DNA from: an uncultured Clostridia bacterium
GTDB lineage: Bacteria; Bacillota; Clostridia; Oscillospirales; Oscillospiraceae
Assembly: GCA_947164825.1 (NCBI GenBank)
Contig: CAMUYE010000003.1
Coordinates: forward strand, 1 to 55,288
DNA: 55,288 nucleotides
Direction: 5' to 3'
The position numbers were made by a program, and so were the translations under genes. Below the pieces are notes generated by a model. It saw only the letters and a program-made list of their open reading frames with translations. It had not been told where the DNA came from and did not search any database. How positions within the stretch are numbered: the stretch's first letter is position 1; each line of letters opens with the position of its first letter. Of the stretch, positions 1 to 55,288 are shown piece by piece.

Positions 1-1033
1 CGGCCTCGGTGTTGATCTCTTCCGTGTCGAGGGTGGGGTCCTCGGTCAGGTCCTCAGCGGTGTCGTAATGCAGCTCGATCTCCAGGGTCTCGGTGGGCCG
101 GACGTCGCCTAAGTTGAAGTTGGTCCGGGCCCAGCGGTATCCCGCGACGCCGACTGCCACGACCCCGGCGGCGATGACGCCGAGCACGACCCGGCCCAGG
201 GCGGTCTGGAAGAAGCTCCGGCCCACATGGATCGCGGCGGCCTCCGCGAGGGGAGCCGAGGCGGAGGCAGTTGACGCGGCTGCTGAGACTGTCGTTGAGG
301 CGGCGGTTCCGGCGGCGGGGCCGATCCCGGCCTTGGTGAAGGTCTCGGCCATGAGGGCCTTCCCGGTCTCGGCGGCGGGCTCCTGTCGCTTCAGCAGGGC
401 CAGCAGGAAAGCCAGGGGCGAGAGACCGTAGAGCTTGACGCCCTTTTCTTCGAGGCGCTTTACTTCGGTCTCCACCCGCTTGCGGCCCCGGAAGAGCTGG
501 GTCTTGACCGTGCCCTCGCTGAGCCCCGTGTCGGCGGCGATCTGCTTGATCGGGATCTGCTCGTAGTAGAACATGCCCAGGAGCAGGCGCTGGCCGTCGC
601 TCAGGCCGTCCAGGATCTCCCGGACCAGCCGGGCGTTTTCCTTCCGCTCGAAGCTGAGCTCCGGGGAGGCCTCGGGCCGGAGGTCGGTCAGCTCCGGTTC
701 CCCGGCGTCCGGCTCGTCAGACAGCTCCGAGAAGAGCAGGGGCCGCTTCTTCCGAAGCTGCATCCGGGCCTCATTGACCGCGATCTGCCGCAGCCAGGGC
801 AGGAAGGCCGCCGGGTCCCGGAGCTCCTCCAGCCGGGAGAAGGCCCGCAGATAGGTCTCCTGCTGCACGTCCCGGCAGAGCTCCTCGTCCCGCAGGATGG
901 CGTGGACCGTGCGGTAGACCTCCAGCTCCGTGGCCTCGTAGAGCTCTGTGAGAGCGTCCCTGTCCCCTGCCCTGGCACGCTCCAGCAGCTCGGGGCTCAG
1001 GTCAGGCCGGACCTGCGTTTCTTCTGTTTTCAA
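1..1033 (-). CDS. RNA polymerase sigma-70 family factor with C-terminal transmembrane segment (truncated at window edge)
   Basis: Manual minus-strand translation from a TTG start at 1033: LKTEETQVRPDLSPELLERARAGDRDALTELYEATELEVYRTVHAILRDEELCRDVQQETYLRAF...LLLGMFYYEQIPIKQIAADTGLSEGTVKTQLFRGRKRVETEVKRL (sigma region 2 and 4 patterns), then an Ala-rich linker and hydrophobic VVLGVIAAGVVAVGVAGYRW. Open to position 1. Not in the supplied ORF track because of the TTG start and missing stop. Confidence 0.85.
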   Translation of the reverse strand, partial: MKTEETQVRPDLSPELLERARAGDRDALTELYEATELEVYRTVHAILRDEELCRDVQQETYLRAFSRLEELRDPAAFLPWLRQIAVNEARMQLRKKRPLLFSELSDEPDAGEPELTDLRPEASPELSFERKENARLVREILDGLSDGQRLLLGMFYYEQIPIKQIAADTGLSEGTVKTQLFRGRKRVETEVKRLEEKGVKLYGLSPLAFLLALLKRQEPAAETGKALMAETFTKAGIGPAAGTAASTTVSAAASTASASAPLAEAAAIHVGRSFFQTALGRVVLGVIAAGVVAVGVAGYRWARTNFNLGDVRPTETLEIELHYDTAEDLTEDPTLDTEEINTEA

Positions 1034-1200
1034 AGTCGCTCACCATCCTTCAAATGCGTTCCGCCCTGCTCCACCCGGAACCGCTTCGCGAAGAAGCGGT
1101 CCAGAATCTCTGTGAGCTGTTGGCGGGAGGTCTCCGGCGAAGGCCGGTAGTATTCCATGAGGCTGTGATAACACAGGCCAAAATCCGGTTCGGGACACAT
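1030..1200 (-). CDS. small hypothetical protein translationally coupled to the sigma factor
   Basis: ORF MCPEPDFGLCYHSLMEYYRPSPETSRQQLTEILDRFFAKRFRVEQGGTHLKDGERL; its TGA overlaps the TTG start of the sigma gene (TTGA). Start could also be 1275. Confidence 0.5.
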   Translation of the reverse strand: MCPEPDFGLCYHSLMEYYRPSPETSRQQLTEILDRFFAKRFRVEQGGTHLKDGERL

Positions 1201-1317
1201 GTTCGCCGCCTCGCTTTCTTGCGTTCTGCTGATTAGATGCGCGAGAGGCAGAAAAGGTTTACATGCTTGCAGCAATTTTTAAAACAAGAGGTAAAAGGCT
1301 GAAATCCTTTTACCTCT

Positions 1318-1627
1318 GTTTCGTTGGTCGTATCACCCGGGCATGGTTCGTGCCTGCGGCGGGGCGTTTCGTTCCGGTAATTCTGAGCGCAGCAAAGGAT
1401 CCGTTCTGGTGCCTCGGGCGGGCGCTCAATGAGCGCCCCTACGGCGGGAGACGGCAGGCCGGCGTCGGAGCGGGAAGCGCTGTGGCGCACACTGTGCGCC
1501 GCTACGGGCGGGAGACGGCGGGCAAATTGCCCGCGCTGCATTCCCTGATCCCTGATCCCTTTTGCGGGCTGATAGCCCGCGCTACATTCACTGATCCCTG
1601 ATCCTTGATCCCTGATCCCTGGTCCCT
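1318..1627. repeat. mosaic intergenic repeat block (variable-stem palindromes + CCCTGAT heptads)
   Basis: GGGCGCTC-AAT-GAGCGCCC-CTACGG (1420-1444), GGCGCACA-C-TGTGCGCC-GCTACGG (1484-1507), CGGGCAA-A-TTGCCCG (1519-1533), GCGGGCT-GAT-AGCCCGC-GCTACA (1564-1586), tandem CCCTGAT units 1544-1560 and 1591-1625. Confidence 0.85.
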
Positions 1628-3625
1628 CTAACCCTGCCGCCTGGCGTGCTTCTCGAACCAGTCGGTGATCTCTTTCAGGCGGCGCTGGCGGTGCTTGGGC
1701 TTGCCGGAGCGGGAGAGCTCGTGGTTCTCACCGTGGAAGAGGCAGAGCCGGGCTTCCACGCCGCGATCTACCAGGGCCGCGTACATCTGAATGCCCTCGG
1801 CCATGGGGCAGCGATAATCTTCGTCGGAGTGAATAAAGAGCGTGGGCGTCACCACGTTGGCGGCGTATTTCAGCGGAGACTGGGCCCAGAGCTTTTCCGG
1901 GGTCTCGTAGAGATCCCCGTCAGTCTGGTCGGCGGCGAAATAGAAGCCGATGTCAGACATGCCGTAGAAGCCCAGCCAGTTGGCGATGGAGCGCTGGGAG
2001 GCGGCGCAGCAGAAGCGGTCCGTATGGCCGATGATCCAGTTGGTCATGAAGCCGCCGTAGCTGCCGCCGGTCTCGCAGAGCCGCTTGGGGTCGATCTGCG
2101 GGTAACGCTCCAGCACCGCGTCGGTAAAGTCCATAAGATTCTGATAATCCGTGTCGCCGTAATGGCCCCGGATGTCCATGAATTTGTTGTCCCGGCCGTC
2201 GCTGCCCATGGGGTTACAGAAGAAGACGAAATAGCCCATGGAGGCCCAGAGCTGCATTTCGTGATAAAAGACCGGGCCGTAGACCGTCTTAGGGCCGCCG
2301 TGGACGTCCAGGATCGCAGGATATTTCTTGGCGGGATCGTAGTCTTTGGGCTTCAGCACCCAGCCGCCGATCTCCCAGCCCCGGCTCTGGACCGTGACAG
2401 GCTCGGGAACAGCCACGTAACGGCCCTCCAGGGCAGCGTCGTTGAAGCGGGAAACGCGGGTCAGCCTGTCGCCGCCCAGCTCCATCTCGTAGAGCTCCTG
2501 CAGGCGCATATCGTAGAGGCCCACGCAGAGCAGCTTCCCCTTCGCCACGTCGAAGCAGTCCATGGCCCCTTCGCCGGTGAAGACGGGCAGGTCCTCCCCG
2601 TCGGGCTTCAAAAGGTGCAGGACGGCGTTCCCCTCCCGGGTGGTCAGGTGGTAGAGGCCCTCCGGCGTCCCCACGGCCTGGCGGCCGCCGCCCAGACGGC
2701 AGTCGGAGCCCACGGAGTTGTACATGTTGTACTCCTCCTCCCGCAGCACCTCCAGCTTCCCAGCCTTCGGGTCCAGCTCGTAGACCCAGGCGTTTTCGTT
2801 GAGGCCGTGGCGCTGCCCCTCTGTTCCCATCAGCAGGACTTTATCCCCCACTGTCTCCATGGCGTGGGGCGAAAGCGTCCAGTGATCCAGAACCTCCCGG
2901 GACTCGCCGGTCTTCCAGTTGACGGACCGGAGGCAGAAGCCTGCCAAGGGATACTTGGCCTGCCAGGGCACGTAGGCCAGGAGGATCTGATCCTCGAAGA
3001 CGGTCTGGCAGATCAGATCCTCGGGGGCCTGCATCAGCGGCGTGATCTTCAGAGGCTCCCGCTCCACCAGGTAGGCCAGGGTACGGCTGCCGTTGGTGAC
3101 GCCCTGTCCGTTGAACCAGAAGGGCAGCTCGGTGAAGACCTCGTAGTCCGCATCCTCCTTCTTCTGCTTCGCGTATTCCTGTTTCTCCTCCTCGGAGGCG
3201 GCGTAGAGCAGGGGCTTGGCCTTGTCCACTGTGGCGGTGACCAGGAATTTGCCCTCCTCCAGCAGCCGGATGGAGCCGGCGGCAAAGGGCAGGGTCATAT
3301 AGGGCAGGGCTTCGCCGCCGCAGACGTCCAGGACGTAATAGGCGGTGAAGGGCTCCTTGGCCTCGGCGCGCTTTTTCTCCCTGGCAGAGCGGACTGCCGG
3401 GAAGATCAGACGGCGCTCGTCCAGCCAGAGGAAGGCGCCCTCCTTGCCGAGGTCCGTGAGCTGGCGGAGGGTTCCGTTTTCGTAAAGCCACAGTCTTCTT
3501 TCGTAGCAGTTTTCTTCTTCGTTGGAGTTGGCCACGACAAAAGCGGCTCTCGTTCCGTCCGGGGAAAAGCGAATGCCGGATAAAAACTTGTATTGAAATA
3601 AATCAGTTTGTTTGATCGGTTCCAT
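1628..3625 (-). CDS. S9 family peptidase (prolyl oligopeptidase / acylaminoacyl peptidase-like)
   Basis: 665 aa; beta-propeller-like N-terminus; catalytic ETGGSYGGFMTNWIIGHTDRF, SDEDYRCPMAEG and GENHELSRSGKPKHRQRRL. Confidence 0.92.
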   Translation of the reverse strand: MEPIKQTDLFQYKFLSGIRFSPDGTRAAFVVANSNEEENCYERRLWLYENGTLRQLTDLGKEGAFLWLDERRLIFPAVRSAREKKRAEAKEPFTAYYVLDVCGGEALPYMTLPFAAGSIRLLEEGKFLVTATVDKAKPLLYAASEEEKQEYAKQKKEDADYEVFTELPFWFNGQGVTNGSRTLAYLVEREPLKITPLMQAPEDLICQTVFEDQILLAYVPWQAKYPLAGFCLRSVNWKTGESREVLDHWTLSPHAMETVGDKVLLMGTEGQRHGLNENAWVYELDPKAGKLEVLREEEYNMYNSVGSDCRLGGGRQAVGTPEGLYHLTTREGNAVLHLLKPDGEDLPVFTGEGAMDCFDVAKGKLLCVGLYDMRLQELYEMELGGDRLTRVSRFNDAALEGRYVAVPEPVTVQSRGWEIGGWVLKPKDYDPAKKYPAILDVHGGPKTVYGPVFYHEMQLWASMGYFVFFCNPMGSDGRDNKFMDIRGHYGDTDYQNLMDFTDAVLERYPQIDPKRLCETGGSYGGFMTNWIIGHTDRFCCAASQRSIANWLGFYGMSDIGFYFAADQTDGDLYETPEKLWAQSPLKYAANVVTPTLFIHSDEDYRCPMAEGIQMYAALVDRGVEARLCLFHGENHELSRSGKPKHRQRRLKEITDWFEKHARRQG

Positions 3626-3656
3626 AATAACTCCTTCTATAGACGAATGTGGTTTT

Positions 3657-3679
3657 GCGGGCTAATAGCCCGCGCTACA
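3657..3679. repeat. variable-stem palindrome (GCGGGCT-AAT-AGCCCGC-GCTACAT)
   Basis: Same as the copy at 1564 apart from one loop base; abuts the stop codon of the M42 peptidase gene. Confidence 0.85.
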
Positions 3680-4723
3680 TTATGGATGGACGTAGCCCAC
3701 CAGCACCTTGAGCGTGTTTTCGACCCCGTCCTTGTGGCTGCGCTCATAGCCGTGGGAGGCGTAGACGCCGGGGCCGATGAGGCCGTGACGCAGATCCCAG
3801 CCCGCGCCGAGGGTGGCCTCCACGTCTGAGCCGTAGTGGGGATAGACGTCCACAGCATAGTCCGCCTCCTCCGCCTTGGCCGCGGCAATGAGCTTTTTGA
3901 CGATCTCGTAGCTGTAGGGGCCGCCGCTGTCCTTGGCGCAGATGGAAACCTGGCGTTCCGTGCACTGGAGGCCGTCGCCCACGCAGCCCATATCCACGGA
4001 GATGGCCTCGGTAACGCCCGCGGGGACGGAGCCCGCGCCGCCGTGACCCACCTCCTCGTAAACGGTAAAGTGGAGCCAGACCCGGCGGGCCGGGGTGATT
4101 CCCTCTTCCTTCAGATACTTCGCCAGGCCGATGAGAATGCCCGCGGAGAGCTTGTCGTCCAGGAAGCGGCTCTTGATGTAGCCCTTCCCGGTCACGGTGG
4201 TCCGGGGATTGAAGCAGACCACGTCGCCTACGCCGATGCCAAGGGCTTTGGCGTCGTCGGCGGAGGAGACCAGCTCGTCGAGCACCACTTCGCAGTTGTC
4301 ATAGTCGGGGACTGTCTTGCGCAGCTCGCCGTTGACGTGGGTGGAGGCGTTGCAGAGCTGGAAGGTGCCCTCGTAGACGCCGTTGAATTTGGTGACAACG
4401 TGGCAGGTCTCGGTACTGATCATCACAGCGGGAAGGCCGCCCAGAGGCACGACGCGGAGACGGCCGGAGCCTTTGATTTCGGCAACCATGGCGCCGAGGG
4501 TGTCGCAATGGGCTTCCAGGAGCAGGCCGTTTTCGGCGTCCGCGCCGCCCAGATCCACCAGGACGCCGCCCTTGACGGTGTGGATGGGTTCATAGCCCAT
4601 CTCGCGGAAGGTCTTCAGCAGATGGGCCTCGGCGTCGGCGGTGTAGCCCGTGGGGCTGTCGATGGCGAGCAGAGCCGCGGCCTGCTCCACGGCATAGTCG
4701 GTATAGCGTTTGGGATCGTTCAT
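3680..4723 (-). CDS. M42 family metallopeptidase (glutamyl aminopeptidase/endoglucanase-like)
   Basis: MNDPKRYTDYAVEQAAALLAIDSPTGYT...LLLEAHCDTLGAMVAEIKGSGRLRV...KSRFLDDKLSAG...YEEVGHGGAGSVP...VDMGCVGDG. RBS ggag upstream of ATG at 4723. Confidence 0.88.
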   Translation of the reverse strand: MNDPKRYTDYAVEQAAALLAIDSPTGYTADAEAHLLKTFREMGYEPIHTVKGGVLVDLGGADAENGLLLEAHCDTLGAMVAEIKGSGRLRVVPLGGLPAVMISTETCHVVTKFNGVYEGTFQLCNASTHVNGELRKTVPDYDNCEVVLDELVSSADDAKALGIGVGDVVCFNPRTTVTGKGYIKSRFLDDKLSAGILIGLAKYLKEEGITPARRVWLHFTVYEEVGHGGAGSVPAGVTEAISVDMGCVGDGLQCTERQVSICAKDSGGPYSYEIVKKLIAAAKAEEADYAVDVYPHYGSDVEATLGAGWDLRHGLIGPGVYASHGYERSHKDGVENTLKVLVGYVHP

Positions 4724-4857
4724 GGTGATTCTCCTTTGTGATAAATTTCTTTGATTATCATAACATATCGTACGATAAAACTCAACCGCTTTTCGGAACT
4801 CGGCAGAACGCACAAATCTCAGGCAAAGGTTTTGTGTAAAAAATCAAAATGAAACCG

Positions 4858-4886
4858 TTGCATTCTCAAGCAAATTTCAGTATAAT
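4858..4886 (+). promoter_or_regulatory. predicted sigma-A promoter of glg operon
   Basis: TTGCAT (4858-4863), 17 bp spacer, TATAAT (4881-4886), followed by AAAGGAGGT RBS at 4942-4950. Confidence 0.7.
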
Positions 4887-4959
4887 AGAAATGGATACTT
4901 ATACTCTTTTATACAGGGGTCGGACGCTTCCAGTCCGCCCAAAAGGAGGTATAGAGAGA

Positions 4960-6849
<1,890 letters not shown>

Positions 6850-7021
6850 GTTTTGGAAAGATCAGCTTCTTCGCAGCTGCGGGCAGAACCCCTGCAAGCC
6901 CATCCTTCGGGCTGCAGCGCAGGGTATCGGCGGCGAAATGACTCCGACGCAATTCGGCCAAAACAATCCATGTACCCTCTGACGTTATTAAAAAATTCAC
7001 AATAAAAGGAGACCCCACACC

Positions 7022-8209
7022 ATGAACTTCCAGAAAAAGCGCTGCGTCGCCATGCTGCTGGCCGGTGGCCAGGGCACCCGCCTCTACGTCTTGACAGAGA
7101 ATACCGCAAAACCTGCCGTCCCCTTCGGGGGGAAATACCGCATCATCGACTTCCCTCTTTCCAACTGCGTCAATTCCGGCATCGATACCGTAGGCATTTT
7201 AACCCAGTATCAGCCCCTGGAGCTCAACGAGTATATCGGCAACGGACAGCCCTGGGGCCTCAACCGCTCCCACGGCGGCGTCCAGGTGCTGCCGCCCTAC
7301 GCGGGCTCCAAGAAATCCGAGTGGTACAAGGGCACGGCCAACGCCATCTATCAGAACATCAAGTTCATTGAGCGTTACGATCCCGACAACGTACTGATCC
7401 TCTCCGGCGACCACATCTACCGCATGGATTACGCCAAGATGATCAAATACCACGAAGAGCACGACGCCGACATCACCATCGCCGTCCGCAAGGTTCCCAT
7501 GGAGGAGGCCTCCCGTTTCGGTATTATGAACACCAACCCCGACGGCTCTATCTACGAGTTCGAGGAGAAGCCCAAGCAGCCCAAGTCCAACAACGCCTCC
7601 ATGGGCATCTACGTCTTCAAATGGAGCATCCTCAAGAAATACCTGACGGAAGACGAGGAGAATCCCAACTCCGAAAACGACTTCGGCAAGAATATCATTC
7701 CCGCCATTCTCAACGACGGACACAAGCTGTTCGCCTACGATTTTGAGGGCTACTGGAAGGACGTTGGCACAATCAGCTCCCTCTGGGAGGCCAACATGGA
7801 GCTGCTGGGCACCGATCCGGAGTTCAACCTCTACGGCGACGGCAGCGCGCCCATCTTCGCCCGTAACTATGCCCTGCCCTCCTCCTATATCGACACGGGC
7901 TCCAAGAACGTCAACTGCCTGATTGCGGAGGGCTGTGAGATCTACGGTACCGTCAAGCACAGCGTGGTATCCACCGGCTGCCGCATTCGGAAGAATGTCG
8001 TGATCGAGGATTCCGTCATCATGCCCAACACCGTGATCGAGGAGGGCGTCATCATTCGCAACGCCATCATCGGCGAGGGCTGCGTCGTCCACAGCGGCGC
8101 CGTCATCGGCGGCAGCTTCCGGGAAGGTGAAAAGCGCCAGATCGCCGTCATCGGCAAGGAGCATGTTATCGAGGTCAACCAGGTCGTCAAGCCCGGCGAC
8201 GTCATTTGA
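7022..8209 (+). CDS. glgC: glucose-1-phosphate adenylyltransferase
   Basis: [57 protein letters not shown]-terminal left-handed beta-helix. Confidence 0.97.
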
Positions 8210-8227
8210 GGCAGGAGGTAAGAAACC

Positions 8228-9349
8228 ATGAAAAACGTAATGGGTCTCGTATTCGCGAACATTTATGACAGCTCTCTGGGGCAGCTCACCAACAAGCGCA
8301 CCCAGGCCTCCCTCCCCTTCGGCGGGCGTTACCGCCAGATCGACTTCACCCTCTCCAACATGTCCAACGCCGGTATCCGCCACATCGGCATCGTCACCCA
8401 GTATAACTTCCAAAGCCTGATGAATCATATCGGCTCCGGCGAGGAGTGGGATCTGGAGCTGGAGATGAACGGGCTGGAGTTCATCACGCCCTATTCCATG
8501 GGCGTCAGCGAAACCTTCCGCGGCAAGCTGGAAGCCATCGCCGCAGCCAGTGACGACTATCTTTCCAACGGCAAAGAGGAATACGTCCTGCTGGCCGACG
8601 CCGCCGTGGTCTGCGCCATCGATCTGAACAAGGTCATGGACGCCCACATCGCCTCCGGCAAGGACGTGACCGTGGTGGTCAAGGATGGGATCGCCAACGG
8701 GAAAAAACAGCTCGATCTCGCCGTCCGTCTGGACGAAGAGAACGAGATCACCGATATGGCCGTGGATTACGCCGCCCCCGAGGACTATCTGGCTTCCATG
8801 GGTATGTTTATCATGCGCAAGGATCTGCTGATCAAGTCCGCCGCCGAGTGCGTCAGCCGCAACCGCTATCGCTTTGAACGCGAGTTCATCCTCCAAGATT
8901 GGGCTGACGGTCTGCTCTCCGTAGGCGCTTACAAGTTTGACAACGTAGCGCTCTTCAATGAGTCCACCGAAGAGTATTTCCGCAACAATCTGGCCATCAT
9001 CGACAAGGAAGTCCGTCACAGCCTCTACCGGGACGGCCTGACCATCTACACCAAGGTCCGGGATCAGGTCCCCGCCTACTACGGTGAGAACTCCGAGATC
9101 GACGACTGCATCGTGGCCGACGGCTGCGTGCTGCTGGGCTCCGCTTTCAACTCCGTGTTCTTCCGGGGCGTCAAGCTCTCCACGGGCGCCAACGTCAAAA
9201 ACTGCGTGATCATGGCAAACTCCGAGATCGGCATCGGCGCCCAGCTTGAATACTGCATCCTGGACAAGGACGTGAAGATCAACGCCGGCGTCAAGCTCAT
9301 CGGCACGATGGAGCATCCCGTGATCCTCAACCGGGGTGACGTGGTATGA
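8228..9349 (+). CDS. glgD: glucose-1-phosphate adenylyltransferase subunit GlgD
   Basis: GlgC paralogue, NKRTQASLPFGGRYRQIDFTLSNMSNAGIRHIGIVTQYNFQSLMNHIGSGEEWDL; lacks the GGxGTRL catalytic loop; adjacent to glgC. Confidence 0.93.
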   Translation: MKNVMGLVFANIYDSSLGQLTNKRTQASLPFGGRYRQIDFTLSNMSNAGIRHIGIVTQYNFQSLMNHIGSGEEWDLELEMNGLEFITPYSMGVSETFRGKLEAIAAASDDYLSNGKEEYVLLADAAVVCAIDLNKVMDAHIASGKDVTVVVKDGIANGKKQLDLAVRLDEENEITDMAVDYAAPEDYLASMGMFIMRKDLLIKSAAECVSRNRYRFEREFILQDWADGLLSVGAYKFDNVALFNESTEEYFRNNLAIIDKEVRHSLYRDGLTIYTKVRDQVPAYYGENSEIDDCIVADGCVLLGSAFNSVFFRGVKLSTGANVKNCVIMANSEIGIGAQLEYCILDKDVKINAGVKLIGTMEHPVILNRGDVV

Positions 9350-10770
9350 AAATCGCAATGGTCGCCTCTGAGGCCGCCCCCTTCATCAAGACGGGCGGCC
9401 TGGGAGATGTACTGCAGGCCCTGCCCGCCGAACTGGCCAGGATCAAGGGCAACGAAGTCGCGCTCTATCTCCCATATTATAAAAAGATCAAGTACGATCC
9501 CAAGGTGGAAACGGAGCTGGTCTCCTCCTTTACCGTCAATCTGACCTGGCGGCAGCAATACGTCGGTCTGTTCCGCTGGAAAAACGGGAACAAGAATCTC
9601 CAGGTCTATTTCCTGGACAATGAATACTATTTCTGCCGCGACGGGCTCTACGGCTTCTACGACGACGGCGAGCGCTTCGCCTTCTTTGCCAAAGCCACCC
9701 TGGCCTCTATGTGCCGGATTGGTCAGCGGCCGGAGATCATCCACTGCCACGACTGGCAGAGCGCTCTGGTCCCCATCTATCTCGAAGCGGAGTACCGGGA
9801 CCGTCTGCCCGAGGCCAGGACCGTCTTCACTATTCACAACGTGGAATACCAGGGAAAAGCCGGCCCCGAATTCTTCAACGAGGTCCTGGGGCTGGACGAC
9901 CTCTGGCGCGGAGTTTGCACCCATGACGGCTGCATCAACTTCATGAAGGCCGCCGTCGTCAAGGCCGATCTCGTGACGACCGTTTCCGAAACCTACGCCA
10001 AGGAACTGCGGTATCCCTACTTTGCCCACGGCCTGTCCGGCGTGCTGGCCTCCCGGGGCGATAAGCTTCGCGGCATCACCAACGGCATCGACGTGGAGAC
10101 CTACGACCCCGCACGGGACAAGGCCCTCGTCCGAAACTACTCCGCCGACGATCTGAACGGAAAGCAGACCTGCAAGCAGGCACTGCAATGGGAACTGGGG
10201 CTGGCCCAGTCCGACGCCCCGCTGCTGGCCATGGTGACCCGGCTGGCCTCCCACAAGGGCATCGACATCCTCTGCTATATCATCCGGCGGCTTCTGGAGC
10301 GGGACCTCCAGCTGGTCATCGTGGGCACCGGCGAAGCAAAGTATGAGCATGCGCTGCAATCTGTGGCCAGCGAGTTCCCCCAGAAATTCTCCATGAATCT
10401 GAAATTCGACTCTGCCCTGGCCTCCAAGGTCTACGGCGGCGCGGACATCTACCTGATGCCCTCCAAGTCGGAGCCCTGCGGCTTGAGTCAGTTGATCGCC
10501 ATGCACTACGGCACAATTCCCGTGGTCAACGCCATCGGCGGCCTGAAGGACACGGTTCTCCCCTACGATCCCACTACGGGAGAGGGTCGGGGCTACACCT
10601 TCCAGAGCTACAACGGCGACGACTTCCTGGGGGCCATCGACCGGGCTCTGGCAGACTACAGGGGCGATCGCGCCGCCTGGCAGCGGCTGATGAAGGCCGA
10701 TATGGAAGCCGATTTCTCCTGGAAGATCCCGGCACAGAAATACATGGAGCTGTACTGCTCCCTTCTCTGA
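9346..10770 (+). CDS. glgA: glycogen synthase (ADP-glucose type)
   Basis: MKIAMVASEAAPFIKTGGLGDVLQALPAEL...IIHCHDWQSALVPIYL...VFTIHNVEYQGK...MPSKSEPCGLSQLIAMHYGTIPVVNAIGGLKDTV. ATGA overlap with glgD. Confidence 0.97.
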   Translation: MKIAMVASEAAPFIKTGGLGDVLQALPAELARIKGNEVALYLPYYKKIKYDPKVETELVSSFTVNLTWRQQYVGLFRWKNGNKNLQVYFLDNEYYFCRDGLYGFYDDGERFAFFAKATLASMCRIGQRPEIIHCHDWQSALVPIYLEAEYRDRLPEARTVFTIHNVEYQGKAGPEFFNEVLGLDDLWRGVCTHDGCINFMKAAVVKADLVTTVSETYAKELRYPYFAHGLSGVLASRGDKLRGITNGIDVETYDPARDKALVRNYSADDLNGKQTCKQALQWELGLAQSDAPLLAMVTRLASHKGIDILCYIIRRLLERDLQLVIVGTGEAKYEHALQSVASEFPQKFSMNLKFDSALASKVYGGADIYLMPSKSEPCGLSQLIAMHYGTIPVVNAIGGLKDTVLPYDPTTGEGRGYTFQSYNGDDFLGAIDRALADYRGDRAAWQRLMKADMEADFSWKIPAQKYMELYCSLL

Positions 10771-10775
10771 CACGC

Positions 10776-10818
10776 AACAAGAAACGAGCGGACCGTTTCG
10801 GTCCGCTCGTTTCTTGTT
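10776..10818. terminator. bidirectional intrinsic terminator
   Basis: AACAAGAAACGAGCGGACC-gtttc-GGTCCGCTCGTTTCTTGTT between convergent glgA and the NUDIX gene. Confidence 0.85.
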
Positions 10819-10823
10819 ATCTG

Positions 10824-11363
10824 TCAGCGCGCCCGTAAATAGAACACCAGGGCCGTACCCATGAGGGCGTGACTGAACTCCGGGCTGCCGAAGGCGGAGA
10901 CGACTTCGGAGACGGGGCGCAGCTCATAGGACAGCAGTTCGTCATCGTCGAGATGCTGCTTGCCGGTGGGTATCAGATCCTCTGCCAGATAGCAGTGGAA
11001 GGTGTTGGAAAAGAGGGCCGGATTGGGACTGCAGGCGCCCAGCTTGGTCAGCTTCCCGGCCCGGAAGCCCGTCTCCTCCAGGAGCTCCCGGGCCGCGGTG
11101 TCGGCGGGGTCCTCCTCCCCGTCCCGAACGCCGCCGGGAAATTCCGTGGTGAGCCGCCGGGCGGCGTGGCGCCACTGGCGGACCAGCACAAATTGATCTC
11201 CCAGCACCGGGATCACCATGACCCAGTCCGGAGCACGCATCGCCACGTAGGTCCCGGCCTGGCCCGCGGCTGCCTGCTCGTCCTGTTCAAACACGTCGAA
11301 GACCGGGGTGTGCAGCAAGCGCCGCGTCTCTCCCACGGACCATTTCAGTTCTTCATCGCTCAC
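10824..11363 (-). CDS. NUDIX hydrolase (ADP-ribose pyrophosphatase-like)
   Basis: GGVRDGEEDPADTAARELLEETGFRAGKL = Nudix box GX5EX7REUXEEXGU. Confidence 0.93.
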   Translation of the reverse strand: MSDEELKWSVGETRRLLHTPVFDVFEQDEQAAAGQAGTYVAMRAPDWVMVIPVLGDQFVLVRQWRHAARRLTTEFPGGVRDGEEDPADTAARELLEETGFRAGKLTKLGACSPNPALFSNTFHCYLAEDLIPTGKQHLDDDELLSYELRPVSEVVSAFGSPEFSHALMGTALVFYLRAR

Positions 11364-11929
11364 GTTGCTTCTCCTTTTCCTTCGTCCGGTTCAAAAATAC
11401 AGCGCAGAAGCTGCGGCGTACAGCCCATCAGAAGCTCCGCCATTTCCTCCGGACTTCGCTGTCGATCGTAGAAGAGCCAGCGGCGGATCATGCCGAGGGC
11501 GCCGAAGCAGTGGTAGCCGATGGCGAATCGCTCCTCTTCGCTGAGCTTCTCGTGTCCCGTGACTTTTTGCAGGGCGTCTGTAAGCAGATCCACCGAATGC
11601 TTGAGAAAATGGCGGCCAAGGGCGTTTTGCGAATCCTCCGCCAGCGCCCGGCTGTAGAAGACTTCATCCGCCCGGATCCGCCGCAGCGCCACCAACAAGC
11701 CCCGTTCGCCCGGACCGTCCTTCAGCAGAGGGATGCAGTCGTCCACGGTCTGGTCAAAGATCCAGGCTGTGAGATCGTACACGTCCCGAAAATGATAGTA
11801 GAAGGTCCTGCGATCCACCCGGCACAGGGTGCAAAGCTCTCCGACCCGGATCCGGCTGAGCGGTACGCTCACAGTCATGGCTTTCAACGTATCGGCCAGC
11901 CGCTGCTTCGTACGATCGGACGCAGTCAT
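11360..11929 (-). CDS. TetR/AcrR family transcriptional regulator
   Basis: MTASDRTKQRLADTLKAMTVSVPLSRIRVGELCTLCRVDRRTFYYHFRDVYDLTAWIF; TetR HTH pattern. Confidence 0.82.
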   Translation of the reverse strand: MTASDRTKQRLADTLKAMTVSVPLSRIRVGELCTLCRVDRRTFYYHFRDVYDLTAWIFDQTVDDCIPLLKDGPGERGLLVALRRIRADEVFYSRALAEDSQNALGRHFLKHSVDLLTDALQKVTGHEKLSEEERFAIGYHCFGALGMIRRWLFYDRQRSPEEMAELLMGCTPQLLRCIFEPDEGKGEAT

Positions 11930-11973
11930 ATGTATTCCTTCTTTCTCCGTGCGTTCCGTCTGTTTGAAAAGCT

Positions 11974-12687
11974 CTACAGCTCCGTAAACCGTTCCTTCGC
12001 CTTGAAGACGGCACAGATCTCCCGATAGGTGCCAAAGACCGTGGCGCGGTCGCCCTTCTGGAAGACGGATTGGGACGTAGGCTTTTCGTTCACACCGTTT
12101 TCCCGCTCGATCATCAGCACGATCACGTTATGTTTGGAGCTAAGATCGTTCTGCGCCAGGGTCTTCCCCTCCAGCTCCTCCGGAACCATGTACAGGGTGA
12201 CTCTGGCGATGGTCTGCTTTGCCATCTGGTCGATGACAGACACGCTGTTAGTGCTCTTCCCGCTGCCGTAGCGATCCGCGACCCGCTCGATCAAGCGGTC
12301 CAGCCAGAGCCGTACCCGGTGATGGCGGACCAGCAGGAACACCGCCGTGATCGCAAAGATCGGGATCAGCATACTCAAAACGAAGTGCCCGAGCTGGGTT
12401 TCGCCCACAGAAACGAAGATGTTGATGAAAGCGGAGACGATGGTGATATTGAACACGTAGCCGAAGAGCATGGTGATCCGCGCCAGACGGCGTCTGGGTC
12501 GGGCGGAAAGCATCATCTCGCTCTCCCGCGTGGTGAAGCCCGTTCCGGTCAGCAAAGAAACCACCTGGAAACGGGCCTTTTCCTCCGGCAGACCGATCAA
12601 CCGGAACAGCACCGTGAAGACCTCGGTGATGATCCAATACATGAGGATCAGAATGGCAAACAACGAAGCAGCGGCATAGATATTCAT
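11974..12687 (-). CDS. membrane protein with C-terminal TrkA-C (RCK-C) domain
   Basis: N-terminal TM helices (MNIYAAASLFAILILMYWIITEVFTVLF), C-terminal YMVPEELEGKTLAQNDLSSKHNVIVLMIERENGVNEKPTSQSVFQKGDRATVFG. Confidence 0.78.
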   Translation of the reverse strand: MNIYAAASLFAILILMYWIITEVFTVLFRLIGLPEEKARFQVVSLLTGTGFTTRESEMMLSARPRRRLARITMLFGYVFNITIVSAFINIFVSVGETQLGHFVLSMLIPIFAITAVFLLVRHHRVRLWLDRLIERVADRYGSGKSTNSVSVIDQMAKQTIARVTLYMVPEELEGKTLAQNDLSSKHNVIVLMIERENGVNEKPTSQSVFQKGDRATVFGTYREICAVFKAKERFTEL

Positions 12688-12766
12688 GGCTGCTCTCCCA
12701 TCTCCCGCCGAACGGGCGGGTTTTTTCTGGTTCCGGCGCTCTCGGAACGCCTCCGCGCTTTGGGGA

Positions 12767-13774
12767 TCACTTATCCAGGACGGCGACCTGGATCCCCCGT
12801 ACGCTTTCTTCCATCATTTCAAGCTCCCGGGGAGACAGACGGAGGTCCAGGCAGCGGACGGTATCCGCCACGTTGGCGGACTTTCGCATTCCCACCAGGA
12901 GGCTCATGTTGGGGAACTGCGCCAGCGCCCAGGCCTCCACGAGCTGGGCGAAGCTGCAGCCGCGGGCCTCGCAGAGGGGCGTCCAGGCGGCGAAGGCCTT
13001 GCGCAGTCCGTCGTGATACTTTTCCTCCACCCAGGGGATCCGGGCGCGGATGTCGGTCTTGGCGAAGCGCTTTTCCAGGAAGGCGGGGCCCGTCAGGAAG
13101 CCCTCCTCCAGGACGCCGTAGGTCTGGAAGCTGGTGTTGTACTTCTCGCAGAAGGGGAAGTAGTCCCGGCCGTGGAAGGGCGAGAGAATGCTGAAAAATT
13201 CCTGGACCACGCTGACGCCCTGCCGCTTCTGCGGAGCGTTCTGGTATTCCTCCAGATCCGCAGGCTGGGAGTTGGACAGGCCGTAAGCCCGGATTTTTCC
13301 CTCCCGGATCAGATCCTCCAGGACGCCCACCGTGTCGGCCACGGGGAAGGATTTGCAGACGTAGTGGACGATGAGGGAGTCCAGGTAATCGGTCTTCATC
13401 CGGCGCAGAGAGTCCTCCACGTCCCGGCGGATGGCCTCGGGTCGGGTGTCATTGTTGACGGTGTAGCCGTCCCGGGAGTAGTGGAAGTTGCCGCCCTCCC
13501 CTCTCCAGTTCAGGGAGCACTTGGTCTGAAGGACAAAGTCGTGGCGGCGTCCCGCCAGGGCGGCCCCCAAAAGCTCCTCGCTGGCGCCTGTGCCGTAGAC
13601 CGGGGCCGTGTCGATGTAGTTGATGCCGTGATCCTTGCAGGCATCCAGCAGCCGGGCGGCTTCTGCGGCGGTGGAGTCCCTGTCGGACCACACGCTGCCG
13701 CCTCCCAGGCCCCAGGTGCCCAGGGCGACCACGGAAACGTTCAGATCGGAATTGCCTAATTTCTTGTATTGCAT
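12767..13774 (-). CDS. aldo/keto reductase
   Basis: MQYKKLGNSDLNVSVVALGTWGLGG...DHGINYIDTAPVYGTGASEELLG...DYLDSLIVHYV...RAYGLSNS. Confidence 0.93.
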   Translation of the reverse strand: MQYKKLGNSDLNVSVVALGTWGLGGGSVWSDRDSTAAEAARLLDACKDHGINYIDTAPVYGTGASEELLGAALAGRRHDFVLQTKCSLNWRGEGGNFHYSRDGYTVNNDTRPEAIRRDVEDSLRRMKTDYLDSLIVHYVCKSFPVADTVGVLEDLIREGKIRAYGLSNSQPADLEEYQNAPQKRQGVSVVQEFFSILSPFHGRDYFPFCEKYNTSFQTYGVLEEGFLTGPAFLEKRFAKTDIRARIPWVEEKYHDGLRKAFAAWTPLCEARGCSFAQLVEAWALAQFPNMSLLVGMRKSANVADTVRCLDLRLSPRELEMMEESVRGIQVAVLDK

Positions 13775-13792
13775 GGTTTATCTCCTGTCGGG

Positions 13793-13938
13793 AATGCAAA
13801 ATGCAAAATGCAAGATGCAAAATGGAAATGGCCGGGGGAGCGGACAACAGAGTGCCGTCCCTACAGGCGGGCAGATTGCCCGCGCTGCAGGCTGGGGGAC
13901 GGGCCGGGGGAGCGGGCGGTCAATGACCGCCCCTACGA
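13793..13938. repeat. mosaic repeat block: GCAAAAT heptads + variable-stem palindromes
   Basis: (GCAAAAT)x4 degenerate at 13796-13823; CGGGCA-GAT-TGCCCG-CGCTGCA (13868-13889); GGGCGGTC-AAT-GACCGCCC-CTACGA (13914-13938). Confidence 0.85.
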
Positions 13939-15162
13939 GCGGCGCTTGCGGAACAGGTACTCGTCCAGTTCGGTTTTGACTTTCTCGGGGATCTCGCGGC
14001 TGACGGGGCAGACCGCGGCGTTCGCCATCCGTTTCGTGAAGGCCGCGATGAAGGCGATGTCCTTCTCCATCTGGGCCATGGACAGGAGCTCGGGGAGATC
14101 GTAGCGGCAGTGGATGGGGGCGGCGTTGGGGCCGGCGATCCGGGCGAAGCTCAGGGCGGGAACGCCCTTGTCGGCAAAGGGGGTGGAGTCGCTGGAATAG
14201 ACGCCGGTCTTCGCCTCCACGGGGAAGCCCAGCTCCGCGCCCATATAGCCCAGGTAGTTTGCCAGCTTTTCCTCGGCGGTGACCTTGGAGATAAACTTGC
14301 CCAGCCAGGTGCCGATCATATCCAGGTTGATATTGAGGGCGAGCTTCGGAAGCTCCGCCTCGTGGTCCCGTACCCAGGCCTTGGAGCCCAGCAGGCCCCG
14401 CTCCTCGCTGCCGCAGAAGATCAGCCGCAGGCCGTAGTTCAGCTTTTCGGTTTTCAGCGCGTCCAGGACCCCCAGGATGCCCACGCAGCCGGACATGTTG
14501 TCGTAGGAGCCGTGGGACAGGGCCGTGGTGTCGTAGTGGGCGGTCAGGGCAATCCACTCGTCCCGCTTGCCGGGGAGCTCCGCGACCACGTTATGGGACT
14601 CGCCCTCCCATTCCCGCTGTTTGATCGTGATGGAGATCCGCTTCGTCTCATGCCGGAGCAGCTCCACGGCGTCGGCGGTGTGGATGGTGGCGCAGAGGAC
14701 CTTCCGCTCCTCCCCCACCACGGCGGCCCGGAGATCCCGCTCGTCGATATCCCGGTTGGGGAAGTTGACGTTGCCGTATTGGAACAGGATGCCCTTGGCC
14801 CCGGCCTTCATCAGATCCTGATAGGCGAAGAAGCCGACGCCGCCGGTGTCCAGCAGGACGATCTTATCCTTCGCGCCGGCGATGGAGACCGGATCGGTGG
14901 CGGGCATGTAATACAGCTCTCCCTCCACGGTCCCGCTGCCGCAGCAGAAAAAGCCCTTGCAGGGGATCTCTCTGCCATCGGCGAGGACGCGGGCCTCCTC
15001 GATCTCGCCCATGGCCACGGGGAAGGCCTCGATCCGGGCCGGGATCCCCAGAGCCTCGCATTGGGCTTTCAGGTATTCGGCCACCTGCAGCTCCTCCGGC
15101 GTGCCGCTGCGGTGGACAAAGTTGGTGTCGTCAAAAATCCGCTGCATCTGTTCATGCGTCAT
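13933..15162 (-). CDS. M28 family metallopeptidase with PA-like insert
   Basis: WIALTAHYDTTALSHGSYDNMSGCVGILGVLDAL, LRLIFCGSEERGLLGSKAWV, SDSTPFADKGVPALSFAR. Confidence 0.88.
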   Translation of the reverse strand: MTHEQMQRIFDDTNFVHRSGTPEELQVAEYLKAQCEALGIPARIEAFPVAMGEIEEARVLADGREIPCKGFFCCGSGTVEGELYYMPATDPVSIAGAKDKIVLLDTGGVGFFAYQDLMKAGAKGILFQYGNVNFPNRDIDERDLRAAVVGEERKVLCATIHTADAVELLRHETKRISITIKQREWEGESHNVVAELPGKRDEWIALTAHYDTTALSHGSYDNMSGCVGILGVLDALKTEKLNYGLRLIFCGSEERGLLGSKAWVRDHEAELPKLALNINLDMIGTWLGKFISKVTAEEKLANYLGYMGAELGFPVEAKTGVYSSDSTPFADKGVPALSFARIAGPNAAPIHCRYDLPELLSMAQMEKDIAFIAAFTKRMANAAVCPVSREIPEKVKTELDEYLFRKRRS

Positions 15163-15236
15163 TTTGCGCTCGCTTCCTTTCTGTAATATTCTGATTTTAT
15201 TATATCACAGATTTCCGGAAATGGAAGAGGAAAAGC

Positions 15237-15267
15237 AAAAAAGCGCCGCGTTTGCAGCGCTTTTTCG
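15237..15267 (-). terminator. intrinsic terminator of DUF4358-MBOAT-DHHW operon
   Basis: AAAAAAGCGCcgcgtttgcaGCGCTTTTT downstream (minus-strand sense) of 15307. Confidence 0.7.
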
Positions 15268-15306
15268 CTTTTCGCGGGGCGCTTGCTGCGCGCCGCCGCT
15301 GGGAGT

Positions 15307-16422
15307 TCATCGAACGTGAGCGAGCATGGAGTCCTCACAGAAATTCGGGATATTATAGAGCACAAGAACCTCGGTGATACCGTGCTGCGCAGCATAGGCC
15401 GAAACAGAGCCCCGGAAGAAGCGGAGGTCGATCAGGTGGGTCTCCTCGTAGTCGTCCAGGCAAAACTGGGCGAAGCAGTTGGCGTAGGAGTCCTTGAGGA
15501 TCAGCAGTCGCCCCTCCCCCGCTCCCCGGGCCACGGCGTCGGCTTGGTTGGAGTTGAAGAAGACCCCGTAGGGATCGGCTGTATCCAGAAATTTGCACTC
15601 GTAGATCGAGTCCGCCTCCGAGTTGCCGCCGTTGTAGCTCACGGGCCGGGATTCCCGCTGATACCAGGCTTCGATGGTATCCGGCAAGGCAAAGGGGTCG
15701 TTGACCTTCGCCCAGGTGGTGCCGTAGAAGCGCTCCGTCAGGGTCTCCCGGGCCCAGACCTCCATGGGCGCGGGCGTCTTTCCGGCAGCCTCCCGCCAGG
15801 CGGCGTAGGCGTAATACGCGCCGAGGCTGGTCCAGTGGTGGTCGGTCCGGTAATAGATGTACTCCCATCTGTGGTCTTCCAGCGCCGAAGCGACGCTGCA
15901 CACGGAAAGGCCCGCTTCCTCCGCCGCGGAAATGACCAAGCCCTGGTCCGCCTCCGGCGTCAGAGCCGGAAGCTTCTCCCAGAGGATGCAGGAAGCCGTG
16001 GGGACGGGCATCAGGGTCAGATGGATGCCGTTCTCCCCCAGCCTGTCGGATAAGGACTTCAGCGCGGCAAGGTTTTTGGAAAGCTGCGCTTCATCGAGGG
16101 TCGGATGGCGCTCGATCAGCCAGCCGTCGGCGGCAAAGCTGACGCCGCCGCTCTCAGGCTTGCCGGACATCCGTTCCGCAACCGTTTTCGCGGAGACCCA
16201 GCCGTCCCGGCGCGGAAACTGGTCGGCCAGATAGGTCTCCAGCTCCTGCCCGTATTTGCCGGAAAAGAAGCTCTTTCCGGTGAAGGCGGGGGCCTGCTTC
16301 AAGCTCCGGCGCTCGTGGTCGGACCAACGGCGGTCCGGCAGGATCAGCCCAAGGAGGGTCCCGGCGGCCAGCAGCAGGCAGAAGAGAATCGGCAGCACCA
16401 GTTTTTTCTTCATGTCTGCCAC
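15307..16422 (-). CDS. DHHW domain protein (AlgJ/AlgX-like)
   Basis: RRSLKQAPAFTGKSFFSGKYGQELETYLADQFPRRDGWV...YYRTDHHWTSLGAYYAY...LLILKDSYANCFAQFCLDDYEETHLIDLRFF. Confidence 0.87.
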   Translation of the reverse strand: MADMKKKLVLPILFCLLLAAGTLLGLILPDRRWSDHERRSLKQAPAFTGKSFFSGKYGQELETYLADQFPRRDGWVSAKTVAERMSGKPESGGVSFAADGWLIERHPTLDEAQLSKNLAALKSLSDRLGENGIHLTLMPVPTASCILWEKLPALTPEADQGLVISAAEEAGLSVCSVASALEDHRWEYIYYRTDHHWTSLGAYYAYAAWREAAGKTPAPMEVWARETLTERFYGTTWAKVNDPFALPDTIEAWYQRESRPVSYNGGNSEADSIYECKFLDTADPYGVFFNSNQADAVARGAGEGRLLILKDSYANCFAQFCLDDYEETHLIDLRFFRGSVSAYAAQHGITEVLVLYNIPNFCEDSMLAHVR

Positions 16423-17823
16423 CTAAAAGCGGAAGTAGAGGAAGGGATTGTAGGAGCCGCTGATCAGATAGGCCAGGGACAGGCCGAAGAGGGTCACGAC
16501 CCGCAGCGCGTCCGCCGTGAGCACAAGCCCTTCCTTTCCGGTGGAACGCAGCCGCTCATAGAGCCGTTTAAGCAGGGGCGTGGAGCCCACGGCGCAGAGG
16601 ACCAGCAGGACGGCGTAGGAGCGGAGCTGATAGAGGGCTGTCTGGCTGACAAAGCCTGCGCCCCCGCCGAAGAGGACCCGCAGGAAGCTCAAACCCGCGC
16701 CGAGATCGTCAAAGGCGAAGAGGACCCAGCCCAGCAGGACCGCGAACAAGGTGTAGATCCGGCCGATGGCCGGGGCTTTTTTGATCCAGCGCAGCAGGAA
16801 GAGCTTTTCGATCACCAGCAGGAGGCCGTAATAGACCCCCCAGAGCACGAAGTTCCAGCTTGCCCCATGCCAGAGGCCCGTCAGGAGCCAGACCACGGCA
16901 ATATTCCGAAGCTGCACCGGCAGGCCCTTCCGGTTGCCGCCCAGGGGGATATAAACATAGTCCCGGAACCAGCTTCCCAGGCTCATGTGCCAGCGCCGCC
17001 AGAACTCGGTGACGCTGCCGGAAATATAGGGATAGTCGAAATTCTCCCGGAACTCGAAGCCCAGCATCTTACCCAGACCGATGGCCATATCGGAATAGCC
17101 GGAGAAGTCGAAATAGATCTGGAAGGCAAAGGCGATGATCCCCACCCAGGCGCCCAGGGTGGAGAGCCGGGCCGGATCGGTCTGAGAGACCGTGGACCAG
17201 AGCAGGCCGATGTTGTTTGCCAGGAGAACCTTCTTCCCCAGGCCGGTGACGAAGCGCTTGACGCCGTCGCCGAAGCGGTCTGCGGTATAGTCCCGGCAGT
17301 CCAGCTGCTCGGCCACGTCCCGGTAGCGGACGATGGGACCGGCAATGAGCTGGGGAAACAGGGACACGTAGGCCCCGAAGGAGAGGATGTTCCGCTGGGC
17401 CTTGGCCTCGCCCCGGTAGACGTCGATGGTATAGCTCATGGTCTGGAAGGTGTAGAAGGAAATGCCGATGGGGAGGGGCAGACCCAGCTTGCCGATGGAG
17501 GTCCCGAAGAGGCTGTTGAAGCTGCCCAGAAAGAAATCCGTGTACTTAAAGAAGCAGAGCAGGCCGAGATTTCCGATCAGGGAAATAATCAGACCCAGCT
17601 TCTTTTTGTTTGTACCCCGGTACTTCTCCGTCAGCAGGCCGCAGCAGTAGTCCAGGACCGTGGACCAGAGCATGAGGACCACGTAGATGGGCTCTCCCCA
17701 GGCGTAGAAGATCAGGCTGAAGAGGAAGAGCACGGTGTTCCGGGCCCGCGGCGGCAGGACGTAGTAGACCAGCAGCACCGCGGGCAGGAACAGGAACAGA
17801 AAGGTCAGACTGGAAAAAACCAT
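16423..17823 (-). CDS. MBOAT family O-acyltransferase (AlgI-like)
   Basis: MVFSSLTFLFLFLPAVLLVYYVLP...QLIAGPIVRYRDV...FDFSGYSDMAIGLGKMLGFEFRENFDYPYISGSVTEFWRRWHMSLGSWFRDYVYIPLGGNRKG...WLLTGLWHGASWNFVLWGVYYG. Confidence 0.95.
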   Translation of the reverse strand: MVFSSLTFLFLFLPAVLLVYYVLPPRARNTVLFLFSLIFYAWGEPIYVVLMLWSTVLDYCCGLLTEKYRGTNKKKLGLIISLIGNLGLLCFFKYTDFFLGSFNSLFGTSIGKLGLPLPIGISFYTFQTMSYTIDVYRGEAKAQRNILSFGAYVSLFPQLIAGPIVRYRDVAEQLDCRDYTADRFGDGVKRFVTGLGKKVLLANNIGLLWSTVSQTDPARLSTLGAWVGIIAFAFQIYFDFSGYSDMAIGLGKMLGFEFRENFDYPYISGSVTEFWRRWHMSLGSWFRDYVYIPLGGNRKGLPVQLRNIAVVWLLTGLWHGASWNFVLWGVYYGLLLVIEKLFLLRWIKKAPAIGRIYTLFAVLLGWVLFAFDDLGAGLSFLRVLFGGGAGFVSQTALYQLRSYAVLLVLCAVGSTPLLKRLYERLRSTGKEGLVLTADALRVVTLFGLSLAYLISGSYNPFLYFRF

Positions 17824-17826
17824 GTC

Positions 17827-18507
17827 TTAGCCGCCGAGCAGTCCGCCGCTGCCGCCGTTGTCCTCGGGGATGACGGCCAGGTTCTCGGGCACGAAGCCAA
17901 AGAGCTCCGCCAGGGCGGCGTCGATCTTGGCGTATTCGTCAGCGGCCAGCTTGGCCTCGGCCTCGGCGTCGGCGTCCTCGGCGGGAGCCGCGCCGGCGAT
18001 GATCAGCATGACGGTATTGCCGACCTTGTAGATCCGGGCGTTCTCCACCTTGGCGACGCCGAAGGGGTACTGCCGGACGTAGCTCACGGTCTGGGCGAAG
18101 CTCTGGTTGAACAGCTCCACAGCCTCGTCGGCGTAGCCGTCTTCGCATTCGGCGATGGCGATCTGGTCCATGTTGAGGGCGGAGACCAGAGCCTGTTTGG
18201 CAATGCAGCTCTTGACCTTGGTCTGGTCGAGCCAGCCGATGGCGCTGGTGAAGATCTCGTCCTGGGGGACGGTTTCGGTGGCCAGATAGCCTTCGCCCAG
18301 GGCGGCGGCGATGGCGGCTTCGATCTCCGCGGGGGTGGGAGCCTCCGCCGGGGCGGGAGCGGCCGTGGTATCGGGCGCTTTGGTCGTGTCGGGCACGGCG
18401 TTTGTATCGGGGATCTTTTGCGTGTCAGTTGGATCCTTGATTTCAGCGCAGGCGACCAGAGTAAGGAGCATCAGGGCCGCGAGGACAAGACAGAGAAGCT
18501 TTTTCAT
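17827..18507 (-). CDS. DUF4358-like lipoprotein
   Basis: MKKLLCLVLAALMLLTLVACAE lipobox; Pro/Thr/Ala linker; ...PADEYAKIDAAL-type C-terminal domain; directly upstream of MBOAT. Similar to the lipoprotein at 22060. Confidence 0.75.
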   Translation of the reverse strand: MKKLLCLVLAALMLLTLVACAEIKDPTDTQKIPDTNAVPDTTKAPDTTAAPAPAEAPTPAEIEAAIAAALGEGYLATETVPQDEIFTSAIGWLDQTKVKSCIAKQALVSALNMDQIAIAECEDGYADEAVELFNQSFAQTVSYVRQYPFGVAKVENARIYKVGNTVMLIIAGAAPAEDADAEAEAKLAADEYAKIDAALAELFGFVPENLAVIPEDNGGSGGLLGG

Positions 18508-18557
18508 CGTTATTACCTCGTATGTATGGTTTTCGGACGATGGTCCGTTGCGGCTGG

Positions 18558-19196
18558 TTAGACGCCGGAGGATCGGAATTGTTCCGGATCCTGCTCCGAA
18601 ATTCTGATCCGGCAGAGCATCAGAACGGCGGGGCCGGTGAGGGTCAGATCGTCGGGAGCGGAGAGGAGCAGGGCTTCGCCGGGGGCGAGGGTGGAGGACG
18701 GCGGACAAGCGATGCTTGTCTCTGCATGCGCGCTGCCTTCCACGCAGTAAAGCAAGACCTGTTCCGCGGCGGGGGACGGCGGACAAGCAATGCTTGTCCC
18801 TACATTCAGATTTGTCTGAGCAGCGGAAAGATGCAGGACCTCCATAGTACCGGTGACGCGGCCCCGGCGGAGCATCAGGTTGAAGTCCCGGCAGCGGCCC
18901 CGGCTGTGGGTGGCGTCGGCCCCGGAAAAGGCGTGGGTCTCGAAGGGGCGGAGGCGCAGGGGCTCGCCGCCGTTATGGGTCAGCTCGATCTCGCCCTCCA
19001 GGGTGGAGATCCAGCGGTCGTAGTCCGGCAGGGGCGTGAAATCCGACTCTTCCAGATCCACCGTGGCGGAGCTGACGCGCCAGAGGAAGTCGCGGTCGGC
19101 GTAGTTCGCGGTCGGCGGGAAAATGGCGAGCTGGGTCGTCGTGCCGCCGGACCATTTCGAGACAACGTAATCAGCTTTCGTGCGTTTTTGCAGCAT
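18558..19196 (-). CDS. HutD/Ves family protein carrying two in-frame palindromic repeat insertions
   Basis: MLQKRTKADYVVSKWSGGTTTQLAIFPPTANYADRDFLWRVSSATVDLEESDFTPLPDYDRWISTLEGEIEL; in-frame GTSIACPPS and ETSIACPPS at the two palindromes. Confidence 0.85.
   Translation of the reverse strand: MLQKRTKADYVVSKWSGGTTTQLAIFPPTANYADRDFLWRVSSATVDLEESDFTPLPDYDRWISTLEGEIELTHNGGEPLRLRPFETHAFSGADATHSRGRCRDFNLMLRRGRVTGTMEVLHLSAAQTNLNVGTSIACPPSPAAEQVLLYCVEGSAHAETSIACPPSSTLAPGEALLLSAPDDLTLTGPAVLMLCRIRISEQDPEQFRSSGV
18697..18806. repeat. two variable-stem palindromes inside HutD-like CDS
   Basis: GGCGGACAAGC-GAT-GCTTGTCTCTGCAT (18702-18726) and GGCGGACAAGC-AAT-GCTTGTCCCTACAT (18778-18805). Confidence 0.85.
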
Positions 19197-19249
19197 AGTG
19201 ATTCCTCTTTCTGGGGATCGGAATGTCTTGCGAAAGATAGAACGGGAGA

Positions 19250-19345
19250 TGCGGATTGCCACGACCAGTGTACGCACTGGTCTCGCAATGACAATCCTGG
19301 GAGGCCGGTGCCTCGGGCGGGCGGCCAATGGCCGCCCCTACGGCG
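19250..19345. repeat. mosaic repeat: GATTGCCACG..CCAGTG..CACTGG..CGCAATGAC element + variable-stem palindrome
   Basis: 19254-19292 resembles the reverse complement of 41968-42006; GGGCGGCC-AAT-GGCCGCCC-CTACGG at 19319-19343. Confidence 0.8.
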
Positions 19346-20677
19346 TTATTCGGCAAGGAAGGCGCCCTGGCCGTCGGTGGTGAAGTGGGTGGCGTAGAAG
19401 GCGGCGGAGGCGCGGATCAGGTGCTCCAGATCCTTGACGCCGGCGGTCTCATAGGCGGAGTGCATGGCAAGCTGGGGCAGGCCCAGATCCACAGTGTTCA
19501 TGGACACGTGGGCCATGGCGATATTGCCCAGGGTGGAGCCGCCCATCTCATCGGAACGGTTGGCAAAGAACTGGACGGGCACGCCGGCCTTCTCACAGAC
19601 GCCCCGGAACAGGGCCACGGAGACCGCGTCGGAGGTGTACTTCTGTCCGGCGTGGGATTTGACCACGATGCCCTCGTTCATAAAGGTGCAGTTGGTGGCG
19701 TCGGTCTTCTCGGGATGGTTGGGATGGACCGCGTGGGCGTTGTCGCAGGAGAGCATGAAGCTCCGGGCCACGGCGCAGCGGTAGTCCTCGTCGTCCCAGC
19801 CCAGGCCCTTGGCGATCCGGCGCAGCACGTCCTCCAGCATGGTGGAGTCGGCGCCCTGCTTGGTGCCGGAGCCGACTTCTTCGTTGTCAAAGCAGCACCA
19901 GAGCTGGACGCTCTTCTCGTTTTTGCCCTGAAGCAGGCCCTGGAGGGTAGCCCAGGCGCATTCCAGGTCGTCCAGACGGCCCGCGGAGACGAATTCGTTT
20001 TCCGCGCCCCAAACCGTGGGGGCCATGCGGTTGTAGAGATAGAGATCGGAGCCCAGGACTTCCGTCTCGGCGACGCCCGCCTGCTCGGCCACCATGCGGC
20101 GGAAGGCGCCCTTCTCGAGCGTTCCGGAGCCCAGCAGCGGCACCATGTCGATCTGCTTGTTGAAGGTGAAGCCGTCGTTGATCTTGCGGTTCATATGGAT
20201 CGCCACGTTGGGAATCAGCACCAGATCCCGGTCGAAGTCGATGAGCTTCGTCTCATAGCGCTCCCCCGCTTCGGTTTTGGTCCGCACCAGGACCCGGCCC
20301 GCCACGCCCAGGGGACGGTCCAGCCAGGTGGAGCAGATCATGCCGCCGTAGCCCTCGGTGTTGAGCTGGACGTACTTATCCCGGACCCGGAGCTCCGCGT
20401 TCTCCTTGATCTTGAAGCAGGGAGAGTCGGAGTGGGAGGCCGTGAGGGTGAAGCAGGGCTCGGAAAGATCGGTTCCGACCCGGAAGGCCAGGATGCTGGA
20501 GCCGTTGCGAACCGTGAAATAGGATCCGCCGGGGGCGATCGTCCAGCGGCGGCTCTCGGGCAGCTCGGCGAAGCCGGCGGCCAGGAGCTCCTGCCGCAGA
20601 TTCTCTACGGCGTGGAAGGTGGAGGGGCTGTTTTTCAGGAAGGTCATCAGATTCTTCAGAGCGGTTTCGGTTTGCAT
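19346..20677 (-). CDS. M18 family aminopeptidase
   Basis: LKNSPSTFHAVENLRQELLAAGF...ASHSDSPCFKIKENAEL...GGMICSTWLDRPLGVAGRVLV...CCFDNEEVGSGTKQGADS...DNAHAVHPNHPEK. Confidence 0.93.
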   Translation of the reverse strand: MQTETALKNLMTFLKNSPSTFHAVENLRQELLAAGFAELPESRRWTIAPGGSYFTVRNGSSILAFRVGTDLSEPCFTLTASHSDSPCFKIKENAELRVRDKYVQLNTEGYGGMICSTWLDRPLGVAGRVLVRTKTEAGERYETKLIDFDRDLVLIPNVAIHMNRKINDGFTFNKQIDMVPLLGSGTLEKGAFRRMVAEQAGVAETEVLGSDLYLYNRMAPTVWGAENEFVSAGRLDDLECAWATLQGLLQGKNEKSVQLWCCFDNEEVGSGTKQGADSTMLEDVLRRIAKGLGWDDEDYRCAVARSFMLSCDNAHAVHPNHPEKTDATNCTFMNEGIVVKSHAGQKYTSDAVSVALFRGVCEKAGVPVQFFANRSDEMGGSTLGNIAMAHVSMNTVDLGLPQLAMHSAYETAGVKDLEHLIRASAAFYATHFTTDGQGAFLAE

Positions 20678-20732
20678 GGGGATTCCTCCTTTTTGATTTC
20701 TTCCGTTATTCTATCACATGCCGGGGAAGAAT

Positions 20733-20760
20733 GCAAAACGCAAAATGCAAAACGCAAAAT
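20733..20760. repeat. 7-bp tandem repeat (GCAAAAC/GCAAAAT)x4
   Basis: gcaaaac gcaaaat gcaaaac gcaaaat. Confidence 0.9.
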
Positions 20761-20844
20761 ATTTTTCTGTTTGGGAACAAATCGCAAGCGGGATCGTCTA
20801 TTGTTTTCGGATCGGAGTGCCGATCCGGATTGGAGGAACAAACC

Positions 20845-22047
20845 ATGTCAAAAGCTACGAAATGGATCGCCGCGATCCTGTCAGTTCTCATGCTCCTGGC
20901 CCTGGGCGGACAGCTCGTCCTGGGCTGGTTCAACTATCAAAAGATGCTCGCCTCCTCTGCGGCCCTGGAAGGGCTTCGCGCCGACAACGGAGAGCTCCGG
21001 GGCGAAGTCTCCGCCCTGCGGGAAGAGCTGGGCGGCGTCCGGGATCAGATCACGGAACTGGAGCACGCCAACGACGACCAATACGACCCGGGCCAGGAAG
21101 ACGACGTCCGCATCTCCCACAATTACGTGATCCGCTCTACCCTGCCCATCTCTGACGCCTACAAGTCCGGGGACCGCTCGGCTTTGGACGACAAGCAAAA
21201 GGAGACCCTGGATATGGCCTCCGCCATCCTGGAGGAGATCATCACCCCGGAGATGGAGCCCTACGACAAGGAGCAGGCCGTCTATCTCTGGATGACCTCC
21301 CACCTGGCTCACGACGAGGGCCTGCTGCCCGTGATCCCCACGACCCAGGCCGACTGCGACAATCCCTACGGGGTCCTCAAATACCACAACGCGGTCTGCG
21401 TGGGCTACGCCACCACCTTCCGCCTGTTTATGCAGATGCTGGACATCCCCTGCATGGTGGTCCACAACACGGAGCGCTACCACTCCTGGGATCTGGTCCA
21501 GTTGGACGGGGGCTGGTATCACACCGACATCTATTCCGACGTAGGCAGCGGAAACTACGCCCATTTCAATCTGACCGACGCCATGCAGTCCGACAACCAG
21601 AGCTGGAACAAAGACTTCTTCCCCGCCGCCACCAAGAGCGAGTACTGCTACGCCTTCCGCGCCTCGCAGGAAGCCGGGGACCTGTATGAGATCCCCGCCG
21701 CTCTTCGCAGCGCACTCAACGATCGCGTCGGCATGTTCTCTCTGCGCTTCGGCAGCGACTTCGACGAGAAGCAGGCGTCCATCGTCCAGATGATGCTCAA
21801 TCAGATCCAGGACCGGATCGAAAACACTGAATTATCCAACGAAGTGTACATGGGCTGGACCTGGATGTCGATGGAGAACGGCTGGCTGCTGTCCGTCAAT
21901 CTGAATTGGTACAACCAGGGCGAGGACAGCCCGGAGGACCTCCCCGATGACGTTTACGAAAAGATCGGCGAGGCTGTGGAAGAGGCCTTCGGCGATCTGG
22001 AGGAACAGGATTACTGGGAGGACGACTCCGACTGGGCCGTCGGATAA
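20845..22047 (+). CDS. membrane-anchored transglutaminase-like domain protein
   Basis: N-terminal TM + coiled coil; ...EQAVYLWMTSHLAHDE...YGVLKYHNAVCVGYATTFRLFMQMLDIPCMVVHNTERYHSWDLVQLDGGWYHTDIYSD (Cys-His-Asp). Confidence 0.85.
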   Translation: MSKATKWIAAILSVLMLLALGGQLVLGWFNYQKMLASSAALEGLRADNGELRGEVSALREELGGVRDQITELEHANDDQYDPGQEDDVRISHNYVIRSTLPISDAYKSGDRSALDDKQKETLDMASAILEEIITPEMEPYDKEQAVYLWMTSHLAHDEGLLPVIPTTQADCDNPYGVLKYHNAVCVGYATTFRLFMQMLDIPCMVVHNTERYHSWDLVQLDGGWYHTDIYSDVGSGNYAHFNLTDAMQSDNQSWNKDFFPAATKSEYCYAFRASQEAGDLYEIPAALRSALNDRVGMFSLRFGSDFDEKQASIVQMMLNQIQDRIENTELSNEVYMGWTWMSMENGWLLSVNLNWYNQGEDSPEDLPDDVYEKIGEAVEEAFGDLEEQDYWEDDSDWAVG

Positions 22048-22059
22048 GGAGGGGCAGAG

Positions 22060-22569
22060 ATGAGGAAACTGCTTTGTCTGCTGCTGGCGGCGCTGTTGCT
22101 GCTGGCGGGCTGCGCCGGACCTGTCCAAAAGCCGGAGGATGAAAGCACGGAAGCGGTCCCTATGGTCAGCATGTACGAGCTGCGAAAGGCCATGCTGGAG
22201 GCCCAGCCGGGTCTGCCGGACATGACCGCCGTGAGCAGCAGCGATGAAAACGCCGGGGCGCTGTTCGCCTATCTCTCCGAGCTCGACTACGAGAAGGTGG
22301 AGGGCTATTTCCTGGCCTATTCCTCCGACGGAAAGACCGCGAACGAGTTTGCCGTGGTCTGCCTGAAGGATCCGGCGGATCTTTCCGCCCTGGAGGCCAC
22401 TCTGAAGGCCCACGTCCAAGGCCGGGTGAGCCTCTATAAGAGCTACGCTCCGGAGCTGGTGGAACAGGCCTCCGCGGCGGAGATCGTCACAGAGGGACGC
22501 TACATGGCTCTGATCATGTGCGAGGATCGGGCCGCGGTGAAAGCCGCCTTCCTGGCGGGGGTCCGATGA
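22060..22569 (+). CDS. DUF4358-like lipoprotein
   Basis: MRKLLCLLLAALLLLAGCAGP lipobox; ATGA overlap with following DHHW gene. Confidence 0.75.
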   Translation: MRKLLCLLLAALLLLAGCAGPVQKPEDESTEAVPMVSMYELRKAMLEAQPGLPDMTAVSSSDENAGALFAYLSELDYEKVEGYFLAYSSDGKTANEFAVVCLKDPADLSALEATLKAHVQGRVSLYKSYAPELVEQASAAEIVTEGRYMALIMCEDRAAVKAAFLAGVR

Positions 22570-23660
22570 AACGATTCGTGCTTCCCGGGCTCTTTGCCCT
22601 GCTGCTGGCCGTCCCGCTGCTGCTGGTCCTGGCGCTCCCGACGCGAAGCTTCTCCGAGAACGAGAACCGGTATCTGGCGAAGTCCCCGAAGCTTGACGCC
22701 GAAGCCTTCCTGGCGGGCGGCCTCCAGTCGGAGCTGGAGCTCTGGCTGGAAGACCAGTTTCCCGGCCGGGACGGCTGGATGGCCGCCGTCACGGTGCTGG
22801 ATAAGGCCGCCGGGCAAACGGAAATCGGCGGCGCCTGGCTGGGAAAGGACGGCTATTATCTGGAACAGCATCGTCCCGAGGAGTTTTCCTGGGAGAAATA
22901 CCGGCGCAATCTCGGCTATCTGAACGCCCTGGCCCGGGACGCCGACGTCCCGGCCGCGGCTCTGCTGGTCCCCTCCGCCGCCGCGGCCCTGCCGGAGCTG
23001 CTGCCCGAAGGCGCGGAGGTTTACGACGCCGGGGAGGCCCTGACCGTCGCCCGGGATGTCCTGACGGACATTCAGGTCCCGGACCTTAGCGCCGCCCTGC
23101 GGGCGGAGCCCGCCGAACAGCTTTTTTACCGCACCGATCACCATTGGACCGCTGCCGGCGCCCTGCGGGGTTATCGAAGCCTGCCGGAGGGCTACGGAGC
23201 CTGGAACGGGAGCGCGGAACTCTTCTGCGATGATTTCTTCGGCACCACCTGGTCCAAGACCCTGGATCCCGCGGCGAAGCCCGACCGGATCGAGCTGTTC
23301 TCCCTGCCGGAAACCGTGGCTGTGGAAGCGGACGGCCGGAGCATCCCGGTCTACGACGAGACTGCGGCGGCCCGGAAGGACAAGTACACGGTCTTTCTGG
23401 GCGGCAACCACGGCCTCGTAAAGCTGACCGGCGGCTGCGAAAACGGGAAAACGCTCCTGGTCCTGAAGGACTCCTTCGCCAACTGTCTGGCTCCCCTGCT
23501 GATAGCGGATTACGAAACCGTGCTCCTGGTGGATCTGCGATACTATCCCGGCACGGTCCGGGCCCTGCTGGCGGAAGTAAAGCCCGATGCCCTGCTCTTC
23601 GTCTATGAGATGAGCGGGATCGCCGGGGGCGACGACTTTGTGAAGCTGCTGCTCCGGTGA
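22566..23660 (+). CDS. DHHW domain protein (second copy)
   Basis: FSENENRYLAKSPKLDAEAFLAGGLQSELELWLEDQFPGRDGWMAAV...LFYRTDHHWTAAGALRGY...LLVLKDSFANCLAPLLIADYETVLLVDLRYYPG. Confidence 0.87.
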   Translation: MKRFVLPGLFALLLAVPLLLVLALPTRSFSENENRYLAKSPKLDAEAFLAGGLQSELELWLEDQFPGRDGWMAAVTVLDKAAGQTEIGGAWLGKDGYYLEQHRPEEFSWEKYRRNLGYLNALARDADVPAAALLVPSAAAALPELLPEGAEVYDAGEALTVARDVLTDIQVPDLSAALRAEPAEQLFYRTDHHWTAAGALRGYRSLPEGYGAWNGSAELFCDDFFGTTWSKTLDPAAKPDRIELFSLPETVAVEADGRSIPVYDETAAARKDKYTVFLGGNHGLVKLTGGCENGKTLLVLKDSFANCLAPLLIADYETVLLVDLRYYPGTVRALLAEVKPDALLFVYEMSGIAGGDDFVKLLLR

Positions 23661-23672
23661 GCGCCCTATAGG

Positions 23673-23720
23673 AAACACCCTCCCCGAATACGCAAAAAGG
23701 CGTTCGGGGAGGGTGTTTTT
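23673..23720 (+). terminator. intrinsic terminator
   Basis: AAACACCCTCCCCGAA-tacgcaaaaaggcg-TTCGGGGAGGGTGTTTTTG. Confidence 0.85.
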
Positions 23721-23734
23721 GTCACGGGATCGGG

Positions 23735-24211
23735 CTATGGCAGCTGGCTGCCGACAATGCTGATCAGAATGCTGAACAGAATGGCGATGAAGATGATCCC
23801 AAGGGGGAGCAGGATGCGCAGAAGCGCCAGCGCGGGCGAAACCTGGGGCTTGCTCCGGTCTGTCTGCGTATTGGTGACCGCGGAGACCCGGCTGGTCCGA
23901 ATGCCCGGAGGCGCTTTTGTGGTGGTTACGTCGTAGGCGCTGTGGGCGCGATACCCGGCACGGAGATTCGCCTCATGGCTTTGGACAGCAGCCCGGTGCG
24001 CCTGGGCGCCGTAGCTGCCCCTCCAGGCGTCGTCCTCATGACAGTGATCGTCATAATGCGTCATGCCCTCTGCCCGAAGACGGGCGGCGGTCTGCTTGCG
24101 TTCGATCCGGGTCAGAACGGACGGGGCCGCGGCGGTGCCGCAGGCGGGGCAGATCTCGGTTTTCTCGGGATTAAAGTATTTGCCGCAGTTCGTACATCGA
24201 TAACGGAGCAT
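23735..24211 (-). CDS. zinc-ribbon membrane protein
   Basis: MLRYRCTNCGKYFNPEKTEICPACGTAA ... C-terminal TM ALLRILLPLGIIFIAILFSILISIVG. Confidence 0.7.
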   Translation of the reverse strand: MLRYRCTNCGKYFNPEKTEICPACGTAAAPSVLTRIERKQTAARLRAEGMTHYDDHCHEDDAWRGSYGAQAHRAAVQSHEANLRAGYRAHSAYDVTTTKAPPGIRTSRVSAVTNTQTDRSKPQVSPALALLRILLPLGIIFIAILFSILISIVGSQLP

Positions 24212-24238
24212 GGCGGGAACCTCCTTTCTGTCTGCAGC

Positions 24239-24463
24239 TCAGTCGCTGCTTTCCATACGAATGACCTTGCCGATGTTCCAAAGCATAGCGGCTTTGGACG
24301 CGGCTTCTTCCCGTTCCTCCGGCGTCCGGTATTCAAACGGGGCGGTTTGCGCGCCGCAGTCCATGCACACGGCATAGACACACCAGCCGTTCTCCTCTTC
24401 CAGCAGGCCCGGGCCGCCGCAGCGGGGGCAGTCCTGCAGTATGAAGCGTTCGTGAATGTCCAT
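24239..24463 (-). CDS. Lar-like (restriction alleviation-type) zinc-finger protein
   Basis: MDIHERFILQDCPRCGGPGLLEEENGWCVYAVCMDCGAQTAPFEY...EAASKAAMLWNIG; CxxC...CxxC...WN spacing typical of Lar family. Function not established. Confidence 0.6.
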   Translation of the reverse strand: MDIHERFILQDCPRCGGPGLLEEENGWCVYAVCMDCGAQTAPFEYRTPEEREEAASKAAMLWNIGKVIRMESSD

Positions 24464-24494
24464 TTGTTCCTCCTTATCTGTGCGTCGATCGGCG

Positions 24495-26240
24495 TTAACG
24501 CCGGTTTTCATAGGCGATCTCGTAATCCTTCTTCGGCGTATAGCGCTTGGCGAGCTTGACGATCACGCGGCCGTCGCTGATCACGATCCCCCCATCGCTG
24601 GGATAGAGGGGCATTTCCCGGAAGGCTGCGCTGTCGGAAACGGCAATCAGGGTCTCCTCCGAGGGCTCGGCCCAGGGGACGTTGAGCCAATCGTTGAGAT
24701 AGTAGTAGACCTGTTTGGTCAGGGGCGTTACGGTGCTGGACAGATTGCTGTAGTCCTCGATCTCCTTGAAGGCCTCGATCTGGCTGTAGTAGCTGCTTCG
24801 GGGGAAGCCGCCGATGATGACGACCTCCATCCCGTCTTCGTAGCCGGGGGTGGATTCCACCCGTTCCACCAGCCGGGTCGCAAAGGATTCCGTGGCGCGG
24901 TGCGCCGTGGCGGACATGGTATAGACCAGGTTGTCGGTCTGGAAGCTGACCAGGAACAGCAGCAGCCCGGCGCAGAGGGCCAGCGGGCGGAGCAGGAAGC
25001 TTCGTCCGCTCGACGCGGGAGACTTCCCGCCGGCGGGAGAAGTCTGCAAATCGCCTTCCGAGGAAGGCGTCTCCCCCTCTTGTTCCGGCCCCCGCTCCGC
25101 GGGAGGCGCTGTCTGCCGCAGCCCATCGTCCGCGGCATGCGGCCCGTTGTCTTTGTTCCGAGCTCTGCTTTCCGCTGTCCGATCCACCAGCGCCAGCGCA
25201 AAGACGTAGCAGAATACCAAAGCGTAGCGCATGATGGGCATTGCTTCGTCCATCAGTACCGTCAGATTCAGCCCCAGGGGCAGGATCGCACAGAGAACGA
25301 TGACGCAGACAAAGGCAAAGGGGCGCTTCCAAAGACGATTGCGGATCACAAGCCGGACGAAGGCCAGGATCCCCGCCAGAGCCAGCAGGGCGTTCCCGAC
25401 GACCGTGACAGGCGTGGTATAGAGCGCGAAGCTGCGGGGAACGAAGAAATACTGCACGAACTTGGCGTACGCGGCACGGATCTGCTCCAGGACGCCTCTC
25501 ACCGTCAGGTCCTTGCCGAAGACGCCGATGCCCTTGTAGCTGAGCAGGGTCAGATCCTTGACCCGGAGGAAGAGTCTGAGCACAAGATAATAGACGACCA
25601 GACCGAGCACCAGGAAAAGCAGCATTTTCAGCGCGGAGAGCAGGATCCGGATCCCCTTTTGTTTGCCTTCCAGCGCGGAAAGGATCAGGCTGAGCAGCGC
25701 GAGGGAGGCGGCCACGGCAAGATAGGCCTGGTAGGTCCCCACCGAACAAGCCAGAAGCAGGATGCCGGGAAGGAAGCCGAAGCGATAACGGACCGTCAGC
25801 CAGACGGCCAGCACCGCCAGCAGGATGCCAAAGCAGTAGGCCGAGGCTGTGAACAGGTACAGGTAGGTGAAGGCTACGGAGGGGAAGACGATCATCAACA
25901 CCCCGATCAGCCCGCCGATCCAGGCGCTCCGCACCCGGATCAGGGAAACCGTAAAGGCCGAGGCCAGGGCGAGAAAGAGCACGGAGAGGAAGCCGATCAG
26001 CGCGGGCGCCTGCAAAAAACCGTTCCAGGCAGTCGCGTAGTGCAGGAACCAGCGGCCGGAGATCGTCATCTGCTGCGGGTCCGAGATCCGGGAGATCCCG
26101 TCGGCATTGGGAAGAATGTTCGTAAAGGCAAAGAGATGGACGAGATAGCCTGCCAGAAAGCAGCAGACAAAGGCGGAAAGCACCGCCCGAGGCAGCGCAC
26201 GCAGCCGCCCCATCATGCAGGAGCGTTTCAGTTCCTTCAT
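24495..26240 (-). CDS. GtrII-like (Glucos_trans_II) polytopic glucosyltransferase domain protein with low-complexity repeat-derived insert
   Basis: NILPNADGISRISDPQQMTISGRWFLHYATAWNG..., multiple TM helices, TYQAYLAVAASLALLSLI; insert GPEQEGETPSSEGDLQTSPAGGKSPASSG encoded by nested palindromes. Confidence 0.78.
   Translation of the reverse strand: MKELKRSCMMGRLRALPRAVLSAFVCCFLAGYLVHLFAFTNILPNADGISRISDPQQMTISGRWFLHYATAWNGFLQAPALIGFLSVLFLALASAFTVSLIRVRSAWIGGLIGVLMIVFPSVAFTYLYLFTASAYCFGILLAVLAVWLTVRYRFGFLPGILLLACSVGTYQAYLAVAASLALLSLILSALEGKQKGIRILLSALKMLLFLVLGLVVYYLVLRLFLRVKDLTLLSYKGIGVFGKDLTVRGVLEQIRAAYAKFVQYFFVPRSFALYTTPVTVVGNALLALAGILAFVRLVIRNRLWKRPFAFVCVIVLCAILPLGLNLTVLMDEAMPIMRYALVFCYVFALALVDRTAESRARNKDNGPHAADDGLRQTAPPAERGPEQEGETPSSEGDLQTSPAGGKSPASSGRSFLLRPLALCAGLLLFLVSFQTDNLVYTMSATAHRATESFATRLVERVESTPGYEDGMEVVIIGGFPRSSYYSQIEAFKEIEDYSNLSSTVTPLTKQVYYYLNDWLNVPWAEPSEETLIAVSDSAAFREMPLYPSDGGIVISDGRVIVKLAKRYTPKKDYEIAYENRR
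25019..25075. repeat. nested palindromes inside GtrII-like CDS
   Basis: GACTTCCCGCCGGCGGGAGAAGTC followed by CGCCTTCC-GA-GGAAGGCG. Confidence 0.75.
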
Positions 26241-26277
26241 AGCACCCTCCCTTTCTTTGAGGACTGTGCCGGGCAGC

Positions 26278-26640
26278 TCATTCCTTCTTAATCAGGAAGG
26301 CTCGCAGCAGCAGTCCGGCTCCGACTGCCGCCGGAACCAGCATGAGAAACAGGTCCAGGGTCGAACCGGTGAAAACCAGACTTGTGCCGAGGATCACAGA
26401 GAGGATCAGCATCGCAGCCAGGATCGGCAGCGCGATCTTGCAGGCCTTGTGCCGGGTCGCGACCAGCAGAATCACGTCTGCAAGGATGAGGGTAATCAGG
26501 ATCCCGCCGGTGGAGACGCGCCCCAGCCGATAAAAGCCAAAGGAAACCAGATAGGTACTCTTGAAGAACATGAAGATTCCTATGCCGATCAGCAGCGAGC
26601 CGATCAGGATCAGCACTTGCTTTCTGTTCACGGTGCTCAA
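26278..26640 (-). CDS. small four-helix membrane protein
   Basis: VLILIGSLLIGIGIFMFF, GGILITLILADVILLVA, CKIALPILAAMLILSVILGTSLVF, LDLFLMLVPAAVGAGLLLRAF. Confidence 0.65.
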   Translation of the reverse strand: MSTVNRKQVLILIGSLLIGIGIFMFFKSTYLVSFGFYRLGRVSTGGILITLILADVILLVATRHKACKIALPILAAMLILSVILGTSLVFTGSTLDLFLMLVPAAVGAGLLLRAFLIKKE

Positions 26641-26700
26641 ACCTCCTCAGAACCCATTTTATTTATCATACCATATTCAAGCCGGAATTGCAAGGCCGGA

Positions 26701-26751
26701 TCCGGACACGGAAGGATAAATCCGGACACGGAAGGATAAATCCGGACGCGG
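26701..26751. repeat. 20-bp tandem repeat (TCCGGACACGGAAGGATAAA)x2.5
   Basis: Direct reading of 26701-26751. Confidence 0.95.
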
Positions 26752-26773
26752 GCACGGTTGTCCGGGGATTGCA

Positions 26774-26801
26774 AAAGCCCGCCGTTGTCCGGCGGGCTTT
26801 G
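26774..26801 (-). terminator. intrinsic terminator of SPFH gene
   Basis: AAAGCCCGCCG-ttgt-CCGGCGGGCTTT. Confidence 0.75.
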
Positions 26802-26818
26802 TGCTGCGTTTTCAGTTT

Positions 26819-27841
26819 TCAGTTGCAGCTTTCCGGTCTTTTCTTTCCGCAGTTGCGGCAGAAGGGGCTGTTGTTCTCCTGCCCGCAGCCGCAGGTCCAG
26901 GGCGTTCTGGAATCCGCAGGCTTTTCTGCAGCAAGCACAGGCATGGCCCGGGCTCCCGCGGCTCTGGCCGCGGCAGGCATGGCTTCTGCGGCGGCTTGCG
27001 TCAACACAGCCGCCGCCATCTCCGGATCGCGAAGCATGGCAGTATACTGGACAGATTGGACGAGATCTGCGTCTTCCGTATGCGGCGCGTTCAGCGCGAT
27101 GCTGACCAACTCAAGGCCATGCTCTCCCCACCAGCCGGTTTTCAGCCGCTCCCCCAGCTCCTCACAGAGAGCAGGAAGCTCCCCCGGAAGCTCCGACGGA
27201 CGATGACCCTCTGCGCTCATTGCTGCTGCCGCGGAACGGAAGTTTGCGCTCAGCTCCGATCGAAGATGCTCTTCGAGCTCCTGGCGCGTAAAGCGCTTGC
27301 TGACGTTGCCGATAACCGTCTTATAAAGCTTGACCGGATCGGAGACCCGATAAGAGAAGCAGCCGCTCATCTCATATTCGGAATCGAAATCCAGGCCGGT
27401 ATTCCTGTCCTTGACTCGAAGCGGACTTCGGAGCCGGAAAGAAACGCCGTTGATTTCTTTGACGTTGAGGTAGTAGACCCGATAAACCACCGGCTGAATG
27501 TCTCCGCCGCCGAAAGAGACCCGGCGGCCCACTTCTTTGAAGAAGCCCTTCAGACCGCCCTGTTCCGGATCCTCGAAGATGTGCTCTCCCGGCTCCTGGC
27601 AGAAATCGATGATCTTCCCCTGCTTGACCACCAGTACGCACTGACCGTCCGCCACGCAGAGGACGGAGCCGTTGGTCAGCACGTCGTCGTCAGCTCTGGT
27701 GTTGGCGCTGTGGGAGCCGATGCGCTTCCTGCCGCGAACCAGGATCGTGTCGTCGTTCATGGCGTCACACCAGAAGATCTCCCGCCACTGCTCCTCCAGA
27801 ACGCTGTGCATCGCCCCGTTGAAGGCTTTGATGATACCCAT
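26819..27841 (-). CDS. SPFH domain protein with C-terminal zinc ribbon (YdjI-like)
   Basis: MGIIKAFNGAMHSVLEEQWREIFWCDAMNDDTILVRGRKR...NGSVLCVADGQCVLVVKQGKIIDFCQEPGEHIF; C-terminus TWTCGCGQENNSPFCRNCGKKRP. Confidence 0.87.
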   Translation of the reverse strand: MGIIKAFNGAMHSVLEEQWREIFWCDAMNDDTILVRGRKRIGSHSANTRADDDVLTNGSVLCVADGQCVLVVKQGKIIDFCQEPGEHIFEDPEQGGLKGFFKEVGRRVSFGGGDIQPVVYRVYYLNVKEINGVSFRLRSPLRVKDRNTGLDFDSEYEMSGCFSYRVSDPVKLYKTVIGNVSKRFTRQELEEHLRSELSANFRSAAAAMSAEGHRPSELPGELPALCEELGERLKTGWWGEHGLELVSIALNAPHTEDADLVQSVQYTAMLRDPEMAAAVLTQAAAEAMPAAARAAGARAMPVLAAEKPADSRTPWTCGCGQENNSPFCRNCGKKRPESCN

Positions 27842-27858
27842 TACGCTCAGCTCGCCGC

Positions 27859-29886
27859 TCAGTGCAGTTTTGCGCCGGCGGGAATGTGCGGATCGACCAT
27901 CAACAGGTGGAGTTTTTCTTCCTCGCCCTCACGGTGGATGGCGCTGAGCAGCATACCGCAGGATTCGACGCCCATCATAGCTCTGGGAGGCAGATTGGTG
28001 ATGGCAATGCAGGTCTTGCCGATCAGCTCCTCGGGCTCGTAGAAGGCGTGGATGCCGGAGAGGATGGTCCGGGGCGTACCGGTGCCGTCGTCCAGGGTGA
28101 ACTTCAGCAGCTTCTTGGACTTCTTGACGGCCTCGCAGGCCAGGACCTTGACGGCGCGGAAGTCGGATTTGGAGAAGGTCTCAAAATCAACCTGTTCCTC
28201 GAAAAGAGGCTCGATCACGACCTTGGAGAAGTCGATGGGCTCCTGGTGCGGGCCGATGTGGGCATCGGCCCCTACGGTTTCCTGCGCGGCCTTGCAGGCC
28301 TCCTGAGAGGGGCAGGTAAAGCAGGCGCAGTCGAAATCTGCGGGCTTCTCTTCGGCGGGCTGCGGGGCGTCGGGGACGCCGCCCCCTACAGGGCGATCCA
28401 GGGGCTTCATTGTCGGGAACAGGATGACCTCGCGGATGGAATCCGCGCCGCACAGGAGCATGACGCAGCGGTCCACGCCGATGCCCAGGCCGCCCGTGGG
28501 GGGCAGGCCGTATTCCATGGCAGTGATATAGTCCTCGTCCATCATGCCCGCCTCATCGTCGCCTCTGGCGCGCAGCTCGACCTGCTTCAGGAAGCGGCCC
28601 TTCTGGTCGATGGGGTCGTTCAGCTCGGAGAAGGCGTTGCCCATCTCGCAATGGCAGATGAAGAGCTCGAAGCGCTCCGTGAGACGGGGGTCCTTGGGGG
28701 ACCGCTTGGCCAGGGGGGAGACGTCCACGGGATGCATGGTGATGAAGGTGGGCTGGATCAGCTTCTCCTCCACCTTCTGGTCGAAGCACTCATAGAGGTA
28801 GTTGCCCCAGCTGTGCTCCTTGGCGGGCCCCAGGACCACGCCCACGGAGGCGGCCAGCTTTTCGGCGTCCTCATCGGAGGTGATCGCCATAAAGTCCACG
28901 CCCAGATAGTGCTTGACCGCCTCGGCCATCGTCATGCGGGGCCAGCCGGGCGTCAAATCCACCTCATGGCCCATCCAGTTCAGCTTGTAGGTGCCGAGGA
29001 TTTCCTTTGCGGCGGAGGACAGAAGGCCCTCGAAGATATCCATCATGCCGTGGAAGTCGGTGTAGGCCTCGTAGAGCTCCACGGTCGTGAACTCAGGGTT
29101 GTGTTTGGGATCCATGCCCTCGTTGCGGAAGATGCGGCCGATCTCGTAGACACGCTCCAGACCGCCCACGATGAGCCGCTTCAAAGGCAGCTCCGTGGCG
29201 ATGCGCATGTACATATCGATGTCGAGGGTGTTGTGGTGGGTGATGAAGGGCCGGGCGGTGGCGCCGCCGGAAATGGTGTTGAGCACCGGGGTCTCCACTT
29301 CCATGTAGCCCCGGCTGTCCAGGTAGCGGCGGATGTGGGAGATAAACCTGGTGCGGATCTCAAAGTTGCGGCGAACCTCCGGGTTCATGATCAGGTCCAC
29401 GTAGCGCTGGCGGAAGCGGGTCTCCACGTCGGTAAGACCGTGGAACTTCTCGGGCAGGGGCAGCAGGGACTTGGACAGAAGGGTCACGCTTCGGGTGCGG
29501 ACGGAGATCTCTCCCCGCTGGGTCTTGAACACGGGGCCCTCAACGCCCACGATATCGCCCACGTCCAGCTTCCGGCAGTCGGCAAAGGCTTCCTCGCCCA
29601 TCTCGTCCACCTTGATATAGAGCTGAACGCGGCCGGAACGATCCTGGAGATCGGCAAAGATGGCCTTGCCCATGCCGCGCTTGGACATGATGCGGCCAGC
29701 CAGACGGACGGACTGCTCCTCCAATTCTTCAAAGCGGTCCTTGATCTCCTGGGCGTGATGGGTCACGTCGAATCTGGTGATCTGGAAGGGATCTCTCCCC
29801 TCCTGCTGCAGGGCCTGCAGCTTCTCGTGCCGGACGCGAACCTGGTCTGTCAGGGGCAGTTCGGCCTGGGGTACAAACTTTGCCAT
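27859..29886 (-). CDS. lysS: lysyl-tRNA synthetase (class II) fused to C-terminal tRNA-binding (MetRS-beta/Trbp111-like) domain
   Basis: MAKFVPQAELPLTDQVRVRHEKL...AGRIMSKRGMGKAIFADLQDRSGRVQLYI...FRNEGMDPKHNPEFTTVELYEAYTDFHGMM...GGLGIGVDRCVMLL...IREVILFPTMKPL; then FSKSDFRAVKVLACEAVKKSKKLLKFTLDDGTGTPRTILSGI...LPPRAMMGVESCGMLLSA. Confidence 0.96.
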   Translation of the reverse strand: MAKFVPQAELPLTDQVRVRHEKLQALQQEGRDPFQITRFDVTHHAQEIKDRFEELEEQSVRLAGRIMSKRGMGKAIFADLQDRSGRVQLYIKVDEMGEEAFADCRKLDVGDIVGVEGPVFKTQRGEISVRTRSVTLLSKSLLPLPEKFHGLTDVETRFRQRYVDLIMNPEVRRNFEIRTRFISHIRRYLDSRGYMEVETPVLNTISGGATARPFITHHNTLDIDMYMRIATELPLKRLIVGGLERVYEIGRIFRNEGMDPKHNPEFTTVELYEAYTDFHGMMDIFEGLLSSAAKEILGTYKLNWMGHEVDLTPGWPRMTMAEAVKHYLGVDFMAITSDEDAEKLAASVGVVLGPAKEHSWGNYLYECFDQKVEEKLIQPTFITMHPVDVSPLAKRSPKDPRLTERFELFICHCEMGNAFSELNDPIDQKGRFLKQVELRARGDDEAGMMDEDYITAMEYGLPPTGGLGIGVDRCVMLLCGADSIREVILFPTMKPLDRPVGGGVPDAPQPAEEKPADFDCACFTCPSQEACKAAQETVGADAHIGPHQEPIDFSKVVIEPLFEEQVDFETFSKSDFRAVKVLACEAVKKSKKLLKFTLDDGTGTPRTILSGIHAFYEPEELIGKTCIAITNLPPRAMMGVESCGMLLSAIHREGEEEKLHLLMVDPHIPAGAKLH
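28250..28392. repeat. two variable-stem palindromes inside lysS linker
   Basis: GGGCCGATG-TGGG-CATCGGCCC-CTACGG (28250-28277) and GGCGTC-GGG-GACGCC-GCCCCCTACAGG (28366-28392). Confidence 0.85.
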
Positions 29887-29912
29887 GCGGATTCCTCCTG
29901 TGAATTGCATAG

Positions 29913-29985
29913 AGCGGCCTGACCCCAGGCCGCCGGGTCGCCCATCCGGTGACCTGCAGCGGTCTGGGGTCAGGCCGCCCTACAG
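29913..29985. repeat. GGCCTG(A/G)CCCCAGGCC palindromes in opposite orientation
   Basis: GCGGCCTGACCCCAGGCCGC (29914-29933) and GCGGTCTG-GGGT-CAGGCCGC-CCTACAG (29959-29985). Confidence 0.8.
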
Positions 29986-29991
29986 AATGAT

Positions 29992-30480
29992 TTATTTCTC
30001 GACGGAAAGGATCTCGAACTTGACGGTGCCCACGGGGGCTTCCACCTCGACCACGTCGCCCACGGTCTTGCCGATCATGGCGCGGCCAAAGGGGGAATCG
30101 TCGGAGATCCGGTGGTTCTTGGGATCGGCCTCCTGAGAGCCGACAATGGCGTAGAGATCGATCTCGTCAAATTCCACGTCCCGAACCTTGACGGTGCAGC
30201 CCAGGCCCACGTAACCCGCCGTGGCCTCCTCCACGCCGTCGTAGCCGTCGTCAATGATGACGGCGTGGGCCAGGATGTTCTCCACCTCGGCGATGCGGCC
30301 GTAAAGGAGAGCCTGCTCGTTCTTCGCCTCATCGTATTCGCTGTTCTCGGAGAGATCGCCGAAGGAACGGGCTTCCTTCAGATGCTCCGCGACCTCTTTT
30401 TCCCGGGTGGTTTTCAGGTATTGCAGTTCTTGCTCCAGCTCCTGAAGCCGGATGCTCGTGATCTTGAATTCCTTTGCCAT
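29992..30480 (-). CDS. greA: transcription elongation factor GreA
   Basis: LKEARSFGDLSENSEYDEAKNEQALLYGRIAEVENILAHA...SPFGRAMIGKTVGDVVEVEAPVG. Confidence 0.97.
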   Translation of the reverse strand: MAKEFKITSIRLQELEQELQYLKTTREKEVAEHLKEARSFGDLSENSEYDEAKNEQALLYGRIAEVENILAHAVIIDDGYDGVEEATAGYVGLGCTVKVRDVEFDEIDLYAIVGSQEADPKNHRISDDSPFGRAMIGKTVGDVVEVEAPVGTVKFEILSVEK

Positions 30481-30545
30481 GACGCTTCCGCCTTTCACCT
30501 TGTTACTGTTTTGTCGCTATATTATACAGGGCCGAAGTCGGTTTG

Positions 30546-31169
30546 TCAACTGCGAATCAGGCCATTCTTCTCAAATTCTTCCCGGAAAAGGATCATTTCC
30601 ATCGTCCGGATGCGCTCGCCGTTCTGTTCCCATTCGCCTTCGGTCCAAAGCCTCATGCCGAGTTTCCTTTGCAGGGCGGCGGAGGCGGCGTTGAAGTCGA
30701 AATAGCCGGACTGGATATAGTCCAGGCGGCCTTTCTCAAACAGGGCAGGATAGACGGCCCGAAGCAGCTCGGTCATATAGCCCTTTCTCCAATACCGCTC
30801 GTTGAGCACGTAGGAGAGGGTGACGCCCCTGAGGGCGCGAAGGACCGCGTCGTTTTCCAGGAAGGGATAGCGGCCGATGGAGAGGTTTCCGATGACCTTG
30901 TTCTCCGATTTCAGGACGATGGCAAGGCTGCGAGGCGGGAGCTCCGGATCCAGAATGCGGTCCAGAATCTCCCGGGCGTCGTCCAGGCTGTCAACCGGCG
31001 GATTCCCGGCAAGCCGCTGCTGTTCCTTTTTAGAAAGGTACTCATAGAGCTCGGACAGATCCGCTTCCCTAAATGGGCGCAGGAGAAGACGCTCGGTTTC
31101 GACCGGCTCCGCTATGATAAGAGCCGAGATTTCCCGAAGGATCCTGTGCTGCTGTTCGTTAACGTCCAT
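30546..31169 (-). CDS. GNAT family N-acetyltransferase
   Basis: VETERLLLRPFREADLSELYEYL...LAIVLKSENKVIGNLSIG...LSYVLNERYWRKGYMTELLRAV. Confidence 0.88.
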   Translation of the reverse strand: MDVNEQQHRILREISALIIAEPVETERLLLRPFREADLSELYEYLSKKEQQRLAGNPPVDSLDDAREILDRILDPELPPRSLAIVLKSENKVIGNLSIGRYPFLENDAVLRALRGVTLSYVLNERYWRKGYMTELLRAVYPALFEKGRLDYIQSGYFDFNAASAALQRKLGMRLWTEGEWEQNGERIRTMEMILFREEFEKNGLIRS

Positions 31170-31203
31170 TTTTTGTTCCTCAAGTGTTTTGTATCTGTCA
31201 GGT

Positions 31204-31615
31204 ACGGGGCGTCGAGGGCGCCCCCCTACGGTCGCATCCCCCGTCCCATTTTGCATTTTGCATCTTGCATTTTGCATTGGGTTTCCGGGCGGGAGACGGC
31301 GGCCTGGGGTCAGGCCGCCCTACGGCGTGGACGAGCCGATTCTGTCATTCTGAGCGCAGCGAAGAATCCGCATCCCCCGTCCCCTGTTGCCTGATGCCTC
31401 GCTCCCCCCCCGTACCCTGTTGCCTGTTGCCAGTTGCCTGTTGCCTAACGTCCCCTGATCCCTGATCCTTGATCTGTGATCCCTGATCCGTGCGGGGACG
31501 AAGGGCGGCCAATGGTCGCCCCTACAGGCGGGCCTGATGCCTGTTGCCTGATGCCTGTTGCCTGTTGCCTCGTCCGGGCGGGGGACAACGTGTCGCACAC
31601 TGTGCGCCGCTACGG
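31204..31615. repeat. large mosaic repeat block
   Basis: ATTTTGC heptads (31248-31278); GGCGGCCTG-GGGT-CAGGCCGCC-CTACGG (31298-31325); TCATTCTGAGCGCAGCGAAGAATCC (31345-31369); TGCCTGT heptads (31385-31448, 31532-31572); CCCTGAT heptads (31453-31487); GGGCGGCC-AAT-GGTCGCCC-CTACAGG (31503-31528); GTCGCACACTGTGCGCCGCTACGG (31592-31615). Confidence 0.88.
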
Positions 31616-32926
31616 CGTGGTAAGGACCTCGATGGCCTTCTGGAGCTGGTCGTCGTCGGCTTGTTCCAGGCGGCTGTAGTAGAGGTCGGCCTTCTGCTCG
31701 TCGGTGAGCTCCACCACATGGTCCGGGGTGATGCCCTTCCCTACCAGGCTCACGCCTTTGGGGGTGGTGTACTGGCCGATGGAAATGTTGATGGCGGAAC
31801 CGTCGCTGAGATTGAAGACTGTCTGGAAACGGCCCTTGCCGTAGGTTTGCTCGCCCACGACCACGGCGGCTCCGTACTCCTGCAGGGCTGCGGCGAAGAA
31901 TTCCGCGGCGGAGTAGGAGTTGTAATTGACCAGCACGGCCATAGGCATATCCAGATACTCGTCGTCGGACATGTCCACAGATTCCTTCCCGCTGTAGTCC
32001 ACGCTGCGGAAGAGCGGGCCCGCGGGCAGCAGATAGTCCAGAATCTCCACCAGCTCGTCCTTGTAGCCGCCGGGATTGTTGCGGACGTCGAAGATCAGCG
32101 CCGTGGCCCCTGCCTTCCGGGCTTCACCGATGGCGGCCAGGGTCTCGTCGGCGGCTCTCCGCTCGAAGTTGCGGATGCGGATATAGGCCAGACCGTTGTC
32201 CAGCAGCTCCCAGGTGACGTTGACGGTCTTGATCTTGGCCCGGGTGATGGTCACGTCCCGCGTCACGCCCGCATGGGAGACGGTGAGGGTCACGCTGGTC
32301 CCCTCCTTGCCCCGGACCCGGTTCTTGGTCTCGTTGATGTCGATGGCTTCCTCGGAACCGTCCAGCACCGGAACGCCTTCCACGGCCAGAATCAGGTCGC
32401 CGATCTCCAGCCCGGCGTTGTAAGCGGGACTGTCCGGGGTCACGTCCACGATCTCGATGCCTTTCTCCACGTTCTCAGCGGAGATCGTGACGCCGATGCC
32501 GACGTAGGAATTGGTGGCGTTCTCCAGATAGGATTCATATTCGTCGGCGGAGATATAATAGCTCCATTCGTCCCCCAGGCCGTCGATCATTCCGGCGGCC
32601 GCCGCGTCTGCCAGCTTTTCCTCGTCTGTTTCGCCGATGTAGTAGCTGTCAATATATGCCTGGATCTGGGCGAGTTTATTCGCCCAGGCTGTTTTGTTGG
32701 AATTGTTCTGCGTTTGACCGGGCTTGACGATCCCCGGCACCGTCTGACCGGTACTGCCGCCGCTTCGTCCGGAAAACAGGGCGGCGCAGACCGCAAAGGT
32801 CATAATGACGGCGATGACCGCGGCCAGGACGATCGGCCAGATACGGGTCTGCTTGACGATCTGAACCCGGGTCGGAGTCCAGGTCTCCTGGGGCTGCGGA
32901 AACTGATATTCGTTGTTGGGATCCAT
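31610..32926 (-). CDS. S41 family C-terminal processing peptidase with PDZ domain
   Basis: Single N-terminal TM; YVGIGVTISAENVEKGIEIVDVTPDSPAYNAGLEIGDLILAVEG (PDZ); VRNNPGG; NYNSYSAAEFFAAALQEYGAAVVVGEQTYGKGRFQ (catalytic Ser/Lys). Confidence 0.93.
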   Translation of the reverse strand: MDPNNEYQFPQPQETWTPTRVQIVKQTRIWPIVLAAVIAVIMTFAVCAALFSGRSGGSTGQTVPGIVKPGQTQNNSNKTAWANKLAQIQAYIDSYYIGETDEEKLADAAAAGMIDGLGDEWSYYISADEYESYLENATNSYVGIGVTISAENVEKGIEIVDVTPDSPAYNAGLEIGDLILAVEGVPVLDGSEEAIDINETKNRVRGKEGTSVTLTVSHAGVTRDVTITRAKIKTVNVTWELLDNGLAYIRIRNFERRAADETLAAIGEARKAGATALIFDVRNNPGGYKDELVEILDYLLPAGPLFRSVDYSGKESVDMSDDEYLDMPMAVLVNYNSYSAAEFFAAALQEYGAAVVVGEQTYGKGRFQTVFNLSDGSAINISIGQYTTPKGVSLVGKGITPDHVVELTDEQKADLYYSRLEQADDDQLQKAIEVLTTP

Positions 32927-32956
32927 GATTGATACCTCGTTCTCTTCTTGATATGC

Positions 32957-32982
32957 AGATAGGACGAGCAAGCTCGTCCTAT
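32957..32982. repeat. perfect palindrome GATAGGACGAGC-AA-GCTCGTCCTATC
   Basis: 12-bp perfect arms in the S41/M23 intergenic region; followed by GGGCGGCC-GAC-GGCCGCCC at 33014-33032. Confidence 0.8.
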
Positions 32983-33043
32983 CATAAGGCTTCATACGAT
33001 TGCTGCAGTGGCCGGGCGGCCGACGGCCGCCCCGGGTGAGGCC

Positions 33044-34354
33044 TTAGGGCAGATACTTCTTGGGGTTGACCAGGGAGCCGTTGTAGTACATGGTGAGGTG
33101 CAGATGCGGTCCGGTGGACCAGCCGGTGCTTCCCACGTAGCCAATCAGCTGCCCGCGGGTCACGTACTGGCCGGAGTGGACAACGTAGCGGCACATATGC
33201 CCGTAGAGGGTCGAGAAGCCGTTGCCATGGTTGATGGTGACATAGTAGCCGTAGGCCGTGCCGTAGGTGGCTGTGGTCACGGTACCGGAGGCGCAGGCGT
33301 AGATCGGCGAACCGTAGCTGGCGCCGATATCCATACCGCTGTGATTACTGTAGACGCCGGTAATGGGATGATAGCGGGGCCCAAACTCACAGGTGATGTG
33401 GCGTGAGCTGCAGGGCCACTGGAAGCCGTATCTGCTGACAGACCAGCCGCTGGAGCCGCCGCCACCGCCGCCGCCACCGCCGCCGGCCTCATCTTCCCGC
33501 TCGCGGGCGGCTTTTTCTTTTTCCTCCCGCTCTCTGCGGGCTCTTTCCTCCGCCTCACGACGGGCTTTCTCTTCGGCGGCGACCGCCTCTTTGTACTTGG
33601 CTTCCTGGGCGGCGATCTGGGCCAGAAGGGCTTCCTTCTCGCTGTCGTACTTCTGATCGGCGGCCACCAGGGTATCGTGATCGGCCATCAGCTCAGCCAT
33701 CAGCTCGTCGGCCTCGCTGCGCTGGGAAATCAGTTCCTCTTCCTCGGCGGCCAGAGCTTCCTTGGCCTCCTCCATTTCGATCTTCTCGGCCGCCAGCTCC
33801 TGGCGGGCGTTCTCGATCTCGATGGCGGACTGGCGGATCTTCTCGATCATATTGGCGTCGGAGCGGGCGATCTCGTTGATCATGTCCACCCGGTCCAGCA
33901 GATCCGCGAAACTGCTGGCCTGAAAGAGGATGGACCAATAGGTCAGGTTGCCCTTTTCCTCCATGGCGCGGATGCGGGTCTTATAGCGGGCGTTGAGCGC
34001 GGTCTGCTCGTTCTGGGCGTCCTCCAACTCGTTGCGCTTTTCGGCGATCAGCAGCGTGTACTCCCGGATCAGATCGTTCTTGGTCTCGATGGAATCCTGA
34101 GTCAGCTTGATCTGCTGGTCGATGTTGTTTTTCTCGGAAACGAGATCCCGGATGTCGGACTCGTTTTCCGCTTTCTGTTCCTGAATCTCCTTCTGCTCGG
34201 CGGCAATGGCAGCCTCCTGCCGTTTGAGTTCTTCAATGCGTGCTTTGATCGTGGAGGAGCTCTCCGCGAAGGCGCTGAAGACCAGACCGCCCAGCAGCAG
34301 AAGCGCCAGGAGAATCGCGATCACCGCGACAATTACGCGACGGTATTTATACAT
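33044..34354 (-). CDS. coiled-coil M23 family murein hydrolase activator (EnvC-like)
   Basis: TM + long coiled coil + (G)n linker + FGPRYHPITGVYSNHSGMDIGASYGSPIYACASGTVTTATYGTAYGYYVTINHGNGFSTLYGHM...STGWSTGPHLHL. Confidence 0.94.
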   Translation of the reverse strand: MYKYRRVIVAVIAILLALLLLGGLVFSAFAESSSTIKARIEELKRQEAAIAAEQKEIQEQKAENESDIRDLVSEKNNIDQQIKLTQDSIETKNDLIREYTLLIAEKRNELEDAQNEQTALNARYKTRIRAMEEKGNLTYWSILFQASSFADLLDRVDMINEIARSDANMIEKIRQSAIEIENARQELAAEKIEMEEAKEALAAEEEELISQRSEADELMAELMADHDTLVAADQKYDSEKEALLAQIAAQEAKYKEAVAAEEKARREAEERARREREEKEKAAREREDEAGGGGGGGGGGSSGWSVSRYGFQWPCSSRHITCEFGPRYHPITGVYSNHSGMDIGASYGSPIYACASGTVTTATYGTAYGYYVTINHGNGFSTLYGHMCRYVVHSGQYVTRGQLIGYVGSTGWSTGPHLHLTMYYNGSLVNPKKYLP

Positions 34355-34375
34355 AACAGGTCCCTCCTTCAAGGA

Positions 34376-35266
34376 TTAAACGTCCAGGAATTTGCGGATC
34401 GACATCACGGATCCGAACATACCAACAAAGAGTCCGGTAACGCCGAAAACGACGGCCACCGGCAGCAGGATCTCCCGGAAGGGTGTGATGCTGAACAGCT
34501 GCAGGCTCTGCATTTCGGTGATCCTGGCGTCCAGCAGATTGTACAGGCCCCATTCGAGGAAGAAGGCCACGACGCCGGAGATCAGGCCGATCAGGAAGCC
34601 CTCGACGAAATAGGGGAAGCGGATAAAGCGGTTGGTGGCGCCGATCATCTTCATAATGGCGATCTCGTCGCGCCGGTCGTACATCGCAAGCTTTATGGTA
34701 TTGGAGATCATAAACAGGGAGACCACCAGAAGCACGATGATGATCGCCGCGGAGGCGATGTCCAGGATCCGCTGGATGGTGGTAAAGCCTTCGGCAAGCT
34801 CCGGTCGGTCGGAGATGGAAGCCACGCCCTGTATCTCGCGGATCTGCTGCACCGTCTCCTCCATTTTGGAGTTGTCCTCCAGGGTGACGATGATGCGATC
34901 GCGGAAGGTGGAGGCGTCGATGCCGTCATAGGCCTCTCCCCCGCCCTGCTGTTCGATGAAGCGGCGGCCGGCCTCTTCCCGGGACATGAATTCCGCCTCG
35001 CGGACGTTTTCGACCAGATTGATCCGAGAGCCCACGGATTTGGCCTCGGCCGTGTCGTAGGTCTCGTCCACGTAGACAAGGATGCGGTTTTGCTGCTCCA
35101 TATCGGAGACGAAAATACTGAGGTTATAAATGATCAGCGAAAAGCTGCCGATGATGACGAGACACGCCACCGTCACACACACGGCCGCAAAGGACATGAA
35201 GCCGTGAACGATCATATTATGTACGCCCTCTTTGAAGAGGTAGCCTAATTTTCTAATTCTCTTCAT
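34376..35266 (-). CDS. ftsX: cell division protein FtsX
   Basis: [46 protein letters not shown]-terminal FtsX permease region. Confidence 0.93.
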   Translation of the reverse strand: MKRIRKLGYLFKEGVHNMIVHGFMSFAAVCVTVACLVIIGSFSLIIYNLSIFVSDMEQQNRILVYVDETYDTAEAKSVGSRINLVENVREAEFMSREEAGRRFIEQQGGGEAYDGIDASTFRDRIIVTLEDNSKMEETVQQIREIQGVASISDRPELAEGFTTIQRILDIASAAIIIVLLVVSLFMISNTIKLAMYDRRDEIAIMKMIGATNRFIRFPYFVEGFLIGLISGVVAFFLEWGLYNLLDARITEMQSLQLFSITPFREILLPVAVVFGVTGLFVGMFGSVMSIRKFLDV

Positions 35267-35942
35267 TGATGTAGTACCCATCCATTCCGTCGTTGATGAC
35301 CCGGCCGTCCTGGATCGCGATGACCCGCTTGGTGAAGCGGTTGACCAGCTCCCGCTCGTGGGTCACGACCATAACGGTGGTGCCCAGGGCGTTGATGGAT
35401 TCCAGCAGCATCATGATCTCATAGGAGCGCTGGGGATCCAGGTTGCCCGTCGGCTCGTCGGCCACGATCATGGCCGGATTGTTCACCAGAGCCCGGGCGA
35501 TGGCGACGCGCTGCTGCTCGCCGCCGGAGAGCTCGTGGGGGAAGCGGCGGCCCCGGTTCTCAAGCCCCACAAGGTCGAGCACATAGGGGACGCGGGCCTT
35601 GATCTCCTTGCCGGAGGCGCCCACGATCCGCATGCCGTAGGCCACGTTTTCAAAGACGGTCTTGTTTTCGATCAGGCGGAAATCCTGGAAGATGACGCCG
35701 ACGGTGCGGCGCATATAGGGGATCTGGCGCTTTTTGATGGTTTCGAGCTTATAGCCGTTGACCTCGATGGAGCCGGAAGTGGGTTCGAGCTCCGCGGTCA
35801 GAAGCTTGATGATGGTGGATTTGCCGGAGCCGGAAGGCCCCACCAGAAAAACGAACTCGCCGTCCTCGATGCGCAGGCTCACGCCCTCCAGGGCGCGGTT
35901 GCCGGCCTCGTAGACCTTGTTCACGTTACGAAATTCGATCAT
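35253..35942 (-). CDS. ftsE: cell division ATP-binding protein FtsE
   Basis: [48 protein letters not shown]...[33 protein letters not shown]. Confidence 0.96.
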
Positions 35943-35992
35943 ACGGTTCTCCTATTTGCGGCTGCCGTGGCGCACAGCGGGCGCCGCTGCAG

Positions 35993-37090
35993 TCAGAACA
36001 TCTTGTTGTCTCTGGAAGCCAGATATTTCTTGACCATAAGCGCCACCTTGAAGATGATGGCGTGGTCGAACTCCCGAAGATCCAGGCCGGTCAGCTTCTT
36101 GATCTTCTCCAGCCGGTAGACCAGGGTGTTGCGGTGGACAAAGAGCTTGCGGGAGGTCTCGGAGACGTTCAGATTGTTCTCAAAGAATTTGTTGATGGTG
36201 AAAAGGGTCTCCTGATCCAGGGTGTCGATGGAGTTCTTCTTGAAGACTTCATCCAGGAAAATCTCGCAGAGGGTCGTCGGAAGCTGATAGATCAGACGGC
36301 CGATGCCCAGGTTCTCGTAGGTGATGATGGTCTTCTCCGTGTCGAAAACCTTGCCGACTTCAATGGCGACCTGGGCCTCCTTGTAGGAGTCGGCAAGCTC
36401 CCGCAGGTGTTCGGCCACGCCGCCGATGCCGATGATGGTCTTGACGAAGAGCTGGCTCTTGAGGGTCTCCTCCATGGAGGAGGCCAGGGCAAGCAGTTCG
36501 CTCTGTTCCGCGTCGGCCGGGACGGTCTTGACCACGGCCACGTCAGTCTCGTTGATGGAGATGACGAAGTCCTGCTGCCGGTCCGGGAACAAGCTCTGAA
36601 GCACCTCTACCATGCCCACGTCCGGGCTGCCGAGCTGGCGGACCAGGAACACCGTATGATTCTGATCGGAGGGGAAATGGAGTTCCTTGGCACGGATGTA
36701 GATGTCGCCGGGGAGGATGTTGTCGGTGATGATATTCTTGACAAAAGTGGACTTGTCGTGTTTTTCTTCGTAATAGATCTTGGTGCAGTTCAGGGCGACC
36801 TGCGCCATCAGGCAGAGGCTGTGGGCCAGCTCGTCGTCGCCGTCCACGAAAACGGCATAGTCGTAACTGCCGCCGAAATTTGTCAGCGCCTTGACCGTCT
36901 TGCCGGAGAAATGAACGGGGGCCTGATCCTCAGCCATCGCCACCACCCGGGACAGCTTGGGCAGCTTGATCCCGACCTCGGAAGCTTCGGAGCAGGCAAC
37001 GACAGTGCCCTCGGCGTCAATAACGCCGATCTGGCGGTCCGTGGCGCCCTTCATCTGTTGGATCACGTCGGAAAAGATATGGTGAGTCAT
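35993..37090 (-). CDS. CdaR/PucR-type transcriptional regulator
   Basis: N-terminal sugar-diacid sensor-like QIGVIDAEGTVVACSEASEVG; C-terminal LFTINKFFENNLNVSETSRKLFVHRNTLVYRLEKIKKLTGLDLREFDHAIIFKVALM (PucR HTH). Confidence 0.85.
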   Translation of the reverse strand: MTHHIFSDVIQQMKGATDRQIGVIDAEGTVVACSEASEVGIKLPKLSRVVAMAEDQAPVHFSGKTVKALTNFGGSYDYAVFVDGDDELAHSLCLMAQVALNCTKIYYEEKHDKSTFVKNIITDNILPGDIYIRAKELHFPSDQNHTVFLVRQLGSPDVGMVEVLQSLFPDRQQDFVISINETDVAVVKTVPADAEQSELLALASSMEETLKSQLFVKTIIGIGGVAEHLRELADSYKEAQVAIEVGKVFDTEKTIITYENLGIGRLIYQLPTTLCEIFLDEVFKKNSIDTLDQETLFTINKFFENNLNVSETSRKLFVHRNTLVYRLEKIKKLTGLDLREFDHAIIFKVALMVKKYLASRDNKMF

Positions 37091-37281
37091 ATCGGTACAC
37101 TCCTGTCGGACAGTGGGTTTTGTAAACTTCTACCTTTTATCATACCCTATCTTTTCATTTTTTGCAAGAGGTATTTGGCATTTTCTTTGAAATTTCGGTG
37201 AAAAATTTATGCAAAAAGACAACAAATCCGGCGTTTTATCTAATTATACCTCTCACAAGGGGTGACGTTTTTCCGTTTTTG

Positions 37282-37998
37282 TCAATTTGGCGCTTTAGTG
37301 ATATTGTACAGAAGCTCGATCTCCTCCGCCGTCAGCTCCCGGAGCTCTCCCAGGGGCAGGCCGCACAGAGTCAGAGGCCCCTCCGCTTCGCGGCGCAGGT
37401 ACGTGACCGTATGGCCCCGGGCGGCCATCATGCGGCGGACCTGGTGGTATTTCCCCTCGGTGACGGTGATCTCGCTCTCGCCGGGACCCAGAGGCCGCAG
37501 CACCGCGGGCAGACAGCGGGTGCCGTCCCGGAGTTCCAGTCCCGCGGCAAAGGCGGCCGCGTCGGCCTCCCCTGCCGTGCCCTCGTGCCTGGCGTAATAG
37601 CGCTTTTCGATCCCGTGCTTCGGGGAGATCAGGCGATGGGCCAGCTCTCCGTCGTTGGTAAAGAGCAGCAGCCCCTCGGTCTCCTTGTCGAGACGGCCCA
37701 CGGGGACAACTCCCTGCCGGAGAAGGAGCTCCGGGATCAGCTCCATCACGGTCCGGTCCCGGGGATCCTCGGTGGAGCTCACGTAGCCCGCAGGCTTGTG
37801 GAGCATCAGCACCACCCGCCTGGGGCCTTCCACAGGTTCGCCCCGGAAGGTAACGCGATCCGCCGCCGGATCGACCTTGAAAGCCCCGTCGGTGACGGGC
37901 CTGCCGTTCACGCAGACCGCGGCTGTTTTCAGGATGGTTTTCAGCTCCCGCCGGGAGGCAAGCCCGGCGTCGCTGAGCAGCTTATCCAATCTGATCAT
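37282..37998 (-). CDS. rsuA: 16S rRNA pseudouridine(516) synthase RsuA-like
   Basis: S4 domain MIRLDKLLSDAGLASRRELKTILKTAAVCVNG; VGRLDKETEGLLLFTNDGELAHRLISPKHGIEKRYYA. Confidence 0.92.
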   Translation of the reverse strand: MIRLDKLLSDAGLASRRELKTILKTAAVCVNGRPVTDGAFKVDPAADRVTFRGEPVEGPRRVVLMLHKPAGYVSSTEDPRDRTVMELIPELLLRQGVVPVGRLDKETEGLLLFTNDGELAHRLISPKHGIEKRYYARHEGTAGEADAAAFAAGLELRDGTRCLPAVLRPLGPGESEITVTEGKYHQVRRMMAARGHTVTYLRREAEGPLTLCGLPLGELRELTAEEIELLYNITKAPN

Positions 37999-38071
37999 CT
38001 TGTAACCCTCATATCCGGGCCTGTCTTCACATATGCTTCACCACAGAAACCTGTTGGAAGGGAGCATCACG

Positions 38072-38539
38072 ATGTTTGTAATCACGACCAAGGTATCGAA
38101 GACCAAGATCGCCGCCGTTGCAACGCTGGTGATCGCGGCGATCGTGCTGGCGGCCATTGTGGCCGCGGCGAAAAACGGGAAGACGGAGACCCTCGATCAG
38201 CGAAACGGCGAGACCAACGAAGAACGGGCCGCTTTCCTCTCCGAGTGCGGCTGGCAGGTCAACGCGGAGCCGGTGCAGACCCAGTCCGTCAAGATCCCCG
38301 CCGAGGATTCCGAAGTCTTCCGCCGTTACAATGAACTGCAGCAGTCCCAGGGCTTCGACCTCACCGAATACGCCGGAAAAACCGCGCTGCGCTACGTCTA
38401 CGAGGTCCTCAACTATCCCGAGGCGGACGGCCCGGTCTACGCCACGGTCTTCGTTCTGGACGGCAAGATCATCGGCGGCGACGTGACCGACAGCGGGGCC
38501 AACGGGAAGATGCAGGGACTGCGGAAAAGTAATATGTAA
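38072..38539 (+). CDS. DUF4830-like membrane-anchored protein
   Basis: N-terminal TM; ETNEERAAFLSECGWQVNAEPVQTQSVKIPAEDSEVFRRYNELQQSQGFDLTEYAGKTALRYVYEVLNYP. Confidence 0.75.
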   Translation: MFVITTKVSKTKIAAVATLVIAAIVLAAIVAAAKNGKTETLDQRNGETNEERAAFLSECGWQVNAEPVQTQSVKIPAEDSEVFRRYNELQQSQGFDLTEYAGKTALRYVYEVLNYPEADGPVYATVFVLDGKIIGGDVTDSGANGKMQGLRKSNM

Positions 38540-38566
38540 GAAGTAAGAAGTAAAAAGTAAAAAGTT
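38536..38566. repeat. 7-bp tandem repeat (GTAAGAA/GTAAAAA)x4
   Basis: gtaagaa gtaagaa gtaaaaa gtaaaaa gtta; contains the TAA stop of the upstream gene. Confidence 0.9.
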
Positions 38567-38677
38567 ATACATTCTCGTTCCAGAGTATTCTAACATATAA
38601 TTGTTACAAAAATATTACAAATTCACATCATTTTGAAATTTTTTAGAGGGCCCGGCAGTTTTTTCTGCCAGACCCTC

Positions 38678-38727
38678 TTGACATTTCTGCTCTACGGTTG
38701 TAGAATATAGTTGTACTACAAATGTAG
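38678..38727 (+). promoter_or_regulatory. promoter with BlaI/MecI-type operators
   Basis: TTGACA (38678-38683) 17 bp TAGAAT (38701-38706); dyads CTACGGTTGTAG (38692-38703) and TACTACAAATGTAG (38714-38727) flank/overlap -10. Confidence 0.8.
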
Positions 38728-38740
38728 AGGAGTTGATCCT

Positions 38741-39118
38741 ATGGAAGAAACGTTGAAAAAGCTCCCAGACGCGGAGCTGGAGGTCATGCAGGCGCTCTGG
38801 GAGCTGGAGGCCCCGGTGCCCCGGGCGGCGGTGGAGGCAGCTATGGCGGAGCGGAAGCCCATGGCCCAGACCACCCTGCTGACCCTGCTCTCCCGGCTGG
38901 CGGAGAAGGGCTTCGTCAAGGTCGAAAAGCAGGGCCGGTCCAGTGTCTACACCCCCCTGGTGGCCCGGGAGGACTACCAGGCAAAGCAGAGCCGACGCTT
39001 CCTGGACCGCCTCTTCGGCGGCTCCATCCCCGCCTTCGCCTCCGCCCTCACCGCCTCCGGCCTCTCCAGGGAGGACCTGGCCGAGCTGCGGAAGCTGCTG
39101 GAGGAGGATAAGCTGTGA
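38741..39118 (+). CDS. BlaI/MecI/CopY family transcriptional repressor
   Basis: KLPDAELEVMQALWELEAPVPRAAVEAAMAERKPMAQTTLLTLLSRLAEKGFVKVEKQGRSSVYTPLV. Confidence 0.95.
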   Translation: MEETLKKLPDAELEVMQALWELEAPVPRAAVEAAMAERKPMAQTTLLTLLSRLAEKGFVKVEKQGRSSVYTPLVAREDYQAKQSRRFLDRLFGGSIPAFASALTASGLSREDLAELRKLLEEDKL

Positions 39119-40245
39119 GCGATTTTACATGGGTTCGACTGCTCCTCGGTCTGCTGATTGGTTTGGGCAGTGTACTTCTTCTTATGATCCACAAGCTGGT
39201 CGCCGCCCGCGCGGCGAACCCACGGGACCGATTTGCGCCCTTTTCCGTCGTTTTTCTGAACTATCTCTTTGTATGGATCCTGTTTTTACTTTGGATGCTG
39301 TTCTATGAGCCTGATATCGCCTTGGTGGTTTTCCGGGTCTCCTTCCATCTTCTGCCGTCTGTCATCGCGCATTCGCTTCTGCTTCTCGCGCTGACGCCGC
39401 TCCTTCGCCGACGCGTCTCCGCCGTGACCTGCGCGGAGCTTTGGACCCTGCCGTTTTTACTGGCCTTACCTGTCATGTATTTTACAAATCGGGAGACGTC
39501 TCTCGAAAATTACTTCCTTTTTGAGCCTTGGCTCGTGCTTCAAATCCCGCGCCTCGCGCTCTGGATCATCGTCGCCGTGTGGGCTGCCGGCTTTCTGGGT
39601 GTTTTGGGCTGGAAGCTTCTCTCGCATGTTCGGTTTCGGCGCACGCTGCTGCGCGGGGCGTACAAGGCTTCCGAGGCGACCCGTTCTGAATTTCTCACCG
39701 TCTGGTGGGAGCTTTGCCAGACCGGAACCGGCTTCGGCTGGAAGCTGCGGATCTACCGCTCCCCTGCCGCGGACTCTCCCATTACCGTTGGGCTCTTTCG
39801 CCGCACGTCCTGTCTGGTGCTTCCCGAGCGGGAATATACCGACGAGGAGCTGCGCATGATCTTCCGCCATGAGCTGATCCACCTGCTGCATCGGGACAGC
39901 GCCGCCAAATTTGGCCTGGTTTTTCTCTGCGCCCTGGGCTGGTTCATTCCCAGTCTGTGGCTCGGATTGGGACGGGCGGCGGAGGACATGGAGCTTTGCT
40001 GTGACGAGTTCGCCACAAAAACCATGCGGGAGGACGAGAGAAAAACCTACGCCTCTCTCCTGCTCTCCGCGGCCGGGACCGCAAAGGGCTTCACCACCTG
40101 CCTCTCCGCTTCGGCCTCCGGGCTGCGCTACCGCCTGTCCCGGGTCCTGCACCCGGAAAAACGCCGGGTCGGCTACCTAATCACTGCCCTGCTGTCCGTC
40201 CTGTTCGTGTTCTTCTACGGCGCGGTTGGCTTCGTTGTTGTTTGA
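39115..40245 (+). CDS. M56 family (BlaR1-like) metallopeptidase
   Basis: Polytopic; FRHELIHLLHRDSAAKFG (HExxH), DMELCCDEFATKTM; ATGA overlap with blaI-like gene. Confidence 0.9.
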   Translation: MSDFTWVRLLLGLLIGLGSVLLLMIHKLVAARAANPRDRFAPFSVVFLNYLFVWILFLLWMLFYEPDIALVVFRVSFHLLPSVIAHSLLLLALTPLLRRRVSAVTCAELWTLPFLLALPVMYFTNRETSLENYFLFEPWLVLQIPRLALWIIVAVWAAGFLGVLGWKLLSHVRFRRTLLRGAYKASEATRSEFLTVWWELCQTGTGFGWKLRIYRSPAADSPITVGLFRRTSCLVLPEREYTDEELRMIFRHELIHLLHRDSAAKFGLVFLCALGWFIPSLWLGLGRAAEDMELCCDEFATKTMREDERKTYASLLLSAAGTAKGFTTCLSASASGLRYRLSRVLHPEKRRVGYLITALLSVLFVFFYGAVGFVVV

Positions 40246-40284
40246 TCAATCCCCATAAAATCTGTCTCCGGAGGAGGATAAGCT

Positions 40285-41730
40285 GTGATAGAAGAATTGA
40301 TTTTTCGGATCAGTTTGACGGTGCTTGTCGTTGCGATCATCCTGGTTGAGTTGATCATGACGCGCCGTTTGAATGAAAAGCGCGGAAGCTGGTACCAACC
40401 GGTCCACTCCGTGTTTCTCCCGGTTCTGATCCTGGCCGCTTCGCTGATCTTGTTGATCCTTCCCTCCGCCGCCCTTCCCATGCTGTCCTGGTTCTTCGGC
40501 GCGCTGCTGAGCCTGTTCGCTCTGACGCTCCTGCTGCTGGCACTGATCCCCCTGCTGCGGAAGCGTTATTCGGCCAGGGACTGCGCGGAGTTTTGGCTCC
40601 TGCCGGGTCTGTTGATGGGCGTCTCGGTCTATTTTTTCAGGATGCCCTTTCGCCCATGGCTGACGGTGCGCCTTTCCCGAACCGCGCTGACCGTCCTGTT
40701 CGCGGTCTGGATCGCCGGGTTCCTGGCCGTCCTGGGCTGGAAGGTCTTGTCCCATCTGCGCTTTCGGAACGCTGTACTCCGGGGCGCGGTCCTTGCCTCC
40801 GAGGAGGATCACGCGCTGTTTCGGGAGGTCTGGAAGCCCCTCGACCGCGAAAACAGGAAAACCGGTCAAAAGCTGCGGATCGTCCGCTCCCCCGCCGCGG
40901 TCTCTCCCCTCTCTGTGGGTCTTTTTCCCCGGACAACCTGCCTGGTGCTCCCTCAGCGGGAATACGCCGAGGAGGAGCTGCGGTTGATCTTCCGCCATGA
41001 GAGCCTCCATCTCCTGCACCGGGACAACGCCGCGAAATTCTCCATCGCCTTTCTCTGCGCGGCGGGCTGGTTCATTCCCAGTCTCTGGCTCGGGCTGCGC
41101 AGGGCCTCGGAGGATCTGGAGCTCCGCTGCGACGAGGAGGCTACAACGGGCATGGATGAGGCGAAGCGCAGGGCCTACGCCGCTCTCCTGCTGGAAAACG
41201 CCGGAACCGCCGAGGGCTTTACCACCTGCCTCTCCGCCTCGGCCTCGGGGCTCCGCTACCGGCTGGGCCGCGTCCTGCGGCCGGAGAACCGGAATGGCGG
41301 CCTCGCGGTGATTGCCCTGCTTTCCGCGCTGTTCGTGTTCTCCCTCGGGACCGTGGGGGCCGTGATAGACGTGGGTACTGTTCAGACGGAGGTTCTGGAT
41401 CGGAACGGCAAGGGCTGGCAAGTTGTGGAAGCCGAATTCCACAGCGCAAGGGAGGATCTCAGTCTGAACCCCGGGGCCGTGGAGGCCCGGCTTGGCGAGC
41501 TGGGGCTGACGAAGCTGTCCTGGGAGGCCGCCAACTATCATTTCGTCAGCGGAAGCCTGGACGTCAAGCTCCAGACAAGCTACGGAAGCACGATGGATCT
41601 CTATTTTTGGATCGATTCCAACGGGCTCCGGATGAACGTCCGGAACGGCGAAGGCGTCAAAGCAAAGCAGACCAGCTACGTCGTCAACGCCCCCGCCGAT
41701 CTCGAATGGCTGCGGAGCCTGGGAAATTGA
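40285..41730 (+). CDS. second M56 family (BlaR1-like) metallopeptidase with extracytoplasmic C-terminal domain
   Basis: FRHESLHLLHRDNAAKFS (HExxH), DLELRCDEEATTGMDEAKRRAYAALLL; paralogous to preceding gene. Confidence 0.88.
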   Translation: MIEELIFRISLTVLVVAIILVELIMTRRLNEKRGSWYQPVHSVFLPVLILAASLILLILPSAALPMLSWFFGALLSLFALTLLLLALIPLLRKRYSARDCAEFWLLPGLLMGVSVYFFRMPFRPWLTVRLSRTALTVLFAVWIAGFLAVLGWKVLSHLRFRNAVLRGAVLASEEDHALFREVWKPLDRENRKTGQKLRIVRSPAAVSPLSVGLFPRTTCLVLPQREYAEEELRLIFRHESLHLLHRDNAAKFSIAFLCAAGWFIPSLWLGLRRASEDLELRCDEEATTGMDEAKRRAYAALLLENAGTAEGFTTCLSASASGLRYRLGRVLRPENRNGGLAVIALLSALFVFSLGTVGAVIDVGTVQTEVLDRNGKGWQVVEAEFHSAREDLSLNPGAVEARLGELGLTKLSWEAANYHFVSGSLDVKLQTSYGSTMDLYFWIDSNGLRMNVRNGEGVKAKQTSYVVNAPADLEWLRSLGN

Positions 41731-41745
41731 TTCCGAAATCATATA

Positions 41746-41805
41746 CCCGATCAGGGGACGGATCTGTGATTGATACGCCAATCACAGATCCGTCCCCTGA
41801 TCGGG
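41746..41805. repeat. 27-bp perfect inverted repeat
   Basis: CCCGATCAGGGGACGGATCTGTGATTG-atacgc-CAATCACAGATCCGTCCCCTGATCGGG. Confidence 0.97.
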
Positions 41806-41812
41806 TTCCGTC

Positions 41813-42136
41813 ATTCTGAGTGCAGCGAAGAATCCGCATCCCCCGTCCCCTGGCAGCAAGTGACAGGTGACAAGTGACAGTGGCAGGTGACAAACACCCG
41901 GTCTGTCGTCGGAACGTGCAGGGCGTCGGGGACGCCGCCCCCTACGGCGGAATCACTCCCCGATCCTGTCATTGCGAGCCAGTGCGCACACTGGCGTGGC
42001 AATCCGTATCCCCCGTCCCCTGATGCCTAATGCCTGGTGCCTCGCCCGTGCGGGGACGGCGCTCCGTCGAGGGACCACCTCATCCACCCCAGTGTGCGCA
42101 CTGGGGCACCTTCCCCTCAAGGGGAAGGCTTTTAGC
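41813..42136. repeat. large mosaic repeat block
   Basis: TCATTCTGAGTGCAGCGAAGAATCC; AAGTGAC heptads (41867-41893); GGCGTC-GGG-GACGCC-GCCCCCTACGG (41922-41947); TCATTGCGAGCCAGTGCGCACACTGGCGTGGCAATCC; TGCCTNN heptads; CCCCAGTG-TGCG-CACTGGGG; CCTTCCCC-TCAA-GGGGAAGG. Confidence 0.88.
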
Positions 42137-42152
42137 CGAAGAGCTTGAAGCC

Positions 42153-42383
42153 CTACTTTTCGCAGGGCTCGGAGGCGATACCCTTCAGGGTATAGCCGGC
42201 GGCGGCGACGGTGGACTGGAGGAGCTCTTCGTCCAGAGGGGCCTCGGAGAGGACTTCGGTCTGGTTCTTGCTGTGGGAGGAGCTCACCTTATCCACGTGG
42301 AAGGCCTGCTCGATGGCCTCGTTCATGTGCTTCTCGCAGCGGGGGCACATCATGCCCTCGATAGTCAGGATAGTTTTGATCAT
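42153..42383 (-). CDS. heavy-metal-associated (HMA/CopZ-like) domain protein
   Basis: MIKTILTIEGMMCPRCEKHMNEAIEQAFHVDKV (MxCxxC). Confidence 0.9.
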   Translation of the reverse strand: MIKTILTIEGMMCPRCEKHMNEAIEQAFHVDKVSSSHSKNQTEVLSEAPLDEELLQSTVAAAGYTLKGIASEPCEK

Positions 42384-42545
42384 TGCGTTTCGCTCCTTTC
42401 GGGTTGTTTGGGTTTATTATACCCTCCCGGAAGCGGAATTGCAAAAGAATTTTTCCGTTTTTTCAAAATTGGGGCTATGCAGATCGGGGTTTTTCATGTA
42501 TATTATAGGATGAACATTTATGGGATCCCGAATCCCGAAGAATGC

Positions 42546-42570
42546 GGACGGCAGTGTGCCGTCCCTACGA
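42546..42570. repeat. variable-stem palindrome GGACGGCA-GTG-TGCCGTCC-CTACGA
   Basis: Perfect 8-bp arms, 16 bp upstream of the recD2 ATG. Confidence 0.9.
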
Positions 42571-42585
42571 AAGCAGGAGCAAGGC

Positions 42586-44796
42586 ATGGAAAACGAACTG
42601 GTCCGGATCGAGGGCAGCGTGGCCGCCGTGGTCTTTCAGAATACGGAAAACGGCTACACCGTCCTGCGGCTGAAGGACGAGAAGGGCGAGACGACCACCG
42701 TCGTCGGCACCGTACCGGAGACCCAGGTGGGCGAGCGGCTGCGGATCGAGGGGCGGTGGAGTACCCACAGCACCTACGGCAAACAGCTGGAGATCGCCAC
42801 TCTGGAACGCCTCATGCCCGAGTCCCGCATTGAGATCCTGGCCTATCTGTCTTCCCACGCTGTCCGGGGCGTCGGACCCAAGCTGGCCGCCCGGATCGTG
42901 GAACGCTTCGGAGCCGAAAGCTTGAAGGTCATCGAGACCGATCCGGACCGGCTGGCCGAGGTGCCCGGCATCTCCGCCGCCAAGGCCAGGGAGATCCATG
43001 AGAGCTTCCAGTCCCAGCAGGGGCTTCGACATCTGTCGGAGTTCCTCAGCAGTTACCGCCTGCCCGCCGAGCTGGCCGTCCGGGTCTACAAGGCCTACGG
43101 CGAGCTTTCCATGATGGCGATCCAGGACAACCCCTATTTCCTGACGGAGGAAGGCTTCAACGCCCCCTTCGCCCAGGTGGACGCCTTCGCCCTGGAGCTG
43201 GGCTTTGACGGCGACGACGAGCGCCGGGTGGACGCGGGGATCCTGTATGAATTGAGCTTTAACAGCGCCGGCGGCCACGTCTTTATCCCCGAGCCCCAGC
43301 TTGTGGACGCCTCGGCGGCCTTTCTGCGCCTGGACCGGGAAATCATCCGGGAAGGGCTGCGGCGGCTGGCGGAGCAGGAGCGGGTCATCCTGGACCCCGT
43401 GGCCTCCCTCATGGCGGTCTATCTGCCCGAATACGGCCGGGCCGAACGCTATCTGGCCCGCCGCTTTTCCGAGATGGCGGGGGGTCGGGTGAGTCTGCCG
43501 TCCAACCTGGCCAGGACCGTGGCCGGGGTGGAGGCCGACCAGGACATCGAATACGCCGCCCAGCAGCGGGAGGCCATCTGCGCCGCGGCCTCGGAAAAGC
43601 TGCTGCTCGTCACCGGCGGCCCCGGCACCGGCAAGACCACCACCCTGAAGGGCATTCTGGACCTCTTTGAGCAGATGCGCCTCAAAACCTTCCTGGCCGC
43701 CCCCACGGGCCGGGCCGCCAAGCGGCTCACGGAGCTGACAGGCCGGGACGCCTCCACGATCCATCGGCTGCTGGAGGTGGACGTCTCCCCGGAGACCGGG
43801 GACATGGTCTTCGTCCACAACGAACACAACCCCCTGAGTTGCGACGCAGTGATCGTGGACGAGAGCTCCATGGTGGATCTGCTTTTGATGTACGACCTGG
43901 TTCAGGCCCTGCCCCGGAGCTGCCGCCTGATCCTGGTGGGCGACCCGGATCAGCTTCCCTCCGTGGGGGCCGGAAACGTGTTTTCCGATCTGATCCGCAG
44001 CGAGAAGATCCCCACCATCCGGCTGACAGAAATCTTCCGCCAAGCCCGGGAAAGCCTCATCGTCATGAACGCCCACCGGGTCAACCGGGGCGAGCTGCCC
44101 GAGCTCCACGAAAAGAAAAAGGACTTCTTTTTCCTTCAGCGGACCAGCGACGAGGCGGTCTGCCAGACGATCACGGACCTCTGCGCCCGGCGTCTGCCCC
44201 AGAACATGGGCTTCTCCCCCGAGGACATCCAGGTCCTCTCCCCCACCCGCAAGGGCGACACCGGCACCCGGGCTCTGAACCGCCTGCTGCAGGCGGCGCT
44301 GAACCCGCCCGAAGCGGGAAAGCCGGAAAAGAAATACGGCGAGATCATCTTCCGGGAGGGCGACCGGGTCATGCAGATCCGGAACAACTACGATCTCATT
44401 TGGAACAAGGTCGGGGAGTCCGGCATGGGCTCCGGCATCTTCAACGGTGACGTGGGGACCGTCCGGGCCATCGACACCCAGGCCCAGACCCTGACCGTGC
44501 GCTTTGACGACCGGGAGGCCGTCTATCCCTACGATATGCTCTCCCAGCTGGAGCCCGCCTACGCCATGACCGTCCACAAGAGCCAGGGCAGCGAATACCG
44601 GGCCGTGGTGCTCTGCGCCTGGCGGGGGACGCCCCTGCTTTTGAGCAGGAGCATCCTCTACACGGCCATTACCCGGGCCCGGGAGCTGCTGATCGTGGTG
44701 GGCGACGAGGGCGTCATCGAGTACATGGTCCGCAACGACAAAAAGCAGAAGCGCTTCAGCGGACTCAAGTGGCGGCTGTGCCACGCGGACGGATGA
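42586..44796 (+). CDS. recD2: ATP-dependent RecD2-like DNA helicase
   Basis: YLSSHAVRGVGPKLAARIVERFG; LLVTGGPGTGKTTTLKGIL; VDESSMVDLLLMYDL; GDPDQLPSVGAGNVFSDLI; AMTVHKSQGSEYRAVVL; LLSRSILYTAITRARELLIVVG. Confidence 0.96.
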   Translation: MENELVRIEGSVAAVVFQNTENGYTVLRLKDEKGETTTVVGTVPETQVGERLRIEGRWSTHSTYGKQLEIATLERLMPESRIEILAYLSSHAVRGVGPKLAARIVERFGAESLKVIETDPDRLAEVPGISAAKAREIHESFQSQQGLRHLSEFLSSYRLPAELAVRVYKAYGELSMMAIQDNPYFLTEEGFNAPFAQVDAFALELGFDGDDERRVDAGILYELSFNSAGGHVFIPEPQLVDASAAFLRLDREIIREGLRRLAEQERVILDPVASLMAVYLPEYGRAERYLARRFSEMAGGRVSLPSNLARTVAGVEADQDIEYAAQQREAICAAASEKLLLVTGGPGTGKTTTLKGILDLFEQMRLKTFLAAPTGRAAKRLTELTGRDASTIHRLLEVDVSPETGDMVFVHNEHNPLSCDAVIVDESSMVDLLLMYDLVQALPRSCRLILVGDPDQLPSVGAGNVFSDLIRSEKIPTIRLTEIFRQARESLIVMNAHRVNRGELPELHEKKKDFFFLQRTSDEAVCQTITDLCARRLPQNMGFSPEDIQVLSPTRKGDTGTRALNRLLQAALNPPEAGKPEKKYGEIIFREGDRVMQIRNNYDLIWNKVGESGMGSGIFNGDVGTVRAIDTQAQTLTVRFDDREAVYPYDMLSQLEPAYAMTVHKSQGSEYRAVVLCAWRGTPLLLSRSILYTAITRARELLIVVGDEGVIEYMVRNDKKQKRFSGLKWRLCHADG

Positions 44797-45503
44797 GCCG
44801 GATGGAAGAGCGGGCAGATCGCCCGCGCAGCGGCGCACACCGGGCTTCGCTGCGGAAGTGCTTGAACGGGCTGAAAGACCTGGTTTGGCCGCGGCGCTGT
44901 ATCCTCTGTCGAAAGGCCGTGGGTCCTGAGGGCGATCGGGTCTGCCCGGACTGTGCGGCGGCCCTGCCAAAGCCCTTTTCCGGGGCAAGGCGCGGCGCTC
45001 ACTACCGGCGCTGGGCCAGCGCGGTATGGTACGAAGATCCCGTGCGGGCATCCTTCCTGCGCTTCAAGTTCGGCGGCTGCTGCTTCTATGCCGATTCCTA
45101 CGGCCCCTGGCTTGCCAACGCCGTCCGGCAGCAGCTTGGCACGAACTACGATCTGATCACCTACGTTCCCATCAGCCGCCTCCGCAAGCGAAAGCGCGGT
45201 TACGACCAGAGCTTTCTTCTGGCCCGGGAGACCGGAAAGCTGCTGGGACAGGCGCCGATCTGCACGCTGAAAAAGCGCAGCTTTGTCAAGCCCCAGTCCC
45301 GGACCCTCGGGCTGGAGGAACGGCAGCGCAATATCCGCGGCGCTTTCCGCGTCATCAACGCCGAGGCTGTGCAGGGCAAGCGGATCCTGCTGATCGACGA
45401 CGTTCTGACCACAGGCTCCACCGTTTCCGAAGCCAGCCGCGTACTGTTGAAAGCCGGTGCGAAGTCGGTGGACGTGGCGACGCTGGCCGCCGCGCCGAAA
45501 TGA
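44793..45503 (+). CDS. ComF family phosphoribosyltransferase-like protein
   Basis: WPRRCILCRKAVGPEGDRVCPDCAAALP zinc finger; YVPISRLRKRKRGYDQSFLLAR; ILLIDDVLTTGSTVSEASRVLLKAGAKSV (PRPP motif). ATGA overlap with recD2. N-terminal ERADRPRSGAHRAS overlaps a palindromic repeat. Confidence 0.92.
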   Translation: MSRMEERADRPRSGAHRASLRKCLNGLKDLVWPRRCILCRKAVGPEGDRVCPDCAAALPKPFSGARRGAHYRRWASAVWYEDPVRASFLRFKFGGCCFYADSYGPWLANAVRQQLGTNYDLITYVPISRLRKRKRGYDQSFLLARETGKLLGQAPICTLKKRSFVKPQSRTLGLEERQRNIRGAFRVINAEAVQGKRILLIDDVLTTGSTVSEASRVLLKAGAKSVDVATLAAAPK

Positions 45504-45748
45504 AGTATCGCCATACGGCGATATGAAGTACGCTCGCTGCTGACGCAGCATTGCGTATGAAGTATGCTTCGCATTTGAAGTATAGCTCCGCCATATTGTT
45601 CATTTTCGAAAGCAAACTATGTACTGTAAGGTTTTTGTTCTCACATCATTTTTCATCCTGATATGGTCGAAGACCATACTTCATATCGGCTTCAGCCGAT
45701 ACTTCATCTGTAAAGCAGACTTCATATCTGCGCCAGCGGATACTTCAT
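45500..45748. repeat. array of 4 x (A/T)TGAAGT and 4 x ACTTCAT 7-mers separated by hairpin spacers
   Basis: 7-mers at 45500, 45523, 45557, 45575 (plus sense) and 45678, 45701, 45719, 45742 (inverse); spacers ATCGCC-atac-GGCGAT, ATGC-ttc-GCAT, ATGGTC-gaa-GACCAT, ATCGGC-ttca-GCCGAT, ATCTGC-gcca-GCGGAT, etc. Confidence 0.93.
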
Positions 45749-45777
45749 CAAGAACAATACGAAATAGGTGATCAATC

Positions 45778-46809
45778 ATGTCTATTTTCTCCAAAGACCT
45801 GGGCATCGACCTGGGAACCGCGAACGTGGTCGTCTACGCCGAGGGCAAGGGCATCGTGCTCCGGGAGCCCTCCGTCGTAGCGGTGGACAAGAACACCGGG
45901 AAGATCCTCAAAGTGGGCTCCGCGGCCCGGAATATGCTTGGCCGGACCCCGGGCAACGTGGTCGCCATGCGGCCCCTGCGGGAGGGCGTAGTCTCCGACT
46001 ATGAGCTCACGGAACGGATGCTGGCGGAGTTCTTCCGGCAGATTTTCAAATATTCCTTCGTCAAGCCCCGGGTCGTGATCTCGGTTCCCAGCGGGATCAC
46101 CAGCATTGAGGAACGGGCCGTGGTCCAGATCGCCCTGGAGGCCGGCGCCCGCCGGGTGTATCTGATCGAGGAGCCTCTGGCGGCAGCCTTGGGCGCAAAT
46201 CTCAGCTTTGAAGGCCCCGACGGACACATGGTGGTGGACATCGGCGGCGGTACGACCGACATCGGCGTACTGACCCTGAACGGCCTGGCCAACTCCGCCT
46301 CCCTCAAGGTGGCCGGCGGCAGCTTCGACGACGCCGTCATCCGCTATCTGCGGAAGAAGTACGGCCTCATCGTGGGCCAGACCATTGCCGAGGAGACGAA
46401 GATCAACGTGGGCACGGTCTTTGAGCGCGGCGAGCCCGTGGAAACCCAGGTCAAGGGGCGGGATTTCAAGACCGGCCTGGCCCGGGAGATCACCGTGAGC
46501 TCCGAGGACATGCTGGAGGCCATGCGCCGTCCCGCCCGTCAGATCACCGACGAGATCCTGTCCGTGCTGGAGCAGACCACGCCGGAGCTTGTGGCGGACA
46601 TCGCCCGCAACGGCATCGTCCTTACCGGCGGCGGCGCGCAGCTCTGGGGCATGGACAAGCTGATCACCGAGCGCACCGGCATGCGCTGCACCGTGGCCGA
46701 CGACGCGGACTCCTGTGTGGCCTACGGCTGCGGAAAGAGCCTGAGCTGGATCAACCGCATGCAGGAGGGTCCCATCAACTTTGCCCGGCGGAAGCTGCTG
46801 AAGGAATGA
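45778..46809 (+). CDS. mreB: rod shape-determining protein MreB/Mbl
   Basis: FSKDLGIDLGTANVVVYAEGKGIVLREPSVVAVDKNTGKIL; VVDIGGGTTDIGVLTLNG; RNGIVLTGGGAQLWGMDKLI. Confidence 0.96.
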   Translation: MSIFSKDLGIDLGTANVVVYAEGKGIVLREPSVVAVDKNTGKILKVGSAARNMLGRTPGNVVAMRPLREGVVSDYELTERMLAEFFRQIFKYSFVKPRVVISVPSGITSIEERAVVQIALEAGARRVYLIEEPLAAALGANLSFEGPDGHMVVDIGGGTTDIGVLTLNGLANSASLKVAGGSFDDAVIRYLRKKYGLIVGQTIAEETKINVGTVFERGEPVETQVKGRDFKTGLAREITVSSEDMLEAMRRPARQITDEILSVLEQTTPELVADIARNGIVLTGGGAQLWGMDKLITERTGMRCTVADDADSCVAYGCGKSLSWINRMQEGPINFARRKLLKE

Positions 46810-46859
46810 ACCCGGCATCTGTAAGCTTATCATATACCAACACATGAAAGGAGCAAACT

Positions 46860-47534
46860 ATGAAGTACCAAATCTACGGCGAACCCATGCCTGTCGTGAT
46901 CTGCAACGTGGATCCCGGCGAAACCTTGATCTGTGAGTCCGGCGCAATGAGCTGGATGACCCCCAACATGCAAATGCAAACCGTCGGCGGCGGCGCCGGC
47001 AAGGTCCTGGGCCGTATGTTCTCCGGCGAGAGCATGTTCCAGAACCGCTACACAGCGCAGAACGGTCCCGGAATGATTGCCTTTGCCTCCACCTTCCCCG
47101 GCTCTATTCGGGCAGTCCAGATCACTCCCGATCATCCCGTCATCTGCCAGAAGAAGGCCTTCCTGGCCTCCACCGAAGGCGTTTCGCTCGATGTTCACTT
47201 CCAGAAAAAGCTCGGCGCAGGCTTCTTCGGCGGCGAGGGCTTTATCATGCAGAGGCTCTCTGGCAACGGCATCGCCTTCCTGGAGATCGACGGCTCCACC
47301 ATGGAATACGACCTGGCTTCCGGCCAGCAGATGCTGATTGACACCGGCTACCTTGCTATGATGGACGGCAGCGTCCAGATCGACGTCCAGTCCGTCAAGG
47401 GCGTGAAAAACGTCCTCCTCGGCGGCGAAGGCCTCTTCAATACCGTCGTGACCGGTCCGGGCAAGGTGGTCCTCCAGACCATGCCCATGTCCAATTTTGC
47501 CAGCGCAATCTCGTCCATGCTTCCGAAAAAGTAA
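46860..47534 (+). CDS. AIM24 / TIGR00266 family protein
   Basis: MKYQIYGEPMPVVICNVDPGETLICESGAMSWMTPNMQMQTVGGGAGKVLGRMFSGESMFQNRYTAQ. Confidence 0.9.
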   Translation: MKYQIYGEPMPVVICNVDPGETLICESGAMSWMTPNMQMQTVGGGAGKVLGRMFSGESMFQNRYTAQNGPGMIAFASTFPGSIRAVQITPDHPVICQKKAFLASTEGVSLDVHFQKKLGAGFFGGEGFIMQRLSGNGIAFLEIDGSTMEYDLASGQQMLIDTGYLAMMDGSVQIDVQSVKGVKNVLLGGEGLFNTVVTGPGKVVLQTMPMSNFASAISSMLPKK

Positions 47535-47555
47535 GTCAGACAAACGAAAATCCAG

Positions 47556-47596
47556 CAAAAAACTCTGCTTTGTGCCAAACAAAGCAGAGTTTTTTT
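47556..47596 (+). terminator. intrinsic terminator
   Basis: AAAACTCTGCTTTG-tgccaaa-CAAAGCAGAGTTTTTTT. Confidence 0.9.
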
Positions 47597-47658
47597 CGAT
47601 TTTTTGTCAACCGTTTTGCCCGTTCCGGCGTCTATAGTACGGAGGCCTCCACAGGCGG

Positions 47659-48246
47659 TCAGAATGACCGCATCAGCCGGAAAAGACTCTTGTCCTTCAA
47701 CAGCCAGATCAGCAGCGGCACGCCCAGCACGTACAGCACGGCAGCCTCTCCGAGACCAACGGAGAGGGCGTTGGCGCCGTAGGCCGTCCAAAAGGCTTCT
47801 CCCTCGGCAGGATATACCAGGGTGATCTCCGCGCCGACAATGAAGGCGTTGAAGAGGATCGTGGGAAGCGGCACCAGCAGAACCACCAGCAGCTTCCGCA
47901 GGCTCAGCTTTTTGTCCTTGGCGGCTTTGGATGTCGAATGCTCCATCGTACGCAGGCTGCGGGACATAAACCAGGTCACAACGCTGGCCAGCAGCGTGGC
48001 AAAGGAGCCGATCACAATATCCCAAGCTCCCACGGGTGAGAAGAAATTGGAAACGACGCAGCCAATGACCATGCCGGGAATGGCTGCCGGGGTGAAGCAG
48101 CAAAGCACTGCCAGCGCTTCGGCAATCCGAAACTGCACGGCTGCATAGGGCAGTTCCGGGTAGATCAGCAGCTCTATCAGCGTAACAACCGTATAGAGCG
48201 CGGCGAGGATGCCCGCAAAGGCGATCCGGCGAGTGGTGAGTTTCAT
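47659..48246 (-). CDS. queT: QueT family queuosine-precursor ECF transporter substrate-binding subunit
   Basis: MKLTTRRIAFAGILAALYTVVTLIELLIYPELPYAAVQFRIAEALAVLCCFTPAAIPGMVIGCVVSNFFSPVGAWDIVIGSFATLLA. Confidence 0.9.
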   Translation of the reverse strand: MKLTTRRIAFAGILAALYTVVTLIELLIYPELPYAAVQFRIAEALAVLCCFTPAAIPGMVIGCVVSNFFSPVGAWDIVIGSFATLLASVVTWFMSRSLRTMEHSTSKAAKDKKLSLRKLLVVLLVPLPTILFNAFIVGAEITLVYPAEGEAFWTAYGANALSVGLGEAAVLYVLGVPLLIWLLKDKSLFRLMRSF

Positions 48247-48259
48247 TGGGTTTCCCTCC

Positions 48260-48287
48260 AAAAGAAAAATCGGGCGCAGTGCGCCCG
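48260..48287 (-). terminator. attenuator terminator in queT leader
   Basis: Minus strand CGGGCGCA-c-TGCGCCCG-ATTTTTCTTTT, between the aptamer and the queT RBS. Confidence 0.85.
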
Positions 48288-48312
48288 TCGTTTGGTCCCT
48301 TTCGGGACGGTC

Positions 48313-48354
48313 CAATAGTTTTGTTTAACGACAGGATGGTCGCGAACTGTCGTA
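48313..48354 (-). ncRNA. preQ1-I riboswitch aptamer
   Basis: Minus strand ACGACAGTTCGCGACCATCCTGTCGTTAAACAAAACTATTGG: stem ACGACAG/CTGTCGT, loop TTCGCGACCATC, A-rich tail TTAAACAAAACTA; closely parallels the known preQ1-I architecture and lies upstream of queT. Confidence 0.87.
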
Positions 48355-48366
48355 TTCAATTGGAGC

Positions 48367-48396
48367 TCATATATTGTAGCAGAGAATCGAAAAAAG
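48367..48396 (-). promoter_or_regulatory. predicted promoter of queT leader
   Basis: Minus strand TTGACT-16 bp-TACAAT just upstream of the aptamer. Confidence 0.65.
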
Positions 48397-48533
48397 TCAA
48401 GAAAAAAACAATATTTTGTGGATTTGCTCTTGCTTTTTTCTCTGTTTCAAGGTATTCTATATGGTAGAATAGCGATTGTATAGTCTGTAGTATACAGTCC
48501 GCTGTCCGGTACAGCGGAAAAGGAGGAATCTCG

Positions 48534-51161
48534 ATGCGCAATCCCACCCGTATTCTCGCACTTTTGCTCTGCCTGGTTCTCATGGCAGGCCTCATCCTCT
48601 CCGAAGGCGCCGTCAGCCTGCCCGCCGTGGCGGCTGAAACGGAAACGCACGCGGAAGCTGAGCCTCTGGACGCCACGGAATCCACGGAGCCTGTTGTGAC
48701 GACCGAGGCTGCGGATCCCGCCGATCCCACGGATCCCGCCGATCCCACCGATCCCGCCGATCCCACGGATCCTGCGGATCCCACCGATCCCGCCGATCCC
48801 ACGGATCCCACGGATCCCGCCGATCCCACGGATCCCGCCGATCCCACGGATCCCGCCGATCCCACCGATCCCACCGATCCCACGGATCCCGCCGATCCCG
48901 CCGATCCCACGGATCCCACCGATCCCACGGATCCCGCCGATCCCACGGATCCCACGGATCCCACGGATCCCACCGATCCCACCGATCCCACGGACCCCAC
49001 CGATCCCACGGATCCCACCGATCCCACCGATCCGCCGGAACCGCCCGAGCCTCCTCTGACGGAAATGACCGACGAGCAGATCATTGAGAAGTTCCACATT
49101 CCTGACAACTGGGCTCGCGCCGCTCTGATTTTTGCGGTTCGCAACGGGATCCTCGCCGGCCGGGGCAACGACGACCTCGCCCCCAAGGAGAACACTACCC
49201 ACGCGGAACTCGCCGCCATTCTGATCTGCGTCCTGAAAACCGAGAAACAGGCGCCGATCTCCAAATACACCGACGTCAATCCCAATTCCTGGTACGCTCC
49301 CTGGATGGCAAAGGCCGTCAGCTTGGGCCTCTTCCCCATCGCGGACCCCAACGCCACGACCCTGACCCCCCACGTGGCGATTACCCGTGAGGAAGCCTTC
49401 GTCGCGCTGGCCCGGCTCTTCGGCGTCCACGGCCAGGGCCGCCAGGCCATCTATCGCTTTGACGACTGGAAGGACGTCAGCGACTGGGCCGCAGACGACG
49501 TTTCCGCCATGATCGACGCGGGCTGCGTCGCCGGCGCAGGCAATTCCATCCTCCCGAAGAACAACATCACCCGCCGGGAGCTTGCCCAGGTCTTCTATCG
49601 GCTTCTGACAAAGATCGGCACAGAGATCGGCACCCAGGACTTCACCGGACAGATGGGCCTCGGCTCCGACACCGTCCCGGCGAACACCACCATTCACGGT
49701 GATCTGCTGCTTTCTACTGACACCACCAGCATCACGCTCGAAGGCGTGACCGTCACGAACCGGCTGATCCTCCAGGGCAACGACAAGCTGTATCTCACCC
49801 TTCGCGGGTGCAGCATTGGCCATCTGGTCGTCTGCAGAGACACGGAAATCTGGTCCGACACCCCGCTGCAGACCATCACGAACTATAAACTTGTCAAGCT
49901 GCACTGCGACGCAGACGTCATCAACAACTACAAGACCCTGATCCTCCCGGACGTCAATACCACCGTTGGCACCGTCAATATGTACGCGAGCTCCGCTATG
50001 ACCAACAACGGGACCATCAACACCGTGAACGTCCTCGGGGACAAGGTCTATATCAACGGCAACGGTTATATTGGCACGCTGAACCTCAAGGGCCAGGACC
50101 TGACCAACGTCTGCGCCACAGGGAACACCGTCAACGTTCCCTACAACACCGTCGACTCTATCACCGCCGTCCGGACCGACAATAACAAGGCCACAAAAGC
50201 TTCTCCTAACGTAAAGATAAACCTGAAGCTGGAAAACATGCCCGAAGGCTGGACGGAATGTGATATCAGGTGGTACGTCAGCAGCGAGTTTGCTTCAGAA
50301 AAAACGCGAATCATTCTGAAGGAAGGCAGTACCATCAGCCTGACCCACAACTTCAGCAAGTTCCTGGACGGATTCCACAGCCAAGTTCTCTTTACCGTCT
50401 ACATCACCGCGAATGGCAATAACCGTCTGCTCTACACCGGCTACGTCAACGTGGAAGAAGCTGTCGCGGACATTGCCGCAAAAATCCGTACCCAGAACAT
50501 CCAGGGCACGCTGCGCAACAAGGGCAATCTCTTTACAGGCTCGGATCTTTCCACTGTCAAAAAGGCCAATATCCCTGCCGGCACCCAGGTCACCATCCTC
50601 CAGTCCCGCAACTCCACTGCTACCCAGGTTCGCCTGGAGGACGGCACGGTCGGCTGGATGAACTACTATAACGTTGCCGTTGTAAACGGGCAATACTACG
50701 TCACCTCAGACTATTCCACAGCAGTCAAGGAATACTATGTGAATAAAGTCCGCAAATGGGGCAGCTCCACGAAGTACATGATTTGGGTCAGCCTCTACAC
50801 CCAGAAGGTCAACATCTTCCAGGGCTCCAAGGGCAACTGGAAGCTAATCCGCACCGGTCCCATCGGCAGTGGTCGCAACGACTGCCCGACGCCCGTGGAG
50901 ACCGCGAGCCTCCAATATCATACCACCTGGTACTACCCCCTGCCTGCGAACAATCCTCCCTTCTACTGCCACCACGTCACTGTCTTTGACGAGGCTCGAG
51001 GCTTCCATTCCCGTCCCACAAAGTGGGATGAACCCATCGGCAATATCCTGTATTACGGCATCGGCTACCCCTGCTCCCACGGCTGCATCCGTCTGCTGGA
51101 CGAGGACTGCATCTTCATCTCCGACGTGCTGCCCCTGGGCACTACAGTGCACATCTTCTAA
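48534..51161 (+). CDS. secreted SLH-domain / L,D-transpeptidase (YkuD) protein with DP(T/A) repeat stalk
   Basis: Signal peptide MRNPTRILALLLCLVLMAGLILSEGAVSLPAVAA; about 35 DPT/DPA units; SLH-like segments; C-terminal GSGRNDCPTPVET...GIGYPCSHGCIRLLDEDCIFISDVLPLGTTVHIF (catalytic Cys motif). Confidence 0.92.
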   Translation: MRNPTRILALLLCLVLMAGLILSEGAVSLPAVAAETETHAEAEPLDATESTEPVVTTEAADPADPTDPADPTDPADPTDPADPTDPADPTDPTDPADPTDPADPTDPADPTDPTDPTDPADPADPTDPTDPTDPADPTDPTDPTDPTDPTDPTDPTDPTDPTDPTDPPEPPEPPLTEMTDEQIIEKFHIPDNWARAALIFAVRNGILAGRGNDDLAPKENTTHAELAAILICVLKTEKQAPISKYTDVNPNSWYAPWMAKAVSLGLFPIADPNATTLTPHVAITREEAFVALARLFGVHGQGRQAIYRFDDWKDVSDWAADDVSAMIDAGCVAGAGNSILPKNNITRRELAQVFYRLLTKIGTEIGTQDFTGQMGLGSDTVPANTTIHGDLLLSTDTTSITLEGVTVTNRLILQGNDKLYLTLRGCSIGHLVVCRDTEIWSDTPLQTITNYKLVKLHCDADVINNYKTLILPDVNTTVGTVNMYASSAMTNNGTINTVNVLGDKVYINGNGYIGTLNLKGQDLTNVCATGNTVNVPYNTVDSITAVRTDNNKATKASPNVKINLKLENMPEGWTECDIRWYVSSEFASEKTRIILKEGSTISLTHNFSKFLDGFHSQVLFTVYITANGNNRLLYTGYVNVEEAVADIAAKIRTQNIQGTLRNKGNLFTGSDLSTVKKANIPAGTQVTILQSRNSTATQVRLEDGTVGWMNYYNVAVVNGQYYVTSDYSTAVKEYYVNKVRKWGSSTKYMIWVSLYTQKVNIFQGSKGNWKLIRTGPIGSGRNDCPTPVETASLQYHTTWYYPLPANNPPFYCHHVTVFDEARGFHSRPTKWDEPIGNILYYGIGYPCSHGCIRLLDEDCIFISDVLPLGTTVHIF
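48715..49034. repeat. 9-bp coding tandem repeat GATCCCRCN (DPT/DPA)x~35
   Basis: Direct reading of GATCCCACG / GATCCCGCC / GATCCCACC units. Confidence 0.98.
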
Positions 51162-51168
51162 AACAAAC

Positions 51169-51213
51169 GCATAAAGCAATCCCCCGGCTTCACGCCGGGG
51201 GATTGCTTTATGC
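51169..51213. terminator. long bidirectional terminator hairpin
   Basis: GCATAAAGCAATCCCCCGGC-ttcac-GCCGGGGGATTGCTTTATGC (20-bp perfect arms) between convergent genes. Confidence 0.88.
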
Positions 51214-51238
51214 CAATTTAAATGATGAATGCTTCTGA

Positions 51239-51928
51239 TTAATACTTGGCGGTGTTGACCTTGACGCCAGGGCCCATGGTGGAGGCGATGACGCAGGACT
51301 TGATATACTGGCCCTTGGCGGCGGCGGGCTTGGCCTTGATGACCGCGCCGATCAGGGTGGCCATGTTCTCCTCGAGCTTCTCGGGGCCGAAGGACACCTT
51401 GCCGATGGGGCAGTGGATGATGTTGGTCTTATCGAGACGGTACTCGATCTTACCGGCTTTGATCTCTTTGACAGCGGCAGCTACGTTGGGGGTCACGGTG
51501 CCGGCCTTGGGAGAGGGCATCAAGCCCTTGGGGCCCAGGAGCTTACCGAGACGGCCAACAACGCCCATCATGTCGGGAGAAGCGACGACGACGTCGAAAT
51601 CGAACCAGTTTTCCTTCTGGATCTTCTCGACCATGTCCATAGCACCGACATAGTCGGCGCCGGCGGCCTTGGCCTCGTCCGCCTTGGCGTCCTTGGCGAA
51701 CACGAGGACGCGGCGGGTCTTGCCGGTGCCGTTGGGCAGGACGATGGCGCCGCGGACCTGCTGGTCGGCGTGGCGGGAGTCAACGCCCAGACGGATGTGA
51801 ATCTCGACGGTCTCGTCGAACTTGGCGGAAGCGGTCTTGCAAACCAGACCGAGAGCGTCAGCGGGGTCATACTGCACGGAGCGGTCGATCTGCTTCGCGC
51901 TGTCCTTATATTTTTTACCTCTAAACAA
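51239..51928 (-). CDS. rplA: 50S ribosomal protein L1
   Basis: [79 protein letters not shown]. Confidence 0.98.
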
Positions 51929-51996
51929 TGTTTTATCCTCCTTAAAGTGGTGATGCGGAATAATCCTCCCACATTTTGAGACGGTGTCTCAGTCAG

Positions 51997-52422
51997 TTAG
52001 TCAACAACGGTGATGCCCATGGAGCGGCAGGTACCTGCCACCTGGCTCATGGCGGCTTCAATGGTGGCCGCGGTGAGGTCGGGCATCTTGCGCTCGGCGA
52101 TCTCGCGGACCTGGGCCTTGGTGATGGTGGCGACCTTGGTCTTGTTGGGAACGCCGGAGCCCTTCTCGATGCCCAGGGTCTTCAGAATGAGGGTGGGCGT
52201 CGGGGGGGTCTTGGTGATGAAGGTGAAGCTGCGGTCGGCGTAGACGGTGATGACCACGGGGATCTTAAAGCCGGCCTGATCCTTGGTGCGCTCGTTGAAT
52301 TCCTTGATGAACTGGGAAATGTTGACACCGTGCTGGCCCAGAGCGGGACCAACCGGAGGGGAAGCGGTTGCCTTAGCAGCCGGGATCTGGAGTCTGATAT
52401 AACCAGTAACTTTCTGTGCCAT
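51997..52422 (-). CDS. rplK: 50S ribosomal protein L11
   Basis: [68 protein letters not shown]. Confidence 0.98.
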
Positions 52423-52502
52423 GAAAAGCACCTCCTAATATAAAGTGGTAATTTGGCGGGGCTTTGCCCCTCCCACGTTCTGACCGCCCAAAGGCAATCG
52501 GG

Positions 52503-53030
52503 TCAATCGGAGATGGTCTCCACCTGATCGAGCTCCAGCTCGATCGGGGTTTCGCGCCCGAACATGGAAACAATGACGCGAACGCTGTTTTTGTCGACAT
52601 CCAGCGCGTCCACCTTTCCCGTGAAGGAAGTCAGCGGACCGTCGGAGATGCGAACCGTATCGCCAACGCTGAAGTTGACGACGATCTCGTGGCGCTCAAC
52701 GCCCCACTTGATGGCCTCTTCTTCCGTCAGCGGAGGGGGATTCGTGCTGCTGGGACCTACGAAGCCGGTCACGCCGCGCACGTTGCGGACAATGTACCAG
52801 GTCTCGCTGTTCATAACCATCTTCACCAGCACATAGCCGGGGAAGAGCTTGCGATCGTAGGTCTTGGGACCGTTTTCCGTCACCTCGGTGACGGTCTCCA
52901 TGGGGATGGCTGCCTCGCAGATCACATCCTGGAGCTGACGGTTTTCAATGGTTTTTTCGATGGTAGCCTTGACCGTGTTCTCGTATCCGGAGTAGGTCTG
53001 GACAACGTACCACTGCGCCTTGTCTGCCAT
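52503..53030 (-). CDS. nusG: transcription termination/antitermination protein NusG
   Basis: AQWYVVQTYSGYENTVKATIEKTIENRQLQD...KLFPGYVLVKMVMNSETWYIVRNVRGVTGFVG; KOW region. Confidence 0.97.
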   Translation of the reverse strand: MADKAQWYVVQTYSGYENTVKATIEKTIENRQLQDVICEAAIPMETVTEVTENGPKTYDRKLFPGYVLVKMVMNSETWYIVRNVRGVTGFVGPSSTNPPPLTEEEAIKWGVERHEIVVNFSVGDTVRISDGPLTSFTGKVDALDVDKNSVRVIVSMFGRETPIELELDQVETISD

Positions 53031-53036
53031 GTCGGA

Positions 53037-53267
53037 TTACCTGATCAGACCAAGCAGAGCAGTGATGCCCTGACCTGCCAGCCAGTCGATGATGCCGAGG
53101 ATGATTGCGAAGATGACGGAAACGACGACGACAACCAGCGTGTTGTTGAGAACCTGAGACCAGGTGGGCCATACGACCTTCTTGAGCTCGCTCTTCATGC
53201 CGCGGAACCACTTAGCCAAGCCCTTCATCGTCCGCTTGAACCAGTTTTCCTTTTTGACTTCAGCCAT
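53037..53267 (-). CDS. secE: preprotein translocase subunit SecE
   Basis: KGLAKWFRGMKSELKKVVWPTWSQVLNNTLVVVVVSVIFAIILGIIDWL. Confidence 0.95.
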   Translation of the reverse strand: MAEVKKENWFKRTMKGLAKWFRGMKSELKKVVWPTWSQVLNNTLVVVVVSVIFAIILGIIDWLAGQGITALLGLIR

Positions 53268-53283
53268 GGTTGTTCTCCTTCGC

Positions 53284-53433
53284 TTACTTAGTCTCGGTGT
53301 GAAGCGTGTGCTTTCTGCAGAACCTGCAATACTTCTTCATTTCGAGCCGGTCAGGGTCGTTCTTCTTGTTCTTCATGGAGTTGTAGTTTCTCTGCTTGCA
53401 TTCGGAACATCTGAGAGTGATTTTAACGCGCAT
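53284..53433 (-). CDS. rpmG: 50S ribosomal protein L33 (4-Cys form), absent from the ORF track
   Basis: Manual translation: [49 protein letters not shown]. Confidence 0.97.
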
Positions 53434-53550
53434 TACGGCACCTCCTTATTTGCCTCCCTGTATCACCGCGGCTATAACAGATTTAGCGGGAAGTCCCCAT
53501 CCGCGGCTGAAAAAGGCGCACAAAAAAAGAGCCCTTTTTCACAGGTGTCG

Positions 53551-53640
53551 CAAGTATAGCATATAATTGTGTGTATGTCAATGATTTTTTTGTTTTTCTT
53601 AAAAAAATCATTGACATACCTCGTTTTTCCGGGTAACATG
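53551..53640. promoter_or_regulatory. divergent promoters sharing an 18-bp perfect palindrome
   Basis: Arms TATGTCAATGATTTTTTT (53574-53591) / AAAAAAATCATTGACATA (53601-53618). Minus: TTGACA-17-TATACT for rpmG operon. Plus: TTGACA-17-TAACAT for ruvX. Confidence 0.8.
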
Positions 53641-53666
53641 GAGCCAAACGCAGAAAGGGGAACGCT

Positions 53667-54125
53667 ATGAAAATTCTTGCAGTGGACTACGGTGATGCGC
53701 GGACCGGGATCGCCGTTTCGGATCTGACCGGCACCATCGTGGGCCTTACCACGGTCATCCATTCCTGGAATCGGGAAAAGACGCTGGCGGAGATCGCCCG
53801 TCTGGTTCGCGCCCAAGGCGCCGAGCGGATTGTCATGGGCTTTCCCCGAAATATGGATGGCTCTGAAGGCCCCAGGGCGGAGCTCTACCGGGCGTTTGCC
53901 GCGGACCTGGAAACAACCCTCGGGATGCCTGTTCGGCTCTGGGACGAGCGCAGGACCACCGTGGAGGCCCACGCCATCCTCTCCGAGACCGGATACCACG
54001 GCAAAAAGCGGAAAAACACCGTGGACGCCGTGGCGGCCAGCCTGATCCTGGAGGGCTACCTGTCCTGGCTCCGACTTCACCCCGATGAAGCCGAAGTGTC
54101 GAGCGGAGGCGTTTCAATCCAATGA
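53667..54125 (+). CDS. ruvX: Holliday junction resolvase-like RuvX/YqgF
   Basis: MKILAVDYGDARTGIAVSDLTGTIVGLTTVI...VMGFPRNMDGSEGPRAELYRAFAADLE...RLWDERRTTVEAHAIL. Confidence 0.95.
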   Translation: MKILAVDYGDARTGIAVSDLTGTIVGLTTVIHSWNREKTLAEIARLVRAQGAERIVMGFPRNMDGSEGPRAELYRAFAADLETTLGMPVRLWDERRTTVEAHAILSETGYHGKKRKNTVDAVAASLILEGYLSWLRLHPDEAEVSSGGVSIQ

Positions 54126-55030
54126 AAGAGAGTCTCTTCCTTGAATTTGCGATCTTTGCCCTGATCGGCGTGGGATTTCTGGTCCGAAAGCTGAACATCG
54201 TCAGCGAGCAGGGCCAGAAGAGCATCACGAACCTGGTTGTGGACGTGATCCTCCCCTGCAATATCCTGACGGCCTTTCTGAAGGTGGACGCCTCCACCAT
54301 CCGGGACGACGGACTTTGGGTCTTCGGGATCTCCCTGGCCTTCCACGTGTTCAGCGTCTTTTACGGTCGGCTGATGTTTCGGAAACCGCCGGAAGATCGG
54401 CGGAAGTGCCTGCGGCACGCTGCTCTTTGCTCCAACGCAGGCTTTATGGGCATCCCCGTGTCTGAGGGGCTCTTCGGCCTGGAGGGCATCGCCCTGGCAA
54501 ATATCTATCTGATCCCCATGCGGATCCTGATGTGGTCTTCCGGCATCGCCATTTTCTCCGGTTCCCACGACTGGAAAAAAACGCTGAAAAAGGTCCTGAC
54601 CCATCCCTGCATCGTCGCCGTGTTCCTGGGCGTGATCGGGATGCTCCTCGGCGTGAGGATCCCGGAGCCGCTCATGAAACCCGTCGGTTATTTCAGCAGC
54701 TGCAACACCGGCATGAGCATGCTGATCGTCGGCATGATCCTGGCACGGATCAAACCGGAACAGTTCCTGGACGCTTCCGTCCTGCTCTTTGCAGCCCACA
54801 GGCTGATCATCCTGCCCGCCATCGTCTACGGCGTCTGCCTGCTGCTGCCGGTCACCCAAACAGCCCGGGCTATCAGCGTGATCCTGGCGGCGATGCCCGT
54901 CGCCGTGAATACCAGCATCCTGGCGGAAAAATATGGCGGCGACTCCGTATATACCACCAAGCTGATCGTAGTCTCCACCCTGCTGAGCATTCCAACAACC
55001 GCACTTTGGAGTATGCTGCTGTTACATTGA
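54122..55030 (+). CDS. AEC family transporter (auxin efflux carrier/malate permease-like)
   Basis: FLEFAIFALIGVGFLVRKLNIVSEQGQKSITNLVVDVILPCNILTAFL...CSNAGFMGIPVSEGLFG...; ATGA overlap with ruvX. Confidence 0.9.
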   Translation: MKESLFLEFAIFALIGVGFLVRKLNIVSEQGQKSITNLVVDVILPCNILTAFLKVDASTIRDDGLWVFGISLAFHVFSVFYGRLMFRKPPEDRRKCLRHAALCSNAGFMGIPVSEGLFGLEGIALANIYLIPMRILMWSSGIAIFSGSHDWKKTLKKVLTHPCIVAVFLGVIGMLLGVRIPEPLMKPVGYFSSCNTGMSMLIVGMILARIKPEQFLDASVLLFAAHRLIILPAIVYGVCLLLPVTQTARAISVILAAMPVAVNTSILAEKYGGDSVYTTKLIVVSTLLSIPTTALWSMLLLH

Positions 55031-55050
55031 TCCATTTCAAACTAGATATC

Positions 55051-55080
55051 AAAAAACGCATGCTCTGGCGTGCGTTTTTT
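55051..55080 (+). terminator. intrinsic terminator
   Basis: AAAAAACGCA-tgctctggcg-TGCGTTTTTT. Confidence 0.8.
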
Positions 55081-55198
55081 AGAGCGCCGTTTCTCATATC
55101 CCAACCGGCATGCAGAATTGCATGGGGAGAGCGCGAGAGGGGAGGGTGTGCCCCTCTCGCATTTGAGCGAAGCGGAGCCACTCGTGCCGCAGGCACGG

Positions 55199-55241
55199 CA
55201 CCAAAAAAGAGAAATCCTGTTCGGATTTCTCTTTTTTGGTG
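55199..55241 (-). terminator. terminator of tRNA gene
   Basis: CACCAAAAAAGAGAAATCC-tgttc-GGATTTCTCTTTTTTGGTG, 3' of tRNA-Glu on the minus strand. Confidence 0.75.
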
Positions 55242-55288
55242 ACCCGTACCGGATTCGAACCGATGTTAAAGGCGTGAGAGGCCTCTGT
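55237..55288 (-). tRNA. tRNA-Glu(CTC), 3' portion, truncated at window edge
   Basis: Minus strand ACAGAGGC CTCTCAC GCCTTTAACATCGGTTCGAATCCGGTACGGGTCACCA: anticodon loop CTCTCAC (anticodon CTC), T-arm ATCGG-TTCGAAT-CCGGT, encoded CCA. Confidence 0.9.

Follow-up and report, generated by a model that had tools for sequence, protein, structure and literature searches.

How a single gene came to carry the same palindrome twice in one reading frame is the question raised by hutD, which lies in a window of 55,288 nucleotides, the whole stretch of DNA analysed here, corresponding to contig C3 of a 2.07-Mb genome assembly with 82% completeness.

Two in-frame copies of one palindrome in hutD

The 212-aa product of the gene matches the HutD profile PF05962 (E 4.5e-37, 128.4 bits against a curated Pfam cut-off of 25 bits), and it is by sequence alone that we call it HutD/Ves-like. 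The original prediction placed two near-identical palindromes about 78 bp apart within this ORF, each adding the peptide SIACPPS, and we confirmed its coordinates, sequence identity and doubled peptide. A 38-nt repeat occurs at 18690-18727 and again at 18768-18805, with 87% identity, a spacing of 78 bp and one shared frame, yielding VGTSIACPPSP at site 1 (aa 132-142) and AETSIACPPSS at site 2 (aa 158-168), and the palindrome core is exact in both copies (Table 1). A search of the window allowing up to three mismatches recovered three sites against 0.05 expected by chance, and simple arithmetic at the genome's density puts the chance of two palindromes in a 636-bp gene at P ~1e-4.

The repeat unit in hutD consists of a GTAG tag followed by GGACAAGC-ATT-GCTTGTCC. 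Its stem of 8 bp and loop of 3 nt form a perfect 16-nt palindrome, within the 5-13-bp stems and 20-40-bp units that define GTAG REPs, and GTAG stands directly 5' of the hairpin at 18781-18803 (GTAGGGACAAGCATTGCTTGTCC), as in REPs of the GTAG type. The element form originally described was partly recovered: the palindrome is present in both copies, whereas the tag is found only in the copy at 18768-18806, the other reading GCAGAGAC. As had been proposed, the TAG within GTAG is avoided by the frame, since the site-1 copy is read GTA-GGG (VG) with TAG out of frame. The proposed antisense orientation had to be given up, as by REP convention (5'-GTAG-hairpin) both copies are sense with hutD.

The AlphaFold model of the window HutD shows a cupin fold with its whole barrel kept (mean pLDDT 92.4) and both copies in loops, which agrees with the earlier expectation of a fold uninterrupted around the inserts. 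Copy 1 (aa 132-143) occupies the loop between strands 128-132 and 145-154, while copy 2 (aa 158-169) runs from the end of strand 156-160, across a hairpin turn, to strand 167-170. For the 266-aa HutD of the related genome G007, the model gives a largely low-confidence insert region (residues 139-178, pLDDT <50) and a high-confidence barrel.

Table 1 Features of the window that bear on the GTAG hairpins.
Feature	Position	Strand	Description
hutD	18558..19196	minus	HutD-family (cupin), 212 aa, two in-frame REP copies; ORF, PF05962 and AlphaFold model
REP copy, loop site 1	18768..18806	minus	sense ATGTAGGGACAAGCATTGCTTGTCCGCCGTCCCCCGCC; GTAG tag 18800-18803; palindrome 18781-18799; encodes VGTSIACPPSPA (aa 132-143)
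REP copy, loop site 2	18690..18728	minus	sense ATGCAGAGACAAGCATCGCTTGTCCGCCGTCCTCCACCC; degenerate GCAG tag; palindrome 18704-18720; encodes AETSIACPPSST (aa 158-169)
Intergenic GTAG REP	19319..19341	minus	upstream of hutD; family GTAGGGGCGGCCATTGGCCGCCC
GTAG REP	13914..13936	minus	variant stem GGCGGTC (GTAGGGGCGGTCATTGACCGCCC)
GTAG REP	1420..1442	minus	stem GGCGCTC; in repeat cluster 1420-1584
GTAG REP	1564..1584	minus	stem GCGGGCT; family flanks a RAYT of the same genome (C103, L206)
GTAG REP	3657..3677	minus	stem GCGGGCT
GTAG REP	42546..42568	minus	stem GGACGGCA (GACGGCA family); family present twice in the HutD of G021
lysS	27859..29910	minus	lysyl-tRNA synthetase ending in a tRNA_bind domain; second gene of the window to contain a GTAG hairpin in frame
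GTAG REP of another family	28250..28275	minus	GTAGGGGCCGATGCCCACATCGGCCC in the linker between the LysS domains; translated VGADAHIGP, close to aa 546

The hairpin in the genome and in other genes

The palindrome GACAAGCNNNGCTTGTC occurs in 44 exact copies in the 2.07-Mb genome, against none for a reversed control pattern, and 33 copies in this genome carry the GTAG tag; this GACAAGC family is the only one that we traced across the whole recovered genome. The majority of copies stand in the context GTAGGGACAAGC-NNN-GCTTGTCCG. Some are single units, frequently with the tail CCGCCGTCCCCCGC, and others are paired, the two units facing each other at a distance of about 110 bp and enclosing inner hairpins (e.g., L008, L012, L054, L056 and L061), the dimer arrangement of GTAG REPs. 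Few of the 44 palindromes fall within recognised protein domains, which, judged from open frames and domain matches, we counted as the high-copy and mainly extragenic distribution of such repeats. Of the 23 genus genomes, 21 have the tagged form; the genus, a group of rumen Oscillospiraceae (Bacillota), is represented almost entirely by metagenome assemblies, and the relatives of HutD point to a position within the rumen and omasum Oscillospiraceae of the Clostridia.

HutD is one of several proteins in this genome with the same palindrome in-frame, the others including a phosphopantetheinyl transferase (L011), TmcAL (L058), RnmV (L065) and CitXG (L068), and in these other genes other frames and the reverse orientation are also used. 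In RnmV, aa 130-184 represent a complete facing pair that matches dispersed repeats in other genomes. The site is empty in relatives such as G008, G009 and G018, where residue ~128 is joined nearly straight to ~185, and other repeats occupy the same place in other relatives, such as VGAAIGRQPD in G006. The parallel that had been drawn with lysS also stands, with a GTAG hairpin in the linker ahead of the tRNA-binding domain. A GTAG hairpin with the stem of this linker element, CCGATGCCCACATCGG, flanks a RAYT gene in L169, and four relatives show a gap at the position of the linker REP.

Three further observations concern repeats and domains in coding frames. The fusion of lysyl-tRNA synthetase to a C-terminal tRNA_bind (MetG-beta-like) domain is conserved across much of the genus. 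The REP at 42546-42568 lies directly upstream of a 758-aa ORF and in its frame, translation probably starting downstream. At L263 (G010 contig C27:12200-14400), a 132-bp unit (VGADAHIGPPPDDTTAPEKPPLLAGEGDRRPAAVEGSVPTTD) recurs in three in-frame copies within an ORF that has GTPase-like motifs and no Pfam match; here two repeat families have merged to give a protein repeat in tandem.

RAYT transposases and a proposed origin of the insertions

A profile search with PF01797 gave weak matches to a short HUH protein in the genus, whose gene on contig C67 of G006 is embedded among GTAGGGACAAGC hairpins. Using this 158-aa RAYT as a protein query, we found relatives in 18 of 23 genus genomes. Genes for HUH proteins of 157-162 aa are flanked by GTAGGGACAAGC/GTAGGGACGAGC hairpins in G006, G001 and G018 (L175, L176 and L178), and most RAYTs of the genus have their own hairpin family beside them: GACAAGC/GACGAGC in these three genomes, and GCGGGC, CCGGCA, GGCGAGC, GGCGCAC and others elsewhere. 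The RAYT motifs MPNHVHLI and WQIHFHDHVIRNEQDY are present, covering the HUH and catalytic-tyrosine regions of this predicted transposase, and the sole PDB match of the G006-type protein is 4ER8 (TnpA-REP, E 9.5e-8). The flanking of RAYT genes by hairpin families, together with the 4ER8 match, indicates that the element belongs to a RAYT-REP system.

The genome under study has three RAYTs in its recovered 82%. One of them (C103, L206) is flanked by a GCGGGCT hairpin, of a family that the window contains as well, at 1564 and 3657; no GTAG hairpin was seen near the other two. No GACAAGC-flanked RAYT was found in the recovered 82%, which we count against our explanation; the RAYT matching GACAAGC may lie in the missing 18% or have been lost. 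A longer Y1 transposase, found by the PF01797 search of this genome (L001/L070), was rejected as a mobiliser because it adjoins a ACACAGGGACGGTCC repeat with no GTAG. At L070 (C15, 6280-7116) this gene follows the ACACAGGGACGGTCC repeat, apparently as another transposase-repeat pair.

Within this one genus, the RAYT loci L159-L209 hold many RAYT-hairpin pairs in which the stem sequence varies and the pairing and GTAG tag stay constant, and thus offer a natural data set on RAYT-REP co-evolution. At L158 (G019 contig C61, 1450-3321), a single 623-aa frame runs through a complete PfkB kinase, a GTAG REP array of about nine AVGAVIGRPPQPPE units in frame, and a RAYT domain.

Our reading, to which we assign a probability of roughly 0.86, is that each hutD palindrome is a GTAG-type REP, a small mobile hairpin that is non-autonomous and depends on a RAYT for its movement, and that it landed in a tolerant loop. 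A RAYT (TnpA-REP) transposase would move the GTAG REP hairpin through single-stranded DNA, and copies would land in the two HutD surface loops that tolerate extra residues. Selection would then remove insertions that break the frame or fold, with frame-keeping ones surviving (here GTA-GGG-ACA-AGC, VGTSIACP), and the loops would become sinks gathering further repeats of several families in related species. We infer that a RAYT made these particular HutD insertions, and that the HutD protein is expressed and tolerates, rather than uses, its enlarged loops. In short, parasites of the genome seem to end up in the protein as additional translated loops.

HutD loops across relatives

Gaps at the SIACPPS positions had been anticipated in homologues. 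Among 80 HutD loci compared, those outside the genus lack SIACPP at either site and nearly all have short loops, whereas several members of the genus share VGTSIACP at site 1, so that the site-1 copy of the window may be old or recurrent and not private. Within the genus, both loops are filled by differing in-frame stacks drawn from several multicopy repeat families. The window HutD has one GACAAGC copy per loop site; the HutD of G007 contains, in order, GACAAGC, CCTCCCCTGC, GACAAGC and CCTCCCCTGC; that of G006 (268 aa) begins with a CCTCCCC-like stretch followed by TGTCATTCTGAGCG, GACAAGC, GGCGGCC and TGTCATTCTGAGCG; and that of G021 (340 aa) has about nine elements of five kinds, seven from an automatic scan and two from the alignment. 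The HutD proteins of species such as G010, G013, G005, G014 and G020 have no elements.

The palindromic repeat kinds tested from these stacks are each multicopy in their own genome, with 24 copies of CCTCCCCTGC..GCAGGGGAGG in G021 and 25 in G007, and 38 of GTAGGGACGGCA in G021; the TGTCATTCTGAGCG repeat has few copies by a strict pattern and is probably undercounted. Neither CCTCCCCTGC..GCAGGGGAGG nor TGTCATTCTGAGCG, both stacked with GACAAGC in relatives, carries GTAG, and RAYT therefore cannot be assumed for either. A GACAAGC and CCTCCCC composite was rejected as a dispersed unit, since it occurs only within the HutD of G007 and G021 and is thus a local compound. A further point against our explanation is that the 12-residue element at site 2 lengthens the protein by only about 3-5 residues relative to insert-free relatives; this copy therefore either took the place of older loop sequence or was followed by loss of it. 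In a Lachnospiraceae MAG (RGIG5021, L131), HutD has an unrelated repeat, SQAKSEVLLAESEV, at loop site 2, which suggests that this site is generally permissive.

At site 1, the window, G007, G021 and G002 share one and the same 24-bp core, from which G003 and G006 depart by a single change, while G004 and G019 retain decayed forms at the identical codon. The hutD cores of the site-1 carriers differ by 11-24% (11-21% among the four with an identical 24-bp core), and the 36 bp next to the element are up to 47% different, with the element at the same place before the same strand. Any one of three processes would account for the identity of the core: repeated insertion in recent times, conversion templated by other copies, or selection acting on the hairpin. 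In a gene tree of the HutD core, 13 of the 16 inner branches are unresolved, and the tree leaves a single versus multiple site-1 origin undecided. No target-site signature was established for the insertions, which also counts against our explanation. It is conceivable, although we hold it only tentatively, that the two HutD loops are preferred sites where REPs from the pool of the same genome insert again and again or overwrite earlier ones, the loop evolving in concert with mobile DNA.

Such identity could also mean that in-frame REPs are kept for a DNA, RNA or protein function, for example as an mRNA hairpin that tunes expression or as a useful variable loop. The four identical cores in otherwise divergent genes argue for this, as do the one orientation and frame shared by all GACAAGC copies in HutD, but recent re-insertion or conversion from other genomic copies would yield equal identity. 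Moreover, copies have decayed in L018, L022 and L024, many relatives have none, and outside HutD different frames and the reverse orientation occur. We therefore regard retained function as unlikely, if the best placed of the alternatives, and continue to favour mobile REPs settling in tolerant loops.

Selection on hutD

If hutD were a decaying pseudogene, repeats would gather in it because nothing removes them. This would fit the absence of hutD matches in some genus members and the faster evolution of the C-terminal half, where a median dN/dS of 0.40 (C-core, 37 codons) against 0.22 in the N-core (110 codons, 155 pairs) points to weaker constraint. However, the N-core value reflects purifying selection, from which it follows that insert-bearing hutD genes are not pseudogenes, a condition raised with the original prediction; the frame is intact in 18/18 genus orthologues examined (L017-L035 minus the outgroup L032) despite up to nine insertions, and the core enzymes LysS and RnmV follow the same pattern. 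hutD is thus constrained, less so in its repeat-taking half, and decay is very improbable.

Least probable of all is that SIACPP is an ancestral HutD loop of the genus, conserved for protein function and palindromic by chance: eight genus members do have VGTSIACP, intact or decayed, at the very same codon, but the genome holds 44 occurrences of this DNA, mostly GTAG-tagged and outside recognised domains, four species with widely divergent flanks share an identical 24-bp core, the palindrome is lost in L018 and L022, other repeat families occupy the same loops in other species, and multicopy GTAG hairpins flank RAYT genes.

Relation to known repeat systems and implications

GTAG REPs were described as tagged hairpins, many of them dimers, some lying in-frame in genes and at times twice per ORF, with RAYTs flanked by them; in-frame cases are known from O. 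terrae and others, and a single instance is mentioned, Xanthomonas recB, in which two species have inserts at roughly matching positions (Di Nocera, De Gregorio and Rocco 2013, PMC3733652). The elements studied here are alike in tag, dimers, in-frame copies and RAYT flanking, and differ in that several families stack at the same HutD and RnmV loops across a genus. They also share with the REPs of S. maltophilia a perfect 16-nt palindrome with a 3-nt loop after GTAG (PMC8266576), and with REPINs the facing pairs. The likeness to REPtron/RAYT (TnpA-REP)/REPIN systems (PMC8266576, PMC3116915) extends to HUH-Y1 proteins with MPNHVH and WQ..F..H.IR motifs and the 4ER8 match, whereas here a Bacillota genus has many RAYT-hairpin pairs and the GACAAGC RAYT is absent from the recovered part of the genome. 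Rickettsia RPEs are likewise palindromic repeats translated in-frame inside functional proteins of many genes. However, they are CGTC-tagged or long (~150 bp), the CGTC repeats without transposase association; the elements here have GTAG, not CGTC, flank RAYTs in relatives and, judged by tag, do not belong to the RPE class.

In-frame intragenic REPs are thus already known, and the apparent novelty lies in the Bacillota host and in the recurrent stacking of several families at the same loops of orthologues. The hosts in the 2013 survey were Proteobacteria, Cyanobacteria, Chloroflexi and the PVC group, with no Firmicutes (PMC3733652), and we found no report of in-frame GTAG REPs for this bacterial group in the open-access literature, to which the search was confined. 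Our results extend in-frame intragenic REPs to Bacillota and tie them to identifiable RAYT genes. For annotators, they are a warning that strings like VGTSIACPP, VGAAIGRPP and CHSERSEAESKNP, when met in rumen proteins, represent translated repeats and not conserved motifs. With one orthologous gene set that offers empty, single and multiply filled sites, two questions can now be put to the test: are REPs still being moved by RAYTs, and do mobile hairpins provide proteins with new sequence? If the two HutD loops are indeed preferred sites, RAYT/REP systems would be an engine of protein-loop diversification in these bacteria.
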